Positions 1 through 39,103 of a stretch of DNA of 39,103 nucleotides are shown here, in pieces. Source of the DNA: Ruminiclostridium sp. (GTDB lineage: Bacteria > Bacillota > Clostridia > Oscillospirales > Ruminococcaceae). The stretch is taken from assembly GCA_017395555.1 (NCBI GenBank), contig JAFPUE010000047.1:1-39103 (forward strand), written 5' to 3'. Positions within the stretch are counted from its first letter, which is position 1. Each line of letters opens with the position of its first letter. The notes beneath the pieces are model-generated. The model saw only the letters and a list, made by a program, of their open reading frames with translations. It ran no database searches and had not been told where the DNA came from. The position numbers were made by a program, and so were the translations under genes.

Positions 1-1146
1 GGCTCTTATCATATCTTTCTTCTTGTGCATAGTGGATAATCCTATTAACGCGCCTCTTGCGTTCGGATCAAGGTGAGGTGTGCGCTCACCGTTGAGGTAC
101 GGCATATAGAGCAGCCTGTTTGCGCCTATCGGCACTTCCATGGCTGCTTTGTCGGTTAGGTAATACGGGTCAACACCCATATTTACGGCAGTCTCCATTT
201 CGCTCCAGCAGAGGTTGTCTCTGAACCATTTCAGCGAGAGACCGGCGCTCTGCGTAACGCCCATAACGTGCCAGCAGCCGGGAACAGCACAGCAGAAGGT
301 ATGAACTCTGCCTTTCTTATCAATGGAGATGTCCGATGTATGAGCGAAAACGACACCGCTGGAGCCTATCGTTGTGAACGCCGTACCGTCCTCAACAACG
401 CCGGTGCCAACCGCTGCCGCGGCATTGTCGCCGGCACCGCCTACAACCGGTGTTCCTTCGGCAAGTCCGGTGAGCTCGGCTGCCTTTTTCGTTACTGTTC
501 CCGTTATCTCCGGGCTTTCATAAACTTTTGCGAGCAGGGACTTGTCGATACCGAGCTTTTCGAGCACTTCGTCGGACCATTTTCTGTTCGGTATATCGAG
601 CAGCTGCATACCCGACGCGTCGGAAACCTCCGTTGCGAACTCGCCGGTCAGCATGAATCTGATATAGTCCTTCGGGAGAAGGATATGGCGGCAGCGCTCA
701 TAATTCTGCGGCTCGTTGTTCTTCACCCACATTATTTTGGCAGCGGTAAAGCCCGTAATAGCAGGGTTAGCAGTGATCTCTACCAGCTTTTCGTGGCCTA
801 CCTTGCTTGTTATCTCGGCGGCTTCGGCAGATGTGCGCTGATCGCACCATATAATGCTCTTGCGGATCACCTTACATTCCGCGTCGAGCATAACGAGACC
901 GTGCATCTGACCCGAAAGTCCAATGCCCTTGATCTCCGATGCCGGGATACCGCTTTCCGCGATAACATCCGAAATGCCGTGAACGGAAGCGTTCCACCAA
1001 TCCTCGGGCTCCTGCTCGGCATAGCCGTTTTGTGGCGTGTAGAGCGGATATTCATAAGTCGCGGAAGAGATCGCGCTGCCGTTTTCGTCGAAAAGAACTG
1101 TTTTGGTACCGGAAGTGCCGATATCGACTCCTAAAATGTAAGACAT
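1..1146 (-). CDS. xylB: Xylulokinase, 3' end cut by window edge
   Basis: FGGY-family sugar kinase that phosphorylates D-xylulose with ATP to xylulose-5-phosphate, feeding xylose into the pentose phosphate pathway in the cytoplasm. The minus-strand frame is open from the ATG at 1146 to the first base, giving 382 residues; full xylulokinases have about 500, so the C-terminal quarter lies outside. Visible motifs are the N-terminal phosphate-binding DIGTSGTK (about residues 8-15), GLSGQMHGLV, which is typical of xylulokinase rather than glycerol kinase, WCDQRT, and GGAGDNAAAAVGTG in the second domain. An AAAGGA ribosome binding site precedes the ATG. Transcription runs off the left edge, away from the zinc-ribbon operon. 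A pentose kinase fits the xylan- and glucan-directed genes further right. Family call firm; substrate inferred from the SGQMHG signature. Confidence 0.95.
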   Translation of the reverse strand, partial: MSYILGVDIGTSGTKTVLFDENGSAISSATYEYPLYTPQNGYAEQEPEDWWNASVHGISDVIAESGIPASEIKGIGLSGQMHGLVMLDAECKVIRKSIIWCDQRTSAEAAEITSKVGHEKLVEITANPAITGFTAAKIMWVKNNEPQNYERCRHILLPKDYIRFMLTGEFATEVSDASGMQLLDIPNRKWSDEVLEKLGIDKSLLAKVYESPEITGTVTKKAAELTGLAEGTPVVGGAGDNAAAAVGTGVVEDGTAFTTIGSSGVVFAHTSDISIDKKGRVHTFCCAVPGCWHVMGVTQSAGLSLKWFRDNLCWSEMETAVNMGVDPYYLTDKAAMEVPIGANRLLYMPYLNGERTPHLDPNARGALIGLSTMHKKKDMIRA

Positions 1147-1204
1147 AACTATCAATCCTTTCTGATTAGAGGGCAAGTCATCAATGCACTCATTTACTAA
1201 AATT

Positions 1205-1233
1205 ATTATAATACACAGCTCGCGATTTGTCAA
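1205..1233 (-). promoter_or_regulatory. Sigma-A promoter of xylB
   Basis: On the minus strand TTGACA (1228-1233) is followed by a 17-base spacer and TATAAT (1205-1210), a perfect consensus promoter about 60 bases upstream of the xylB ATG. I see no obvious XylR-type palindrome overlapping it. Confidence 0.85.
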
Positions 1234-1350
1234 TAGTGACCAATATAATAATATTCTGTTGATACTTGAATAAAAGCTACTTCCAAATGCAGTTTTTATA
1301 CAATTCGCCGCAGATAAAAAAATATTTTATTAGGTAAAATGCAAAAAAAC

Positions 1351-1379
1351 TTGACTTTTCGGATGAAAAATGTTATTAT
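1351..1379 (+). promoter_or_regulatory. Sigma-A promoter of the zinc-ribbon/SPFH operon
   Basis: TTGACT (1351-1356), 17-base spacer, TATTAT (1374-1379). The predicted start of transcription near 1386 leaves a leader of about 50 bases before the TTG start at 1437. Confidence 0.75.
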
Positions 1380-1436
1380 GTTACTGTAATGCGGTTTGTT
1401 GTTCCGGTTACAAATTCTTTAACGGAGGAAATTACG

Positions 1437-2435
1437 TTGAAAAAGAAAATTACTGTTATTCTCTCTGTTTTGCTGGCTGCTGTGATGTTATTCAGCATCT
1501 CGGCTATAGCTTTTGACGCAAATGACTATGATTACAGCTTTGACAGCGGCGGAAGCGACTGGAGCAGCAGTGACCATGACTGGGGAGGCGGCTCTACATA
1601 TTACTACTCCGATAGTGACGGCGGTTCGGGCGGCGGCGGTTTCGGCACTATTGGAATTATTGTCATAGTTATCATAGTGATCGTCATTATAATGGCACGC
1701 AAGGGCAATAATAACTCCGGCGGCGGTACATCAACGCCCGTGGGCGGCGGAGTTCGTCCGGCGAACGGCGGTCAGGGACTTAATGTAAATTTGCCCGACA
1801 GAACAGGTGAGATCGAACAGATCATCAAGAAGGACGACCCGAATTTCACGGCGGACGATTTCACGTCCTTTGTGAAGGAAGTATATATCGACATTCAGAA
1901 CGCCTGGTGCAAGCGTGATCTTACACCCGTAAGACCGGTAATGCACACGAACCTGTACAATACCACTGATAAGCAGGTACAGTCCAAGATCGAGCAGGGC
2001 GTAACATACCACTACGAGAGCATAGCGATAAATACCGCGTATCTCACGAGCTATGTACGTGACAACGAGTACGAGTATCTGACCGCTTACCTCAATGCCC
2101 GTTATATCGACTACCAGACGGACGACAAGACCGGCAACATCGTTCGCGGCGACAAGAACACACGCTGGGATTTCCGCTACAAGATGAAGTTCATGCGTTC
2201 CGTTGGCGTAAAGACCACAAGCGCCGGCGAGAACAATATGACCGGACACAATTGCCCGAACTGCGGCGCTCCGCTCCATATCTCGAGCACGGGCGTATGC
2301 GAATACTGCGGCTCTACCGTAACAACCGGTCTGTACAGCTGGGTTCTCAGTGATTTCTCGACTATAAGGAACGATACGAAAGATGACGGAATAAGAATTC
2401 CGAATTCCGATAACGGCGGAAATAACGCACAGTAA
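1437..2435 (+). CDS. Membrane protein with TIM44-like domain and zinc ribbon
   Basis: Predicted membrane protein of 332 residues. I place the start at TTG 1437, not the upstream ATG at 1389, because GGAGG lies at 1424-1428 with 8-base spacing and the protein then opens directly with a signal-like KKK plus hydrophobic stretch. Next come a Ser/Gly/Tyr-rich low-complexity segment, a second all-Ile/Val membrane segment (starting TIGIIVIVIIVIVII), another Gly-rich linker, and a domain of about 130 residues resembling TIM44-like domains (FVKEVYIDIQNAWCKRDL, then VRPVMHTNLY). The C-terminus carries a zinc ribbon, CPNCGAPL with CEYCG. It is the first gene of a three-gene operon, and its stop overlaps the next start by one base. 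Function unknown. The combination recalls Bacillus YdjG/YdjH-type envelope-stress partners, but that is inference from architecture and the neighbouring SPFH gene. Confidence 0.8.
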   Translation: MKKKITVILSVLLAAVMLFSISAIAFDANDYDYSFDSGGSDWSSSDHDWGGGSTYYYSDSDGGSGGGGFGTIGIIVIVIIVIVIIMARKGNNNSGGGTSTPVGGGVRPANGGQGLNVNLPDRTGEIEQIIKKDDPNFTADDFTSFVKEVYIDIQNAWCKRDLTPVRPVMHTNLYNTTDKQVQSKIEQGVTYHYESIAINTAYLTSYVRDNEYEYLTAYLNARYIDYQTDDKTGNIVRGDKNTRWDFRYKMKFMRSVGVKTTSAGENNMTGHNCPNCGAPLHISSTGVCEYCGSTVTTGLYSWVLSDFSTIRNDTKDDGIRIPNSDNGGNNAQ

Positions 2436-3178
2436 TGACACCGATTCTTGTAACACTTATCATTATTGCGATAGTATTCATCGCTATATTCTCACTTGTT
2501 ATGTATATCAAGCATAAGATCAATTCCGTAACAAGAAAATATCTGGGAATGGGACTTTCGGAGACCGCTGACCTTATCGGAAAGGGGCTCAGAGAGGAAA
2601 CGACTACCCCTAAAGCGATCTCCAATGTCTCCGCGGTATATAAGCCGCGCCTTATGCGGGATTTCCCGGATATGACCTACGAACGGTTCATCGAAATGGC
2701 AAATACCGCTCTTTCCTCGATACTCACCGGTATCGAGAAGGAAAGCACCGGCGGTATCGAAAACGCTACCGACAGCCTTAAAAGTCAGGTTTATGACCGC
2801 ATACGCGACAATCAGGGCAGAAAGCTTGTCGAGCATTTCGACGACATCAGGATACACCGTTCTGGGATATCCAATTACAAAAGCACCTCCGATACGGCAA
2901 CTGCGGATTTTGAGATTTCCTTCCAGTGTGTACACTACTTCGAGGGAAAGGATAAAGTCCCCCAGAATCCGACACAGCTCGCCGCAAGGGTCACGCTCAG
3001 CTACGGCAGGGAATACACCGAGGATTCAAAGTCGCTCACATATTCCCACAACTGCCCGAACTGTGGCGCTCCGGTGTACTCCGTGGGCGGCAGGATGATG
3101 AAATGTCAGTACTGCGGCACCGGCGTTACCGAGGAGGTCTATAAGAGCTGGCTTGTCAGCTCGTTCAAATTCATCTGA
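2435..3178 (+). CDS. Membrane-anchored zinc-ribbon protein
   Basis: 247 residues with one N-terminal membrane segment (about residues 3-25, rich in Ile and Val), then a soluble region of about 170 residues with the same general plan as the preceding protein: an acidic/aromatic start (FPDMTYERFIEMAN), a helical part and a beta-rich part. A C-terminal zinc ribbon follows (CPNCGAPV, then CQYCG). The start codon overlaps the stop of the upstream gene in TAATG, so translation is probably coupled. The two genes look like diverged relatives: both have a TIM44-like/NTF2-like body followed by a ribbon and a WxxSxF ending (WVLSDF in one, WLVSSF in the other). No catalytic motif is visible. Likely a membrane partner of the SPFH protein downstream; function unproven. 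Confidence 0.75.
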   Translation: MTPILVTLIIIAIVFIAIFSLVMYIKHKINSVTRKYLGMGLSETADLIGKGLREETTTPKAISNVSAVYKPRLMRDFPDMTYERFIEMANTALSSILTGIEKESTGGIENATDSLKSQVYDRIRDNQGRKLVEHFDDIRIHRSGISNYKSTSDTATADFEISFQCVHYFEGKDKVPQNPTQLAARVTLSYGREYTEDSKSLTYSHNCPNCGAPVYSVGGRMMKCQYCGTGVTEEVYKSWLVSSFKFI

Positions 3179-3222
3179 TAAACAGAAATGTTTAATTTTA
3201 TAACGAAAGGAAATGATAACCT

Positions 3223-4656
3223 ATGGGACTTATCAAAGCTGCAATAGGCGCAGTAAGCGGAGCTCTGGGCGATACCTGGAAGGAAGAGATACACTGCGGA
3301 TCTATTGACAACAAAACTCTTCTGAAAGTCGGGACAAAGATGCATGAGGGCTCTGCCCGCACGAGCAACACGAAGGGCAGCGACAACTACATAAGCAACG
3401 GCTCTGCTATCATGGTAGAGACCGGAACTTGTATGCTCACAATTGATAACGGTAAGATCACAAATATCGTTACCGAGCCGGGCCGCTATATCCTCGACAA
3501 CTCGTCCGCACCTTCCATTTTCGCGGGTAACATCAAGGATTCGCTCAAGGACGTTCTGAGCAGATTCACCTACGGCGGAACTCCCGCTGCCGAGCAGAAG
3601 GTAGTTTACATCAACCTTCAGGAAATTCCCGGTATCCCGTTCGGCACAAGCGAGCCTATGCCATACTTCGATCCCTATTACAACACATCTATCGAGCTGC
3701 GCTGCTTCGGCAGATTCTCGGTACAGATACCCGATGCGGAAGCTGCGGTAAGATTCTACACCGAGGTTGCACCGAAGGGGGTTGACGCGGGCGATCTTTC
3801 GGCAACAGCCGTATTCTCCAACGGTCAGTACAAGAGCGAGTTCATTCAGGCTCTCCTTGGCGGTCTCGCAGAGCTCTCCGATCAGGGCGTTATGTATTCG
3901 AAGATACAGACAAAACTCGTTCCTCTTGCACAGGCTACCGCAAAGAATGCGGTTGATTGGCAGGAGAGAGGTCTCATAATCAAGAGCGTAGGCTTTGAAG
4001 GACCGGTTACACTGTCCGAGGCTTCCAAAAAGCTGCTCGGTGCGCGTCTCGAAGCGGACACGCAGCTTGATGACCGTGTACAGAAGGCTATGATGAACAA
4101 GAGCATTGCAGCGGGTATCGAGGCAATGGGTTCAAACGAAGGAAGCGGCGGCGGAATGATGGGTATCATGGGCATGGGTCAGATGATGAACATGGGCGCT
4201 AACCTCATGGGTTCGTACAATACCCAGCAGCCTCAGCAGCCCACACCTCCGAATGGTGGAGCTCCCGCGGCAGCTGCCGGTTGGAAGTGTCCTGCCTGCG
4301 GTGCTGCAAATGCCGACAACGCAAACTTCTGTTCCGGTTGCGGCGCAAAGAAGCCTGCTCCTCCGGAGAGTTGGGTATGCCCGAGCTGCGGTAACTCCAA
4401 CACCACAAACTTCTGCTCCAACTGCGGAGCAAAGAAGGGCGAGGCTGCTCCCGCTCCTGCGGCACCCGCTTCGTGGAAGTGTGAGTGCGGTTCTGAGAAC
4501 ACCACAAAGTTCTGCTCAAACTGCGGAAAGCCGAAGCCTGCCGCTCCCAAGAAGTACAAGTGCGACAAGTGCGGTTGGGTTCCCCCGGATCCCGAGAAGC
4601 CTCCGAAGTTCTGCCCCGAGTGCGGCGATCTCTTCGACGAGAACGATGTTCAGTAA
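3223..4656 (+). CDS. SPFH-domain (YdjI/virion-core-like) protein with four zinc ribbons
   Basis: 477 residues. The N-terminal 300 match the SPFH-type YdjI family (often annotated virion core protein): a short amphipathic start (MGLIKAAIGAVSGALGDTW), then IHCGSIDNKTLL, a conserved EPGRYI-type turn, and a beta/alpha body with FGRFSVQIPDAEAAV. A Gly/Met-rich hinge (about residues 310-345) leads to four tandem zinc ribbons: CPACG/CSGCG, CPSCG/CSNCG, CEC/CSNCG and CDKCG/CPECG, separated by Ala/Pro linkers. Family members lack membrane spans and attach peripherally. In Bacillus subtilis YdjI helps recruit PspA to the membrane during envelope stress. Here pspA is absent but two ribbon-bearing membrane proteins precede the gene. 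AAAGG at 3206-3210 is a somewhat distant ribosome binding site. The gene ends just before a strong terminator. Confidence 0.85.
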   Translation: MGLIKAAIGAVSGALGDTWKEEIHCGSIDNKTLLKVGTKMHEGSARTSNTKGSDNYISNGSAIMVETGTCMLTIDNGKITNIVTEPGRYILDNSSAPSIFAGNIKDSLKDVLSRFTYGGTPAAEQKVVYINLQEIPGIPFGTSEPMPYFDPYYNTSIELRCFGRFSVQIPDAEAAVRFYTEVAPKGVDAGDLSATAVFSNGQYKSEFIQALLGGLAELSDQGVMYSKIQTKLVPLAQATAKNAVDWQERGLIIKSVGFEGPVTLSEASKKLLGARLEADTQLDDRVQKAMMNKSIAAGIEAMGSNEGSGGGMMGIMGMGQMMNMGANLMGSYNTQQPQQPTPPNGGAPAAAAGWKCPACGAANADNANFCSGCGAKKPAPPESWVCPSCGNSNTTNFCSNCGAKKGEAAPAPAAPASWKCECGSENTTKFCSNCGKPKPAAPKKYKCDKCGWVPPDPEKPPKFCPECGDLFDENDVQ

Positions 4657-4661
4657 TATCA

Positions 4662-4694
4662 AAGCCCTCCCTTTTGGGAGGGCTTAATATTTTT
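4662..4694 (+). terminator. Intrinsic terminator after the SPFH gene
   Basis: A perfect 10-bp stem (4662-4671 with 4676-4685), TTTT loop and a downstream AT-rich TTTTT run close the three-gene operon, 6 bases after the stop codon. Confidence 0.9.
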
Positions 4695-4895
4695 ATACAG
4701 TTATCGACGATATTATACACCGGTTTTGTGCAAATCTACAAAATTTATGTGATCTTATAAAATATGTATATTTATGCGCAACGTTTTGCCGGAAAATGCG
4801 TATATATTATATGGACAGGCAGATTTATAACCTGTTTTTCTACAATATATTGTGTTTGGACTGTGATTAATTCCTATTCTTTGTATATAATTACA

Positions 4896-4924
4896 TTGAC
4901 ATTTGTCGTTTTTTGTAATATAAT
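4896..4924 (+). promoter_or_regulatory. Consensus promoter of the ABC exporter operon
   Basis: TTGACA (4896-4901), exactly 17 bases, TATAAT (4919-4924): a perfect sigma-A promoter giving a leader of only about 33 bases. Between the preceding terminator and this promoter (4695-4895) the DNA is very AT-rich. It holds one weak hairpin (ACAGG with CCTGT near 4814-4836) and no open frame or other feature I can name. Confidence 0.9.
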
Positions 4925-4963
4925 TGTAAATGTATAAGTATGATTCCGAAAGAGGGTGAGAAA

Positions 4964-5689
4964 TTGGCTTTTGTAACCGTAAGGAATCTCAGAAAAGTAT
5001 ATCTGCTCGGTAAGGAAAAGGTTGTTGCTCTCAAACATATTGATCTTGATATCGAAAGAGGCGAGATATGCTGTATTCTCGGAACGTCCGGTTCGGGAAA
5101 GTCAACACTGCTGAATATGCTCGCTGGACTTGAAAAGCCTACAAAGGGAGATATCATAATCAACGGTGTCAACGTCGCGAAGATGTCCGAGGGAAAGCTC
5201 GCAAGCTTCCGGCAGGAAACCACAGGTTTTATCTTCCAGTCATACAATCTTATCAACCAGTTCAATGCGATCGAGAATGTGGGTATGCCGCTGATGTTCA
5301 AGGGAATGTCGAGATCGGAGCGCGACAGGAAGGCAAGGCAGATGCTAAAGCTCGTCGGACTCGGAAAGCGTCTCGGGCATCGTCCGAACCAGATGTCCGG
5401 CGGTCAGCAGCAGCGTGTCGGTATAGCGAGAGCGTTTGTTGCGAAACCAAAGCTCGTTTTCGCGGACGAGCCTACCGGAAACCTTGATACCAAGACTACG
5501 GATGAGGTAATGCGTCTGATGGTAAGAATGTGCCGGAAGCACAACATAACGCTTATCATAGTAACGCATGACCTTGAGATAGCAAGGTACACCGATCGTA
5601 TAGTACATATTATCGACGGAGAGATTACGAGTATAGAGAATAACGAATCCGTTTGTCCCGTTGATGATGATATTACCGAAACAGTATAA
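4964..5689 (+). CDS. MacB/LolD-type ABC transporter ATPase
   Basis: Cytoplasmic ATPase of 241 residues that powers a MacB-like (type VII) ABC system. I prefer TTG 4964 to the ATG at 4940: GAGGGTGAG at 4952-4960 sits at the correct distance, and the protein then starts at the conserved FVTVRNLRKVY strand. Motifs in order are Walker A GTSGSGKST, Q-loop FIFQSYNLI, signature MSGGQQQRVGIAR, Walker B LVFADEPTGNLD and the switch His in THD. The pattern LNMLAGLEKPTKGD and the short length are typical of the LolD/MacB/FtsE branch. Twenty-one bases separate it from the surface protein gene, followed by an FtsX-type permease, so the three form one operon. Systems of this type do mechanotransmission or export of envelope molecules rather than bulk import. 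Substrate unknown. Confidence 0.9.
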   Translation: MAFVTVRNLRKVYLLGKEKVVALKHIDLDIERGEICCILGTSGSGKSTLLNMLAGLEKPTKGDIIINGVNVAKMSEGKLASFRQETTGFIFQSYNLINQFNAIENVGMPLMFKGMSRSERDRKARQMLKLVGLGKRLGHRPNQMSGGQQQRVGIARAFVAKPKLVFADEPTGNLDTKTTDEVMRLMVRMCRKHNITLIIVTHDLEIARYTDRIVHIIDGEITSIENNESVCPVDDDITETV

Positions 5690-5710
5690 GAAAAGTGAGG
5701 TTTGCTCAAA

Positions 5711-8140
5711 ATGGTTTTATTTAAGAAGTTTCTGGCTGTTATGACCGCAGCGATCCTGATGATCTGCTGTGCGGCTGTAACGGTATCCGCAGAAGATGAT
5801 GCGGCAGCCGCGGTCAAAGCGCCTGTGCTGTCGATGCTCGAAGGAAAGAATATCACTGTCGATTCCGGCATGAGCACCGTTATATCGTTCCGTTTCACAA
5901 TTAAGAACGGTGCGGCTTTATCCCGCGCGGACTTTACTCTTTCCGGCGCAAATAACGATATTACTATCCAGAACCCGGAAACATCCTCCAACGATCTGAA
6001 AAGTCCCGTATCTTTTATGATAAAGACATCCAAGACTGCAAAGTCCGCTACCCATAATCTTACTCTTAACGTAGTTTCGTACGGTGCTGACGGCACAACT
6101 GCAAACGCGCAGTCTTTCCCCGTGGCTCTGAAGATAAACAGCAGGATCGAAGCACGCGGACTTACGATAGATTCGTACAAAGTTTCCAAGGATAATATAG
6201 CACCCGGAGATAAGTTCGATATCGTTGTTACGTTAAAGAACGAGACTGGCGTTGATATCAAGAACGCCGAGCTTGAGCTTGACGGTCTCAATTCCGAGAA
6301 ATTCGTTCTCGACAAGGGCGCTACAAAGCAGTATATAAATATGGCAAAGGGCGAGACAGGAAAGGTTACATATTCCCTTATCGCGCAGAAGGGTATCACG
6401 CTTGTAAGAGAGACCGTGAACTTAAAGCTCTCGTATTCTCTCGATGCCTCCAAGACCGATCTCAGCAGCTCTACCAGCACAATGATAATCATAAACTGCA
6501 ATCCCGAGGAAAAGAAGGAGAGCAACTATACCGCGTTCGATCTTTCGATGACAAATTATACCGTCAGCAATGATAAGGTTGCGGAGAATACAAAGTTCGA
6601 TCTTGTCGTAGATGTCAAGAACAGCGGCAAGTATTCGATAGACAAGGCGAGAATATCTCTCACAACAGACGGATCCAAGTTCTCCATAGACAGTGGACTC
6701 GGTTTCAGCGATTTCAGTATCGATAAAGGCGCATCCAAGAGATTTACATTTAAGCTCATCGGCTGTGCGGGAATAGCTGCCGAAAGAGAAACTATCCCGA
6801 TCAAGATCGAATACGGAACTGTGTCGAATACCGCTTATGCTACCATAAACTGTGTTCCCAAGAAGGAGAACGACGATAAGGCAAAGCGTGACCTTGCGGT
6901 AACATCGTATTCCACAGATGTTGGTACAGTTGCCGAGAACACCGTTTTCAACCTCTCCGTTGAAGTTCATAATACCACAAACCGTGAGATCAAGGAAGCT
7001 CGTATAACGCTCAACAATCTCGACGGTACAAAGTTTGCTATCGACGGCGGACTCGCTTACGTTGATTTTGATATCGCGGCAGGTGCCACAAAGTATTTCA
7101 ATTTCAGACTTGTAGGCTGCGGCGGCATCACATCTATAAGAGAAGTCATTCCGATCCAGCTCGATTTTGAAAAGGTATCCAACACAACAAACGCGACTGT
7201 AAAGTGCCTTCCCAAGAACACCGATAAGGACGGTCAGAAGGTATTTGCCCCGAATATCATCATCGAGAACTATACATACGGTGATGCGGAGTATGTTACT
7301 GCAGGCAAGGAGTTCCCGCTCAATATCACGATAAAGAACGTATCTACGGTTTCCGATATAGAGAACCTTAAGGTTACCGTAAGCGGTGGTACTCTGACTG
7401 CCGGCAACGAAGCCACTGTTGCTTATTCTCCCGCAAATTCCTCCAATACATTCTTCTTTGACCGCCTTGCTGTACAGGATTCGGTAGATATTTCTATGAA
7501 AATGCTCTCGCTTGTTACGGCAAAGCCCAACAGCTATCCGCTTAACATCGCGTTTGTATATGAGTACTCCATAAACAATCAGCACTATAAAGCTGATAAC
7601 GTACAGGAGTCCATTTCTATCCCTCTGCGTCAGGAGGACAGAGTTTCCATTAACGATCCCGATGTTCCCAACGGCGGCATTTATGTAAATCAGCAGTTCA
7701 CTGTAAGCACAAACATCATCAACAAGGGCAAGAGCGATATCTACAACGTAAACGTAAGCGTCAGCGGCGATGACTTTACCGCGGACAGCAATTCCTACTA
7801 TATCGGCAACATAAAGAGCGGTTCCGAGGAATACTACGATGTTAAGCTCACTCCTCTGTCTGCCGGATCCGGAAGCGGCAGCTTAAAGATCACATACGAG
7901 GATGCCAACGGCGATGCGAAGGAGACCGATCTTCCTTTCACATACAACGCAGAAGAGCTTATTGCCGAAGACTTCGGTATGGGAATGATGATGCCCGAGG
8001 AGCCCGTACAGGAAGGCCCGAATTTCGTACTCTTGATAGGTATCGGTGTTGGTATCATTGTACTGATAATAGTAATAGTTGTAATTGTTAAGCACGCCAA
8101 GAAGAAAAAAGCGGAGATGATGGACGATGAGGATCTTTGA
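5711..8140 (+). CDS. Large surface protein with tandem beta domains and C-terminal membrane anchor
   Basis: 809 residues from ATG 5711 (GTGAGG 10 bases upstream; the in-frame TTG at 5702 is too close to that site). It begins with a signal peptide (FLAVMTAAILMICCAAVTVSA) and ends with one membrane span (residues about 775-798) and a short lysine/acidic tail, so nearly the whole chain is outside the cell. The body is built from repeated CARDB/NEW3-like (COG1361) beta domains of about 120-130 residues. Three successive copies share the marks NxxFDLVVDVKN, KFxIDxGL and RETIPIxI, with a conserved GC(A/G)GI turn. Sitting between an ATPase and an FtsX-family permease and overlapping the latter by 14 bases, it occupies the place MacA-type adaptors hold in Gram-negative systems. 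Probably the extracytoplasmic partner of the transporter; no enzymatic motif seen. Confidence 0.8.
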   Translation: MVLFKKFLAVMTAAILMICCAAVTVSAEDDAAAAVKAPVLSMLEGKNITVDSGMSTVISFRFTIKNGAALSRADFTLSGANNDITIQNPETSSNDLKSPVSFMIKTSKTAKSATHNLTLNVVSYGADGTTANAQSFPVALKINSRIEARGLTIDSYKVSKDNIAPGDKFDIVVTLKNETGVDIKNAELELDGLNSEKFVLDKGATKQYINMAKGETGKVTYSLIAQKGITLVRETVNLKLSYSLDASKTDLSSSTSTMIIINCNPEEKKESNYTAFDLSMTNYTVSNDKVAENTKFDLVVDVKNSGKYSIDKARISLTTDGSKFSIDSGLGFSDFSIDKGASKRFTFKLIGCAGIAAERETIPIKIEYGTVSNTAYATINCVPKKENDDKAKRDLAVTSYSTDVGTVAENTVFNLSVEVHNTTNREIKEARITLNNLDGTKFAIDGGLAYVDFDIAAGATKYFNFRLVGCGGITSIREVIPIQLDFEKVSNTTNATVKCLPKNTDKDGQKVFAPNIIIENYTYGDAEYVTAGKEFPLNITIKNVSTVSDIENLKVTVSGGTLTAGNEATVAYSPANSSNTFFFDRLAVQDSVDISMKMLSLVTAKPNSYPLNIAFVYEYSINNQHYKADNVQESISIPLRQEDRVSINDPDVPNGGIYVNQQFTVSTNIINKGKSDIYNVNVSVSGDDFTADSNSYYIGNIKSGSEEYYDVKLTPLSAGSGSGSLKITYEDANGDAKETDLPFTYNAEELIAEDFGMGMMMPEEPVQEGPNFVLLIGIGVGIIVLIIVIVVIVKHAKKKKAEMMDDEDL

Positions 8141-9524
8141 TATGATCTCTATCTGCTTCCGCAATCTGTGGAGGCGGAAGGGAAGAACGATGCTGACCAT
8201 TATAGGTGTCGTTATCGGATCTTGCGCGGTAATTGTCATGATATCTCTCGGTCTCGGAATGAGCAAGGCTATGGACGGTATGCTGGCTTCGTGGGGTGAC
8301 CTTACCGCGGTCACAATACGAGGCGAATCCGGCGGAATGTCGGACAGCTCATCGAACAACAATAATAATTCAAATAAGCCAAAGCTCGATGATAAAGCCC
8401 TTGAGATGCTAGCCCAAATAGAGCACGTAGAGAATGTTATCCCGAAAATGGAGATCGACAACTCGATGCTTACCATAGTTACCGGCAGAAATGACAGATA
8501 TAAGCTCGCGTATGTAAGTGTTGTAGGCGTTGATTTTTCTAAATTCGACGAGCTCGGTTATGCGGCAGAAGAGGGTGATTTGCCGAATGCCGACGATAAG
8601 AACAGCTCGATCGCCATTGGTCTTCAGATACCGTATCTGTTCACCGATACGAAAAAGCACGGAACTGCCGCGCGTATCGAAAGACAGCAGCTTGCGGACG
8701 GAAGCTATACAAAACCGTTCTTTGAGCCGCTCGGCGCCGACATAATGTTCAATATCAACAATACCAAAAAGCAAAACGCCGACGGTACAAACCAGTACGG
8801 CGGACGCGGGTATGAGCACAGGCTTGAAGTCAAGACGATACTCAAGGAAGATACGATGTGGGAGACCCCATATTCGATATTCATTGATATTGACTTAGCG
8901 AAGCAGCTGATAAACGAGTACAATAAGCTGAATAACAACAAAAAAGCCAAGGAGCCCGAATACACGCAGATAAAGCTGCTGTGCGATGATATAAGCTCCG
9001 TTGAGTATGTACAGAAGTTTGTTGAAGATCTGGGCTACTCCGCGACAAGTATGGCTCAGGTAAGAGAGCAGATGCAGGGCGAGCTCGGAATAATCCAGGG
9101 CGTACTCGGAGGACTTGCAGCGATAAGTCTTCTCGTTGCGGCTATCAGTATCACCAACACGATGATAATGTCCATATACGAGCGAACAAGAGAGATCGGC
9201 GTTATGAAGGTGCTCGGCTGCTTTATCGGTAATATCCGTGCTATATTCCTCATGGAAGCCGGCATGATCGGACTGCTCGGCGGAATAATAGGAACGCTGA
9301 TAAGTTACGGCATTTCCATAGTCATGAATACGTTCATGGCAGGAGGAATGTCTGAGATGCTCGGAATGGGTGCCGGTGAAGGCGGTGGAGAAGTCTCGAT
9401 CATACCGCTCTGGCTCGTGCTTCTCGCACTTGCGTTCTCGACTGTTATCGGACTTATATCCGGTTATTATCCCGCGAACCGCGCGGTCAAGATCAGCGCA
9501 CTTGAAGCTATCAAGAACGAATAA
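8127..9524 (+). CDS. FtsX/MacB-family ABC transporter permease
   Basis: 465 residues. The first membrane segment follows the hallmark NLWRRKGRTMLTIIGVVIGSCAVI. A large extracellular domain of about 270 residues (including a Ser/Asn-rich loop near residues 72-85) follows, then three C-terminal membrane spans containing ERTREIGVMKVLG and ending ANRAVKISALEAIKNE. Both are signatures of the FtsX-like permease family. The ATG at 8127 lies inside the end of the surface-protein gene; ATG 8142 is an alternative start five codons on with its own GAGG. A Gly/Met-rich loop (MAGGMSEMLGMGAGEGGGE) precedes the last span. It completes an ATPase-surface protein-permease operon and is followed by a terminator. 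Likely works as a dimer with the ATPase; substrate unknown. Confidence 0.9.
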   Translation: MRIFDMISICFRNLWRRKGRTMLTIIGVVIGSCAVIVMISLGLGMSKAMDGMLASWGDLTAVTIRGESGGMSDSSSNNNNNSNKPKLDDKALEMLAQIEHVENVIPKMEIDNSMLTIVTGRNDRYKLAYVSVVGVDFSKFDELGYAAEEGDLPNADDKNSSIAIGLQIPYLFTDTKKHGTAARIERQQLADGSYTKPFFEPLGADIMFNINNTKKQNADGTNQYGGRGYEHRLEVKTILKEDTMWETPYSIFIDIDLAKQLINEYNKLNNNKKAKEPEYTQIKLLCDDISSVEYVQKFVEDLGYSATSMAQVREQMQGELGIIQGVLGGLAAISLLVAAISITNTMIMSIYERTREIGVMKVLGCFIGNIRAIFLMEAGMIGLLGGIIGTLISYGISIVMNTFMAGGMSEMLGMGAGEGGGEVSIIPLWLVLLALAFSTVIGLISGYYPANRAVKISALEAIKNE

Positions 9525-9538
9525 AAGCATAATAACAA

Positions 9539-9570
9539 AAAGACCGTTGAAAATTCAGCGGTCTTTATTT
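9539..9570 (+). terminator. Intrinsic terminator after the ABC permease
   Basis: An 11-bp stem (AAAGACCGTTG with CAGCGGTCTTT, 9539-9549 and 9556-9566, one G-T pair), six-base loop and a T-rich tail, 14 bases after the stop codon. Confidence 0.85.
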
Positions 9571-9632
9571 CTATCTGTTTAAAAACTTTTATTTGCAGAC
9601 AGACAAATCTCCGTATTAAGGAATTAAGTTTA

Positions 9633-9767
9633 GCGATCCCCCCTTTTTTTTTAAAGGGGGATCCCACTGGGGGAGGTGGCACCTTCGATGCCAGAGGGAG
9701 CTAACCGACAGAAGGAACTGTCAGCGTAGGACAAGTCTGTCAAAACGTTCCTTTTTTGACAGACAGA
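9633..9767. repeat. Hairpin-rich interspersed-repeat candidate
   Basis: Non-coding block between the ABC operon terminator and the convergent lipoprotein gene. It contains an inverted repeat GATCCCCCC...GGGGGATC (9635-9643 with 9656-9663) flanking a run of nine T, then a GGGGGAGGTGGCA...TGCC hairpin (about 9669-9692), a GACAG...CTGTC hairpin (9707-9722) and a perfect 10-bp palindrome TCTGTCAAAA/TTTTGACAGA (9736-9745 with 9754-9763). The last may also stop transcription from either side. From memory, similar blocks recur in genomes of gut Clostridia; I cannot verify copy number here. No open frame of note. Confidence 0.5.
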
Positions 9768-10271
9768 TCAGAACGGCGTAAGCTCGACTTTCAGTGTCTT
9801 GCTTTCTGTGTCGAGGACGTGGAACGAATTGTTACCGGAATCATACTTAAAATATCTGATCTCGGGGGTTGACCCGTGCCATGAATCCATACGAATAATA
9901 TTATTCTCACACAGGTAAATATAATAATCGTCCCCGGCGTGCAGGATACGGAACGAGCCGATATCACTGTGCCAGATATACAAATCAATGAACCGTGTTT
10001 CGGCGAGATCGTCAATAATACCTATCAGCAGCTCGTCAGTCCCGTCGCCGTCAAGGTCTTTGAGATAATAGCCGAACTTATTGCTGCTGTCCTTCATTTC
10101 TTCACTGACATCCAGATCATCGCGCTCATTCGCCCAGTTGTTGCTGAGACCTTCGGAATAGTAGTCGAGCGTTTTATTATACCAGTTATCGGGTATCTTT
10201 TTGCCTGCGCAGCCGGTCAATACAGCAGTGATCATCGCTACTGCGGCAGTTATTTTTATGATATTTTTCAT
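9768..10271 (-). CDS. Small lipoprotein with FG-GAP-like calcium loop
   Basis: 167 residues. The signal sequence ends in the lipobox LTGC, with the lipidated cysteine at residue 21, so the protein is anchored outside the membrane. The sequence YYLKDLDGDGTDELLIGI (about residues 68-85) is a DxDGDGxxE loop of the kind found in FG-GAP/VCBS-like beta-propeller repeats and calcium-binding surface proteins, here as a single copy. The rest is a short beta-rich domain (YIWHSDIGSFRIL, YYIYLCENNIIRM). AGGAG six bases before the ATG gives a clear start. It is the last gene of the lon-engB-HD-GYP run, 27 bases after the HD-GYP gene. Function unknown; similar small proteins are common extracellular lipoproteins in Ruminococcaceae. 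Confidence 0.75.
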   Translation of the reverse strand: MKNIIKITAAVAMITAVLTGCAGKKIPDNWYNKTLDYYSEGLSNNWANERDDLDVSEEMKDSSNKFGYYLKDLDGDGTDELLIGIIDDLAETRFIDLYIWHSDIGSFRILHAGDDYYIYLCENNIIRMDSWHGSTPEIRYFKYDSGNNSFHVLDTESKTLKVELTPF

Positions 10272-10298
10272 TTTTGCTCCTGTTATGATAAAGATGAA

Positions 10299-11576
10299 TT
10301 ACACGGCATCGGCGTATTGCTGGCGAAGTGCGTTTATGTCGCTGTACCTTTTCTTGAACGCTTCCACGACACTCGCGTCAAACTGCGTGCCGCTGCCCTT
10401 TACGATCTCCTCGTAGGCTTTCTCGTGATCCCACGGTTCTTTGTAGCTTCGCTTGCTTGTGAGAGCGTCATATACATCTGCGACTGCAACAATCCTTCCC
10501 TCGATCGAGATATAGTTGCCGGTTTTTCCGTCGGGATATCCGCGGCCGTCAACCCGCTCGTGATGATCGAGGGCAATTGTTTTCGCAAGTCCCATGACAT
10601 CTCCCTCAACGTTGTTCAGAAGCTGCCCGCCGTATCCGGGATGCTTTTTTATAGTGGCGAATTCCTCGTCCGTGAGACGCGCTGGCTTTTCAAGAATATC
10701 GGCGGGAATAAGCAGCTTTCCGATATCGTGCATTGTGGACGCGAGGCGCAGCTTCGAGACCTGTTCTTCGCTCAGTCCCATTTCCTCCGCTATTATCTTT
10801 GAGTATTCCGCAACACGTCTGACGTGCTTTCCGGTCTGCTCCGACTTGTTTTCGGTAACTTCCGCGAACGACATTATCATTTCTTCCTGTATGCGTGTCG
10901 TTTCGTCGGCTTTTTCCTGCAGATACGCGCCGTATTCAAACAGATAAGAGAATATCAGCGTTACCGAGAAAAGTACGAGAGAGGTGAGCGGTTCGATCAG
11001 GACAAGAAGAAGCATAAGTATGGAGAGCCTGCGCAGCTTTTTAGCTGCCTTTATCGTGAACGGGCGCTCGCCCTTTGACAGCGTCTTCATCATGGAGTTG
11101 AGAACGCTGTTGTACACGATTATCATTACGGAGAACAAGGAAACCGTGAACAGGAGAATGACCACAAGACTTTTCACTGACAGATCAACTTTGATACCCA
11201 TAGTATTCAGTAAAAAGATCACACCCGATTCCGCTCGTCCGTTTCCTATGCTTTCAATAAGCTCTTTCAAAGCGTACTTGAAATATTCTTCCGCCTCCTC
11301 TTTATTAGTCGGCGTGGAAGGCAGGGTAATGTTCTCTAACAAGTTGTCGGGATCGTCTTCGTCTGTTGTTGCCTTATCGGCCTCGGCAATAAAATCCGAT
11401 ATTCTGGTATTAAGTTCATCGGGAAGGATGTTATCGGGAACGGTCACAAGAAAAATACCGAGTGCGGCAGTCGTGATCGTTACGATCATACCGATTATTA
11501 TAATGAACGTAAGAATAACTCTGAATACGGTACCGATCACCTTTATCTTCTGTCTTGCCTTTTTTGATCTATCCAT
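10299..11576 (-). CDS. Membrane HD-GYP domain c-di-GMP phosphodiesterase
   Basis: 425 residues from ATG 11576, chosen because AGAGG lies seven bases upstream; the longer frame from 11621 lies inside the preceding gene. One N-terminal membrane span (about 13-45), an acidic extracytoplasmic region of about 90 residues, two further spans (about 137-160 and 186-215) and a short helix lead into an HD-GYP domain. Catalytic and metal-binding motifs are complete: HVRRVAEYS, MHDIGK (HD at 283-284), KHPGYG, and HHERVDGRGYP (338-348). HD-GYP proteins hydrolyse c-di-GMP to pGpG or GMP. The extracytoplasmic loop and three-span membrane part presumably sense an envelope signal. The start overlaps the upstream stop by eight bases, so it is translationally coupled. 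The cyclase that supplies its substrate is not in this window. Confidence 0.9.
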   Translation of the reverse strand: MDRSKKARQKIKVIGTVFRVILTFIIIIGMIVTITTAALGIFLVTVPDNILPDELNTRISDFIAEADKATTDEDDPDNLLENITLPSTPTNKEEAEEYFKYALKELIESIGNGRAESGVIFLLNTMGIKVDLSVKSLVVILLFTVSLFSVMIIVYNSVLNSMMKTLSKGERPFTIKAAKKLRRLSILMLLLVLIEPLTSLVLFSVTLIFSYLFEYGAYLQEKADETTRIQEEMIMSFAEVTENKSEQTGKHVRRVAEYSKIIAEEMGLSEEQVSKLRLASTMHDIGKLLIPADILEKPARLTDEEFATIKKHPGYGGQLLNNVEGDVMGLAKTIALDHHERVDGRGYPDGKTGNYISIEGRIVAVADVYDALTSKRSYKEPWDHEKAYEEIVKGSGTQFDASVVEAFKKRYSDINALRQQYADAV

Positions 11577-11952
11577 TTTGTTCCTCTTTCGCAAGCAGCC
11601 GTTCAAGCAGCTCCGCAGCATCTGTCACACATCCACGGCAGGAGCGTATCGGCTTCCCGGTCAGTCCGCCTTTAAGCTCTCGGCACATCAGGGTATTGTT
11701 CATTTCTTTGAACCTGCGCTCAAATTCCTCTTTAAGCGCTCCGGCATCTTCGCCGTATTTCTTCTCCAGAACGTACTCTGCGGCAAGTACGGCTCCGCAC
11801 TTGCCCATTTTCCCGCCTGCAAACGGCTTTGCGGCAATAGAGGCTTCCTGCGCGTTGATTCCTGCTTCGTCGCAGAACGCGCACAGAACGGATTCCGAGC
11901 AGGAGCGGAAATTCTTGTGATTATTTATTGCCTGTTCAACTCTTTCTGACAT
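11569..11952 (-). CDS. C_GCAxxG_C_C family protein
   Basis: 127 residues from ATG 11952 (AGAAGGA just upstream, 10 bases after the engB stop). The protein has the cysteine pattern of the C_GCAxxG_C_C family: paired cysteines near the N-terminus (SCSESVLCAFC), a glycine-rich stretch with GKMGKCGAVLA around residue 50, and a closing C...CRGCV group (about residues 87-108). Family members are small, mostly helical, presumed redox- or metal-related proteins of anaerobes with no established reaction. It sits between engB and the HD-GYP gene, overlapping the latter by eight bases. I see no partner that identifies its role. Confidence 0.8.
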   Translation of the reverse strand: MSERVEQAINNHKNFRSCSESVLCAFCDEAGINAQEASIAAKPFAGGKMGKCGAVLAAEYVLEKKYGEDAGALKEEFERRFKEMNNTLMCRELKGGLTGKPIRSCRGCVTDAAELLERLLAKEEQNG

Positions 11953-11962
11953 ATCCTTCTCC

Positions 11963-12547
11963 TTACTCCGTGCAAACATCATCTATTATCGCGCGTATCT
12001 CATCAACGCCTTCGCCTGTCTCGGCTGAAAACTCGATCATCGTGATGTCCTCCGCACAGGGTATCTCGGTCTTGAATGCTTCACGTCTAGCTTCACGCTC
12101 CCGCTTTTTCAGCTTGTCGGCTTTGGTGAGGATTACGACAAATGGAATACCGCTGTCTATAAGGAAGTTTATCATCATTATATCGTCCTCGGTTGGCTTA
12201 TGACGGAAGTCTATAAGCTGGAACACGAGGGCGAGGTCTCTTTCGTCATGCAGATAGCCCTCGATAAGCTCCGCCCAGCGCTTTTTTTCGCCCTGCGATA
12301 CTTTCGCGTAGCCGTAACCAGGAAGATCGACGATATAAATACTGTCCACCGAGAAGAAGTTAATGGTGGAGGTCTTTCCGGGCGTTGCGCTTACTCTTGC
12401 GAGAGATTTTCGGTTGAGCAGCTTGTTGATAAGCGACGATTTCCCGACATTCGAGTGACCGGAGAACGCAAATTCAAGTCTGTCGGAGCGCGGTATCTGC
12501 TTGAAAAGACCGTAAGAAGCGGTAAATTCGGCTTTGTTGTAATTCAT
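11963..12547 (-). CDS. engB: Ribosome biogenesis GTPase YsxC/EngB
   Basis: 194-residue TRAFAC GTPase of the YihA/YsxC/EngB family, needed for assembly of the 50S ribosomal subunit. All G motifs are present: G1 GHSNVGKSSL, the G2 threonine in ATPGKT, G3 DLPGYGYA, G4 TKAD and G5 SAETG. The opening (ASYGLFKQIPRSDRLEFAFSG) is also family-typical, with a PR(S)D-xxE-xAFxG block. AGGAG six bases upstream supports the start. The order lon then ysxC is conserved in many Firmicutes and is seen here too, with 57 bases between them that fold into a hairpin. Confidence 0.95.
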   Translation of the reverse strand: MNYNKAEFTASYGLFKQIPRSDRLEFAFSGHSNVGKSSLINKLLNRKSLARVSATPGKTSTINFFSVDSIYIVDLPGYGYAKVSQGEKKRWAELIEGYLHDERDLALVFQLIDFRHKPTEDDIMMINFLIDSGIPFVVILTKADKLKKREREARREAFKTEIPCAEDITMIEFSAETGEGVDEIRAIIDDVCTE

Positions 12548-12564
12548 TTTTTCTCCTGTATATT

Positions 12565-12594
12565 TTTTCCCCTGTCGTCAGCGGCAGGGGAAAA
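12565..12594. other. Intercistronic hairpin between lon and engB
   Basis: A 13-bp stem (12565-12577 with 12582-12594, one G-T pair) with a TCAG loop. On neither strand is the stem followed by a run of T, so it is more likely an mRNA-stability or processing hairpin, or a leaky attenuator, than a terminator. Confidence 0.6.
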
Positions 12595-12604
12595 GGTTAT
12601 GTGT

Positions 12605-15037
12605 TTATCGTCTTGACGCGGTAGTCACGGAAGCGGAGGGCGCTGTGCCTTTGCGTGCAGCCGTGGTCTTGCGTGTGCTTCCGCGTTTTGCGGAGGCTTT
12701 GTCATTGGTCTTCTTAGGCAATACAAGTGCGTTGTCGAGCACGGTCTGTATCCTTTCAGCGGGGATAAAATGAACGTTATCCTTTACCGTCTCGTCGATT
12801 TCTTCAAGATCGGGCTCGTTCTCCTTCGGGATAATTACGGTCTTAACGCCCGCCTTGTATGCCGCCATGGACTTTTCTTTAAGTCCGCCGATAGGAAGCA
12901 CCTTGCCGTGAAGCGTGATCTCGCCGGTCATTGCGATATCTCTCTTTACGGGAATACCCGAAAGTGCGGAAACAAGCGCTGTCGTCATCGTAACGCCAGC
13001 CGAAGGACCGTCCTTCGGAACCGCACCTTCCGGCGCGTGTATATGCAGATCCTTGTTCTTGTAGAACTCGGGGTCAATGTTGTATTTCGCCGCGATACTG
13101 CGCACGAGACTTACCGCTATCTTGCCGGATTCCTTCATAACGTCGCCGAGCGAGCCGGTGATCTCAACTTTTCCGTCGCCTTCGAGAACGATCACCTCAA
13201 GCGGCATGGTGACACCGCCTGCCGAAGTCCAAGCAAGCCCGGTGACTACGCCCGTCTCATCGGTTTTGGAGATCGTCTCGGGCAGATACTTCTTCACGCC
13301 GAGGAAGTCTTTCAGGTTCGCGTCGGTAACGGAAATGCTCGTCTCGCCGCTCACAAGGCGCTTTGCAGCCTTACGGCATACTGACGCGATCTTCTTTTCA
13401 AGTCCGCGCACGCCGGCTTCCTTGGTGTAGCTGTCTATGATAGCGTATATTGCCTTATCGTTTATTTTCAGAGTCTTTCTTGACTCGCCGTGCTTTTTGA
13501 GCTGCTTGGGGACGAGATGCTTTTTCGCGATATGGAACTTTTCCTCGCGTGTGTAGCTCGAAAGCTCGATAACTTCCATTCTGTCGAGCAACGGGGCGGG
13601 GATAGTCTCCGTTGTATTCGCGGTGGTTATGAACAGCACGTCGCTCAGATCTATCGGTATCTCGAAATAGTGATCGGTGAATGTCGAATTCTGCTCCGGG
13701 TCAAGCACTTCGAGCATTGCGGACGAAGGATCCCCCTTGTAGTCGCTGCCCATTTTGTCTATTTCGTCGAACAGTATCACCGGGTTCATACATTTCGTCT
13801 GCTTGATAGCGTTCACGATACGTCCGGGCATTGCGCCGACATATGTTTTTCTGTGACCGCGTATCTCCGCCTCGTCTCTGACACCGCCGAGCGAAACACG
13901 GGCATAGTGGCGTCCGAGAGCCGCGGCTATCGACTTGCCGACCGAGGTCTTGCCGACACCTGGAGGTCCCACAAGGCAGATTATCTGGCTCTTGACATCG
14001 GGATTGAGCTTTCTGACGGAGATTATTTCAAGTATGCGCTCCTTGACCTTTTTCAGTCCGTAATGGTCTTTTTCGAGCTGCTTTTCCGCCTTTTCGATAT
14101 TTATGGTGTCGTTCGTATAGGTATTCCACGGCATTTCGAGTATGGAATCGAGGTAAGTCTTGATAAGCCCGTACTCCTGCGAAGAAGGCGATACTTTCAT
14201 CATCTTGTTCACTTCGCGGAGCAGCTTTTCCTCCGTATCCTCCGGGAAGCCTATCGCCTGTATCTTCTCCGTGTACTCGTACGCTTCGTCGTCATAGTCA
14301 TCGGAACCGCCAAGCTGTTTTGACAGCGCCTTCATCTGCTCGCGCAGAATATACTCTCTCTGGTTGTTGTCGATTGAATCGCGTATCTGCTCGTTTATCT
14401 CCGCCTCGAATTTAAGTACCTTTATCTCCTCGGTGAGCATCTCAACGAGCTTCTTGACGCGCTTTTCAAGACCGTTCGTTTCAAGAAGGATCTGTTTGTT
14501 TTCGGTTTTTAAGAACACGTTGAAGATCATAAGATCGAACAGCTTGCGAAGATCGTGCTCGCCTTCAATAAGCGTAACAAGTTCGTCCGGGATCTTCGGA
14601 ACGAGCGAAGCGTAATCCGAGAAAAGCATTTTGAGAGTTCTCTCGTAAGCATATGAGAGCTTGTTCTCCATCTGTGTGTTCTTTTCCGTGATCTCGGCAA
14701 CCTCGGCGACATTGTATGTATCGAATTCCGAAACGCCGATGAGCTTTGCTCTGTAAAGACCGTGTACAAGAACTCTCGTAACTTTGTCGGGAGTTTTGAG
14801 TATCTGTCTTATCTCTGCGACAACGCCCACCTTGAACAGATCGTCCTTGTGCGGATCGTCGTTATCGTATTCCGCCTGTGTGACGAGGAAGATGTGCTTG
14901 TCTGTAAGACTCGCGGTTTTGATTGCTTCCACGAATTTTGGCTTTGTGACATCGAAATTTATGACCATTCCCGGAAAAACCACAAGACCTCTCATAGTTA
15001 TCATCGGGAGTTTATGTCTGACTGCTGCTGACGGCAT
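12605..15037 (-). CDS. lon: ATP-dependent protease LonA
   Basis: 810 residues, the usual length for LonA, which unfolds and degrades damaged and regulatory proteins as a hexamer in the cytoplasm. It has the N-terminal substrate-binding domain (LPMITMRGLVVFPGM), coiled helical region, AAA+ module with Walker A GPPGVGKTS and Walker B VILFDEIDKM, sensor TTANT, and the C-terminal protease domain. The catalytic dyad is Ser679 in PKDGPSAG and Lys722 in GGLKEK. After the protease domain there is an unusual tail of about 35 residues rich in Lys, Ser, Thr and Ala (starting KKTNDKASAKRGSTRKTTAA), longer and more basic than in standard LonA. The start is supported by AAAGGG ten bases upstream. First gene of a probable five-gene operon ending at 9768. 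Confidence 0.97.
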   Translation of the reverse strand: MPSAAVRHKLPMITMRGLVVFPGMVINFDVTKPKFVEAIKTASLTDKHIFLVTQAEYDNDDPHKDDLFKVGVVAEIRQILKTPDKVTRVLVHGLYRAKLIGVSEFDTYNVAEVAEITEKNTQMENKLSYAYERTLKMLFSDYASLVPKIPDELVTLIEGEHDLRKLFDLMIFNVFLKTENKQILLETNGLEKRVKKLVEMLTEEIKVLKFEAEINEQIRDSIDNNQREYILREQMKALSKQLGGSDDYDDEAYEYTEKIQAIGFPEDTEEKLLREVNKMMKVSPSSQEYGLIKTYLDSILEMPWNTYTNDTINIEKAEKQLEKDHYGLKKVKERILEIISVRKLNPDVKSQIICLVGPPGVGKTSVGKSIAAALGRHYARVSLGGVRDEAEIRGHRKTYVGAMPGRIVNAIKQTKCMNPVILFDEIDKMGSDYKGDPSSAMLEVLDPEQNSTFTDHYFEIPIDLSDVLFITTANTTETIPAPLLDRMEVIELSSYTREEKFHIAKKHLVPKQLKKHGESRKTLKINDKAIYAIIDSYTKEAGVRGLEKKIASVCRKAAKRLVSGETSISVTDANLKDFLGVKKYLPETISKTDETGVVTGLAWTSAGGVTMPLEVIVLEGDGKVEITGSLGDVMKESGKIAVSLVRSIAAKYNIDPEFYKNKDLHIHAPEGAVPKDGPSAGVTMTTALVSALSGIPVKRDIAMTGEITLHGKVLPIGGLKEKSMAAYKAGVKTVIIPKENEPDLEEIDETVKDNVHFIPAERIQTVLDNALVLPKKTNDKASAKRGSTRKTTAARKGTAPSASVTTASRR

Positions 15038-15092
15038 AATAAATCAACCCTTTCAATTTGCTCCGCCTATATATTTCTTGGCAGTAAATATT

Positions 15093-15121
15093 ATTATACT
15101 ATAATAGAGCAATAAATGCAA
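15093..15121 (-). promoter_or_regulatory. Sigma-A promoter of the lon operon
   Basis: On the minus strand TTGCAT (15116-15121), 17 bases, TATAAT (15093-15098), about 55 bases before the lon ATG. I see no CIRCE (TTAGCACTC) or CtsR heptamer repeat, so heat-shock control by HrcA or CtsR is not supported by sequence. Confidence 0.75.
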
Positions 15122-15186
15122 TACTTTTTTCAAAAAAACAGTGTGAAAAAATCTTGAAGAACTGCTAAAAAGAGACAGAATAACGG

Positions 15187-15603
15187 TTATGAAGCGGCAG
15201 TCTCTTCTGCAGCCGCCGGAACCACTTTGATATAGGGAAGTATGCTTTTCAGCGTTTTCTCGCCTATGCCGTTAATGTTAAGCAGCTCGTCGGTGTAAAG
15301 GAATCCGCCGAAGGTCTCGCGGTACTCGATTATCTTCGCGGCAGTCACCTCACCGATACCGTTAAGGGTCATCAGCTCATCGGCAGTCGCGGTATTGATA
15401 TCAATTTTCTCAGAGTCGGGAATGACCGCTTCCTCCGATGACTGCGGTATAGGAGCGACTTTTACATAAGCATCGCGTTCCGCTCTGTCCGCCCATACAT
15501 AGATCACAGCGCAGACGATAATATATACCGCGGCGATAACGCAGAAAGCTATGATATACTTCCGTTCCTTTTTGTCTGTGTCTGTCTTTTTCACTTCGTT
15601 CAT
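15187..15603 (-). CDS. comEA: ComEA-like helix-hairpin-helix membrane protein
   Basis: 138 residues from ATG 15603. This start follows the araC stop codon by one base (TGATATG), so it is probably made by termination-reinitiation; the longer frame lies inside araC. Lys-rich N-terminus, one membrane span (about residues 14-34), a spacer of about 35 residues, then a tandem helix-hairpin-helix domain: IDINTATADELMTLNGIGEV and ELLNINGIGEKTLKSILPYI, the typical ComEA layout. ComEA binds incoming double-stranded DNA at the membrane for natural transformation; in other bacteria similar one-span HhH proteins have unclear roles. comEC and comEB are not next to it, so competence function is only suggested. 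Confidence 0.8.
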   Translation of the reverse strand: MNEVKKTDTDKKERKYIIAFCVIAAVYIIVCAVIYVWADRAERDAYVKVAPIPQSSEEAVIPDSEKIDINTATADELMTLNGIGEVTAAKIIEYRETFGGFLYTDELLNINGIGEKTLKSILPYIKVVPAAAEETAAS

Positions 15604-15604
15604 A

Positions 15605-16507
15605 TCATTCGTTGACCGGGAACGCCTGTTTTCCGGCGAGCTCACCCATAAATTCATTGTTTCTGTATTTCAGCGGGGAAGTCCCGTAGTATTTCCGGAA
15701 TATCCTGCTGAAATAATTCGGATCCGAAAATCCGCATCTTATAGATATCTCCGATACATCGAGCCGTGTGTCGCGCAGAAGAGATGCCGCCCGCCTTATC
15801 CGTATGTCGGTAAGATACCTGTGCGGAGCGACTTCGTATATCTCGGAAAAAAGCCTTATGAAGTGCCGCTGGGAATAGTGCGACATTTCGGCGAGCCGTT
15901 CCATCGGTATTTCCTCGCTGCTGTGCGACTCCATATATGCCGCGGCAAGGGAAATCCCTTCTATCTCGCGGCGCTTGTTTTCCGCACCGTACAACCGCGA
16001 AAGTATAACGGCAATACGCAGAAAGCACGCGGTAATCAGTGTCCGGCTGCCCGGGGCGTGTCCTTCGTATTCTCTCACCGCCTCGGCAATGATATCAGAC
16101 ACCTCCGCGAAAGCGTCAGGCGGGAGCTTCATACGGCTGCCGAGCGCGTTATCCTGCGAAAAACGCGGTTCAAGCAGGAACAGGGCGTGAAAACCGGGGA
16201 GTTGCTTGATATCGTGATCGGCAGTGATAAATGTGTCCGGGCGGAACATTATGTTGCATATTTTCAGTCCGTCGGGTTCCTCGTATCCGTGGCATAGATC
16301 CTTTCCTATAACGAATACATCACCCTTTGATATCCTGTACTTTCCGTTTTCGGTAACGTGTACGGCGGAGCCTTCGAGAACGACAACAAGCTCGTAGAAA
16401 TCCTCGTGGCCGTGCATACGCATTTCCTCGGTGTGCTCGCCGTAGTTTATGTAAAAGGGGAAGCTCTCATCGCTTGTGAAATAACGCAGCATCATGTTTT
16501 CATACAT
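15605..16507 (-). CDS. AraC-family transcriptional regulator
   Basis: 300 residues. The N-terminal cupin domain (RMHGHEDFYELVVVLEGS, then GDVFVIGKDLCHGYE) likely binds a sugar. The C-terminal 100 residues hold two helix-turn-helix motifs, the first around MERLAEMSHYSQRHFIRLF, the second in LDVSEISIRCGFSDPNYFSRIF, ending with the family signature GTSPLKYR. The arrangement is that of RhaS/RhaR and XylR-like activators of sugar genes. The start at 16507 has GAGG eight bases upstream and overlaps the preceding gene. The operon is divergent from GH43-GH5, and the shared control region contains a direct repeat suited to AraC-type dimers, so regulation of those glycosidase genes is the likely role (inference). 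Confidence 0.9.
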   Translation of the reverse strand: MYENMMLRYFTSDESFPFYINYGEHTEEMRMHGHEDFYELVVVLEGSAVHVTENGKYRISKGDVFVIGKDLCHGYEEPDGLKICNIMFRPDTFITADHDIKQLPGFHALFLLEPRFSQDNALGSRMKLPPDAFAEVSDIIAEAVREYEGHAPGSRTLITACFLRIAVILSRLYGAENKRREIEGISLAAAYMESHSSEEIPMERLAEMSHYSQRHFIRLFSEIYEVAPHRYLTDIRIRRAASLLRDTRLDVSEISIRCGFSDPNYFSRIFRKYYGTSPLKYRNNEFMGELAGKQAFPVNE

Positions 16508-17004
16508 CTGTTTTGCCTCAACTCATAAAATATTTGTAACCATTCGGGCTGTTCGGAAATATTCAGCTTTTCTATTGTTCTTTTTCCGACTCGCCTGTCT
16601 AAAACAGCAAACATTCTTACAATGGGATCATCGGAAAAAATACTATTTTGTATGTCGGTGTTCCTGTACTTCTCAAGGGCGTTACAGAACTCATCATCTG
16701 TGTATTCCGTTCTCATGTTCATTGGATATTTTTCCATAGTCTCCAAAAATCCGTCCCAATATTCATTAATTCCAACAGGTGATATATTTTTGGAATAACC
16801 TTGTTCTATGAAATATGAGTTTACTGTTTCAAGAGAAAAGCGTTTTATCTGTTTACCGTCAATACAAACGTCAAATATGCGGCAGTTATCCATACCTACA
16901 TATCTTGTACAACCGTATCGTACTCTGCCGCGTATATTTTCGGATATAATCTCTTCCTCAAGATACTTTCTCATTCCACTCCATGAACCGAGTATTTTTC
17001 CCAT
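16492..17004 (-). CDS. SF0329-like protein of unknown function
   Basis: 170 residues, no signal peptide, no membrane segment. The N-terminus (MGKILGSWSGMRKYLEEEII) followed by RGRVRYGCTRY and CIDGKQIKRF, and the C-terminal VLDRRVGKRTI and FYELR, match what I remember of the SF0329 family, small cytoplasmic proteins without a known activity. Recognition is from pattern memory only. It starts the minus-strand operon with araC and comEA, overlapping araC by 16 bases. Its codon use looks more AT-rich than its neighbours, which could indicate recent arrival. No catalytic residues can be named. Confidence 0.6.
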   Translation of the reverse strand: MGKILGSWSGMRKYLEEEIISENIRGRVRYGCTRYVGMDNCRIFDVCIDGKQIKRFSLETVNSYFIEQGYSKNISPVGINEYWDGFLETMEKYPMNMRTEYTDDEFCNALEKYRNTDIQNSIFSDDPIVRMFAVLDRRVGKRTIEKLNISEQPEWLQIFYELRQNRCMKT

Positions 17005-17079
17005 ATATCTTTGCTCCTATAAACTGCCGGTACTTAAAGTATTTTTTGTTTCTGCTTAAGTTTGAAACAGTATATTTGT

Positions 17080-17108
17080 ATTATATCACATTTTGTCGCC
17101 GCACGCAA
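17080..17108 (-). promoter_or_regulatory. Promoter of the SF0329-araC-comEA operon
   Basis: Minus strand: TTGCGT (17103-17108), 17 bases, TATAAT (17080-17085) preceded by TGTGA. It lies back to back with the GH43 promoter, with the direct-repeat element between the two -35 boxes. Confidence 0.7.
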
Positions 17109-17110
17109 CT

Positions 17111-17149
17111 TTTTTGTCACATTTGTCCTGTTTTTTTGTCGTATTTGTC
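17111..17149. promoter_or_regulatory. 22-bp-period direct repeat, probable AraC operator
   Basis: TTTTTGTCACATTTGTC (17111-17127) and TTTTTGTCGTATTTGTC (17133-17149) are identical at 15 of 17 positions and start 22 bases apart, two turns of the helix. The second copy overlaps the -35 box of the GH43 promoter, the usual place for AraC-type activators. Each copy holds two TTGTC steps nine bases apart. A further TTTTGTC occurs at 17091-17097, in the minus-strand promoter spacer, so autoregulation is possible. Confidence 0.6.
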
Positions 17150-17174
17150 ATTGCGAAAACGATTACTTTATGAT
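17145..17174 (+). promoter_or_regulatory. Promoter of GH43-GH5
   Basis: TTGTCA (17145-17150), 18-base spacer, TATGAT (17169-17174), a moderately weak promoter consistent with activator dependence. Confidence 0.6.
17154..17167 (+). promoter_or_regulatory. cre-like CcpA/LacI-type site in the GH43 promoter
   Basis: CGAAAACGATTACT fits the catabolite-responsive element pattern TGNAANCGNWNNCW at all but the first base and lies between -35 and -10, where binding would block RNA polymerase. CcpA is not encoded here; this is a pattern match. Confidence 0.45.
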
Positions 17175-17210
17175 AAAATAAAGAAAAAACGATATTGGAG
17201 GAAAAAGCAG

Positions 17211-18518
17211 ATGTCAAACCCGTATCTTCCGTCATGGGAATATATACCCGACGGCGAGCCGCGTGTTTTCGGTGACCGTATCTATGTTTACGGCTCGCAT
17301 GACCGTCCCGCATCCGATATGTTCTGCGATTATAAGCTGAAGGTGTGGTCCGCACCGCTGAGTGACCCGAATAATTGGATCTGCCACGGAACGGCATTCG
17401 CCACCCGTGCGTTCAGAGATCACCCGTCCGATACCGACTGGACGGACAAAGAGCTGTACGCGCCCGATGTTGTGGAGAAGGACGGGAAATACTACCTCTA
17501 TGCGTACATCGTCGGTGCAAAGGGCTGTGTTGCGGTAAGTGACCGCCCCGAGGGACCGTTCAGGCTCCTGTCGCAGTATAAATACAACATAGAGAACCAC
17601 TATGACAACGGTACATTCATAGACCCGGGCGTGCTCGTTGACGACGACGGCAGAGTGTATGTTTACTGCGGATTTCAGGGCTCATATATGGCGGAGATCG
17701 ATCCGTCCGATATGTACACGATCATAGACGGTACATACAAGGAAGGAATTATCCCGGTTGATGAACCGCACCGCTTCTTTGAAGCCTGCTCACCGAGAAA
17801 GATAAACGGCAGATATTATATGATATACTCGCCGCAGAAGGGCAGCTGTCTCGATTATGCGATAAGTGACAGCCCCACGGGTCCGTTCAAATACAAGGGA
17901 ACGATCATAGACAATTCCGTGGATTATCCCGGCGGCAACGATCACGGCTCCGTAATGTGCATAAACGGACAGTGGTACATATTCTACCACAGAATGACGA
18001 ACAATACGATAATGTCACGGCGTGGCTGTGTTGAGCGCATAGAGATACTTCCTGACGGAACGATACCGCAGGTTGAAATGACCTCGCTTGGATTTGAGGA
18101 AAGTCTGAACCCGTTTGCGGTGACAAAAGCGGACACTGCGTGCGTGCTCAAAGGCGGCTGCTTTATAACGGAGCTGAATATCTTTGACCGTGTTATAACC
18201 GGAATAACCGACGGCGCTGTAATTGGTTGGAAGTATTTCGACTTCGGCGGCAGCGAAGACCCGTATTCGTTAAAGATGAAGCTGCGCGGAACAGGCTGCC
18301 GCGGCAAGATACTCGTATATCTCGACTCTGACGGTTCGGAGCCGATCGGAGAGGCGGAGTTTGGCACGGAAGGCGGTATAGTATCTGCTGCGCTGCCAGC
18401 GATAAAAGGAAGACACGCCGTTTATCTTAAAGCCGAAAGCGCGTATAAAAGCTGGGCGAAGGATATGTTCAACGGACGTACTCTGTTTGAGCTTGAGGAA
18501 TTTGTATTTGTAAGATGA
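17211..18518 (+). CDS. GH43-family glycoside hydrolase, intracellular
   Basis: 435 residues from ATG 17211, with GGAGG at 17197-17201; no signal peptide, so the enzyme acts in the cytoplasm on imported oligosaccharides. The five-bladed propeller of GH43 shows its three acidic positions: Asp in the opening IPDGEPRVF/DRIYVYGSHD region, Asp in APDVVEKDGKYYLY, and the acid Glu in HRFFEACSPRKINGRYYMIYS. The segments GTFIDPGVLVDDDGRVYVYCG and DHGSVMCINGQWYIFYHR are also typical. About 130 C-terminal residues form a beta-sandwich resembling CBM6-type modules. GH43 members are beta-xylosidases or alpha-L-arabinofuranosidases; which applies here cannot be settled by eye. It is followed after 22 bases by a GH5 gene, and regulated from the divergent araC region. 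Confidence 0.88.
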   Translation: MSNPYLPSWEYIPDGEPRVFGDRIYVYGSHDRPASDMFCDYKLKVWSAPLSDPNNWICHGTAFATRAFRDHPSDTDWTDKELYAPDVVEKDGKYYLYAYIVGAKGCVAVSDRPEGPFRLLSQYKYNIENHYDNGTFIDPGVLVDDDGRVYVYCGFQGSYMAEIDPSDMYTIIDGTYKEGIIPVDEPHRFFEACSPRKINGRYYMIYSPQKGSCLDYAISDSPTGPFKYKGTIIDNSVDYPGGNDHGSVMCINGQWYIFYHRMTNNTIMSRRGCVERIEILPDGTIPQVEMTSLGFEESLNPFAVTKADTACVLKGGCFITELNIFDRVITGITDGAVIGWKYFDFGGSEDPYSLKMKLRGTGCRGKILVYLDSDGSEPIGEAEFGTEGGIVSAALPAIKGRHAVYLKAESAYKSWAKDMFNGRTLFELEEFVFVR

Positions 18519-18540
18519 ACTGAAAGGAGACCAGAACAAA

Positions 18541-19824
18541 ATGACTGTAAGAAAAATAGCTTCCGCACTTCTTATCGCGGCAACATATATGATATCCTCG
18601 TGCGGGGGAAGCGGCAATGCGCCTGCAGTGACGGAACAGACCGGAGCTGCGGAGGAAACAGGCACGGTAACTATTGGAGAAATGCGTGATATGACAACAC
18701 AGCAGATAGTCAAGGATATGGGCATGGGAATAAATCTCGGCAACACATTCGAGGCTACCGGCGGTGCGGGAAGCACCGTTCAGTCGTTTGAGACGATGTG
18801 GGGCAGCCCCGTGGTAACACAGCCGCTCATTCAGGGCTACGCGGACGCGGGCTTCGGTGTTATGCGTCTTCCGGTTGCGTGGTCAAACCTTATGTCGGAG
18901 GATTACACCATAAGCCCGGAGCTGCTTGCGAGAGTTGACGAGGTGACCGGCTGGGCAGTTGACAGCGGGCTGTACGTTATTATGAACATTCACTGGGACG
19001 GCGGCTGGTGGGAGAATTTCCCGACAGAAAAAGAAGAGTGCATGAAGAAGTACACCCGTATATGGGAGCAGGTGTCCGAATATTACAACAAATACGGCGA
19101 TAAGCTGATGTTCGAATCGCTCAACGAGGAAGGCGGCTGGGACAGTATATGGAACAGGTACAGCGGCACTGCGGGCGAGGAAAAGGAGCAGTCCTATGCT
19201 CTTCTCAATGAGATAAACCAGAAGTTTGTGGATACTGTCCGTGCGAGCGGCGGAAACAACGAAAAGCGTCACCTGCTCATAGCAGGCTACGGAACGGATA
19301 TTGACCTGACCTGCGACGAGCTGTTCAAAATGCCCGATGACCCGGCGGGAAGATGTGCGGTATCGGTGCATTACTACACTCCCTCAACGCTCTGCATACT
19401 TGAAAAGGACGCGAGCTGGGGTAAAGCAAGAAAGGTATGGGGCAACGAAAAGGATGTCAAGGAAATGGAAGGCTATATGGATAAGCTCAAGACCCATTTC
19501 GTTGACAACGGCGTTCCCGTAATTGTCGGCGAGTACGGCTGTGTTGCGGTAAAGAACAAGGAAGCCGATGTTGTAAGAAGGTTTAATATCTGCGCCGCAC
19601 AGCTTATGTACGAACGCGATATCTGCCCCGTGCTGTGGGATATCAAGGGTCTGTTCTATGACAGATATTTCTTCAAGATGAAGGACGAGGATTTTATGAA
19701 CGGGCTCAGACGAATCGAGGCAGGCGAGGACGTTATGCAGGAGGAGCTTGACGCATACGAGAAGCAGCGTGAAGCTGCAAGAGCCGAGAAAGCGGAAAAG
19801 GAGTCAGACGATACAGCCGCGTGA
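18541..19824 (+). CDS. GH5-family endoglucanase-like lipoprotein
   Basis: 427 residues. The lipobox ISSC (Cys21) makes it a cell-surface lipoprotein. After a linker of about 25 residues rich in Thr, Ala, Glu and Gly comes a GH5 TIM barrel: INLGNTFEATGG, MRLPVAW, NIHWDGGWWEN, FESLNEE (acid/base Glu196), SVHYYTP, and VIVGEYG (nucleophile Glu331). The acid/base motif reads NEE rather than the common NEP. The C-terminus is a charged helix of about 40 residues (Glu/Ala/Lys). GGAG precedes the ATG by 11 bases. It is co-transcribed with GH43. GH5 members cleave beta-1,4 linkages in cellulose, xyloglucan or mannan. This copy shares the EMRDM(T/I)-Q-IV lead-in with the second GH5 of the window, so the two are probably old paralogues. 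Confidence 0.9.
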   Translation: MTVRKIASALLIAATYMISSCGGSGNAPAVTEQTGAAEETGTVTIGEMRDMTTQQIVKDMGMGINLGNTFEATGGAGSTVQSFETMWGSPVVTQPLIQGYADAGFGVMRLPVAWSNLMSEDYTISPELLARVDEVTGWAVDSGLYVIMNIHWDGGWWENFPTEKEECMKKYTRIWEQVSEYYNKYGDKLMFESLNEEGGWDSIWNRYSGTAGEEKEQSYALLNEINQKFVDTVRASGGNNEKRHLLIAGYGTDIDLTCDELFKMPDDPAGRCAVSVHYYTPSTLCILEKDASWGKARKVWGNEKDVKEMEGYMDKLKTHFVDNGVPVIVGEYGCVAVKNKEADVVRRFNICAAQLMYERDICPVLWDIKGLFYDRYFFKMKDEDFMNGLRRIEAGEDVMQEELDAYEKQREAARAEKAEKESDDTAA

Positions 19825-19839
19825 TATATGTGTATATAG

Positions 19840-19874
19840 ATCCGTTCCCGGAGCATTTCCGGGAGCGGATTTTT
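19840..19874 (+). terminator. Intrinsic terminator after GH5
   Basis: A 12-bp stem (19840-19851 with 19859-19870, one G-T pair), seven-base loop and a TTTTT tract. Confidence 0.9.
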
Positions 19875-19886
19875 GCTTCTGCGGTA

Positions 19887-19915
19887 TTGTAATTTGTGCC
19901 GATATGTGCTATAAT
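19887..19915 (+). promoter_or_regulatory. Promoter of the DUF1538-PII operon
   Basis: TTGTAA (19887-19892), 17 bases, TATAAT (19910-19915) with an extended TGC just before the -10 box. The transcript leader is about 50 bases. Confidence 0.75.
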
Positions 19916-19974
19916 ATATATTCGGAATATTATTATCATTTATAATTATATCATATACATAATAAGGGGAAACA

Positions 19975-21507
19975 ATGATAAAAGCTCTTCTGATAAAGAT
20001 ATGGGAAGCGATAGTATCGGTCATACCGATCACGCTGATAGTTGTCGCAATTACATTCACGCCGCTTGTCGAGCTGACGCTCAAGGAGACGGTGATATTC
20101 TGTGTTTCTGCACTTTTTCTGATACTCGGTATCGCGCTTTTCAACCTCGGAGCTGACCGTGCAATGACCCCGATGGGAGAATATGTGGGCGAGGGTCTGA
20201 CAAAATCGAAAAAGATCGGTGTTCTGTTTGCGGTCTGCTTTATTATGGGATTGCTGATAACCGTTGCGGAGCCTGATCTTTCCGTACTTGCGGATCAGGT
20301 CAAAGCGCTTATCGAGCCCACGCTGCTCATAGGAGCGGTATGTGTGGGTGTTGGTGCATTCCTTCTTGAAGCAGTGATCAAGATGGTATACCGAAAAGAG
20401 TTGGCACCGATGCTGTTGTATTTTTATCTTATGCTTTTTGCGGTAGCAGCACTTCTGCTTGAAAACGGCAAGGGCAGCTTTATGCCGCTCGCTTTCGATT
20501 CCGGCGGTGTTACGACGGGGCCTATAACCGTTCCGTTCATAATGGCGCTGGGTGTCGGAATATCTATGACGATAGGCGGAAGGAACGCCGGAGAGAACAG
20601 CTTCGGTCTGATAGCGATGTGTTCCGTGGGTCCGATAATCGCCGTGCTTGCGCTTATGCTCGCGTCAAAAGGTGAGCTTACCTACGTTCTTCCGGATTAC
20701 TCCATAGATGCCAATCTCGGATACGGCTTCTGGGAAACGATAATAGATACCGTTGAAGATGTCGGCAGATCGCTGTTGCTTATACTGATCTCATTCGGGG
20801 TTTTGCAGTTTACCATTCTCAAACTCCCGAAAAGAAAGCTGTTACAGATATTTGTGGGTATTAGCTACACGTTCGTCGGTCTGGTGATATTCCTCACCTC
20901 CGTTGCGGTGGGCTTTATGCCGATAGGCTTCAAGATAGGGCATGAGCTTGCTTCCGGCGGACATATACCGCTTGTGATATTTGCGTTTGTTATCGGTATG
21001 GTAACGGTACTTGCGGAGCCCGCCGTACACGTTCTTAACCGTCAGGTTGAGGATATAACCGGCGGTACAGTAACGCGAAAGGAAATGACGATAGCGCTTT
21101 CGATCGGTGTCGGCGTATCTATCGGGCTTTCGATGGTACGTATAATCTTCGGATTCTCGCTGCTGTATTACCTTATACCGGGATATCTGATTTCTCTCGG
21201 ACTGTCATTCTTTGTGCCGAAGCTGTACACGGCTATCGCGTTCGACTCAGGCGGAGTTGCCAGCGGACCGCTTACATCGAGCTTTATTCTCCCGCTTGCG
21301 ATCGGAGCCTGTGAAGCGGTTCGCGGCACGGATGATATTATGTATTCCGCTTTCGGTATCGTCGCAATGGTAGCTATGACTCCGCTTATAACGATACAGT
21401 CGCTCGGATTCAAGGCTGTGCTTGCCGAGAGAATGAGAAAACGTATCGCAATGGCAAGGATACTTTCCGCGGACGACGCGCATATCATATATTTTGACAA
21501 GAGGTGA
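19975..21507 (+). CDS. DUF1538 integral membrane protein
   Basis: 510 residues with about twelve hydrophobic segments, built as an internal duplication. Each half ends in the same motif, AFDSGGVTTGPITVPFI and AFDSGGVASGPLTSSFI, preceded by a conserved AEP (TVAEPDLSVLADQV and VLAEPAVHVLNRQV). This is the DUF1538 family, thought to be a transporter or channel though the substrate is unknown. The inverted or tandem duplicated layout with Gly-rich re-entrant-like motifs supports transport. AGGGGA lies upstream of the ATG at 19975. Two PII-like genes follow with almost no gap, as in other DUF1538 loci I remember, so the transporter is probably gated by a PII-type sensor of nitrogen, energy or inorganic carbon. 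Confidence 0.9.
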   Translation: MIKALLIKIWEAIVSVIPITLIVVAITFTPLVELTLKETVIFCVSALFLILGIALFNLGADRAMTPMGEYVGEGLTKSKKIGVLFAVCFIMGLLITVAEPDLSVLADQVKALIEPTLLIGAVCVGVGAFLLEAVIKMVYRKELAPMLLYFYLMLFAVAALLLENGKGSFMPLAFDSGGVTTGPITVPFIMALGVGISMTIGGRNAGENSFGLIAMCSVGPIIAVLALMLASKGELTYVLPDYSIDANLGYGFWETIIDTVEDVGRSLLLILISFGVLQFTILKLPKRKLLQIFVGISYTFVGLVIFLTSVAVGFMPIGFKIGHELASGGHIPLVIFAFVIGMVTVLAEPAVHVLNRQVEDITGGTVTRKEMTIALSIGVGVSIGLSMVRIIFGFSLLYYLIPGYLISLGLSFFVPKLYTAIAFDSGGVASGPLTSSFILPLAIGACEAVRGTDDIMYSAFGIVAMVAMTPLITIQSLGFKAVLAERMRKRIAMARILSADDAHIIYFDKR

Positions 21508-21512
21508 GAACG

Positions 21513-21953
21513 ATGCCGTTCGGGTTGAAAAGTAAGAAAAACAAAACGGGAAATGCTCCCGGAAAACAGGTGCAGCTGCCCGGAAAGACCGGTTCGGAGG
21601 CACCGCTGGCGCTTGAACTGCTGATAACGATAGTTGAGAAAAGCAAGGCGGAGTTTTACATGGATATCATACAGTCGTATGAGGTCAATTTCCAGTTCGC
21701 AGCACCTGCGCAGGGTACAGCAAAAGCTGAGCTGCTCGATTATCTCGGTCTGACCGATACCGACAAGGCAGTTATTTTCAGCGTTGTCAGGGCAGACAAG
21801 CTCGATGAGCTTACATACACACTTGAAACGAAATTCCGCACTGTGCGCAACGGAAAGGGAGTTGCAGTCACCGTTCCGTTCACGAGCATGATAGGAACAT
21901 CGGTGTACGCGTTTCTGTGCAACGCGGTAAGCTCTGTGAAGGGAGAGAAGTGA
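21513..21953 (+). CDS. PII-like regulatory protein (long N-terminus)
   Basis: 146 residues from ATG 21513 (GAGGTGAGA five bases upstream), five bases after the DUF1538 stop. After a basic, Lys/Gly/Pro-rich tail of about 25 residues that may touch the membrane protein or lipid, the fold follows PII: a beta strand with LALELLITIVEKSKAEFYMDIIQ, helix, central GTAKAELLDYLGLTDTDKAVIFSVV, and a final VAVTVPFTSMIG that occupies the position of the PII C-loop (in canonical GlnB this reads GRIFVIPV). The T-loop is short and lacks the uridylylated Tyr. I therefore call it a diverged PII-like protein, partner of the next gene. Confidence 0.65.
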   Translation: MPFGLKSKKNKTGNAPGKQVQLPGKTGSEAPLALELLITIVEKSKAEFYMDIIQSYEVNFQFAAPAQGTAKAELLDYLGLTDTDKAVIFSVVRADKLDELTYTLETKFRTVRNGKGVAVTVPFTSMIGTSVYAFLCNAVSSVKGEK

Positions 21954-21954
21954 A

Positions 21955-22269
21955 ATGAACGAGAACAGCGGATATGAAATGATATTCTGCATTATAAATT
22001 CCGGATTTTCGGAGACGGTCATGGATGCCGCGCGTGAAGCGGGCGCAAGAGGCGGTACGGTTATACGCGCGCGAGGCACTGCAAGCAAGGAAGCCGAGGA
22101 GACATTCGGTATCACCATACACCCGGATAAGGAAGTGCTGATGATACTTGTGCCGAAGGATATAAAAGACGCGGTGCTCGAAGCTGTGTACAAATCGGCG
22201 GGAATGAGTACGGCAGGGCAGGGAATTGCTTTCTCTATGGCGGTGAACAGGACTGTCGGTCTGCAATAA
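21955..22269 (+). CDS. P-II family regulator-like protein
   Basis: 104 residues, starting one base after the preceding stop. It follows the PII superfamily order: strand EMIFCIINSGFSETVMDAAREAGARGGTVIRARGT, a region matching the T-loop edge, then FGITIHPDKEVLMILVPKDIKDAVLEAVYKSAG, and TAGQGIAFSMAVNRTVGL at the C-terminus, equivalent to the GxGxIFVxPV element that closes the nucleotide pocket. No modifiable tyrosine is apparent in the T-loop. Together with the preceding gene it makes a heteromeric or duplicated PII pair downstream of DUF1538. Likely an allosteric sensor binding a nucleotide or small metabolite. Confidence 0.75.
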   Translation: MNENSGYEMIFCIINSGFSETVMDAAREAGARGGTVIRARGTASKEAEETFGITIHPDKEVLMILVPKDIKDAVLEAVYKSAGMSTAGQGIAFSMAVNRTVGLQ

Positions 22270-22298
22270 TGCACAAAAAGCGGCTTGCGGATTTGTAT

Positions 22299-22316
22299 AT
22301 TCATACGAATATGAAT
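22299..22316. promoter_or_regulatory. Palindrome upstream of the lipoprotein/radical-SAM pair
   Basis: ATTCATA-CGAA-TATGAAT, perfect 7-bp arms with a 4-base centre, lies 30 bases after the PII stop. The following 100 bases are AT-rich and hold a weak promoter (TTGGTG at 22340-22345, 17 bases, TATATA at 22363-22368). Could be an operator or a weak hairpin; no T run follows. Confidence 0.4.
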
Positions 22317-22417
22317 TATTTTGCATTATTTTGTCACTTTTGGTGCTCAAAAACCGTTTTAATATATAGAGGGCAATAATTGCACTGTCAGACCGAACCG
22401 AAAGGCAGGTAATCAAT

Positions 22418-23422
22418 ATGAAGATAACACCGGTAAAAAACTATAAAAAGCCAATGTATGCTATAAAGCTCGCGGCACTTGTCACTGCAGCCGCGTCATT
22501 ATCCGGCTGTGCGGAAAGAATACTCCAGCCCAGCGGAATGATGGAAACACGGGAGCCGGAGGGTGCCGGTGCGCAGGTAACTACAACCTCCGCAGAGACA
22601 ACAACCGTGCTCTCGTCTGCCGATACAACAAAAACAACGACGACGTCTGCAACAACCGAGGTAACGACTACCGTTGAGGATATAACCTGTGTGGAAATAG
22701 GTGGTGATGTTGCCGTTGAGACCGAGGAGACCAGAAAGAACGTAGGGCTCGGTCTGTTTACGGCTGCCGCTGTGACCACGACAGTCGCTGCGACTGTGTC
22801 CGAAACCCCGCCTGAGACGGAGATAACCGAGCTTGCCGGGGATGTTCCCGAACCGCTGGAGCTTGAAGGCGAGCCTGTAATTGACGAGGAAGATCTTAAC
22901 CCCGTAGGTATCGTTCCGGCATATATCGACGATGATATAATAGAGCTCGAAGGCGATGTTGAGGCTCCGACTGTGGATTTTGAAGAAGAGATCCCAAATG
23001 ATTATATTCTTGCGGACAGTTATGAGGATAAGCTGAAAAAAGCGTTCGAGCAGATCGACGGCATTTTTGAAAGAATAGACGGAGACTATCCGTTCAACAC
23101 GGATCATCTGATGACATACGGCGATAATTTTATATACGCGAGGTATATGTATGCTCCGTATGAAAAGGAGAAGCCCCCTCTGTACATAACCTTCGTAAGT
23201 GCCGGAACACCCGAGTATGATTCGATCAATAACAACGAAAGTACGCGGATAACGGACTATGCGTTTATGCGGGAAATGAATATCGGGGAAGATAAGGTTA
23301 ATGTTGTGATACTCGTTGAAAATTCCTTTGACTATGTCGATAATTACGCGCAAGGAAAAGAAATTCCCGATATCTGCGCGGATCTTGTCAATGCTCTGGA
23401 AGCGAAAGGTATAATACAATGA
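22418..23422 (+). CDS. Lipoprotein with repeated E-(I/L)-x-G-(D/E) motifs
   Basis: 334 residues, unrecognised family. The signal sequence ends in LSGC (Cys31), so it is predicted to be an external lipoprotein. A Thr/Ser-rich linker (about 52-88) follows, like those of Ruminococcus surface proteins. Then comes an acidic region with four spaced motifs: EIGGDV (93-98), ELAGDV (138-143), ELEGEP (148-153) and ELEGDV (176-181). The last 135 residues look like a compact domain (YEDKLKKAFEQIDGIFERID... and YITFVSAG). The stop overlaps the start of a radical SAM/SPASM gene in ATGA, so the two products are made together. The repeated acidic motifs might be the modified positions, but no RiPP leader or known substrate class can be recognised. 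Could also be a plain surface protein. Confidence 0.65.
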   Translation: MKITPVKNYKKPMYAIKLAALVTAAASLSGCAERILQPSGMMETREPEGAGAQVTTTSAETTTVLSSADTTKTTTTSATTEVTTTVEDITCVEIGGDVAVETEETRKNVGLGLFTAAAVTTTVAATVSETPPETEITELAGDVPEPLELEGEPVIDEEDLNPVGIVPAYIDDDIIELEGDVEAPTVDFEEEIPNDYILADSYEDKLKKAFEQIDGIFERIDGDYPFNTDHLMTYGDNFIYARYMYAPYEKEKPPLYITFVSAGTPEYDSINNNESTRITDYAFMREMNIGEDKVNVVILVENSFDYVDNYAQGKEIPDICADLVNALEAKGIIQ

Positions 23423-24483
23423 ACTTTACGCTGCATCTTACGGAAAGCTGCAATCTCGCCTGTGCGTATTGTCCCAATCCGAAAAGTACAAAGCGTATGT
23501 CGGACGAGGTGCTGTATGCCGCGTGTGAGCTTGCATTCTCACGCGGGAAAAGTGCTGGCTTCTGCTTTTTCGGCGGCGAACCGCTGCTTGAAAAGGAGCT
23601 TATCTATAAGGCGATAGACCGCTGCATCGAGCTTTCCGCAAAAACCGGAATGAAAGCAAACTACAAAATGACGACAAACGGAACGCTGCTTGACGATAAG
23701 TTTCTTGAACGCGCACGTTCGGTTGGAATGATGATAGGGCTGTCATTCGACGGACTTATGCAGGACAAGTCCCGCTGCTTCAAGGACGGGAGCGGGTCAC
23801 TTGCGACAGTCGAGAAAAATGCGAAACTGCTGCTTTCGTATATCCCGAACGCCTATGCTATGATGACGATAGCGCCGTTCGCCGTGGGCAGTTACTTCGA
23901 TTCCGTCAGATATCTGTACTCGCTCGGTTTTCGCCGTATCATAGCCACTATCGCTTACGGCAGCAAGGTGAAATGGACAGACGATGATATGGAGCGTCTG
24001 CGCGGTGAGCTTGAAAAGATCGCCGAGTTTTATACCGACATTTTCGCGAACGGTGTTCATTTCTATTTCAGCCCGTTCGACGCGAAGATACGCGACTGCA
24101 TAAAGGACAAGAATACAGCCGATCACTGTCACCTCGGTTTCCGTCAGATGCCGATTGACACGGACGGTAAGATATACCCGTGTACGCAGTTTGTAGGCGA
24201 TAAGGATTGGTATATAGGCAATGTCTTCGACGGGATAGATGTAAGCCGTCAGATCGAGATATCCAAGCGGCAGTCCACACCCGCAGAATGTAAGGAATGT
24301 GACCTTAACGGGCGCTGCACCAACTCCTGCGGCTGTACGAACCGGCTGGAGACAGGAGATGAGAACAAGGTCTCGCCGCTTACCTGCACTTATGAGCGTA
24401 TGATAATTGAAATAGCCGATCGTATAGCGGGCGAGCTTTATGAAAATCACTGCGATAAATTCAAAGCTCAGTTTGCGAGATAA
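23419..24483 (+). CDS. Radical SAM/SPASM domain enzyme
   Basis: 354 residues. The radical SAM cluster motif CNLACAYC (Cys11, 15, 18) sits at the very N-terminus, followed by FFGGEPLL, TTNGTLL and LSFDG, as in sulfatase-maturase and peptide-modifying enzymes. The SPASM domain has a complete set of auxiliary-cluster cysteines: C237 then G250-x4-C255, and C291-x2-C294-x5-C300-x3-C304, with C323 closing. SPASM enzymes modify peptides or proteins (thioether crosslinks, formylglycine, epimers). No sulfatase gene is present to suggest anSME activity. The gene overlaps the lipoprotein gene by four bases, which points to that protein as substrate or partner. It is followed by a two-way terminator. No RRE domain precedes the radical SAM core. 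Confidence 0.9.
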   Translation: MNFTLHLTESCNLACAYCPNPKSTKRMSDEVLYAACELAFSRGKSAGFCFFGGEPLLEKELIYKAIDRCIELSAKTGMKANYKMTTNGTLLDDKFLERARSVGMMIGLSFDGLMQDKSRCFKDGSGSLATVEKNAKLLLSYIPNAYAMMTIAPFAVGSYFDSVRYLYSLGFRRIIATIAYGSKVKWTDDDMERLRGELEKIAEFYTDIFANGVHFYFSPFDAKIRDCIKDKNTADHCHLGFRQMPIDTDGKIYPCTQFVGDKDWYIGNVFDGIDVSRQIEISKRQSTPAECKECDLNGRCTNSCGCTNRLETGDENKVSPLTCTYERMIIEIADRIAGELYENHCDKFKAQFAR

Positions 24484-24487
24484 AAAT

Positions 24488-24526
24488 AACCCTGACAACG
24501 GAATTAACGCTGTCAGGGTTTGTCTT
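24488..24526. terminator. Bidirectional terminator between radical SAM and CE2 genes
   Basis: A 10-bp stem (24488-24497 with 24511-24520) with T-rich sequence after it on both strands, between convergent genes. Confidence 0.8.
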
Positions 24527-25563
24527 TACTTTGTCAGTGTTCTTATGTAATTGGCAAGTTCTGTCGCCATTTCTTCCTGCTCGGTAATGCGCGGGTGACC
24601 GTATGTTGCTTTTCCGGCGCGTCTGAAACGGTATCTTGTAACGTCCGGGTCTGCAAGCTCGGCACATATCTCGTCAAGGATATATTCCCACTTGATTTCG
24701 TGTCTCAGCACGGTTGTGATGATAATGAATTTTGCCTTTTTGTACTTTCCTTTGAGATCGAGCAGTATCTCCTTGTACTTTGCTTTCCACATTTCCGTGT
24801 ACTGCTTGTCGAAAACGGCTTCGGGCTTCGGGAACGTGTCATTCTGCCCGATCGCGAAGACCACAATATCCGGAGTGTATTTTGAGAAATCCCAATCCGA
24901 GACACCGCCCGGGGCATACGGCACATAGCTGAGCTTGTCGTAGGTGGATTCAAGCCCGGTGAGCGTTTCGATATCCGGACCGTAGAAATAGCCCGTGTGA
25001 TCGAGCAGGGCAAGCCCGCCCTGTGAATTGTTGTTGAACTCCGCGTTCAGCTTTCTCGCCGCTGAGAACGTGTAGCTGAAATAGCTGTTGTCGTACTGGC
25101 TCTCGTGATTTTCGGGGTCCGCCATTCCCTCGTAATACACAGCCTCGCATACCTCACCGGCGGAAACGCTGTCGCCGAAATATTCGAGCTTCAGATCGTA
25201 TATATGCTCGTCCGGTATAAGCTCGTCCGCCTCGGCAGAGAGAAATCTGAAATAATGCGCGGCCGCCTGACGCTTGAAGATCATGCAGGTGTGTATCGTG
25301 TTATCGAGGTTTTCCGCGAGCGTCAGCTTCTGCACGCCGGTATCCTTCGATATCTCTATCTTCTGCTGTACACCGTCGATAAGTGCGCCTATCCACATTC
25401 TATCGTTCATGGGAATGTTTTCGATCCTTATTTTAATGGAAGTTCCCCTGAACAAAAAGCGTATATTGCTTCCCGCATAGATAAGCATGGGAGCGTCGGG
25501 CTTTGAAAAGTCTATTCTTCCCATATAGGAAAAAGAGCTGTTGTCAGCGGTAAATATCGGCAT
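24526..25563 (-). CDS. CE2-type SGNH esterase
   Basis: 345 residues from ATG 25563 (GGAGG six bases upstream). No signal peptide is seen, so the enzyme is probably intracellular. The N-terminal 120 residues are a beta jelly-roll (FSYMGRIDFS, GSNIRFLFRGTSIKI, WIGALIDGVQQKI), and the rest an SGNH hydrolase: GDSVSAGE (Ser132), the Gly/Asn oxyanion regions SQGGLAL and GQND (239-242), and the terminal catalytic His323 in YGHPR. Jelly-roll plus SGNH is the plan of carbohydrate esterase family 2, which deacetylates xylan or gluco-oligosaccharides. A canonical Asp before the His (DxxH) is not evident, as in CE2 where a dyad operates. It diverges from the second GH5 gene with back-to-back promoters, which fits a shared role in hemicellulose use. 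Confidence 0.85.
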   Translation of the reverse strand: MPIFTADNSSFSYMGRIDFSKPDAPMLIYAGSNIRFLFRGTSIKIRIENIPMNDRMWIGALIDGVQQKIEISKDTGVQKLTLAENLDNTIHTCMIFKRQAAAHYFRFLSAEADELIPDEHIYDLKLEYFGDSVSAGEVCEAVYYEGMADPENHESQYDNSYFSYTFSAARKLNAEFNNNSQGGLALLDHTGYFYGPDIETLTGLESTYDKLSYVPYAPGGVSDWDFSKYTPDIVVFAIGQNDTFPKPEAVFDKQYTEMWKAKYKEILLDLKGKYKKAKFIIITTVLRHEIKWEYILDEICAELADPDVTRYRFRRAGKATYGHPRITEQEEMATELANYIRTLTK

Positions 25564-25646
25564 ACTGAACCTCCGTTTGTTGTCAAATGAATTATTTTTC
25601 TGTGATTTACGGCAATTTGATGGTAAGTCGCTGTCACATTTATAGT

Positions 25647-25675
25647 ATTTTAACATATTTGGTATATTTTTGCAA
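25647..25675 (-). promoter_or_regulatory. Promoter of the CE2 esterase
   Basis: Minus strand: TTGCAA (25670-25675), 17 bases, TAAAAT (25647-25652) with TGT before the -10 box. Its -35 is eight bases from the -35 of the divergent GH5 promoter. Confidence 0.65.
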
Positions 25676-25682
25676 TATTTTA

Positions 25683-25711
25683 TTGAAAATTTAATTGAAA
25701 TATGTTATACT
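25683..25711 (+). promoter_or_regulatory. Promoter of the second GH5 gene
   Basis: TTGAAA (25683-25688), 17 bases, TATACT (25706-25711) with an extended TGT. The direct repeat seen at the GH43 promoter is absent here. Confidence 0.75.
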
Positions 25712-25740
25712 GAAAAACAACGAGAAAAAGGAGGATGAAA

Positions 25741-26919
25741 ATGAGACCTTCAAAAGCATTGGCTTCAATACTGCTTTCCGTAACATTGCTGATGTGCGGC
25801 TGCGGCGGCAATAAAGCTGCTCCCTCTGTTACAACTGCGGCAGCCACGGAAGCGGTTACCGAAAATAGATCAATTCCCGCCGATACAAAAGAAATGCGCG
25901 ATATATCCGTGCAGGAGCTTGTCGGAGAAATGAAGACGGGCTGGAACCTCGGCAATACGTTTGACTCTCTCGGCGGAGAGACCGCGTGGGGAAATCCGTA
26001 CACCACAAAGGCTATGATAGACTGTGTTGCGGAAGCGGGATTCGATGTTATCCGTATTCCGACGACGTGGGGAGAGAAAATGGACGAGTCCGACAAGATA
26101 CCGGACGAATGGATAAACCGCGTTCAGGAGGTAGTCGATTACGCCATAGACAACGGAATGTACGTTATCCTAAACAGCCACCATGAGACCTCGTGGATAA
26201 AGCCCGCAACAGATCAGCTCGACAGCTTTATGCCGAAATTCGAGGCAATGTGGAAGCAGATAGCCGAGCATTTCGCGGATTACGGAGATCACCTTCTGTT
26301 TGAGGGACTGAACGAACCGCGTATTGAGGGCGGTAAAGCCGAATGGTCAGGCGGTACAAAGGACGGCCGTGCGGCGCTTAATGAGCTTAATAAGAAATTC
26401 GTTGAGACCGTTCGTGCGACAGGCGGGAAAAATGAGAAGCGCGCGCTTCTGATAACCACTTTTGCTGCAGCCGTAGCGGAGGTAACGTTCAAAGACCTTG
26501 AAATACCGGACGACGATCATGTTCTTGTTTCGCTTCACGCGTACACGCCGTACAACTACACATACCATTCCAATTCCGAGTGGGAGGTGTACGAGTTTGA
26601 CGAGCAGGTCGGAAACAACATAGACGGCGTTTTTGAACTGATAGACGAGTATTTCACCTCGAAGGACATTCCCGTTATAATCACGGAATACGGCTCGGTG
26701 AGCAAGGCCTTCCCGGGTACCGATGATCGCAACGACGCGGAAAACGTTAAGTGGGTGAATTACTACATTGACCGCGCCGAGAAGTCCGGCATTCCCTGCG
26801 TATGGTGGGACAACGGTTTGTACTACGGAAGCGGAGAAAGGTTCGGTATCTTTGACCGCAAAAGCCTGAAATGGTATGTACCCGATCTTGTTGATGAAAT
26901 AATGGCTGTGAGCAAATAA
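25741..26919 (+). CDS. GH5-family cellulase lipoprotein
   Basis: 392 residues from ATG 25741, since GGAGG (25730-25734) is six bases upstream; the ATG at 25735 directly abuts it. The lipobox-like LMCGC puts the lipidated Cys at 21. A short Ala/Thr linker precedes the TIM barrel: TGWNLGNTFDSLGGETAWGNP, FDVIRIPTTWG, NSHHETSW, FEGLNEPR (acid/base Glu192), SLHAYTPY, and IITEYGSV (nucleophile Glu316), with CVWWDNG near the end. The pattern HHE..W plus NEPR is typical of endo-beta-1,4-glucanases of subfamily GH5_4 type. No carbohydrate-binding module is attached; surface anchoring would be through the lipid. A monocistronic unit with its own promoter and terminator. Confidence 0.93.
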   Translation: MRPSKALASILLSVTLLMCGCGGNKAAPSVTTAAATEAVTENRSIPADTKEMRDISVQELVGEMKTGWNLGNTFDSLGGETAWGNPYTTKAMIDCVAEAGFDVIRIPTTWGEKMDESDKIPDEWINRVQEVVDYAIDNGMYVILNSHHETSWIKPATDQLDSFMPKFEAMWKQIAEHFADYGDHLLFEGLNEPRIEGGKAEWSGGTKDGRAALNELNKKFVETVRATGGKNEKRALLITTFAAAVAEVTFKDLEIPDDDHVLVSLHAYTPYNYTYHSNSEWEVYEFDEQVGNNIDGVFELIDEYFTSKDIPVIITEYGSVSKAFPGTDDRNDAENVKWVNYYIDRAEKSGIPCVWWDNGLYYGSGERFGIFDRKSLKWYVPDLVDEIMAVSK

Positions 26920-26924
26920 GAATG

Positions 26925-26957
26925 ACCCCTCGGGAAATTATCCCGGGGGGTTATATT
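26925..26957 (+). terminator. Terminator after the second GH5 gene
   Basis: An 11-bp GC-rich stem (26925-26935 with 26941-26951, one G-T pair), five-base loop and a TTATATTT tail. Confidence 0.8.
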
Positions 26958-27211
26958 TCATTATGACGTTCGAAGTGCAAAATCCTGCATCGAAGGTGTA
27001 AACGGGCAATGGCAACGGGCTGTGAAACGAACCGGAAAAATATGCTGCCGCAGATTTTTTCGGGACGGCTCTTTCAAAAAAAGACTCGGTTGCATAGCTC
27101 GTTTCCAGCCGGATGCAACCCTGTTGCACCGCTGCTTGGCTTAACCAAGCCATTTATCCTTATATGGGAACGAAAAATATAAAGAAAAAGTTTGTAAGGT
27201 AAAAACACAAT
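26958..27211. repeat. Structured non-coding block, probable interspersed element
   Basis: About 250 bases without a credible gene between the GH5 and cobS genes. It carries an 8-bp inverted repeat GGTTGCAT...ATGCAACC (27088-27095 with 27113-27120) with an inner GCT/AGC pairing, GTTGCACC (27123-27130), and a second hairpin GCTTGG-CTTAA-CCAAGC (27134-27150). GTTGCACC recurs at 27247-27254. The minus strand has an open frame of 71 codons here which, from memory, resembles spurious proteins annotated from a common repeat in related gut bacteria. Family and copy number cannot be tested here. Confidence 0.45.
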
Positions 27212-27231
27212 AAAAAAAGGTTTTGTACCCT
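27212..27231 (-). terminator. Weak terminator after cobS
   Basis: On the minus strand a 5-bp stem AGGGT-ACAAA-ACCTT (27231-27217) runs into seven T, 57 bases after the cobS stop. Short stem, so uncertain. Confidence 0.35.
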
Positions 27232-27287
27232 CCGTTGCCGGTTTTCGTTGCACCTGACTTTTTTGCAATGATTATGCGCCGCATTAT

Positions 27288-28061
27288 TCAGAACAGCTGT
27301 TCTATGATATCCGTCAGAACAGCCGCAGCGGGTGCGGCAAGCTCGCATATCTGCAAAAACCAGCCCTCGGTATCGCCCGTTATACCGCCGAAGCTGCGGT
27401 ACGCCGATATTCGGTAATACAGCAGGCAGAGAAAGAACACGAGCAGCACCGCGGCTCCCGTCCATATATCAGCCGCGAGCATGAACATATACGACGAAGC
27501 GCAGACAGCGATAAGCACGGCTGTCGTTATTGCCTTGTGAGCCGGCTCGGAAAAGCTCTGCAGCGTTCCCTCATTTTTGGCGCACTTCATTGTAACTGCC
27601 GCAAGACCGCTGAACGCGCGTGACATGACAAAGCAGAGCGCGATAACAACGGCGGTGTTTAATGTGCGTACAGCAGAGAACACGGCAGCTTGCAATAGAA
27701 AATACAAGATCGAGTATATCACCGCAAACGAGCCGATATGCGGATCGGACATTACAGCGAGCTTTTTCGCCCGGTCACCGAGACAGGCTCTCGCGTCCGT
27801 TACATCGCAGAAGCCGTCCGCGTGTATCCCGCCTGTCACCAACAGGGGCAGCGCCACGCTCACAGCGCCTTTCAGAAACTCGTTGATACCGAGAGCGGCG
27901 CAGATATAGAACCACAGAAGATACAGCCAGCATATCACCGCTCCGATAAGCGGGAAAAAGCACAGCGAATACCGGTGGTTTTCTTCCTTCCATTCTATCT
28001 TCGGCATCGGTATGCGCGAATACATCGCAAAAGCCGAGATCATGGACTTGAATACAATCAT
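27288..28061 (-). CDS. cobS: Adenosylcobinamide-GDP ribazoletransferase
   Basis: 257 residues with six or seven membrane helices. CobS joins adenosylcobinamide-GDP with alpha-ribazole to make adenosylcobalamin (or its phosphate), the last assembly step, at the membrane. Diagnostic motifs are GGIHADGFCDVTDA (about residues 77-90), where the acidic residues bind metal and substrate, MSDPHIGSFAV, and FGGITGDTEG near the C-terminus. Length matches the family (about 250). AAAGG six bases upstream of the ATG. It diverges from cobO. Other cob genes are not in the window, so this pair may serve salvage of cobinamide or lie apart from the main cluster. Confidence 0.93.
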   Translation of the reverse strand: MIVFKSMISAFAMYSRIPMPKIEWKEENHRYSLCFFPLIGAVICWLYLLWFYICAALGINEFLKGAVSVALPLLVTGGIHADGFCDVTDARACLGDRAKKLAVMSDPHIGSFAVIYSILYFLLQAAVFSAVRTLNTAVVIALCFVMSRAFSGLAAVTMKCAKNEGTLQSFSEPAHKAITTAVLIAVCASSYMFMLAADIWTGAAVLLVFFLCLLYYRISAYRSFGGITGDTEGWFLQICELAAPAAAVLTDIIEQLF

Positions 28062-28094
28062 AATATGCCTTTCATTCGGGTTTTTATTAAATAA

Positions 28095-28123
28095 AGTATA
28101 GCACGCGGCGGCGTATGTGTCAA
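28095..28123 (-). promoter_or_regulatory. Promoter of cobS
   Basis: Minus strand: TTGACA (28118-28123), 17 bases, TATACT (28095-28100). The predicted leader is about 27 bases, too short for a cobalamin riboswitch. Confidence 0.85.
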
Positions 28124-28139
28124 GTTTTATTGTTGTTTT

Positions 28140-28157
28140 GCGGAATTAAACTTCCGC
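28140..28157. promoter_or_regulatory. Palindrome between divergent cob promoters
   Basis: GCGGAA-TTAAAC-TTCCGC, perfect 6-bp arms, ends two bases before the cobO -35 box and 17 bases from the cobS -35 box. A dimer bound here could act on both promoters. No regulator is encoded nearby. Confidence 0.45.
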
Positions 28158-28159
28158 TA

Positions 28160-28188
28160 TTGACAACAAAAGCGGTGTGTGTTATAAT
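28160..28188 (+). promoter_or_regulatory. Consensus promoter of cobO
   Basis: TTGACA (28160-28165), 17 bases, TATAAT (28183-28188) with extended TGT: fully consensus, with a leader of about 30 bases. Confidence 0.9.
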
Positions 28189-28223
28189 TCGACTGTACCG
28201 ACAGGAAAAGAGGGAGATAGTAA

Positions 28224-28727
28224 ATGCTTCAGATATATTGCGGTGAGGGAAAAGGCAAGACAACGGCATCTCTCGGACTTGCGCTCAGAATGGCGGGTGC
28301 CGGAATGAAAGTAGCATTCGTGCAGTTCATGAAAGGCGGAGATACCGCCGAGCTTGCTTCGCTTTCGCTCATAGATAACATAGACGTTATGCGCTGCGAC
28401 AGAAATTACGGGTTTTACAGCACGCTCTCCGACAGCGACAAGGCGAAGCTTTCCGCCTGCCACAATGATCTGCTGGACAGGGCTTTCGGCGGGACGCATG
28501 ACGCGGTCATACTCGACGAGCTGAATTTTGCTTACGGCCACGGTCTTATGGACTGCGAAAAGGCCAAGAGTTTAATACTCGGACGCAAAAACGATATTGA
28601 GATAGTGATAACGGGACGTTCTCCGGCAGATGTATTTGTCGATGCGGCGGACTACATAAGCGAGATAAAGTGCATTCGTCACCCGTACAAAAACGGAGTT
28701 ACCGCACGAAAAGGTATCGAATATTAA
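28224..28727 (+). CDS. cobO: Cob(I)yrinic acid a,c-diamide adenosyltransferase (CobA/CobO type)
   Basis: 167 residues. The enzyme transfers the adenosyl group of ATP to cobalt of corrinoids, making the adenosyl form. The P-loop GEGKGKTTASLGLALR (residues 7-22) is the CobA/CobO signature, where the loop binds ATP in the reverse direction. Also present are FVQFMKGG, the Walker B-like VILDELNFAYGHGL, and VVITGR-type IVITGRSP. Slightly shorter than CobA of Salmonella (about 196) because the N-terminal arm is missing, as in many clostridial copies. GAGGGAG precedes the ATG. It is divergent from cobS; together they serve the late steps of adenosylcobalamin formation. Confidence 0.9.
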   Translation: MLQIYCGEGKGKTTASLGLALRMAGAGMKVAFVQFMKGGDTAELASLSLIDNIDVMRCDRNYGFYSTLSDSDKAKLSACHNDLLDRAFGGTHDAVILDELNFAYGHGLMDCEKAKSLILGRKNDIEIVITGRSPADVFVDAADYISEIKCIRHPYKNGVTARKGIEY

Positions 28728-28763
28728 ACTGAATTTTTTATGCTTTAAACTTGCAGAAAACTA

Positions 28764-28792
28764 TTGACGGGCGCGCGGATTTGTGATATAAT
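28764..28792 (+). promoter_or_regulatory. Promoter of thrH
   Basis: TTGACG (28764-28769), 17 bases with a GC-rich first half, TATAAT (28787-28792) with extended TGA. Leader about 40 bases. Confidence 0.85.
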
Positions 28793-28839
28793 ATCAACGT
28801 CAAAAAAATAACAAATAAAAGAAAGCAGGGGACAAAACT

Positions 28840-29439
28840 ATGAATATTGTGTGCTTGGATATGGAAGGCGTACTTGTGCCGGAAATATGGATCGCGTTTT
28901 CGGAGGCTTCCGGGATCCCGGAGCTGCGCAGAACGACGCGTGACGAGCCCGATTATAACAAGCTGATGAATTTCAGACTCGGCATCCTCAAGGAGCATAA
29001 GCTCGGACTGAAGGAGATACAGGCGACTATCGCGAAGATAGACCCGCTGCCCGGTGCGAAGGAGTTCCTTGACGAGCTGCGTTCCATAACACAGGTGCTG
29101 ATACTCAGCGATACATTTGAGCAGTTCGCAATGCCGCTCATGAAAAAGCTCGATTACCCGACTATCTTCTGCAATACGCTCGAAGTTGCTCCCGACGGCG
29201 AGATCACAGGATTCAAAATGCGCTGCGAAAAGTCAAAGCTCACTACCGTAAAGGCTCTCCAGTCCATAGGCTATGAGACGATAGCGAGCGGTGACAGCTT
29301 CAACGATCTCGCAATGATACAGGCAAGCAAGGCGGGATTTCTCTTCAAGAGCACCGAAAAGATCAAGGCTGACTATCCCGATATCCCCGCGTTCGAGGAG
29401 TTCGACGATCTGCTCAAAGCGATCAAGGAAGCTCTTTAA
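28840..29439 (+). CDS. thrH: Phosphoserine phosphatase/homoserine phosphotransferase ThrH
   Basis: 199 residues, HAD-superfamily phosphatase. ThrH removes phosphate from phosphoserine and can transfer it to homoserine, linking serine and threonine synthesis. The first HAD motif is CLDMEGVLVPE, with Asp nucleophile and the Glu replacing the second Asp as in ThrH and unlike classical SerB (DxDxT). Motif II is LILSDTFEQF, motif III uses Lys in MRCEKSKLTTVKAL, and motif IV is ASGDSFNDLAM. The opening and PLPGAKEFLDELR closely follow ThrH proteins. Own promoter and terminator, hence monocistronic. Confidence 0.93.
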   Translation: MNIVCLDMEGVLVPEIWIAFSEASGIPELRRTTRDEPDYNKLMNFRLGILKEHKLGLKEIQATIAKIDPLPGAKEFLDELRSITQVLILSDTFEQFAMPLMKKLDYPTIFCNTLEVAPDGEITGFKMRCEKSKLTTVKALQSIGYETIASGDSFNDLAMIQASKAGFLFKSTEKIKADYPDIPAFEEFDDLLKAIKEAL

Positions 29440-29448
29440 TACATCAAA

Positions 29449-29475
29449 AAGGCGGACTGTTGTGCAGCCCGCCTT
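29449..29475. terminator. Bidirectional terminator between thrH and the minus-strand trio
   Basis: The stem GGCGG-x-CTG / CAG-x-CCGCC (29451-29473) has one mismatch and a five-base loop. The minus strand reads into TTTTT, so it is best placed to end the minus-strand operon; on the plus strand the tail is weaker. Confidence 0.75.
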
Positions 29476-29478
29476 CGC

Positions 29479-29679
29479 TTATTTGTTATACTCTATGCCG
29501 TAGCTCTCGTAAAATGCTCTGATATCGCGCTCCGAGCGCACAAGCTCGGAATAGTGCAGCTTTCTGTCGTGCTTGTCGTAGAAGCCTATCGTCTTTTCCC
29601 CCGTGCAGGTGCTCGATTCGAGCTTTATATCCTGCGCCGTGTAGCCCTCCGGTATCGGCATTACCTTACTGCTTTTCAT
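29479..29679 (-). CDS. Small conserved-looking protein of unknown function
   Basis: 66 residues, acidic/basic mix, no signal or membrane segment. It starts MKSSKVMPIPEGYTAQDIKL and continues ESSTCTGEKTIGFYDKHD, then LVRSERDIRAFYESYGIEY. GGAGG lies nine bases upstream of the ATG, and the start overlaps the stop of the preceding C39-like gene by 14 bases, so translation is coupled. A single cysteine sits in STCTGEKT. Last gene of a three-gene operon with a YgjP-like metallopeptidase and the C39-like protein. I cannot assign a family; the reading frame is supported by coupling, ribosome binding site and the terminator just after it. Confidence 0.7.
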   Translation of the reverse strand: MKSSKVMPIPEGYTAQDIKLESSTCTGEKTIGFYDKHDRKLHYSELVRSERDIRAFYESYGIEYNK

Positions 29680-30034
29680 TCTCCGTTACCTCCCAATAGT
29701 ATTTTCTCGCGCAGACGGGAAAATCGTCCATAACGCCGTGCTCCGGGTCATAAAATGTTCCGTAAGCGTACAGTGACCAGTGCCAGCAGCGCGGAGTTTC
29801 AAGGCTGAGCATTGCCAGCGGAGGAAGATCTTCTTTTGTGTGTGCTTCATTTCTGGCTGCCGACACAGAAAATCCGTTGTCCGAAAGAAAAGATTTCATT
29901 TCCGCCAGCTTTGTCTCCCGGTCATTGCCGAGCATATCCGCGACTGCTATGACGTCTGTTCCGGTTATCATCGCGAGAACAGCCTGTCCGCACTGGAGGC
30001 TGTCCGGCTCGTGAACGTATTGTATCTCCCGCAC
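29666..30034 (-). CDS. C39-like cysteine peptidase-fold protein
   Basis: 122 residues with the bare core of a papain-like/C39 fold. The catalytic-type Cys15 lies in DSLQCGQAVLAMITG, His85 in RCWHWSLY, and the third residue Asp96 in FYDPEHG. This is the Cys-His-Asp order of C39 peptidases, which cut double-glycine leader peptides when fused to ABC exporters, but here the protein is free and cytoplasmic without membrane segments. It begins four bases after the YgjP-like gene and overlaps the small protein gene. Possibly a housekeeping peptidase-like or inactive domain protein; small free-standing C39-like proteins are common in gut Firmicutes (from memory). No substrate is evident. Confidence 0.7.
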   Translation of the reverse strand: MREIQYVHEPDSLQCGQAVLAMITGTDVIAVADMLGNDRETKLAEMKSFLSDNGFSVSAARNEAHTKEDLPPLAMLSLETPRCWHWSLYAYGTFYDPEHGVMDDFPVCARKYYWEVTENEKQ

Positions 30035-30038
30035 TGTA

Positions 30039-30617
30039 TCACTCTCCCGTCATTCGTCTTATCAGCAGCCGCCCGTTTTCTTTCAGCCATTTATCACACC
30101 GGTCATATTCCGGAAATACCTTATAAACAGCGTCATAGAAGGCTTTAGAGTGGTTCGGATGCAGCCTGTGGCAAAGCTCATGCACGACTACGCTGTCAAG
30201 CACCTCCGGTGGTGTCATAACGAGCAGACAGTTGAAATTCAGGTTTCCGCCCGAAGTGCAGCTCCCCCAGCGGGTTTTCTGATTGCGTATGGTTATGCGG
30301 TTGTAGCTTATCCCCATAAGCTCCGCGAAATACTCGACTCTGCGCGGTATTATCTCCATTGCGGTATCTGCCATTTTTTGTATTTCCGCGGCTGTGAACG
30401 GGCGCGTCTCCGACAGCTTCTCGTTTTCCGCGATACGCCTGCGGACGTGTTTCTCGATGACGGCGCTCTTTTCCGCGAGAAAAGCTTCGATATCCCGCAT
30501 CGGCATTTTCAGCGGCGCACGGACGATAACTCTCCCGTCCGGCTCTATCTCGGCGGAAAGGGTCTTTCGTCTGCTTCTGACTATTTCTATCTCGGTGGAA
30601 ATGCCGTCTGTTTTCAT
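30039..30617 (-). CDS. YgjP-like (DUF45) M48-type metallopeptidase
   Basis: 192 residues. The zincin motif HELCH (146-150) with third ligand His156 in HPNHSKAFY gives HExxH-x5-H, the YgjP/WSS1-like layout. The preceding RITIRNQKTRWGSCTSGGNLNFN is the family-typical block (RWGSC). Length is near the usual 230, a little short at the N-terminus. AAAGGA supports ATG 30617. In bacteria the family is annotated as SprT/UTP-pyrophosphatase-like metal-dependent hydrolases with no firm substrate. It heads an operon with the C39-like and small proteins, and its ATG is only 28 bases from the divergent acylphosphatase ATG, so promoters must lie within the coding regions. Confidence 0.88.
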   Translation of the reverse strand: MKTDGISTEIEIVRSRRKTLSAEIEPDGRVIVRAPLKMPMRDIEAFLAEKSAVIEKHVRRRIAENEKLSETRPFTAAEIQKMADTAMEIIPRRVEYFAELMGISYNRITIRNQKTRWGSCTSGGNLNFNCLLVMTPPEVLDSVVVHELCHRLHPNHSKAFYDAVYKVFPEYDRCDKWLKENGRLLIRRMTGE

Positions 30618-30645
30618 CTGAAATTTCCTTTACTTGGGTGACATT

Positions 30646-30933
30646 ATGAACAACGATTATTATACAAAAAGAATACGCAAGCATATCATTTTCTACGGCA
30701 GGGTGCAGGGTGTCGGATTCCGTTACCGCGCCGAATATGCAGCCGACAGCTACGGTGTTACGGGCTGGGTGCGCAACCTCTATGACGGTTCGGTGGAAAT
30801 GGAAGCCGAGGGTACCGAGCGCAGCATAGACGATATGATAATTGCGATCGAGAAAGGGTCATATATCCGGATAGAGGATATGAGCGTGAAAACCATCCCC
30901 GTCGAGGGCAGCTCATATTTCGAGGTGCGCTGA
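30646..30933 (+). CDS. acyP: Acylphosphatase
   Basis: 95 residues from ATG 30646; the frame is open to 30634 with TTG, but GGGTGAC before 30646 decides the start. Acylphosphatase hydrolyses carboxyl-phosphate bonds such as those of carbamoyl- or 1,3-bisphosphoglycerate. The catalytic Arg is in GRVQGVGFRYR, the catalytic Asn in GWVRNLYDGSVEME. Standard length (about 90). It ends one base before the convergent potassium channel gene, leaving no room for a separate terminator. Confidence 0.93.
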   Translation: MNNDYYTKRIRKHIIFYGRVQGVGFRYRAEYAADSYGVTGWVRNLYDGSVEMEAEGTERSIDDMIIAIEKGSYIRIEDMSVKTIPVEGSSYFEVR

Positions 30934-30934
30934 A

Positions 30935-31924
30935 TTATTTCTTTTTCTTTCCTGTCTTTTTATTGGTGTTTCCCTTTTTCATCAGCTTTTCGGAATGTAC
31001 TATAAGTATGTCGTTCTCGGCTATCGTAAGTCTGTCGTTGGGAACGATCGTGAGCTCGCCGCGTATAATCATATATATCCTTATGCCGTAGTTGTCGTTT
31101 ATTTCGTCGGACGTAAGCCCGATAAACCCGCTGCTCCTGTCGCACAGTATCTCGCCGACTTCGTGGATATCATGGTATTTACGATCGGAGTTTTCGCTTT
31201 TCGAGAACTTCTCAACGAAACCCGCGCTTATGATACCGGTAGGTACCGCGACTGCGCACACGCCGAGAAAGGCAATGAATATCGCGATTATCCTGCCGAT
31301 AACGGTCACGGGGTAAATATCGCCGTAGCCTACGGTGAGAAGCGTGGATACGCTCCACCATATACCGGAGAAGGCGTTCTCGAATGCTTCCGGCTGTGCG
31401 TCATGCTCTGCGCCGTACATTGCCAGCGAGGACGCGAGAACAAGAATAATTATCAGAAACAGCGACGAAAAGAGCTGTTTTCTTTTTTCTATCAGGACTT
31501 CCTTTATAAGATTGAAGGAGTCATACTGCGAGTTTATACGGAAAAGGTGGAATATACGAACGACGCGCAGCATTCTGAATATTACCATTCCGTCGAGGAA
31601 GAAGAAGGGAAGTATGGTGAGAAGGTCAATAATTCCGTCGAATGAGATAAGAAATCTGAATACGGAGCTCAGCTTGTTTTTTCGCGGGTAAAGTATGTCG
31701 GAGGTCCATATTCTGAGCACATACTCAATGCTGAATATGATTATGGTGACATACTCGGTCACCTTGAAAGCCCCGTGCAGCGAGGAAAGCTCATCGAAAG
31801 TCCCGAGCAGCATGGCGAGTATATTGAGTATTATGACGGCTGAAATGAAGTAGTCGAAGGCACGGCTCGGCAGGTCTTCCTTGTTGCCGATCTGGATTAT
31901 ATCAAAAATGCGTTTTTTTGTCAT
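30935..31924 (-). CDS. Voltage-gated-type potassium channel (Kch family)
   Basis: 329 residues with six membrane segments. The fourth has arginines every third position (FRMLRVVRIFHLFRI), like a voltage sensor, and the pore carries the K+ selectivity filter TVGYGD between the fifth and sixth segments. After the last segment a C-terminal cytosolic stretch of about 90 residues ends in a lysine-rich tail; it includes GIRIYMIIRGELTIVPNDRLTIAENDILIVHS, which resembles a TrkA-C domain, so gating may depend on a nucleotide or other ligand. GGAGG is 6 bases from the ATG. Its promoter lies in the first unit of the adjoining 94-bp tandem repeat. Function: K+ conductance and membrane potential; direction cannot be told. 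Confidence 0.9.
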   Translation of the reverse strand: MTKKRIFDIIQIGNKEDLPSRAFDYFISAVIILNILAMLLGTFDELSSLHGAFKVTEYVTIIIFSIEYVLRIWTSDILYPRKNKLSSVFRFLISFDGIIDLLTILPFFFLDGMVIFRMLRVVRIFHLFRINSQYDSFNLIKEVLIEKRKQLFSSLFLIIILVLASSLAMYGAEHDAQPEAFENAFSGIWWSVSTLLTVGYGDIYPVTVIGRIIAIFIAFLGVCAVAVPTGIISAGFVEKFSKSENSDRKYHDIHEVGEILCDRSSGFIGLTSDEINDNYGIRIYMIIRGELTIVPNDRLTIAENDILIVHSEKLMKKGNTNKKTGKKKK

Positions 31925-31952
31925 ACTAACCTCCGTATCGGGTCATAAGCAT

Positions 31953-31981
31953 ATTATATCACATAAAGAAGAAAATTTCAA
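31953..31981 (-). promoter_or_regulatory. Promoter of the potassium channel, inside the tandem repeat
   Basis: Minus strand: TTGAAA (31976-31981), 17 bases, TATAAT (31953-31958) with extended TGA. The same hexamers recur one period on (TTGAAA 32070-32075, TATAAG 32047-32052), so each repeat unit holds a promoter copy, the outer one having the better -10 box. Confidence 0.75.
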
Positions 31982-32150
31982 TAGAAGAAGATAGAACAGA
32001 AAAAGAAGACAGTAATGAAAACAGCTTTGCGGGCGCAGGCTCTGCACTTATATCACATAAAGAAGAAAATTTCAATAGAAGAAGATAGAACAGAAAAGAA
32101 GACAGCCACAAAGACTGCTTTGCGTGCGCAGGCGCTGCGCTTATATCACA
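31954..32150. repeat. 94-bp direct tandem repeat with promoter in each unit
   Basis: Unit 1 31954-32047 (94 bases), unit 2 32048-32140 (93 bases) and the first ten bases of a third (32141-32150), all opening TTATATCACA. The first 50 bases of units 1 and 2 are identical. The last 25 include a GC-rich palindrome, GCAG-GCT-CTGC in unit 1 and GCGCAG-GCG-CTGCGC in unit 2. The rest of the gap 31925-32302 contains only flanking promoters and AT-rich sequence, no gene. A possible variable-number tandem repeat controlling the channel gene. Confidence 0.85.
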
Positions 32151-32205
32151 AAAAGTCGTACAAGTCAATTTGTTGTAAAAAATTATTGAAAATTTTCTAA
32201 AATGC

Positions 32206-32234
32206 TTGAAAAATTTGTGGAAATGTGATATACT
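32206..32234 (+). promoter_or_regulatory. Promoter of the FIST-hydrogenase-like operon
   Basis: TTGAAA (32206-32211), 17 bases, TATACT (32229-32234) with extended TGA. Leader about 60 bases. Confidence 0.75.
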
Positions 32235-32302
32235 GAATATAATAGTGTAAAATGTATGAAAAATCGGGAGCATAAGAATGTATTATTGCCGGAGGAAGGT
32301 TT

Positions 32303-33436
32303 ATGGAAAGATGTATTGCCGCATTCAGCGCACGCAGTGAACGGATAGGTGAAACGTATTCGTTTGACGATGTTTATGAACGGCTGTCGGGAAACGGTAC
32401 GCCGATACTTGTGATATTTTCGTCTGATTTTGACCATTTCGCGGATTATTCCGGACTGTTTCACGAAAAATTCCCGGAGTCGGACGTTCTCGGAATGTCC
32501 TCGGAATGTAACTATTCCTCCGAGGGATTTTCGGATACCGGTCTTTCCGCGCTCGCGATATACAGCGGTATAGAATGTGCGTGCGGTGTTCTGCATGAGG
32601 CGGGAAAATGCCCCATAAAATACATGAGCGCCGTGAAGGAAGCAATAGAAAAGCTCGGGATAACCTCGTCAGAAGCCGACAGAATATGCAGTCTTGAATT
32701 TACCGCGTCCGTCGAATATAACGAGGAGCTGGTGCTCGACACATTCAGAACCGCGCGAGGAAATCTGAAAATACCGCTTCTCGGCAGTACGGCGGCGGAG
32801 AGACGCGGTACCGGCAGATCGTATGTTTCGCTGAACGGCAAGGTTTACGAGGACGAATGTGTGTTTGCGTTCATAAGGAACATGAACGGGCGTATATCTA
32901 TGATAAGCGAGAATACATACCGTTCCACCGGCAAGACCTTTATGGCAACAGACGTTGACTGTGACAGCAAAACGGTATATTCCTTCAACGAAAGACCCGC
33001 TGCTGTCCACCTCGCTTCGCTCATCGGTGTCGACGTGCCTGTTGTTGCGCGGGATATCGCAAGGTTCCCGATAGGAAGGATATATGACGATATAATCTAT
33101 ACCGCGACGGGAAGAAATGTGGGAAAGGACGCGTCGATCGTGTTCGGCTCGGCTGTGTATAATTACTCAAAGGCTGTGCTTCTCGAACCGGACGATCCGC
33201 ACAGGACCGCCGGCAGATTTATCGAAAAGCTCGATAATTTAGGCTTCAGCCCCGCGTTCTCACTTGCCGTGAACTGCGCTTTCGATTTTGATATTTTTGC
33301 TGACACGGGCATAACCGGAAAATTTATCGGACAGCTTGCCGAAAAAGCGGGAGTATATACCGGAGTATCCGGACGCAACGAGCAGCTCGGCTGCGCGAAT
33401 ATGAGCAAGACTATGCTGCTTGCGGCATTTGAATGA
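32303..33436 (+). CDS. FIST-domain sensor protein
   Basis: 377 residues, no signal or membrane segment. It has the FIST N-terminal and C-terminal domain order: the N-part with ILVIFSSDFDHFADYSGLF and LGMSSECNYSSEGF (small-molecule pocket region), GSTAAERRGTGRSYV in the middle, and the C-part with FPIGRI, GKDASIVFGS and the closing CANMSKTMLL. The family is proposed to sense amino-acid-like or other small ligands and is often fused to, or encoded beside, GGDEF/EAL signalling proteins. That is the case here: the next gene, 39 bases on, carries GGDEF and EAL domains. GGAGG seven bases upstream of the ATG. It probably feeds a ligand signal into the following phosphodiesterase protein. Confidence 0.85.
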   Translation: MERCIAAFSARSERIGETYSFDDVYERLSGNGTPILVIFSSDFDHFADYSGLFHEKFPESDVLGMSSECNYSSEGFSDTGLSALAIYSGIECACGVLHEAGKCPIKYMSAVKEAIEKLGITSSEADRICSLEFTASVEYNEELVLDTFRTARGNLKIPLLGSTAAERRGTGRSYVSLNGKVYEDECVFAFIRNMNGRISMISENTYRSTGKTFMATDVDCDSKTVYSFNERPAAVHLASLIGVDVPVVARDIARFPIGRIYDDIIYTATGRNVGKDASIVFGSAVYNYSKAVLLEPDDPHRTAGRFIEKLDNLGFSPAFSLAVNCAFDFDIFADTGITGKFIGQLAEKAGVYTGVSGRNEQLGCANMSKTMLLAAFE

Positions 33437-33475
33437 TGTTATTACCGCAATTACGGATCATTTTGGGGGAAAGAT

Positions 33476-36400
33476 ATGATCAGATATAACAACGGTATCA
33501 TAACCGTAAACGACAACTGCATCGGCTGCGGAAGATGTATGCTTGAATGCCCGTCTTCCGAGTGCAACGTTTCGGTCTATGACGGAGGAAAGCGAAAGCT
33601 CGCGGTGAACGCGACGAACTGCATACTTTGCAGCTCGTGTATAAGTACCTGCACCCATGAAGCAAGAGAATACGAGGACGATACCGAGCGTTTCCTTACA
33701 GACCTTGCTTCGGGAGAAAAGATTTCCGTTATGCTCTCTACGGGCTTTTACCTCACGTTCGGTCAGCGTTCGCGCGGCATTATCGGATATCTTCGCTCGC
33801 TCGGCATAAACAAGATCTATGACAGCGGCTTCGGCGCGGATATATTTGTCTGGCTGAACGCGAGATACATAAAGACCTACGCCGGCGAACGCGAAGACAG
33901 ACCGTTCATTATGAACGCCTGCCCGGCGGTAACGCACTATATTTCGAGATATGTGCCGAAGGCTGTCAAGTACATAATTCCTGTCTATACGCCGCCGCAG
34001 TGTACAGCGGTGTATGCCAAAAAGTACCTCGGCGACAAATCGAAGCTGGCATATATAAGCTCGTGCATTTCAAGAAAAGATGAATTTGAGAACACCGACG
34101 CCGATGTGAAAATTGATTACAGCATTACATTCGCTCATTTGATGAAGTATCTGGAGGGTATCGATCTCAGCTTCTTCAACGGTGAGGCAGACCTTGTTTC
34201 CGACAGCTTCGGCAGCGTTATTTCCGCGAGCGTCGGACTCCGTGAATATGCCGCGTCTCTTTTCTCCGATGAGGAGATAATTTCCTGTTACCCGGGACTG
34301 ACCGAGAGCACCAGAAAGCTGATTGCCACAACGGGAATTATGAACATACAGCATCCGACGCTCTCCATTATTTACGGCTGCCGTAACGGCTGCGCTTCAA
34401 GCGGAGGTGCCGGAATAGCTCCGGAAAACAACTACGAGACTTATCTCTCCGAGCTCCAGCGTCTTCGTACTCTGACAATGAAAAAGAAGCACGAGTTTTC
34501 TTCCTATTGGGAGATATACCGCTCGCTTTCCGAGAAATTCTCCGAGCTTGACCCGGACGATTTTACTTACGTTCCGAAGGACAGATTTGTTCAGCAGCAT
34601 TCCGTTCCGGGACCAGTTATCAACCAGATTTTCAACACGATGAATATGACCACCGAGGCCGCGCGTCATGTTGACTGCCGTGCCTGCGGATACAATACCT
34701 GCTATGAAATGGCGGAGGCTGTCGCAAAGGGATACGCACGCATAAGCGACTGTTCACGGTATGTTTCCGATGAGTACAAGCGCCGTGTTTACTATGATGA
34801 TACTACGGGAATGCTTTCTTCGGAGGGTTTCCATTCCGAGGGAACCATGCTGCTGCGTACACACCCCGAAAAGAAGTATGTTGTCTGCGCGCTGAATATC
34901 AACGGTGTCAAGACTATCAACGACCTTTATAATTTCGGCATAGGAACTCAGGTGATCTGTTATATTGCAAAGAAGCTCGAAGGGATGTTCCGCGGACAGG
35001 GTATTTGTTCAAGGCTCGGCGGAAACAACTTCGTTCTGTGTTTTGAAAACACAGAGGCCAATATAGAAAAGCTGTTTTCGATAAATTCGTTTGATTGCAG
35101 CAGGTTCGGTGTAAATATGCCCGTGACTGCGAGATTCGGGCTTTGTGAAGCCGCTTCCGCGGGTGATCTTCGCCGTATCACAAACTGCGCTTCGTTCGCT
35201 ATGGAGAAAAATACGGTCAAGGCGAGAAACGCGTTTAAGTGGTATGACGACAAGATGCGCGAATCCATAATGATCGAGTCCTCCATTACGTCTCAGATGA
35301 ACACCGCTATGGACAACCGTGAGTTTGTCGCTTATCTCCAGCCGCAGTACAACCACTCCACCGGAAAGCTCGTTGGCGCAGAAACTCTCTGCCGATGGAT
35401 AAAGCCCGACGGAACAATAATTTCCCCAGGTATTTTCATTCCTATATTTGAAAAGAGCGGATTTATCAAGAAGCTCGATGTGTATATGTGGGAATACTCG
35501 TTCAGATTGGTTACAACATGGCTTGAAAAAGGTATTAAGCCCGTTCCGATCTCGGTAAATATCTCGCGTATCAGTCTTGCCGACGATGATATCGTGAGGG
35601 TAATAGGCGAGCTTAAAGAAAAATACCCGATCGACACGTCGCTGCTGCACTTTGAAATTACCGAAAGTGCGTATATGGACGATCAGAGATCGCTGATAGA
35701 GCGCATAACCAAGATACGCGAAATGGGCTTTATTATAGCAATGGACGATTTCGGAAGCGGTTATTCGTCCCTTAATACACTGAAAGATATCCCTATTGAT
35801 ATTCTCAAGCTGGATATGGGATTTATCCGTGGCGGGACAAATCAGGAAAAGGGAAGCAATATCATAGGCTCCGTTATCCGTATGGCTCATTCACTCGGAC
35901 TTGTTACCGTTGCGGAGGGCGTGGAAAAAGCGGATCAGGCGGATATGCTGCAAAGCCTCGGCTGCGATATAATACAGGGATATCTGTACGCACGTCCCAT
36001 GCCTGTTGCCAATTACGATGAGCTGCTTGCGAAGAGCGAGAGTGAGATCATAAACACAGAAAGCTCGATGAGTTATATTAACGTAAGCAAATTTTATGAC
36101 ATGAACGCACCCGAAACGAAGATGTTCGACAATTTTATCGGACCCGCAGCCGTATTCGAATATGTCGAAGGCAAAGCCGGTGTTGTGCGTATGAATGATG
36201 CGTATGTGGATATGCTCGGATATACGGGTACATCGCCAATGGTGTTCAGTCAGACATACGATCAGGGACTGACAAAAAAGGGAAGAGAAGCCATAAAAGG
36301 CGCGATAAAAAGGGCTGTGAACGGCGAAAAGGGAGCTGTGTGCATCTTCGGTTATGAACGCCCCGACAAGAAGCATATTCTTGTTCGCTCCAAGATATGG

Positions 36401-36487
36401 TTTATGCATTACAGCGGCGATTATGCAATAATTTTTGTAGTTTCGGACGATGTGACCGATGTTCTCGGATATGAGAATCTATACTAG
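33476..36487 (+). CDS. Sensory [FeFe]-hydrogenase-like protein fused to FeS, GGDEF, EAL and PAS domains
   Basis: 1003 residues. In order: a ferredoxin part with two 4Fe-4S sets (Cys15/18/21/25 and 49/52/55/59); an H-cluster-type domain with cluster cysteines at 149 (NACPAV), 197 (SSCIS), 302 and 306 (GCRNGC); a 4Fe-4S cluster domain (DCRACGYNTC, Cys401/404/409/426); a GGDEF domain reading GGNNF (515-519), so presumably not a cyclase; an EAL domain with its key residues (Glu636 in AETL, Asn695, Glu727, Asp757-Asp758, Lys778, Glu814, Gln834), so probably an active c-di-GMP phosphodiesterase; and a C-terminal PAS domain. Ala148 replaces the proton-transfer Cys of catalytic hydrogenases, as reported for group C HydS. 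No maturases are nearby. Likely senses H2 or redox state and changes c-di-GMP. GGGGGAAAG precedes the ATG. Confidence 0.88.
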   Translation: MIRYNNGIITVNDNCIGCGRCMLECPSSECNVSVYDGGKRKLAVNATNCILCSSCISTCTHEAREYEDDTERFLTDLASGEKISVMLSTGFYLTFGQRSRGIIGYLRSLGINKIYDSGFGADIFVWLNARYIKTYAGEREDRPFIMNACPAVTHYISRYVPKAVKYIIPVYTPPQCTAVYAKKYLGDKSKLAYISSCISRKDEFENTDADVKIDYSITFAHLMKYLEGIDLSFFNGEADLVSDSFGSVISASVGLREYAASLFSDEEIISCYPGLTESTRKLIATTGIMNIQHPTLSIIYGCRNGCASSGGAGIAPENNYETYLSELQRLRTLTMKKKHEFSSYWEIYRSLSEKFSELDPDDFTYVPKDRFVQQHSVPGPVINQIFNTMNMTTEAARHVDCRACGYNTCYEMAEAVAKGYARISDCSRYVSDEYKRRVYYDDTTGMLSSEGFHSEGTMLLRTHPEKKYVVCALNINGVKTINDLYNFGIGTQVICYIAKKLEGMFRGQGICSRLGGNNFVLCFENTEANIEKLFSINSFDCSRFGVNMPVTARFGLCEAASAGDLRRITNCASFAMEKNTVKARNAFKWYDDKMRESIMIESSITSQMNTAMDNREFVAYLQPQYNHSTGKLVGAETLCRWIKPDGTIISPGIFIPIFEKSGFIKKLDVYMWEYSFRLVTTWLEKGIKPVPISVNISRISLADDDIVRVIGELKEKYPIDTSLLHFEITESAYMDDQRSLIERITKIREMGFIIAMDDFGSGYSSLNTLKDIPIDILKLDMGFIRGGTNQEKGSNIIGSVIRMAHSLGLVTVAEGVEKADQADMLQSLGCDIIQGYLYARPMPVANYDELLAKSESEIINTESSMSYINVSKFYDMNAPETKMFDNFIGPAAVFEYVEGKAGVVRMNDAYVDMLGYTGTSPMVFSQTYDQGLTKKGREAIKGAIKRAVNGEKGAVCIFGYERPDKKHILVRSKIWFMHYSGDYAIIFVVSDDVTDVLGYENLY

Positions 36488-36522
36488 ATCAATAAAACTT
36501 CACAGAACCGGAATATTTTCAA

Positions 36523-36670
36523 CTTGGACAGCATAAATATATTAAGGAGCCTACAAAAAGCAAACGCGAAAAAGTTTTGCCGCGTGTCAGGCTTCATGAC
36601 CTCCGAAAGTGTCGGTTCATTTCCGTGAAATATTGCGGGCAGGAGCCGATGCGTCCAAATGCTGTCCGAG
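36523..36670. ncRNA. Candidate structured RNA or MITE-like element
   Basis: The ends, CTTGGACAGCAT (36523-36534) and ATGCTGTCCGAG (36659-36670), pair over 12 bases with one G-T pair, enclosing about 124 bases. Inside are further helices: ACGCG/CGCGT around 36570-36594 within GAGCCT/AGGCTT, an ATGACC/GGTTCAT stem around CCGA/TCGG (about 36596-36620), and GGC/GCC near 36638-36647. No start codon with ribosome binding site lies inside. No clear promoter is seen, so it may be part of the 3' end of the EAL-gene transcript, which ends at the terminator after it. The paired ends would equally suit terminal inverted repeats of a small mobile element. I cannot match it to a known RNA family by eye. 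Confidence 0.45.
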
Positions 36671-36687
36671 CTATTCGGTAAAATAAT

Positions 36688-36723
36688 AAAGTCTGCATTT
36701 CAAAATGAGATGCAGACTTTTTT
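36688..36723. terminator. Strong terminator, usable from both sides
   Basis: An 11-bp stem AAAGTCTGCAT/ATGCAGACTTT (36688-36698 with 36710-36720), an inner TCA/TGA pair, then TTTTTT on the plus strand. The minus strand is also T-rich after the stem. It lies between the EAL gene and the convergent DUF6472 gene. Confidence 0.88.
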
Positions 36724-36735
36724 ATATACTAAGTT

Positions 36736-36912
36736 TCATTGTTTACGCGCGAGAAAATAATCGTCGTCAGCTGTGTAATACGGACAGGTGTTTCTTCCCT
36801 CCGACATAATCCGGCAATATTCGTCCTCGTCCATATTTACAGCGCAGACATACCCGCCGTATTCTTCGTCATACACATTGTTTGCGCAGCTGTCACATGA
36901 TATTTCAGACAT
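36736..36912 (-). CDS. DUF6472-like cysteine-rich small protein
   Basis: 58 residues, a short gene easily missed. The start MSEISCDSCANNVYDEEYGG, then YVCAVNMDEDEYCRIM and NTCPYYTADDDY, is the pattern of DUF6472: two CxxC-like pairs (SCDSC, later single Cys in YVCAV and EYCRI, and TCPYY) in an acidic context, suggesting metal binding. The ATG at 36912 overlaps the stop of the COG2509-type flavoprotein gene (36905-36907) by eight bases, so it is translated with it. It ends before a strong terminator. Function unknown; a small zinc-binding partner protein is possible. Confidence 0.75.
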   Translation of the reverse strand: MSEISCDSCANNVYDEEYGGYVCAVNMDEDEYCRIMSEGRNTCPYYTADDDYFLARKQ

Positions 36913-38494
36913 TTTCCGTCACCGCCTCCGCACATTTTATTCCGTCAACCGCAGCCGAAACTATTCCGCCCGCGTAACCCGCGCCTTCACCGCACGGGTA
37001 TAGTCCCTTTACCGATACCGAGCACAGATCGTCTCCCCGGACGATACGCACAGGCGAGGAGCTTCGGGTCTCCGGTGCTGTGATGACAGCCTCCGGCTCC
37101 GCGAAAAATCCGGCTTTTCCCGCAAGAAGCGGAAGCCCGGCGCGAAGTGTGTCGGTTATAAATCCCGGCATTACATCATCTAACAACGCAAACTTTACCG
37201 AGGGGATATAGCTCGGATTTACTTTTCCAATAGCCGTCGAAAGCCGCTTTTTCAGGAAATCTCCCGCAAGAGTGATCGGTGCGGAATTATCCGAGTCCCC
37301 GGCAATAAACGCGGCTCGTTCCGTTTGTCGCTGTAGCTTTATACCTTCAAGCGGATCGGTGCCGGAGAGGTCTTCCGGGCGAACATTCACAAGCAGCGCA
37401 GAGTTTGCGTTTTCCGCGTTTCTTGCGTAAAGGCTCATGCCGTTGGTCACGATCGTGTCTTTCTCGGATGCGGCAGCCATAACATACCCGCCCGGACACA
37501 TACAGAATGTATATACACTGCGTCCGTCGGGGAGATGCACCGCGTATTTGTACTCCGCAGGAGGAAGCGCCGGGTGTCCGGCGAAGCTGCCGTAAAGGCA
37601 CTTGTCAACATCGGATTGCAGGTGCTCGATACGAACGCCCATTGCGAATATCTTTCGCGTCATCTCAATTCCGGTGCTTTGCAGATATTCAAAAGTATCA
37701 CGTGCGCTGTGACCTACCGCGAGAATAATTCTGTCGGTGACGATCTCGTTTTGACAGCCGTCTTTATCATACACGGCTGCGCAGACAGCGCCGTTTTTTG
37801 TGCGTATTTCGGTCAGCTTAGCGTCAAAAATTACATCGCCACCAAGCGCTATTATTTCACTGCGCAAGTTTTTTACGACTGTCCGCAGTATATCCGTGCC
37901 GATATGCGGCTTTGCGAGCCAGAGTATTTCCTCGGGAGCGCCGAAGCGGACAAATTCCCGGAAAACGTGGCTTATGCGAACGTCCTTTATTCCCGTGGTC
38001 AGCTTTCCGTCGGAGAATGTTCCCGCGCCGCCTTCGCCGAACTGTACATTCGTGTGCTCCGAAAATATCCCGTTCCTGCGGTAGTTTTCGACTGCCGCCG
38101 TTCTTGTGTCCACATCACTTCCGCGCTCAATAACGATCGGCGCAAGTCCCGCCTGCGCAAGATAAAGCGCTGCGAACATTCCCGCGGGTCCGAAGCCGAC
38201 GACAACCGGGCGGTGCGCACCGGAAATGTTCTTCGGAACGATATGCGTTTGTTCCTTATACAGACTGACCTTGTTCGGAGGAAATCTGCGAAGAATTGCA
38301 GATTCGTTTTTTACTTCCGCGATCACGGAGACTGTGAAATGCACATTATTCTTTTTTCTTGCGTCAACGGACTTTCGGGCAAGCCGTACTCCCGAAATAT
38401 CGGACGGCTTTAATCCTATCGCCTTTGCCGCTTTTTCTGCGAGCATTTCTTCCGTGAAGTCAAGCGGAAGCTCTATATCGTTTATTCTTATCAT
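36905..38494 (-). CDS. FAD-dependent oxidoreductase of COG2509 type
   Basis: 529 residues. An N-terminal domain of about 85 residues precedes the Rossmann motif VVVGFGPAGMFAALYLAQAG with the acidic strand end VIERG (FAD ribose binding). The block FGEGGAGTFSDGKLTTG and the C-terminal LYPCGEGAGYAGGIVSAAVDG match the uncharacterised NAD(FAD)-utilising dehydrogenases of COG2509. Length fits (about 530). It is encoded by an ATG overlapping the stop of the HI0933-type gene in ATGA, and its own stop overlaps DUF6472. No known substrate; a soluble flavoenzyme is expected. Confidence 0.88.
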   Translation of the reverse strand: MIRINDIELPLDFTEEMLAEKAAKAIGLKPSDISGVRLARKSVDARKKNNVHFTVSVIAEVKNESAILRRFPPNKVSLYKEQTHIVPKNISGAHRPVVVGFGPAGMFAALYLAQAGLAPIVIERGSDVDTRTAAVENYRRNGIFSEHTNVQFGEGGAGTFSDGKLTTGIKDVRISHVFREFVRFGAPEEILWLAKPHIGTDILRTVVKNLRSEIIALGGDVIFDAKLTEIRTKNGAVCAAVYDKDGCQNEIVTDRIILAVGHSARDTFEYLQSTGIEMTRKIFAMGVRIEHLQSDVDKCLYGSFAGHPALPPAEYKYAVHLPDGRSVYTFCMCPGGYVMAAASEKDTIVTNGMSLYARNAENANSALLVNVRPEDLSGTDPLEGIKLQRQTERAAFIAGDSDNSAPITLAGDFLKKRLSTAIGKVNPSYIPSVKFALLDDVMPGFITDTLRAGLPLLAGKAGFFAEPEAVITAPETRSSSPVRIVRGDDLCSVSVKGLYPCGEGAGYAGGIVSAAVDGIKCAEAVTENV

Positions 38495-39103
38495 TTTCTT
38501 TTTTCAAGATCTGATGCAGCGTTTCTTCCCGCGATTGCACCCGATGTGAATGCAAAATCGAGGTTATATCCGCCGCAGTCTCCGTTTATGTCCAATATTT
38601 CCCCACAGGCATACATTCCGGGAAATTTTATAAGCTCAAACCGTTTGGTTATCTGATCGCCGAGTTCGTATGATATTCCTCCGCCCGTGACCTGCGAGCG
38701 ATCAAATCCCGCCGTTCCTGTAATCGGGAAAGACAGCGCCCGTATTGTAGATGCGATCTTTTTCAAGTTGGTAATATCACGCGTTTTGGCAGGAAGCCTG
38801 CCGAGTGCGCGTTTTAAGATATATATTCCAATAGTGCGGGTGAATATCCCGCTCAGCCAGTCCTCCGGAGCGGTGTCCGCTCTTATGCGTTGCGTTTCGT
38901 GAAGCATGGTAATTAGCTCCTCATCGCTCATATCCGGTAGCAGGTCAAGCCGTAGCTCCCAACCTTCCTGACCTCTGTACCAGATAGATAGATCGAACAC
39001 GCATATTCCCGATATAAAGCCATCGGTGAACTGAACCTCACCGCGTTCGCTTGAAATACAGCCTTCTCTGAATGCAGTCGGGATATATCCCCACATAGTA
39101 ACA
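38491..39103 (-). CDS. HI0933-like/BaiN-type flavoprotein, 5' end cut by window edge
   Basis: The frame enters from the right edge without a start; 203 codons are visible plus the stop at 38491. The region GEVQFTDGFISGICVFDLS is the conserved middle block of HI0933/BaiN-family NAD(P)/FAD oxidoreductases (typically 400-410 residues), so roughly half lies here. Near the C-terminus GTAGFDRSQVTGGGISY, FPGMYACGEILDINGDCGGYNL and FAFTSGAIAGRNAA are the flavin-closing motifs. The ATG at 39096 is internal by homology, not the true start. Coupled to the following flavoprotein by a four-base overlap. Family role is poorly defined (BaiN is linked to bile-acid metabolism, others to unknown reductions). 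Confidence 0.88.
   Translation of the reverse strand, partial: VTMWGYIPTAFREGCISSERGEVQFTDGFISGICVFDLSIWYRGQEGWELRLDLLPDMSDEELITMLHETQRIRADTAPEDWLSGIFTRTIGIYILKRALGRLPAKTRDITNLKKIASTIRALSFPITGTAGFDRSQVTGGGISYELGDQITKRFELIKFPGMYACGEILDINGDCGGYNLDFAFTSGAIAGRNAASDLEKRK

Follow-up and report, generated by a model that had tools for sequence, protein, structure and literature searches.

A HydS-like iron-sulfur module joined to a probable c-di-GMP phosphodiesterase in a single chain from a Ruminiclostridium genome

The window, meaning the whole stretch of DNA that was analysed, is one contig of 39,103 bases in a draft genome of 2.6 Mb with 86.67% completeness. The closest named relatives of this genome are metagenome-assembled genomes (MAGs) that bear the labels Ruminococcus, Ruminiclostridium and Clostridia bacterium, and two of these come from the rumen of water deer. 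A FIST-domain gene is followed, 39 bases downstream and on the same strand, by an open reading frame (ORF) of 1003 residues with no internal stops, whose ATG lies close behind GGGGGAAAG. The features of the locus are as follows, with residues numbered along the 1003-residue protein and CpI columns taken from an alignment.

32303..33436, + strand: FIST-domain gene, probable partner (PF08495, E 2.2e-20)
33476..36487, + strand: fusion gene, 1003 aa, in the order two ferredoxin motifs (Fer4x2), H-domain, FeS, degenerate GGDEF, EAL, PAS-like
33506..33664, + strand: two [4Fe-4S] ferredoxin motifs, residues 11-63 (Fer4_10; two CxxCxxCxxxC motifs)
33713..34411, + strand: H-domain (Fe_hyd_lg_C), residues about 80-312, with C149, C197, C302 and C306 (Pfam and alignment)
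33737..33742, + strand: Ser88-Thr89 at the CpI Ala230-Pro231 columns, remodelled pocket (alignment)
33917..33922, + strand: Ala148 (CpI C299 column) and Cys149 (CpI C300 column) (alignment)
34073..34075, + strand: Arg200 at the CpI Lys358 column (alignment)
34673..34753, + strand: C-terminal FeS domain, residues 400-426, Cx2Cx4Cx16C (Pfam and motif)
34790..35215, + strand: degenerate GGDEF domain, residues 439-580, beginning 13 residues past the last FeS cysteine
35297..35998, + strand: EAL phosphodiesterase domain, residues 608-841, catalytic motif set complete
36143..36460, + strand: PAS-like C-terminal domain, residues about 890-995, missing from the homologue L016 (sub-threshold Pfam, model, alignment)

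A first-pass annotation had described one chain joining a ferredoxin part, an H-domain, FeS, GGDEF and EAL, and this was borne out by the ORF and the Pfam search. The ferredoxin part (C15/18/21/25 and C49/52/55/59) matches Fer4_10 at residues 11-59 with 25.7 bits, barely above the cut-off of 25.5, and the H-domain matches Fe_hyd_lg_C (PF02906) at 97-292 with 83.5 bits (E 2.4e-23, cut-off 22.1). FeS (PF04060, 400-426, 37.4 bits), GGDEF (439-580, 37.5 bits) and EAL (608-841, 214.5 bits) all score above their cut-offs. The Cx2Cx4Cx16C cysteines are C401/404/409/426, and the 13-residue spacing from C426 to GGDEF is gap-free across five aligned homologues. As the annotation had also read, the GGDEF is degenerate, with GGNNF at 515-519 in place of the GG[DE]EF of a cyclase active site, and the EAL set is intact (ETL, SVNIS, EITES, DDFG, KLD, AEG and QG are all there). 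The same holds in 5/5 proteins checked, where EAL motifs are complete and GGDEF degenerate; the EAL catalytic residues are identical in all five aligned proteins, and of the proteins checked the four Clostridial ones have ETL or ESL where EAL would stand. In the PDB, the C-terminal half is best matched by GGDEF-EAL constructs entitled Motility regulator, which we take to be MorA, with DosP also among the best.

The annotated PAS domain held up in part: in the predicted model the strands and helices of residues 891-994 follow one another as in a PAS domain, but Pfam gave sub-threshold matches only. No PAS family was found at E 0.01 in the full-length chain, the isolated tail matched PAS_8 at E 0.014 and the tail of the homologue L015 matched PAS_3 at E 2.3e-4, both under the respective cut-offs; Pfam found no PAS in the isolated L018 tail, and L016 has no tail at all in the alignment. 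The predicted full-chain model (5 sequences) has a mean pLDDT of 55.3, with most of the H-domain below 50, too poor for the pocket. Chance joining or mis-assembly was rejected, since the same GGDEF-EAL layout is found in five further genus genomes (L015, L016, L018, L216 and L218) and in L019 from a Treponema MAG. The protein joins a HydS-like module and a probable c-di-GMP phosphodiesterase in a single chain.

FIST lies immediately upstream in 7/8 loci of the genus clade, at a distance of 3 to 180 bases. At L216, the locus without FIST, a sugar-binding-GGDEF gene is found there, overlapping the fusion gene by 4 bases; such a gene precedes FIST at L016 and L221, and the ORF lists of the five remaining clade loci show none at that place. 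All three sugar-binding-GGDEF proteins (3/8 loci) have the motif GGDEL and thus count as no more than predicted cyclases. The upstream FIST gene (7/8 loci) and the predicted cyclase genes (3/8) together support a c-di-GMP role. No FIST gene adjoins the fusion at the Treponema locus. FIST as an exclusive partner of the fusion protein was rejected, as 14 FIST matches were found in 10/41 genomes and 3 of them adjoin the fusion.

Among relatives of residues 1-430 the output is a methyl-accepting chemotaxis protein (MCP) domain with or without a receiver, a hybrid histidine kinase with or without PAS, or GGDEF with or without EAL, and this variety of outputs behind FeS suggests that the module works as an input. 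In the genus search the module was found in 46/71 genomes, and part of the matches was inspected, so that the following counts are lower bounds: at least 8 GGDEF-only loci (motif intact in 7/7 readable) and at least 8 fusion-clade loci, of which 6 have EAL, one (L017) ends after FeS and one is cut by a contig end. Both kinds occur together in four genomes (G011, G460, G467 and G451). Among the close class-wide matches (391-genome draw, E at or below 1e-100, host genome left out), 18 of 22 were inspected, giving 11 MCP, 3 kinase, 4 unclassified and no GGDEF.

In a 106-row tree, made by a quick method that carries a long-branch warning and from hand-picked rows (16/30 loci for group A, 8/12 for class-wide HydS-like), the 45 module rows group in a single clade (SH-aLRT 100) separate from PAS-bearing HydS-like, short group-D-like, group B and group A rows. 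The phylogeny suggested in the first-pass annotation yields a clade of HydS-like modules, but one outside the PAS-bearing HydS-like rows and in trees built without any named reference from group C or D (TmHydS, TamHydS), rows being labelled by architecture and by the pocket residues published for both. A careful 54-row tree resolved a fusion clade of 9 rows with the Treponema protein basal (support 100/100) and a GGDEF-only clade of 8 rows (support 100/100), nested among rows with MCP as classified output; for some rows in the trees the MCP label is a guess based on length (L093, L100 and L220 are unclassified; L137, L139 and L148 have no domain match). Since the GGDEF-only clade sits amid MCP rows and apart from the fusion clade, c-di-GMP outputs were gained at least twice. 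The module belongs to a clade of HydS-like modules with exchangeable outputs and would descend from putative sensory [FeFe]-hydrogenases.

With an MCP or a hybrid kinase as the output of one chain, the relatives resemble HydDB subtypes C1 (histidine-kinase-linked) and C2 (chemotactic). The accessible text of the HydDB paper divides group C into kinase-linked, chemotactic and phosphatase-linked subtypes, lists c-di-GMP output for no [FeFe] group and names [NiFe] 2c as the diguanylate-cyclase-linked group (PMC5037454). The c-di-GMP output of the fusion protein therefore differs from C1 and C2, a separation made by HydDB's table and not by sequence. PAS-bearing group C enzymes adjoin H2-regulated genes in the rumen species Ruminococcus albus, according to excerpts of one study (PMC6776011), and excerpts of a genome study report that group C2 candidates were dropped at validation (PMC9431212).

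The likeness to HydS (groups C/D; TmHydS, TamHydS) extends to two N-terminal [4Fe-4S] motifs, the H-domain, a C-terminal Cx2Cx4Cx16C, the four H-cluster cysteines, a residue other than Cys at C299 and a small residue at M353. The N-terminal motifs and the C299 and M353 residues used in this comparison are taken from the available portions of two papers (PMC8163306, PMC10055695), the first of which also gives the Cx2Cx4Cx16C spacing in the FeS domain of HydS proteins. The fusion protein differs from HydS in having GGDEF-EAL, not PAS, directly after FeS, with its PAS-like domain following EAL, and in having Arg at the K358 column and Thr at the P231 column. In TamHydS the C-terminal [4Fe-4S] cluster was not reduced by H2, as stated in the accessible part of a 2026 study (PMC13104023).

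All four cluster cysteines named in the first-pass annotation (149, 197, 302 and 306) align to CpI C300, C355, C499 and C503, and Ala148 aligns to C299. The annotation had named an H-cluster-type domain with these cysteines, which by themselves do not show an H-cluster because a plain [4Fe-4S] cluster needs four as well. It had also taken Ala148 as a mark of group C HydS; the C299 column of the clade varies (Ala 2, Ser 5, Asp 1 in 8 rows), so Ala148 is not a clade trait, and the column is Cys in 10/11 PAS-type HydS-like rows from these genomes. The M353 column of the fusion protein is Ser. Pocket residues were compared in a CpI-numbered alignment of the Clostridial clade (the original rows and three further) with 101 comparison rows hand-picked from fetched loci. 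The clade keeps the four cysteines in 8/8 rows, K358 in 0/8 (Arg) and P231 in 0/8 (Ser or Thr), whereas rows outside it keep K358 in 98/101 (exceptions L148 R, L110 Q and L133 Q) and P231 in 100/101, the remaining row being a gap. Both residues are kept in 8/8 GGDEF-only proteins and in the Treponema homologue, and L148 has Arg at the K358 column yet keeps Pro231. The basic neighbour of the distal cyanide in the diiron unit is presumably CpI Lys358. Changing that residue, called arginine in the source, to Asn gave an enzyme without [2Fe]-site signals, according to the accessible text of a review (PMC11376134). With its [2Fe]-pocket residues replaced, the former H-cluster site most likely holds the [4Fe-4S] half only, and the diiron site of the fusion clade has probably been lost.

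In the host genome (86.67% complete), profile search detected none of HydE, HydF and HydG at scores over the cut-off, and no conventional hydrogenase was found either; its only PF02906 matches are two divergent ones, the fusion protein and a second module without recognised output. HydG was found in 4/9 fusion-clade genomes (G002, G011, G451 and the Treponema genome G431) and not in the other five (the host, G460, which is 96% complete, G467, G449 and G465), and in 2/8 genomes with GGDEF-only loci (G011, G451). HydEFG co-occurrence was rejected as a decisive test, since 12/41 genomes (G007, G010, G015, G017, G020, G021, G027, G029, G030, G036, G038 and G039) have a HydA match above 300 bits but none over the cut-off for any of the three maturases, and 8 of these 12 have a listed completeness of 97-100%. 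The missing maturases of the host are for this reason a weak argument. Across 25 genus genomes HydG was found in 9/17 with the module vs 6/8 without, so the module does not track HydG.

We think it somewhat probable that the fusion protein is an iron-sulfur (redox) gated c-di-GMP phosphodiesterase with a diiron site that is probably lost; we infer its cluster content, the loss of [2Fe], the signal, the sign of the response and the phosphodiesterase activity from sequence. The protein would be a cytoplasmic sensor enzyme whose sensor module carries four [4Fe-4S] clusters, a pair in the ferredoxin part and single ones in the FeS domain and at the former H-cluster site, which would hold the [4Fe-4S] half only. 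A redox change, brought about by ferredoxin-delivered electrons or by oxidant or NO attack, would shift the FeS domain, which through a short link would pass the movement to the inactive GGDEF; this would gate the intact EAL, which would linearise c-di-GMP. The gap-free 13-residue spacing between FeS and GGDEF fits a signal passed straight on to the GGDEF-EAL pair. The FIST protein from the upstream gene may provide a second input. Several points count against this reading: Arg may provide the hydrogen bond of Lys358, L148 outside the clade combines Arg with Pro231, and HydG is found in 3/8 genus genomes of the clade as well as in the Treponema genome.

NARF/Nar1 proteins keep the cluster cysteines and, to our knowledge, are without [2Fe]; they are eukaryotic, have another role and are likened here by description only. 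Human NARF is said, in the accessible part of one paper, to be a hydrogenase relative that has lost its H2-linked function (PMC8924675). On the output side, DosP, RmcA and MorA share the order sensor, GGDEF, EAL in cofactor-sensing phosphodiesterases, from which the fusion protein differs in having a hydrogenase-type iron-sulfur module as its input. None of the terms hydrogenase, iron-sulfur, 4Fe-4S, Fe-S or molecular hydrogen occurs in a 2022 census of c-di-GMP inputs (PMC8846402). A term search of PMC9499530 yielded no match.

The first-pass annotation had instead proposed an H2-sensing phosphodiesterase of HydS type, with H2 or redox state setting c-di-GMP levels in one protein; the HydS-like module fused to a probable phosphodiesterase stood, and H2 as the signal is less likely than redox. 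If the module held a complete H-cluster, H2 would reduce it and EAL activity would follow. The four cysteine columns kept in 8/8 rows fit this reading, as do the replaced C299 and the Ser at M353, which match descriptions of putative sensory enzymes, and the Cx2Cx4Cx16C shared with HydS; but K358 and P231, near-invariant in the other classes examined, putative sensors included, are altered in 8/8. The presence of HydG in 4/9 clade genomes, Treponema counted, is set against its not being found in 5/9, including the 96% complete G460, and no conventional hydrogenase was found in the host genome. The pocket is kept in the GGDEF-only proteins and the Treponema homologue, a further point in favour. 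Taken together, we regard H2 sensing by the fusion protein as unlikely. It is rather more doubtful that the two module kinds form an opposed pair, in which GGDEF-only relatives would be H2-sensing cyclases, the GGDEF-EAL clade a redox-retuned phosphodiesterase, and H2 and redox would jointly set c-di-GMP; G011, G460, G467 and G451 carry both module kinds, but HydG was found in just 2/8 GGDEF-only genomes.

LapD and FimX are known degenerate GGDEF-EAL receptors. The degenerate GGDEF and the ETL/ESL of the four Clostridial proteins checked would suit a non-catalytic receptor here also, binding c-di-GMP without hydrolysis and passing the signal to a partner, for example the FIST protein, yet the EAL catalytic residues are invariant in five aligned proteins and Motility regulator constructs with GGDEF-EAL are the best-matching PDB entries, and we consider this reading improbable. 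Against the closest relative, L015, dN/dS is about 0.06 for the H-domain, 0.03 for FeS, 0.07 for GGDEF, 0.06 for EAL and 0.09 for the tail, rough figures as dS exceeds 0.9 in every segment and is saturated. Judged by its ratio, similar to that of EAL, the H-domain is under purifying selection and is not decaying. That it is a decaying relic without sensory role, with FIST or PAS in control, is very improbable: the replaced pocket residues and L017, which stops after FeS and lacks EAL, would agree with it, but the low dN/dS of the H-domain and FeS and the four cysteines kept in 8/8 rows do not.

No fusion of a hydrogenase-type module with GGDEF-EAL was found in the literature among the matches listed, a set in which subscription papers lie mostly outside the scope. 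The parts themselves are known; what may be new in the fusion protein, with novelty not proved, is the GGDEF-EAL output and the remodelled cofactor pocket. An enzyme output in the same chain would make H2 sensing and the role of the C-terminal cluster measurable in one tube through c-di-GMP turnover. The GGDEF-only relatives, with pocket and GGDEF intact, would be the better test of H2 sensing, and the fusion protein would serve as an altered-pocket counter-sample. If redox gating of the fusion protein is true, an iron-sulfur input would join the known c-di-GMP sensors.

Genes accompanying the fusion, and variant members of its family, are as follows.

window 25735-26919, GH5 cellulase
window 27288-28061, CobS
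window 28840-29439, ThrH-like phosphatase
window 30935-31924, voltage-gated-type ion channel
L016 3413-5329, sugar-binding-protein-like domain joined in one chain to GGDEF (GGDEL)
L221 2834-4705, the same architecture (GGDEL)
L216 5067-6974, the same architecture (GGDEL)
L017 3996-5363, clade member lacking GGDEF-EAL, its chain stopping soon after the FeS domain
L019 8001-11456, homologue in Treponema MAG UBA1240 with the same GGDEF-EAL fusion

The four window genes are ordinary neighbours. At the relatives' loci L016, L221 and L216, the sugar-binding-GGDEF gene lies immediately 5' of the FIST/fusion pair, or of the fusion itself, and is predicted to encode a cyclase next to the probable phosphodiesterase. 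A FIST gene still adjoins the truncated L017 member. The Spirochaete homologue (L019) retains the CpI-numbered K358 and P231 columns, its locus has no FIST neighbour, and it may be a sign of inter-phylum transfer.

HydA matches above 300 bits, marking putative hydrogenases, occur without HydE, HydF or HydG above cut-off in 12 of 41 genomes (G007, G010, G015, G017, G020, G021, G027, G029, G030, G036, G038, and G039), 8 of which have a listed completeness of 97-100%. In group A, 13 of 16 rows have TSCSPGW as the L1 motif, where Ser occupies the CpI C300 column; a HydA1 of solved structure (PDB 7q4v) shares this feature. Seven short loci (L104, L105, L106, L107, L108, L113, and L118) each hold both a PAS-type HydS-like gene and a group-B-like hydrogenase gene; PAS in this HydS-like class was checked with Pfam on one other row, L111.

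The sensor module of the window protein is also found in eight GGDEF-only proteins (L102, L182, L084, L219, L223, L224, L225, and L217). The K358 and P231 columns, which line the [2Fe] pocket, are intact in all eight, as is the GGDEF motif in all seven where it is readable. Four genomes (G011, G460, G467, and G451) encode both this type and the window's type. Judged by sequence, the GGDEF-only proteins are candidate H2-responsive diguanylate cyclases.
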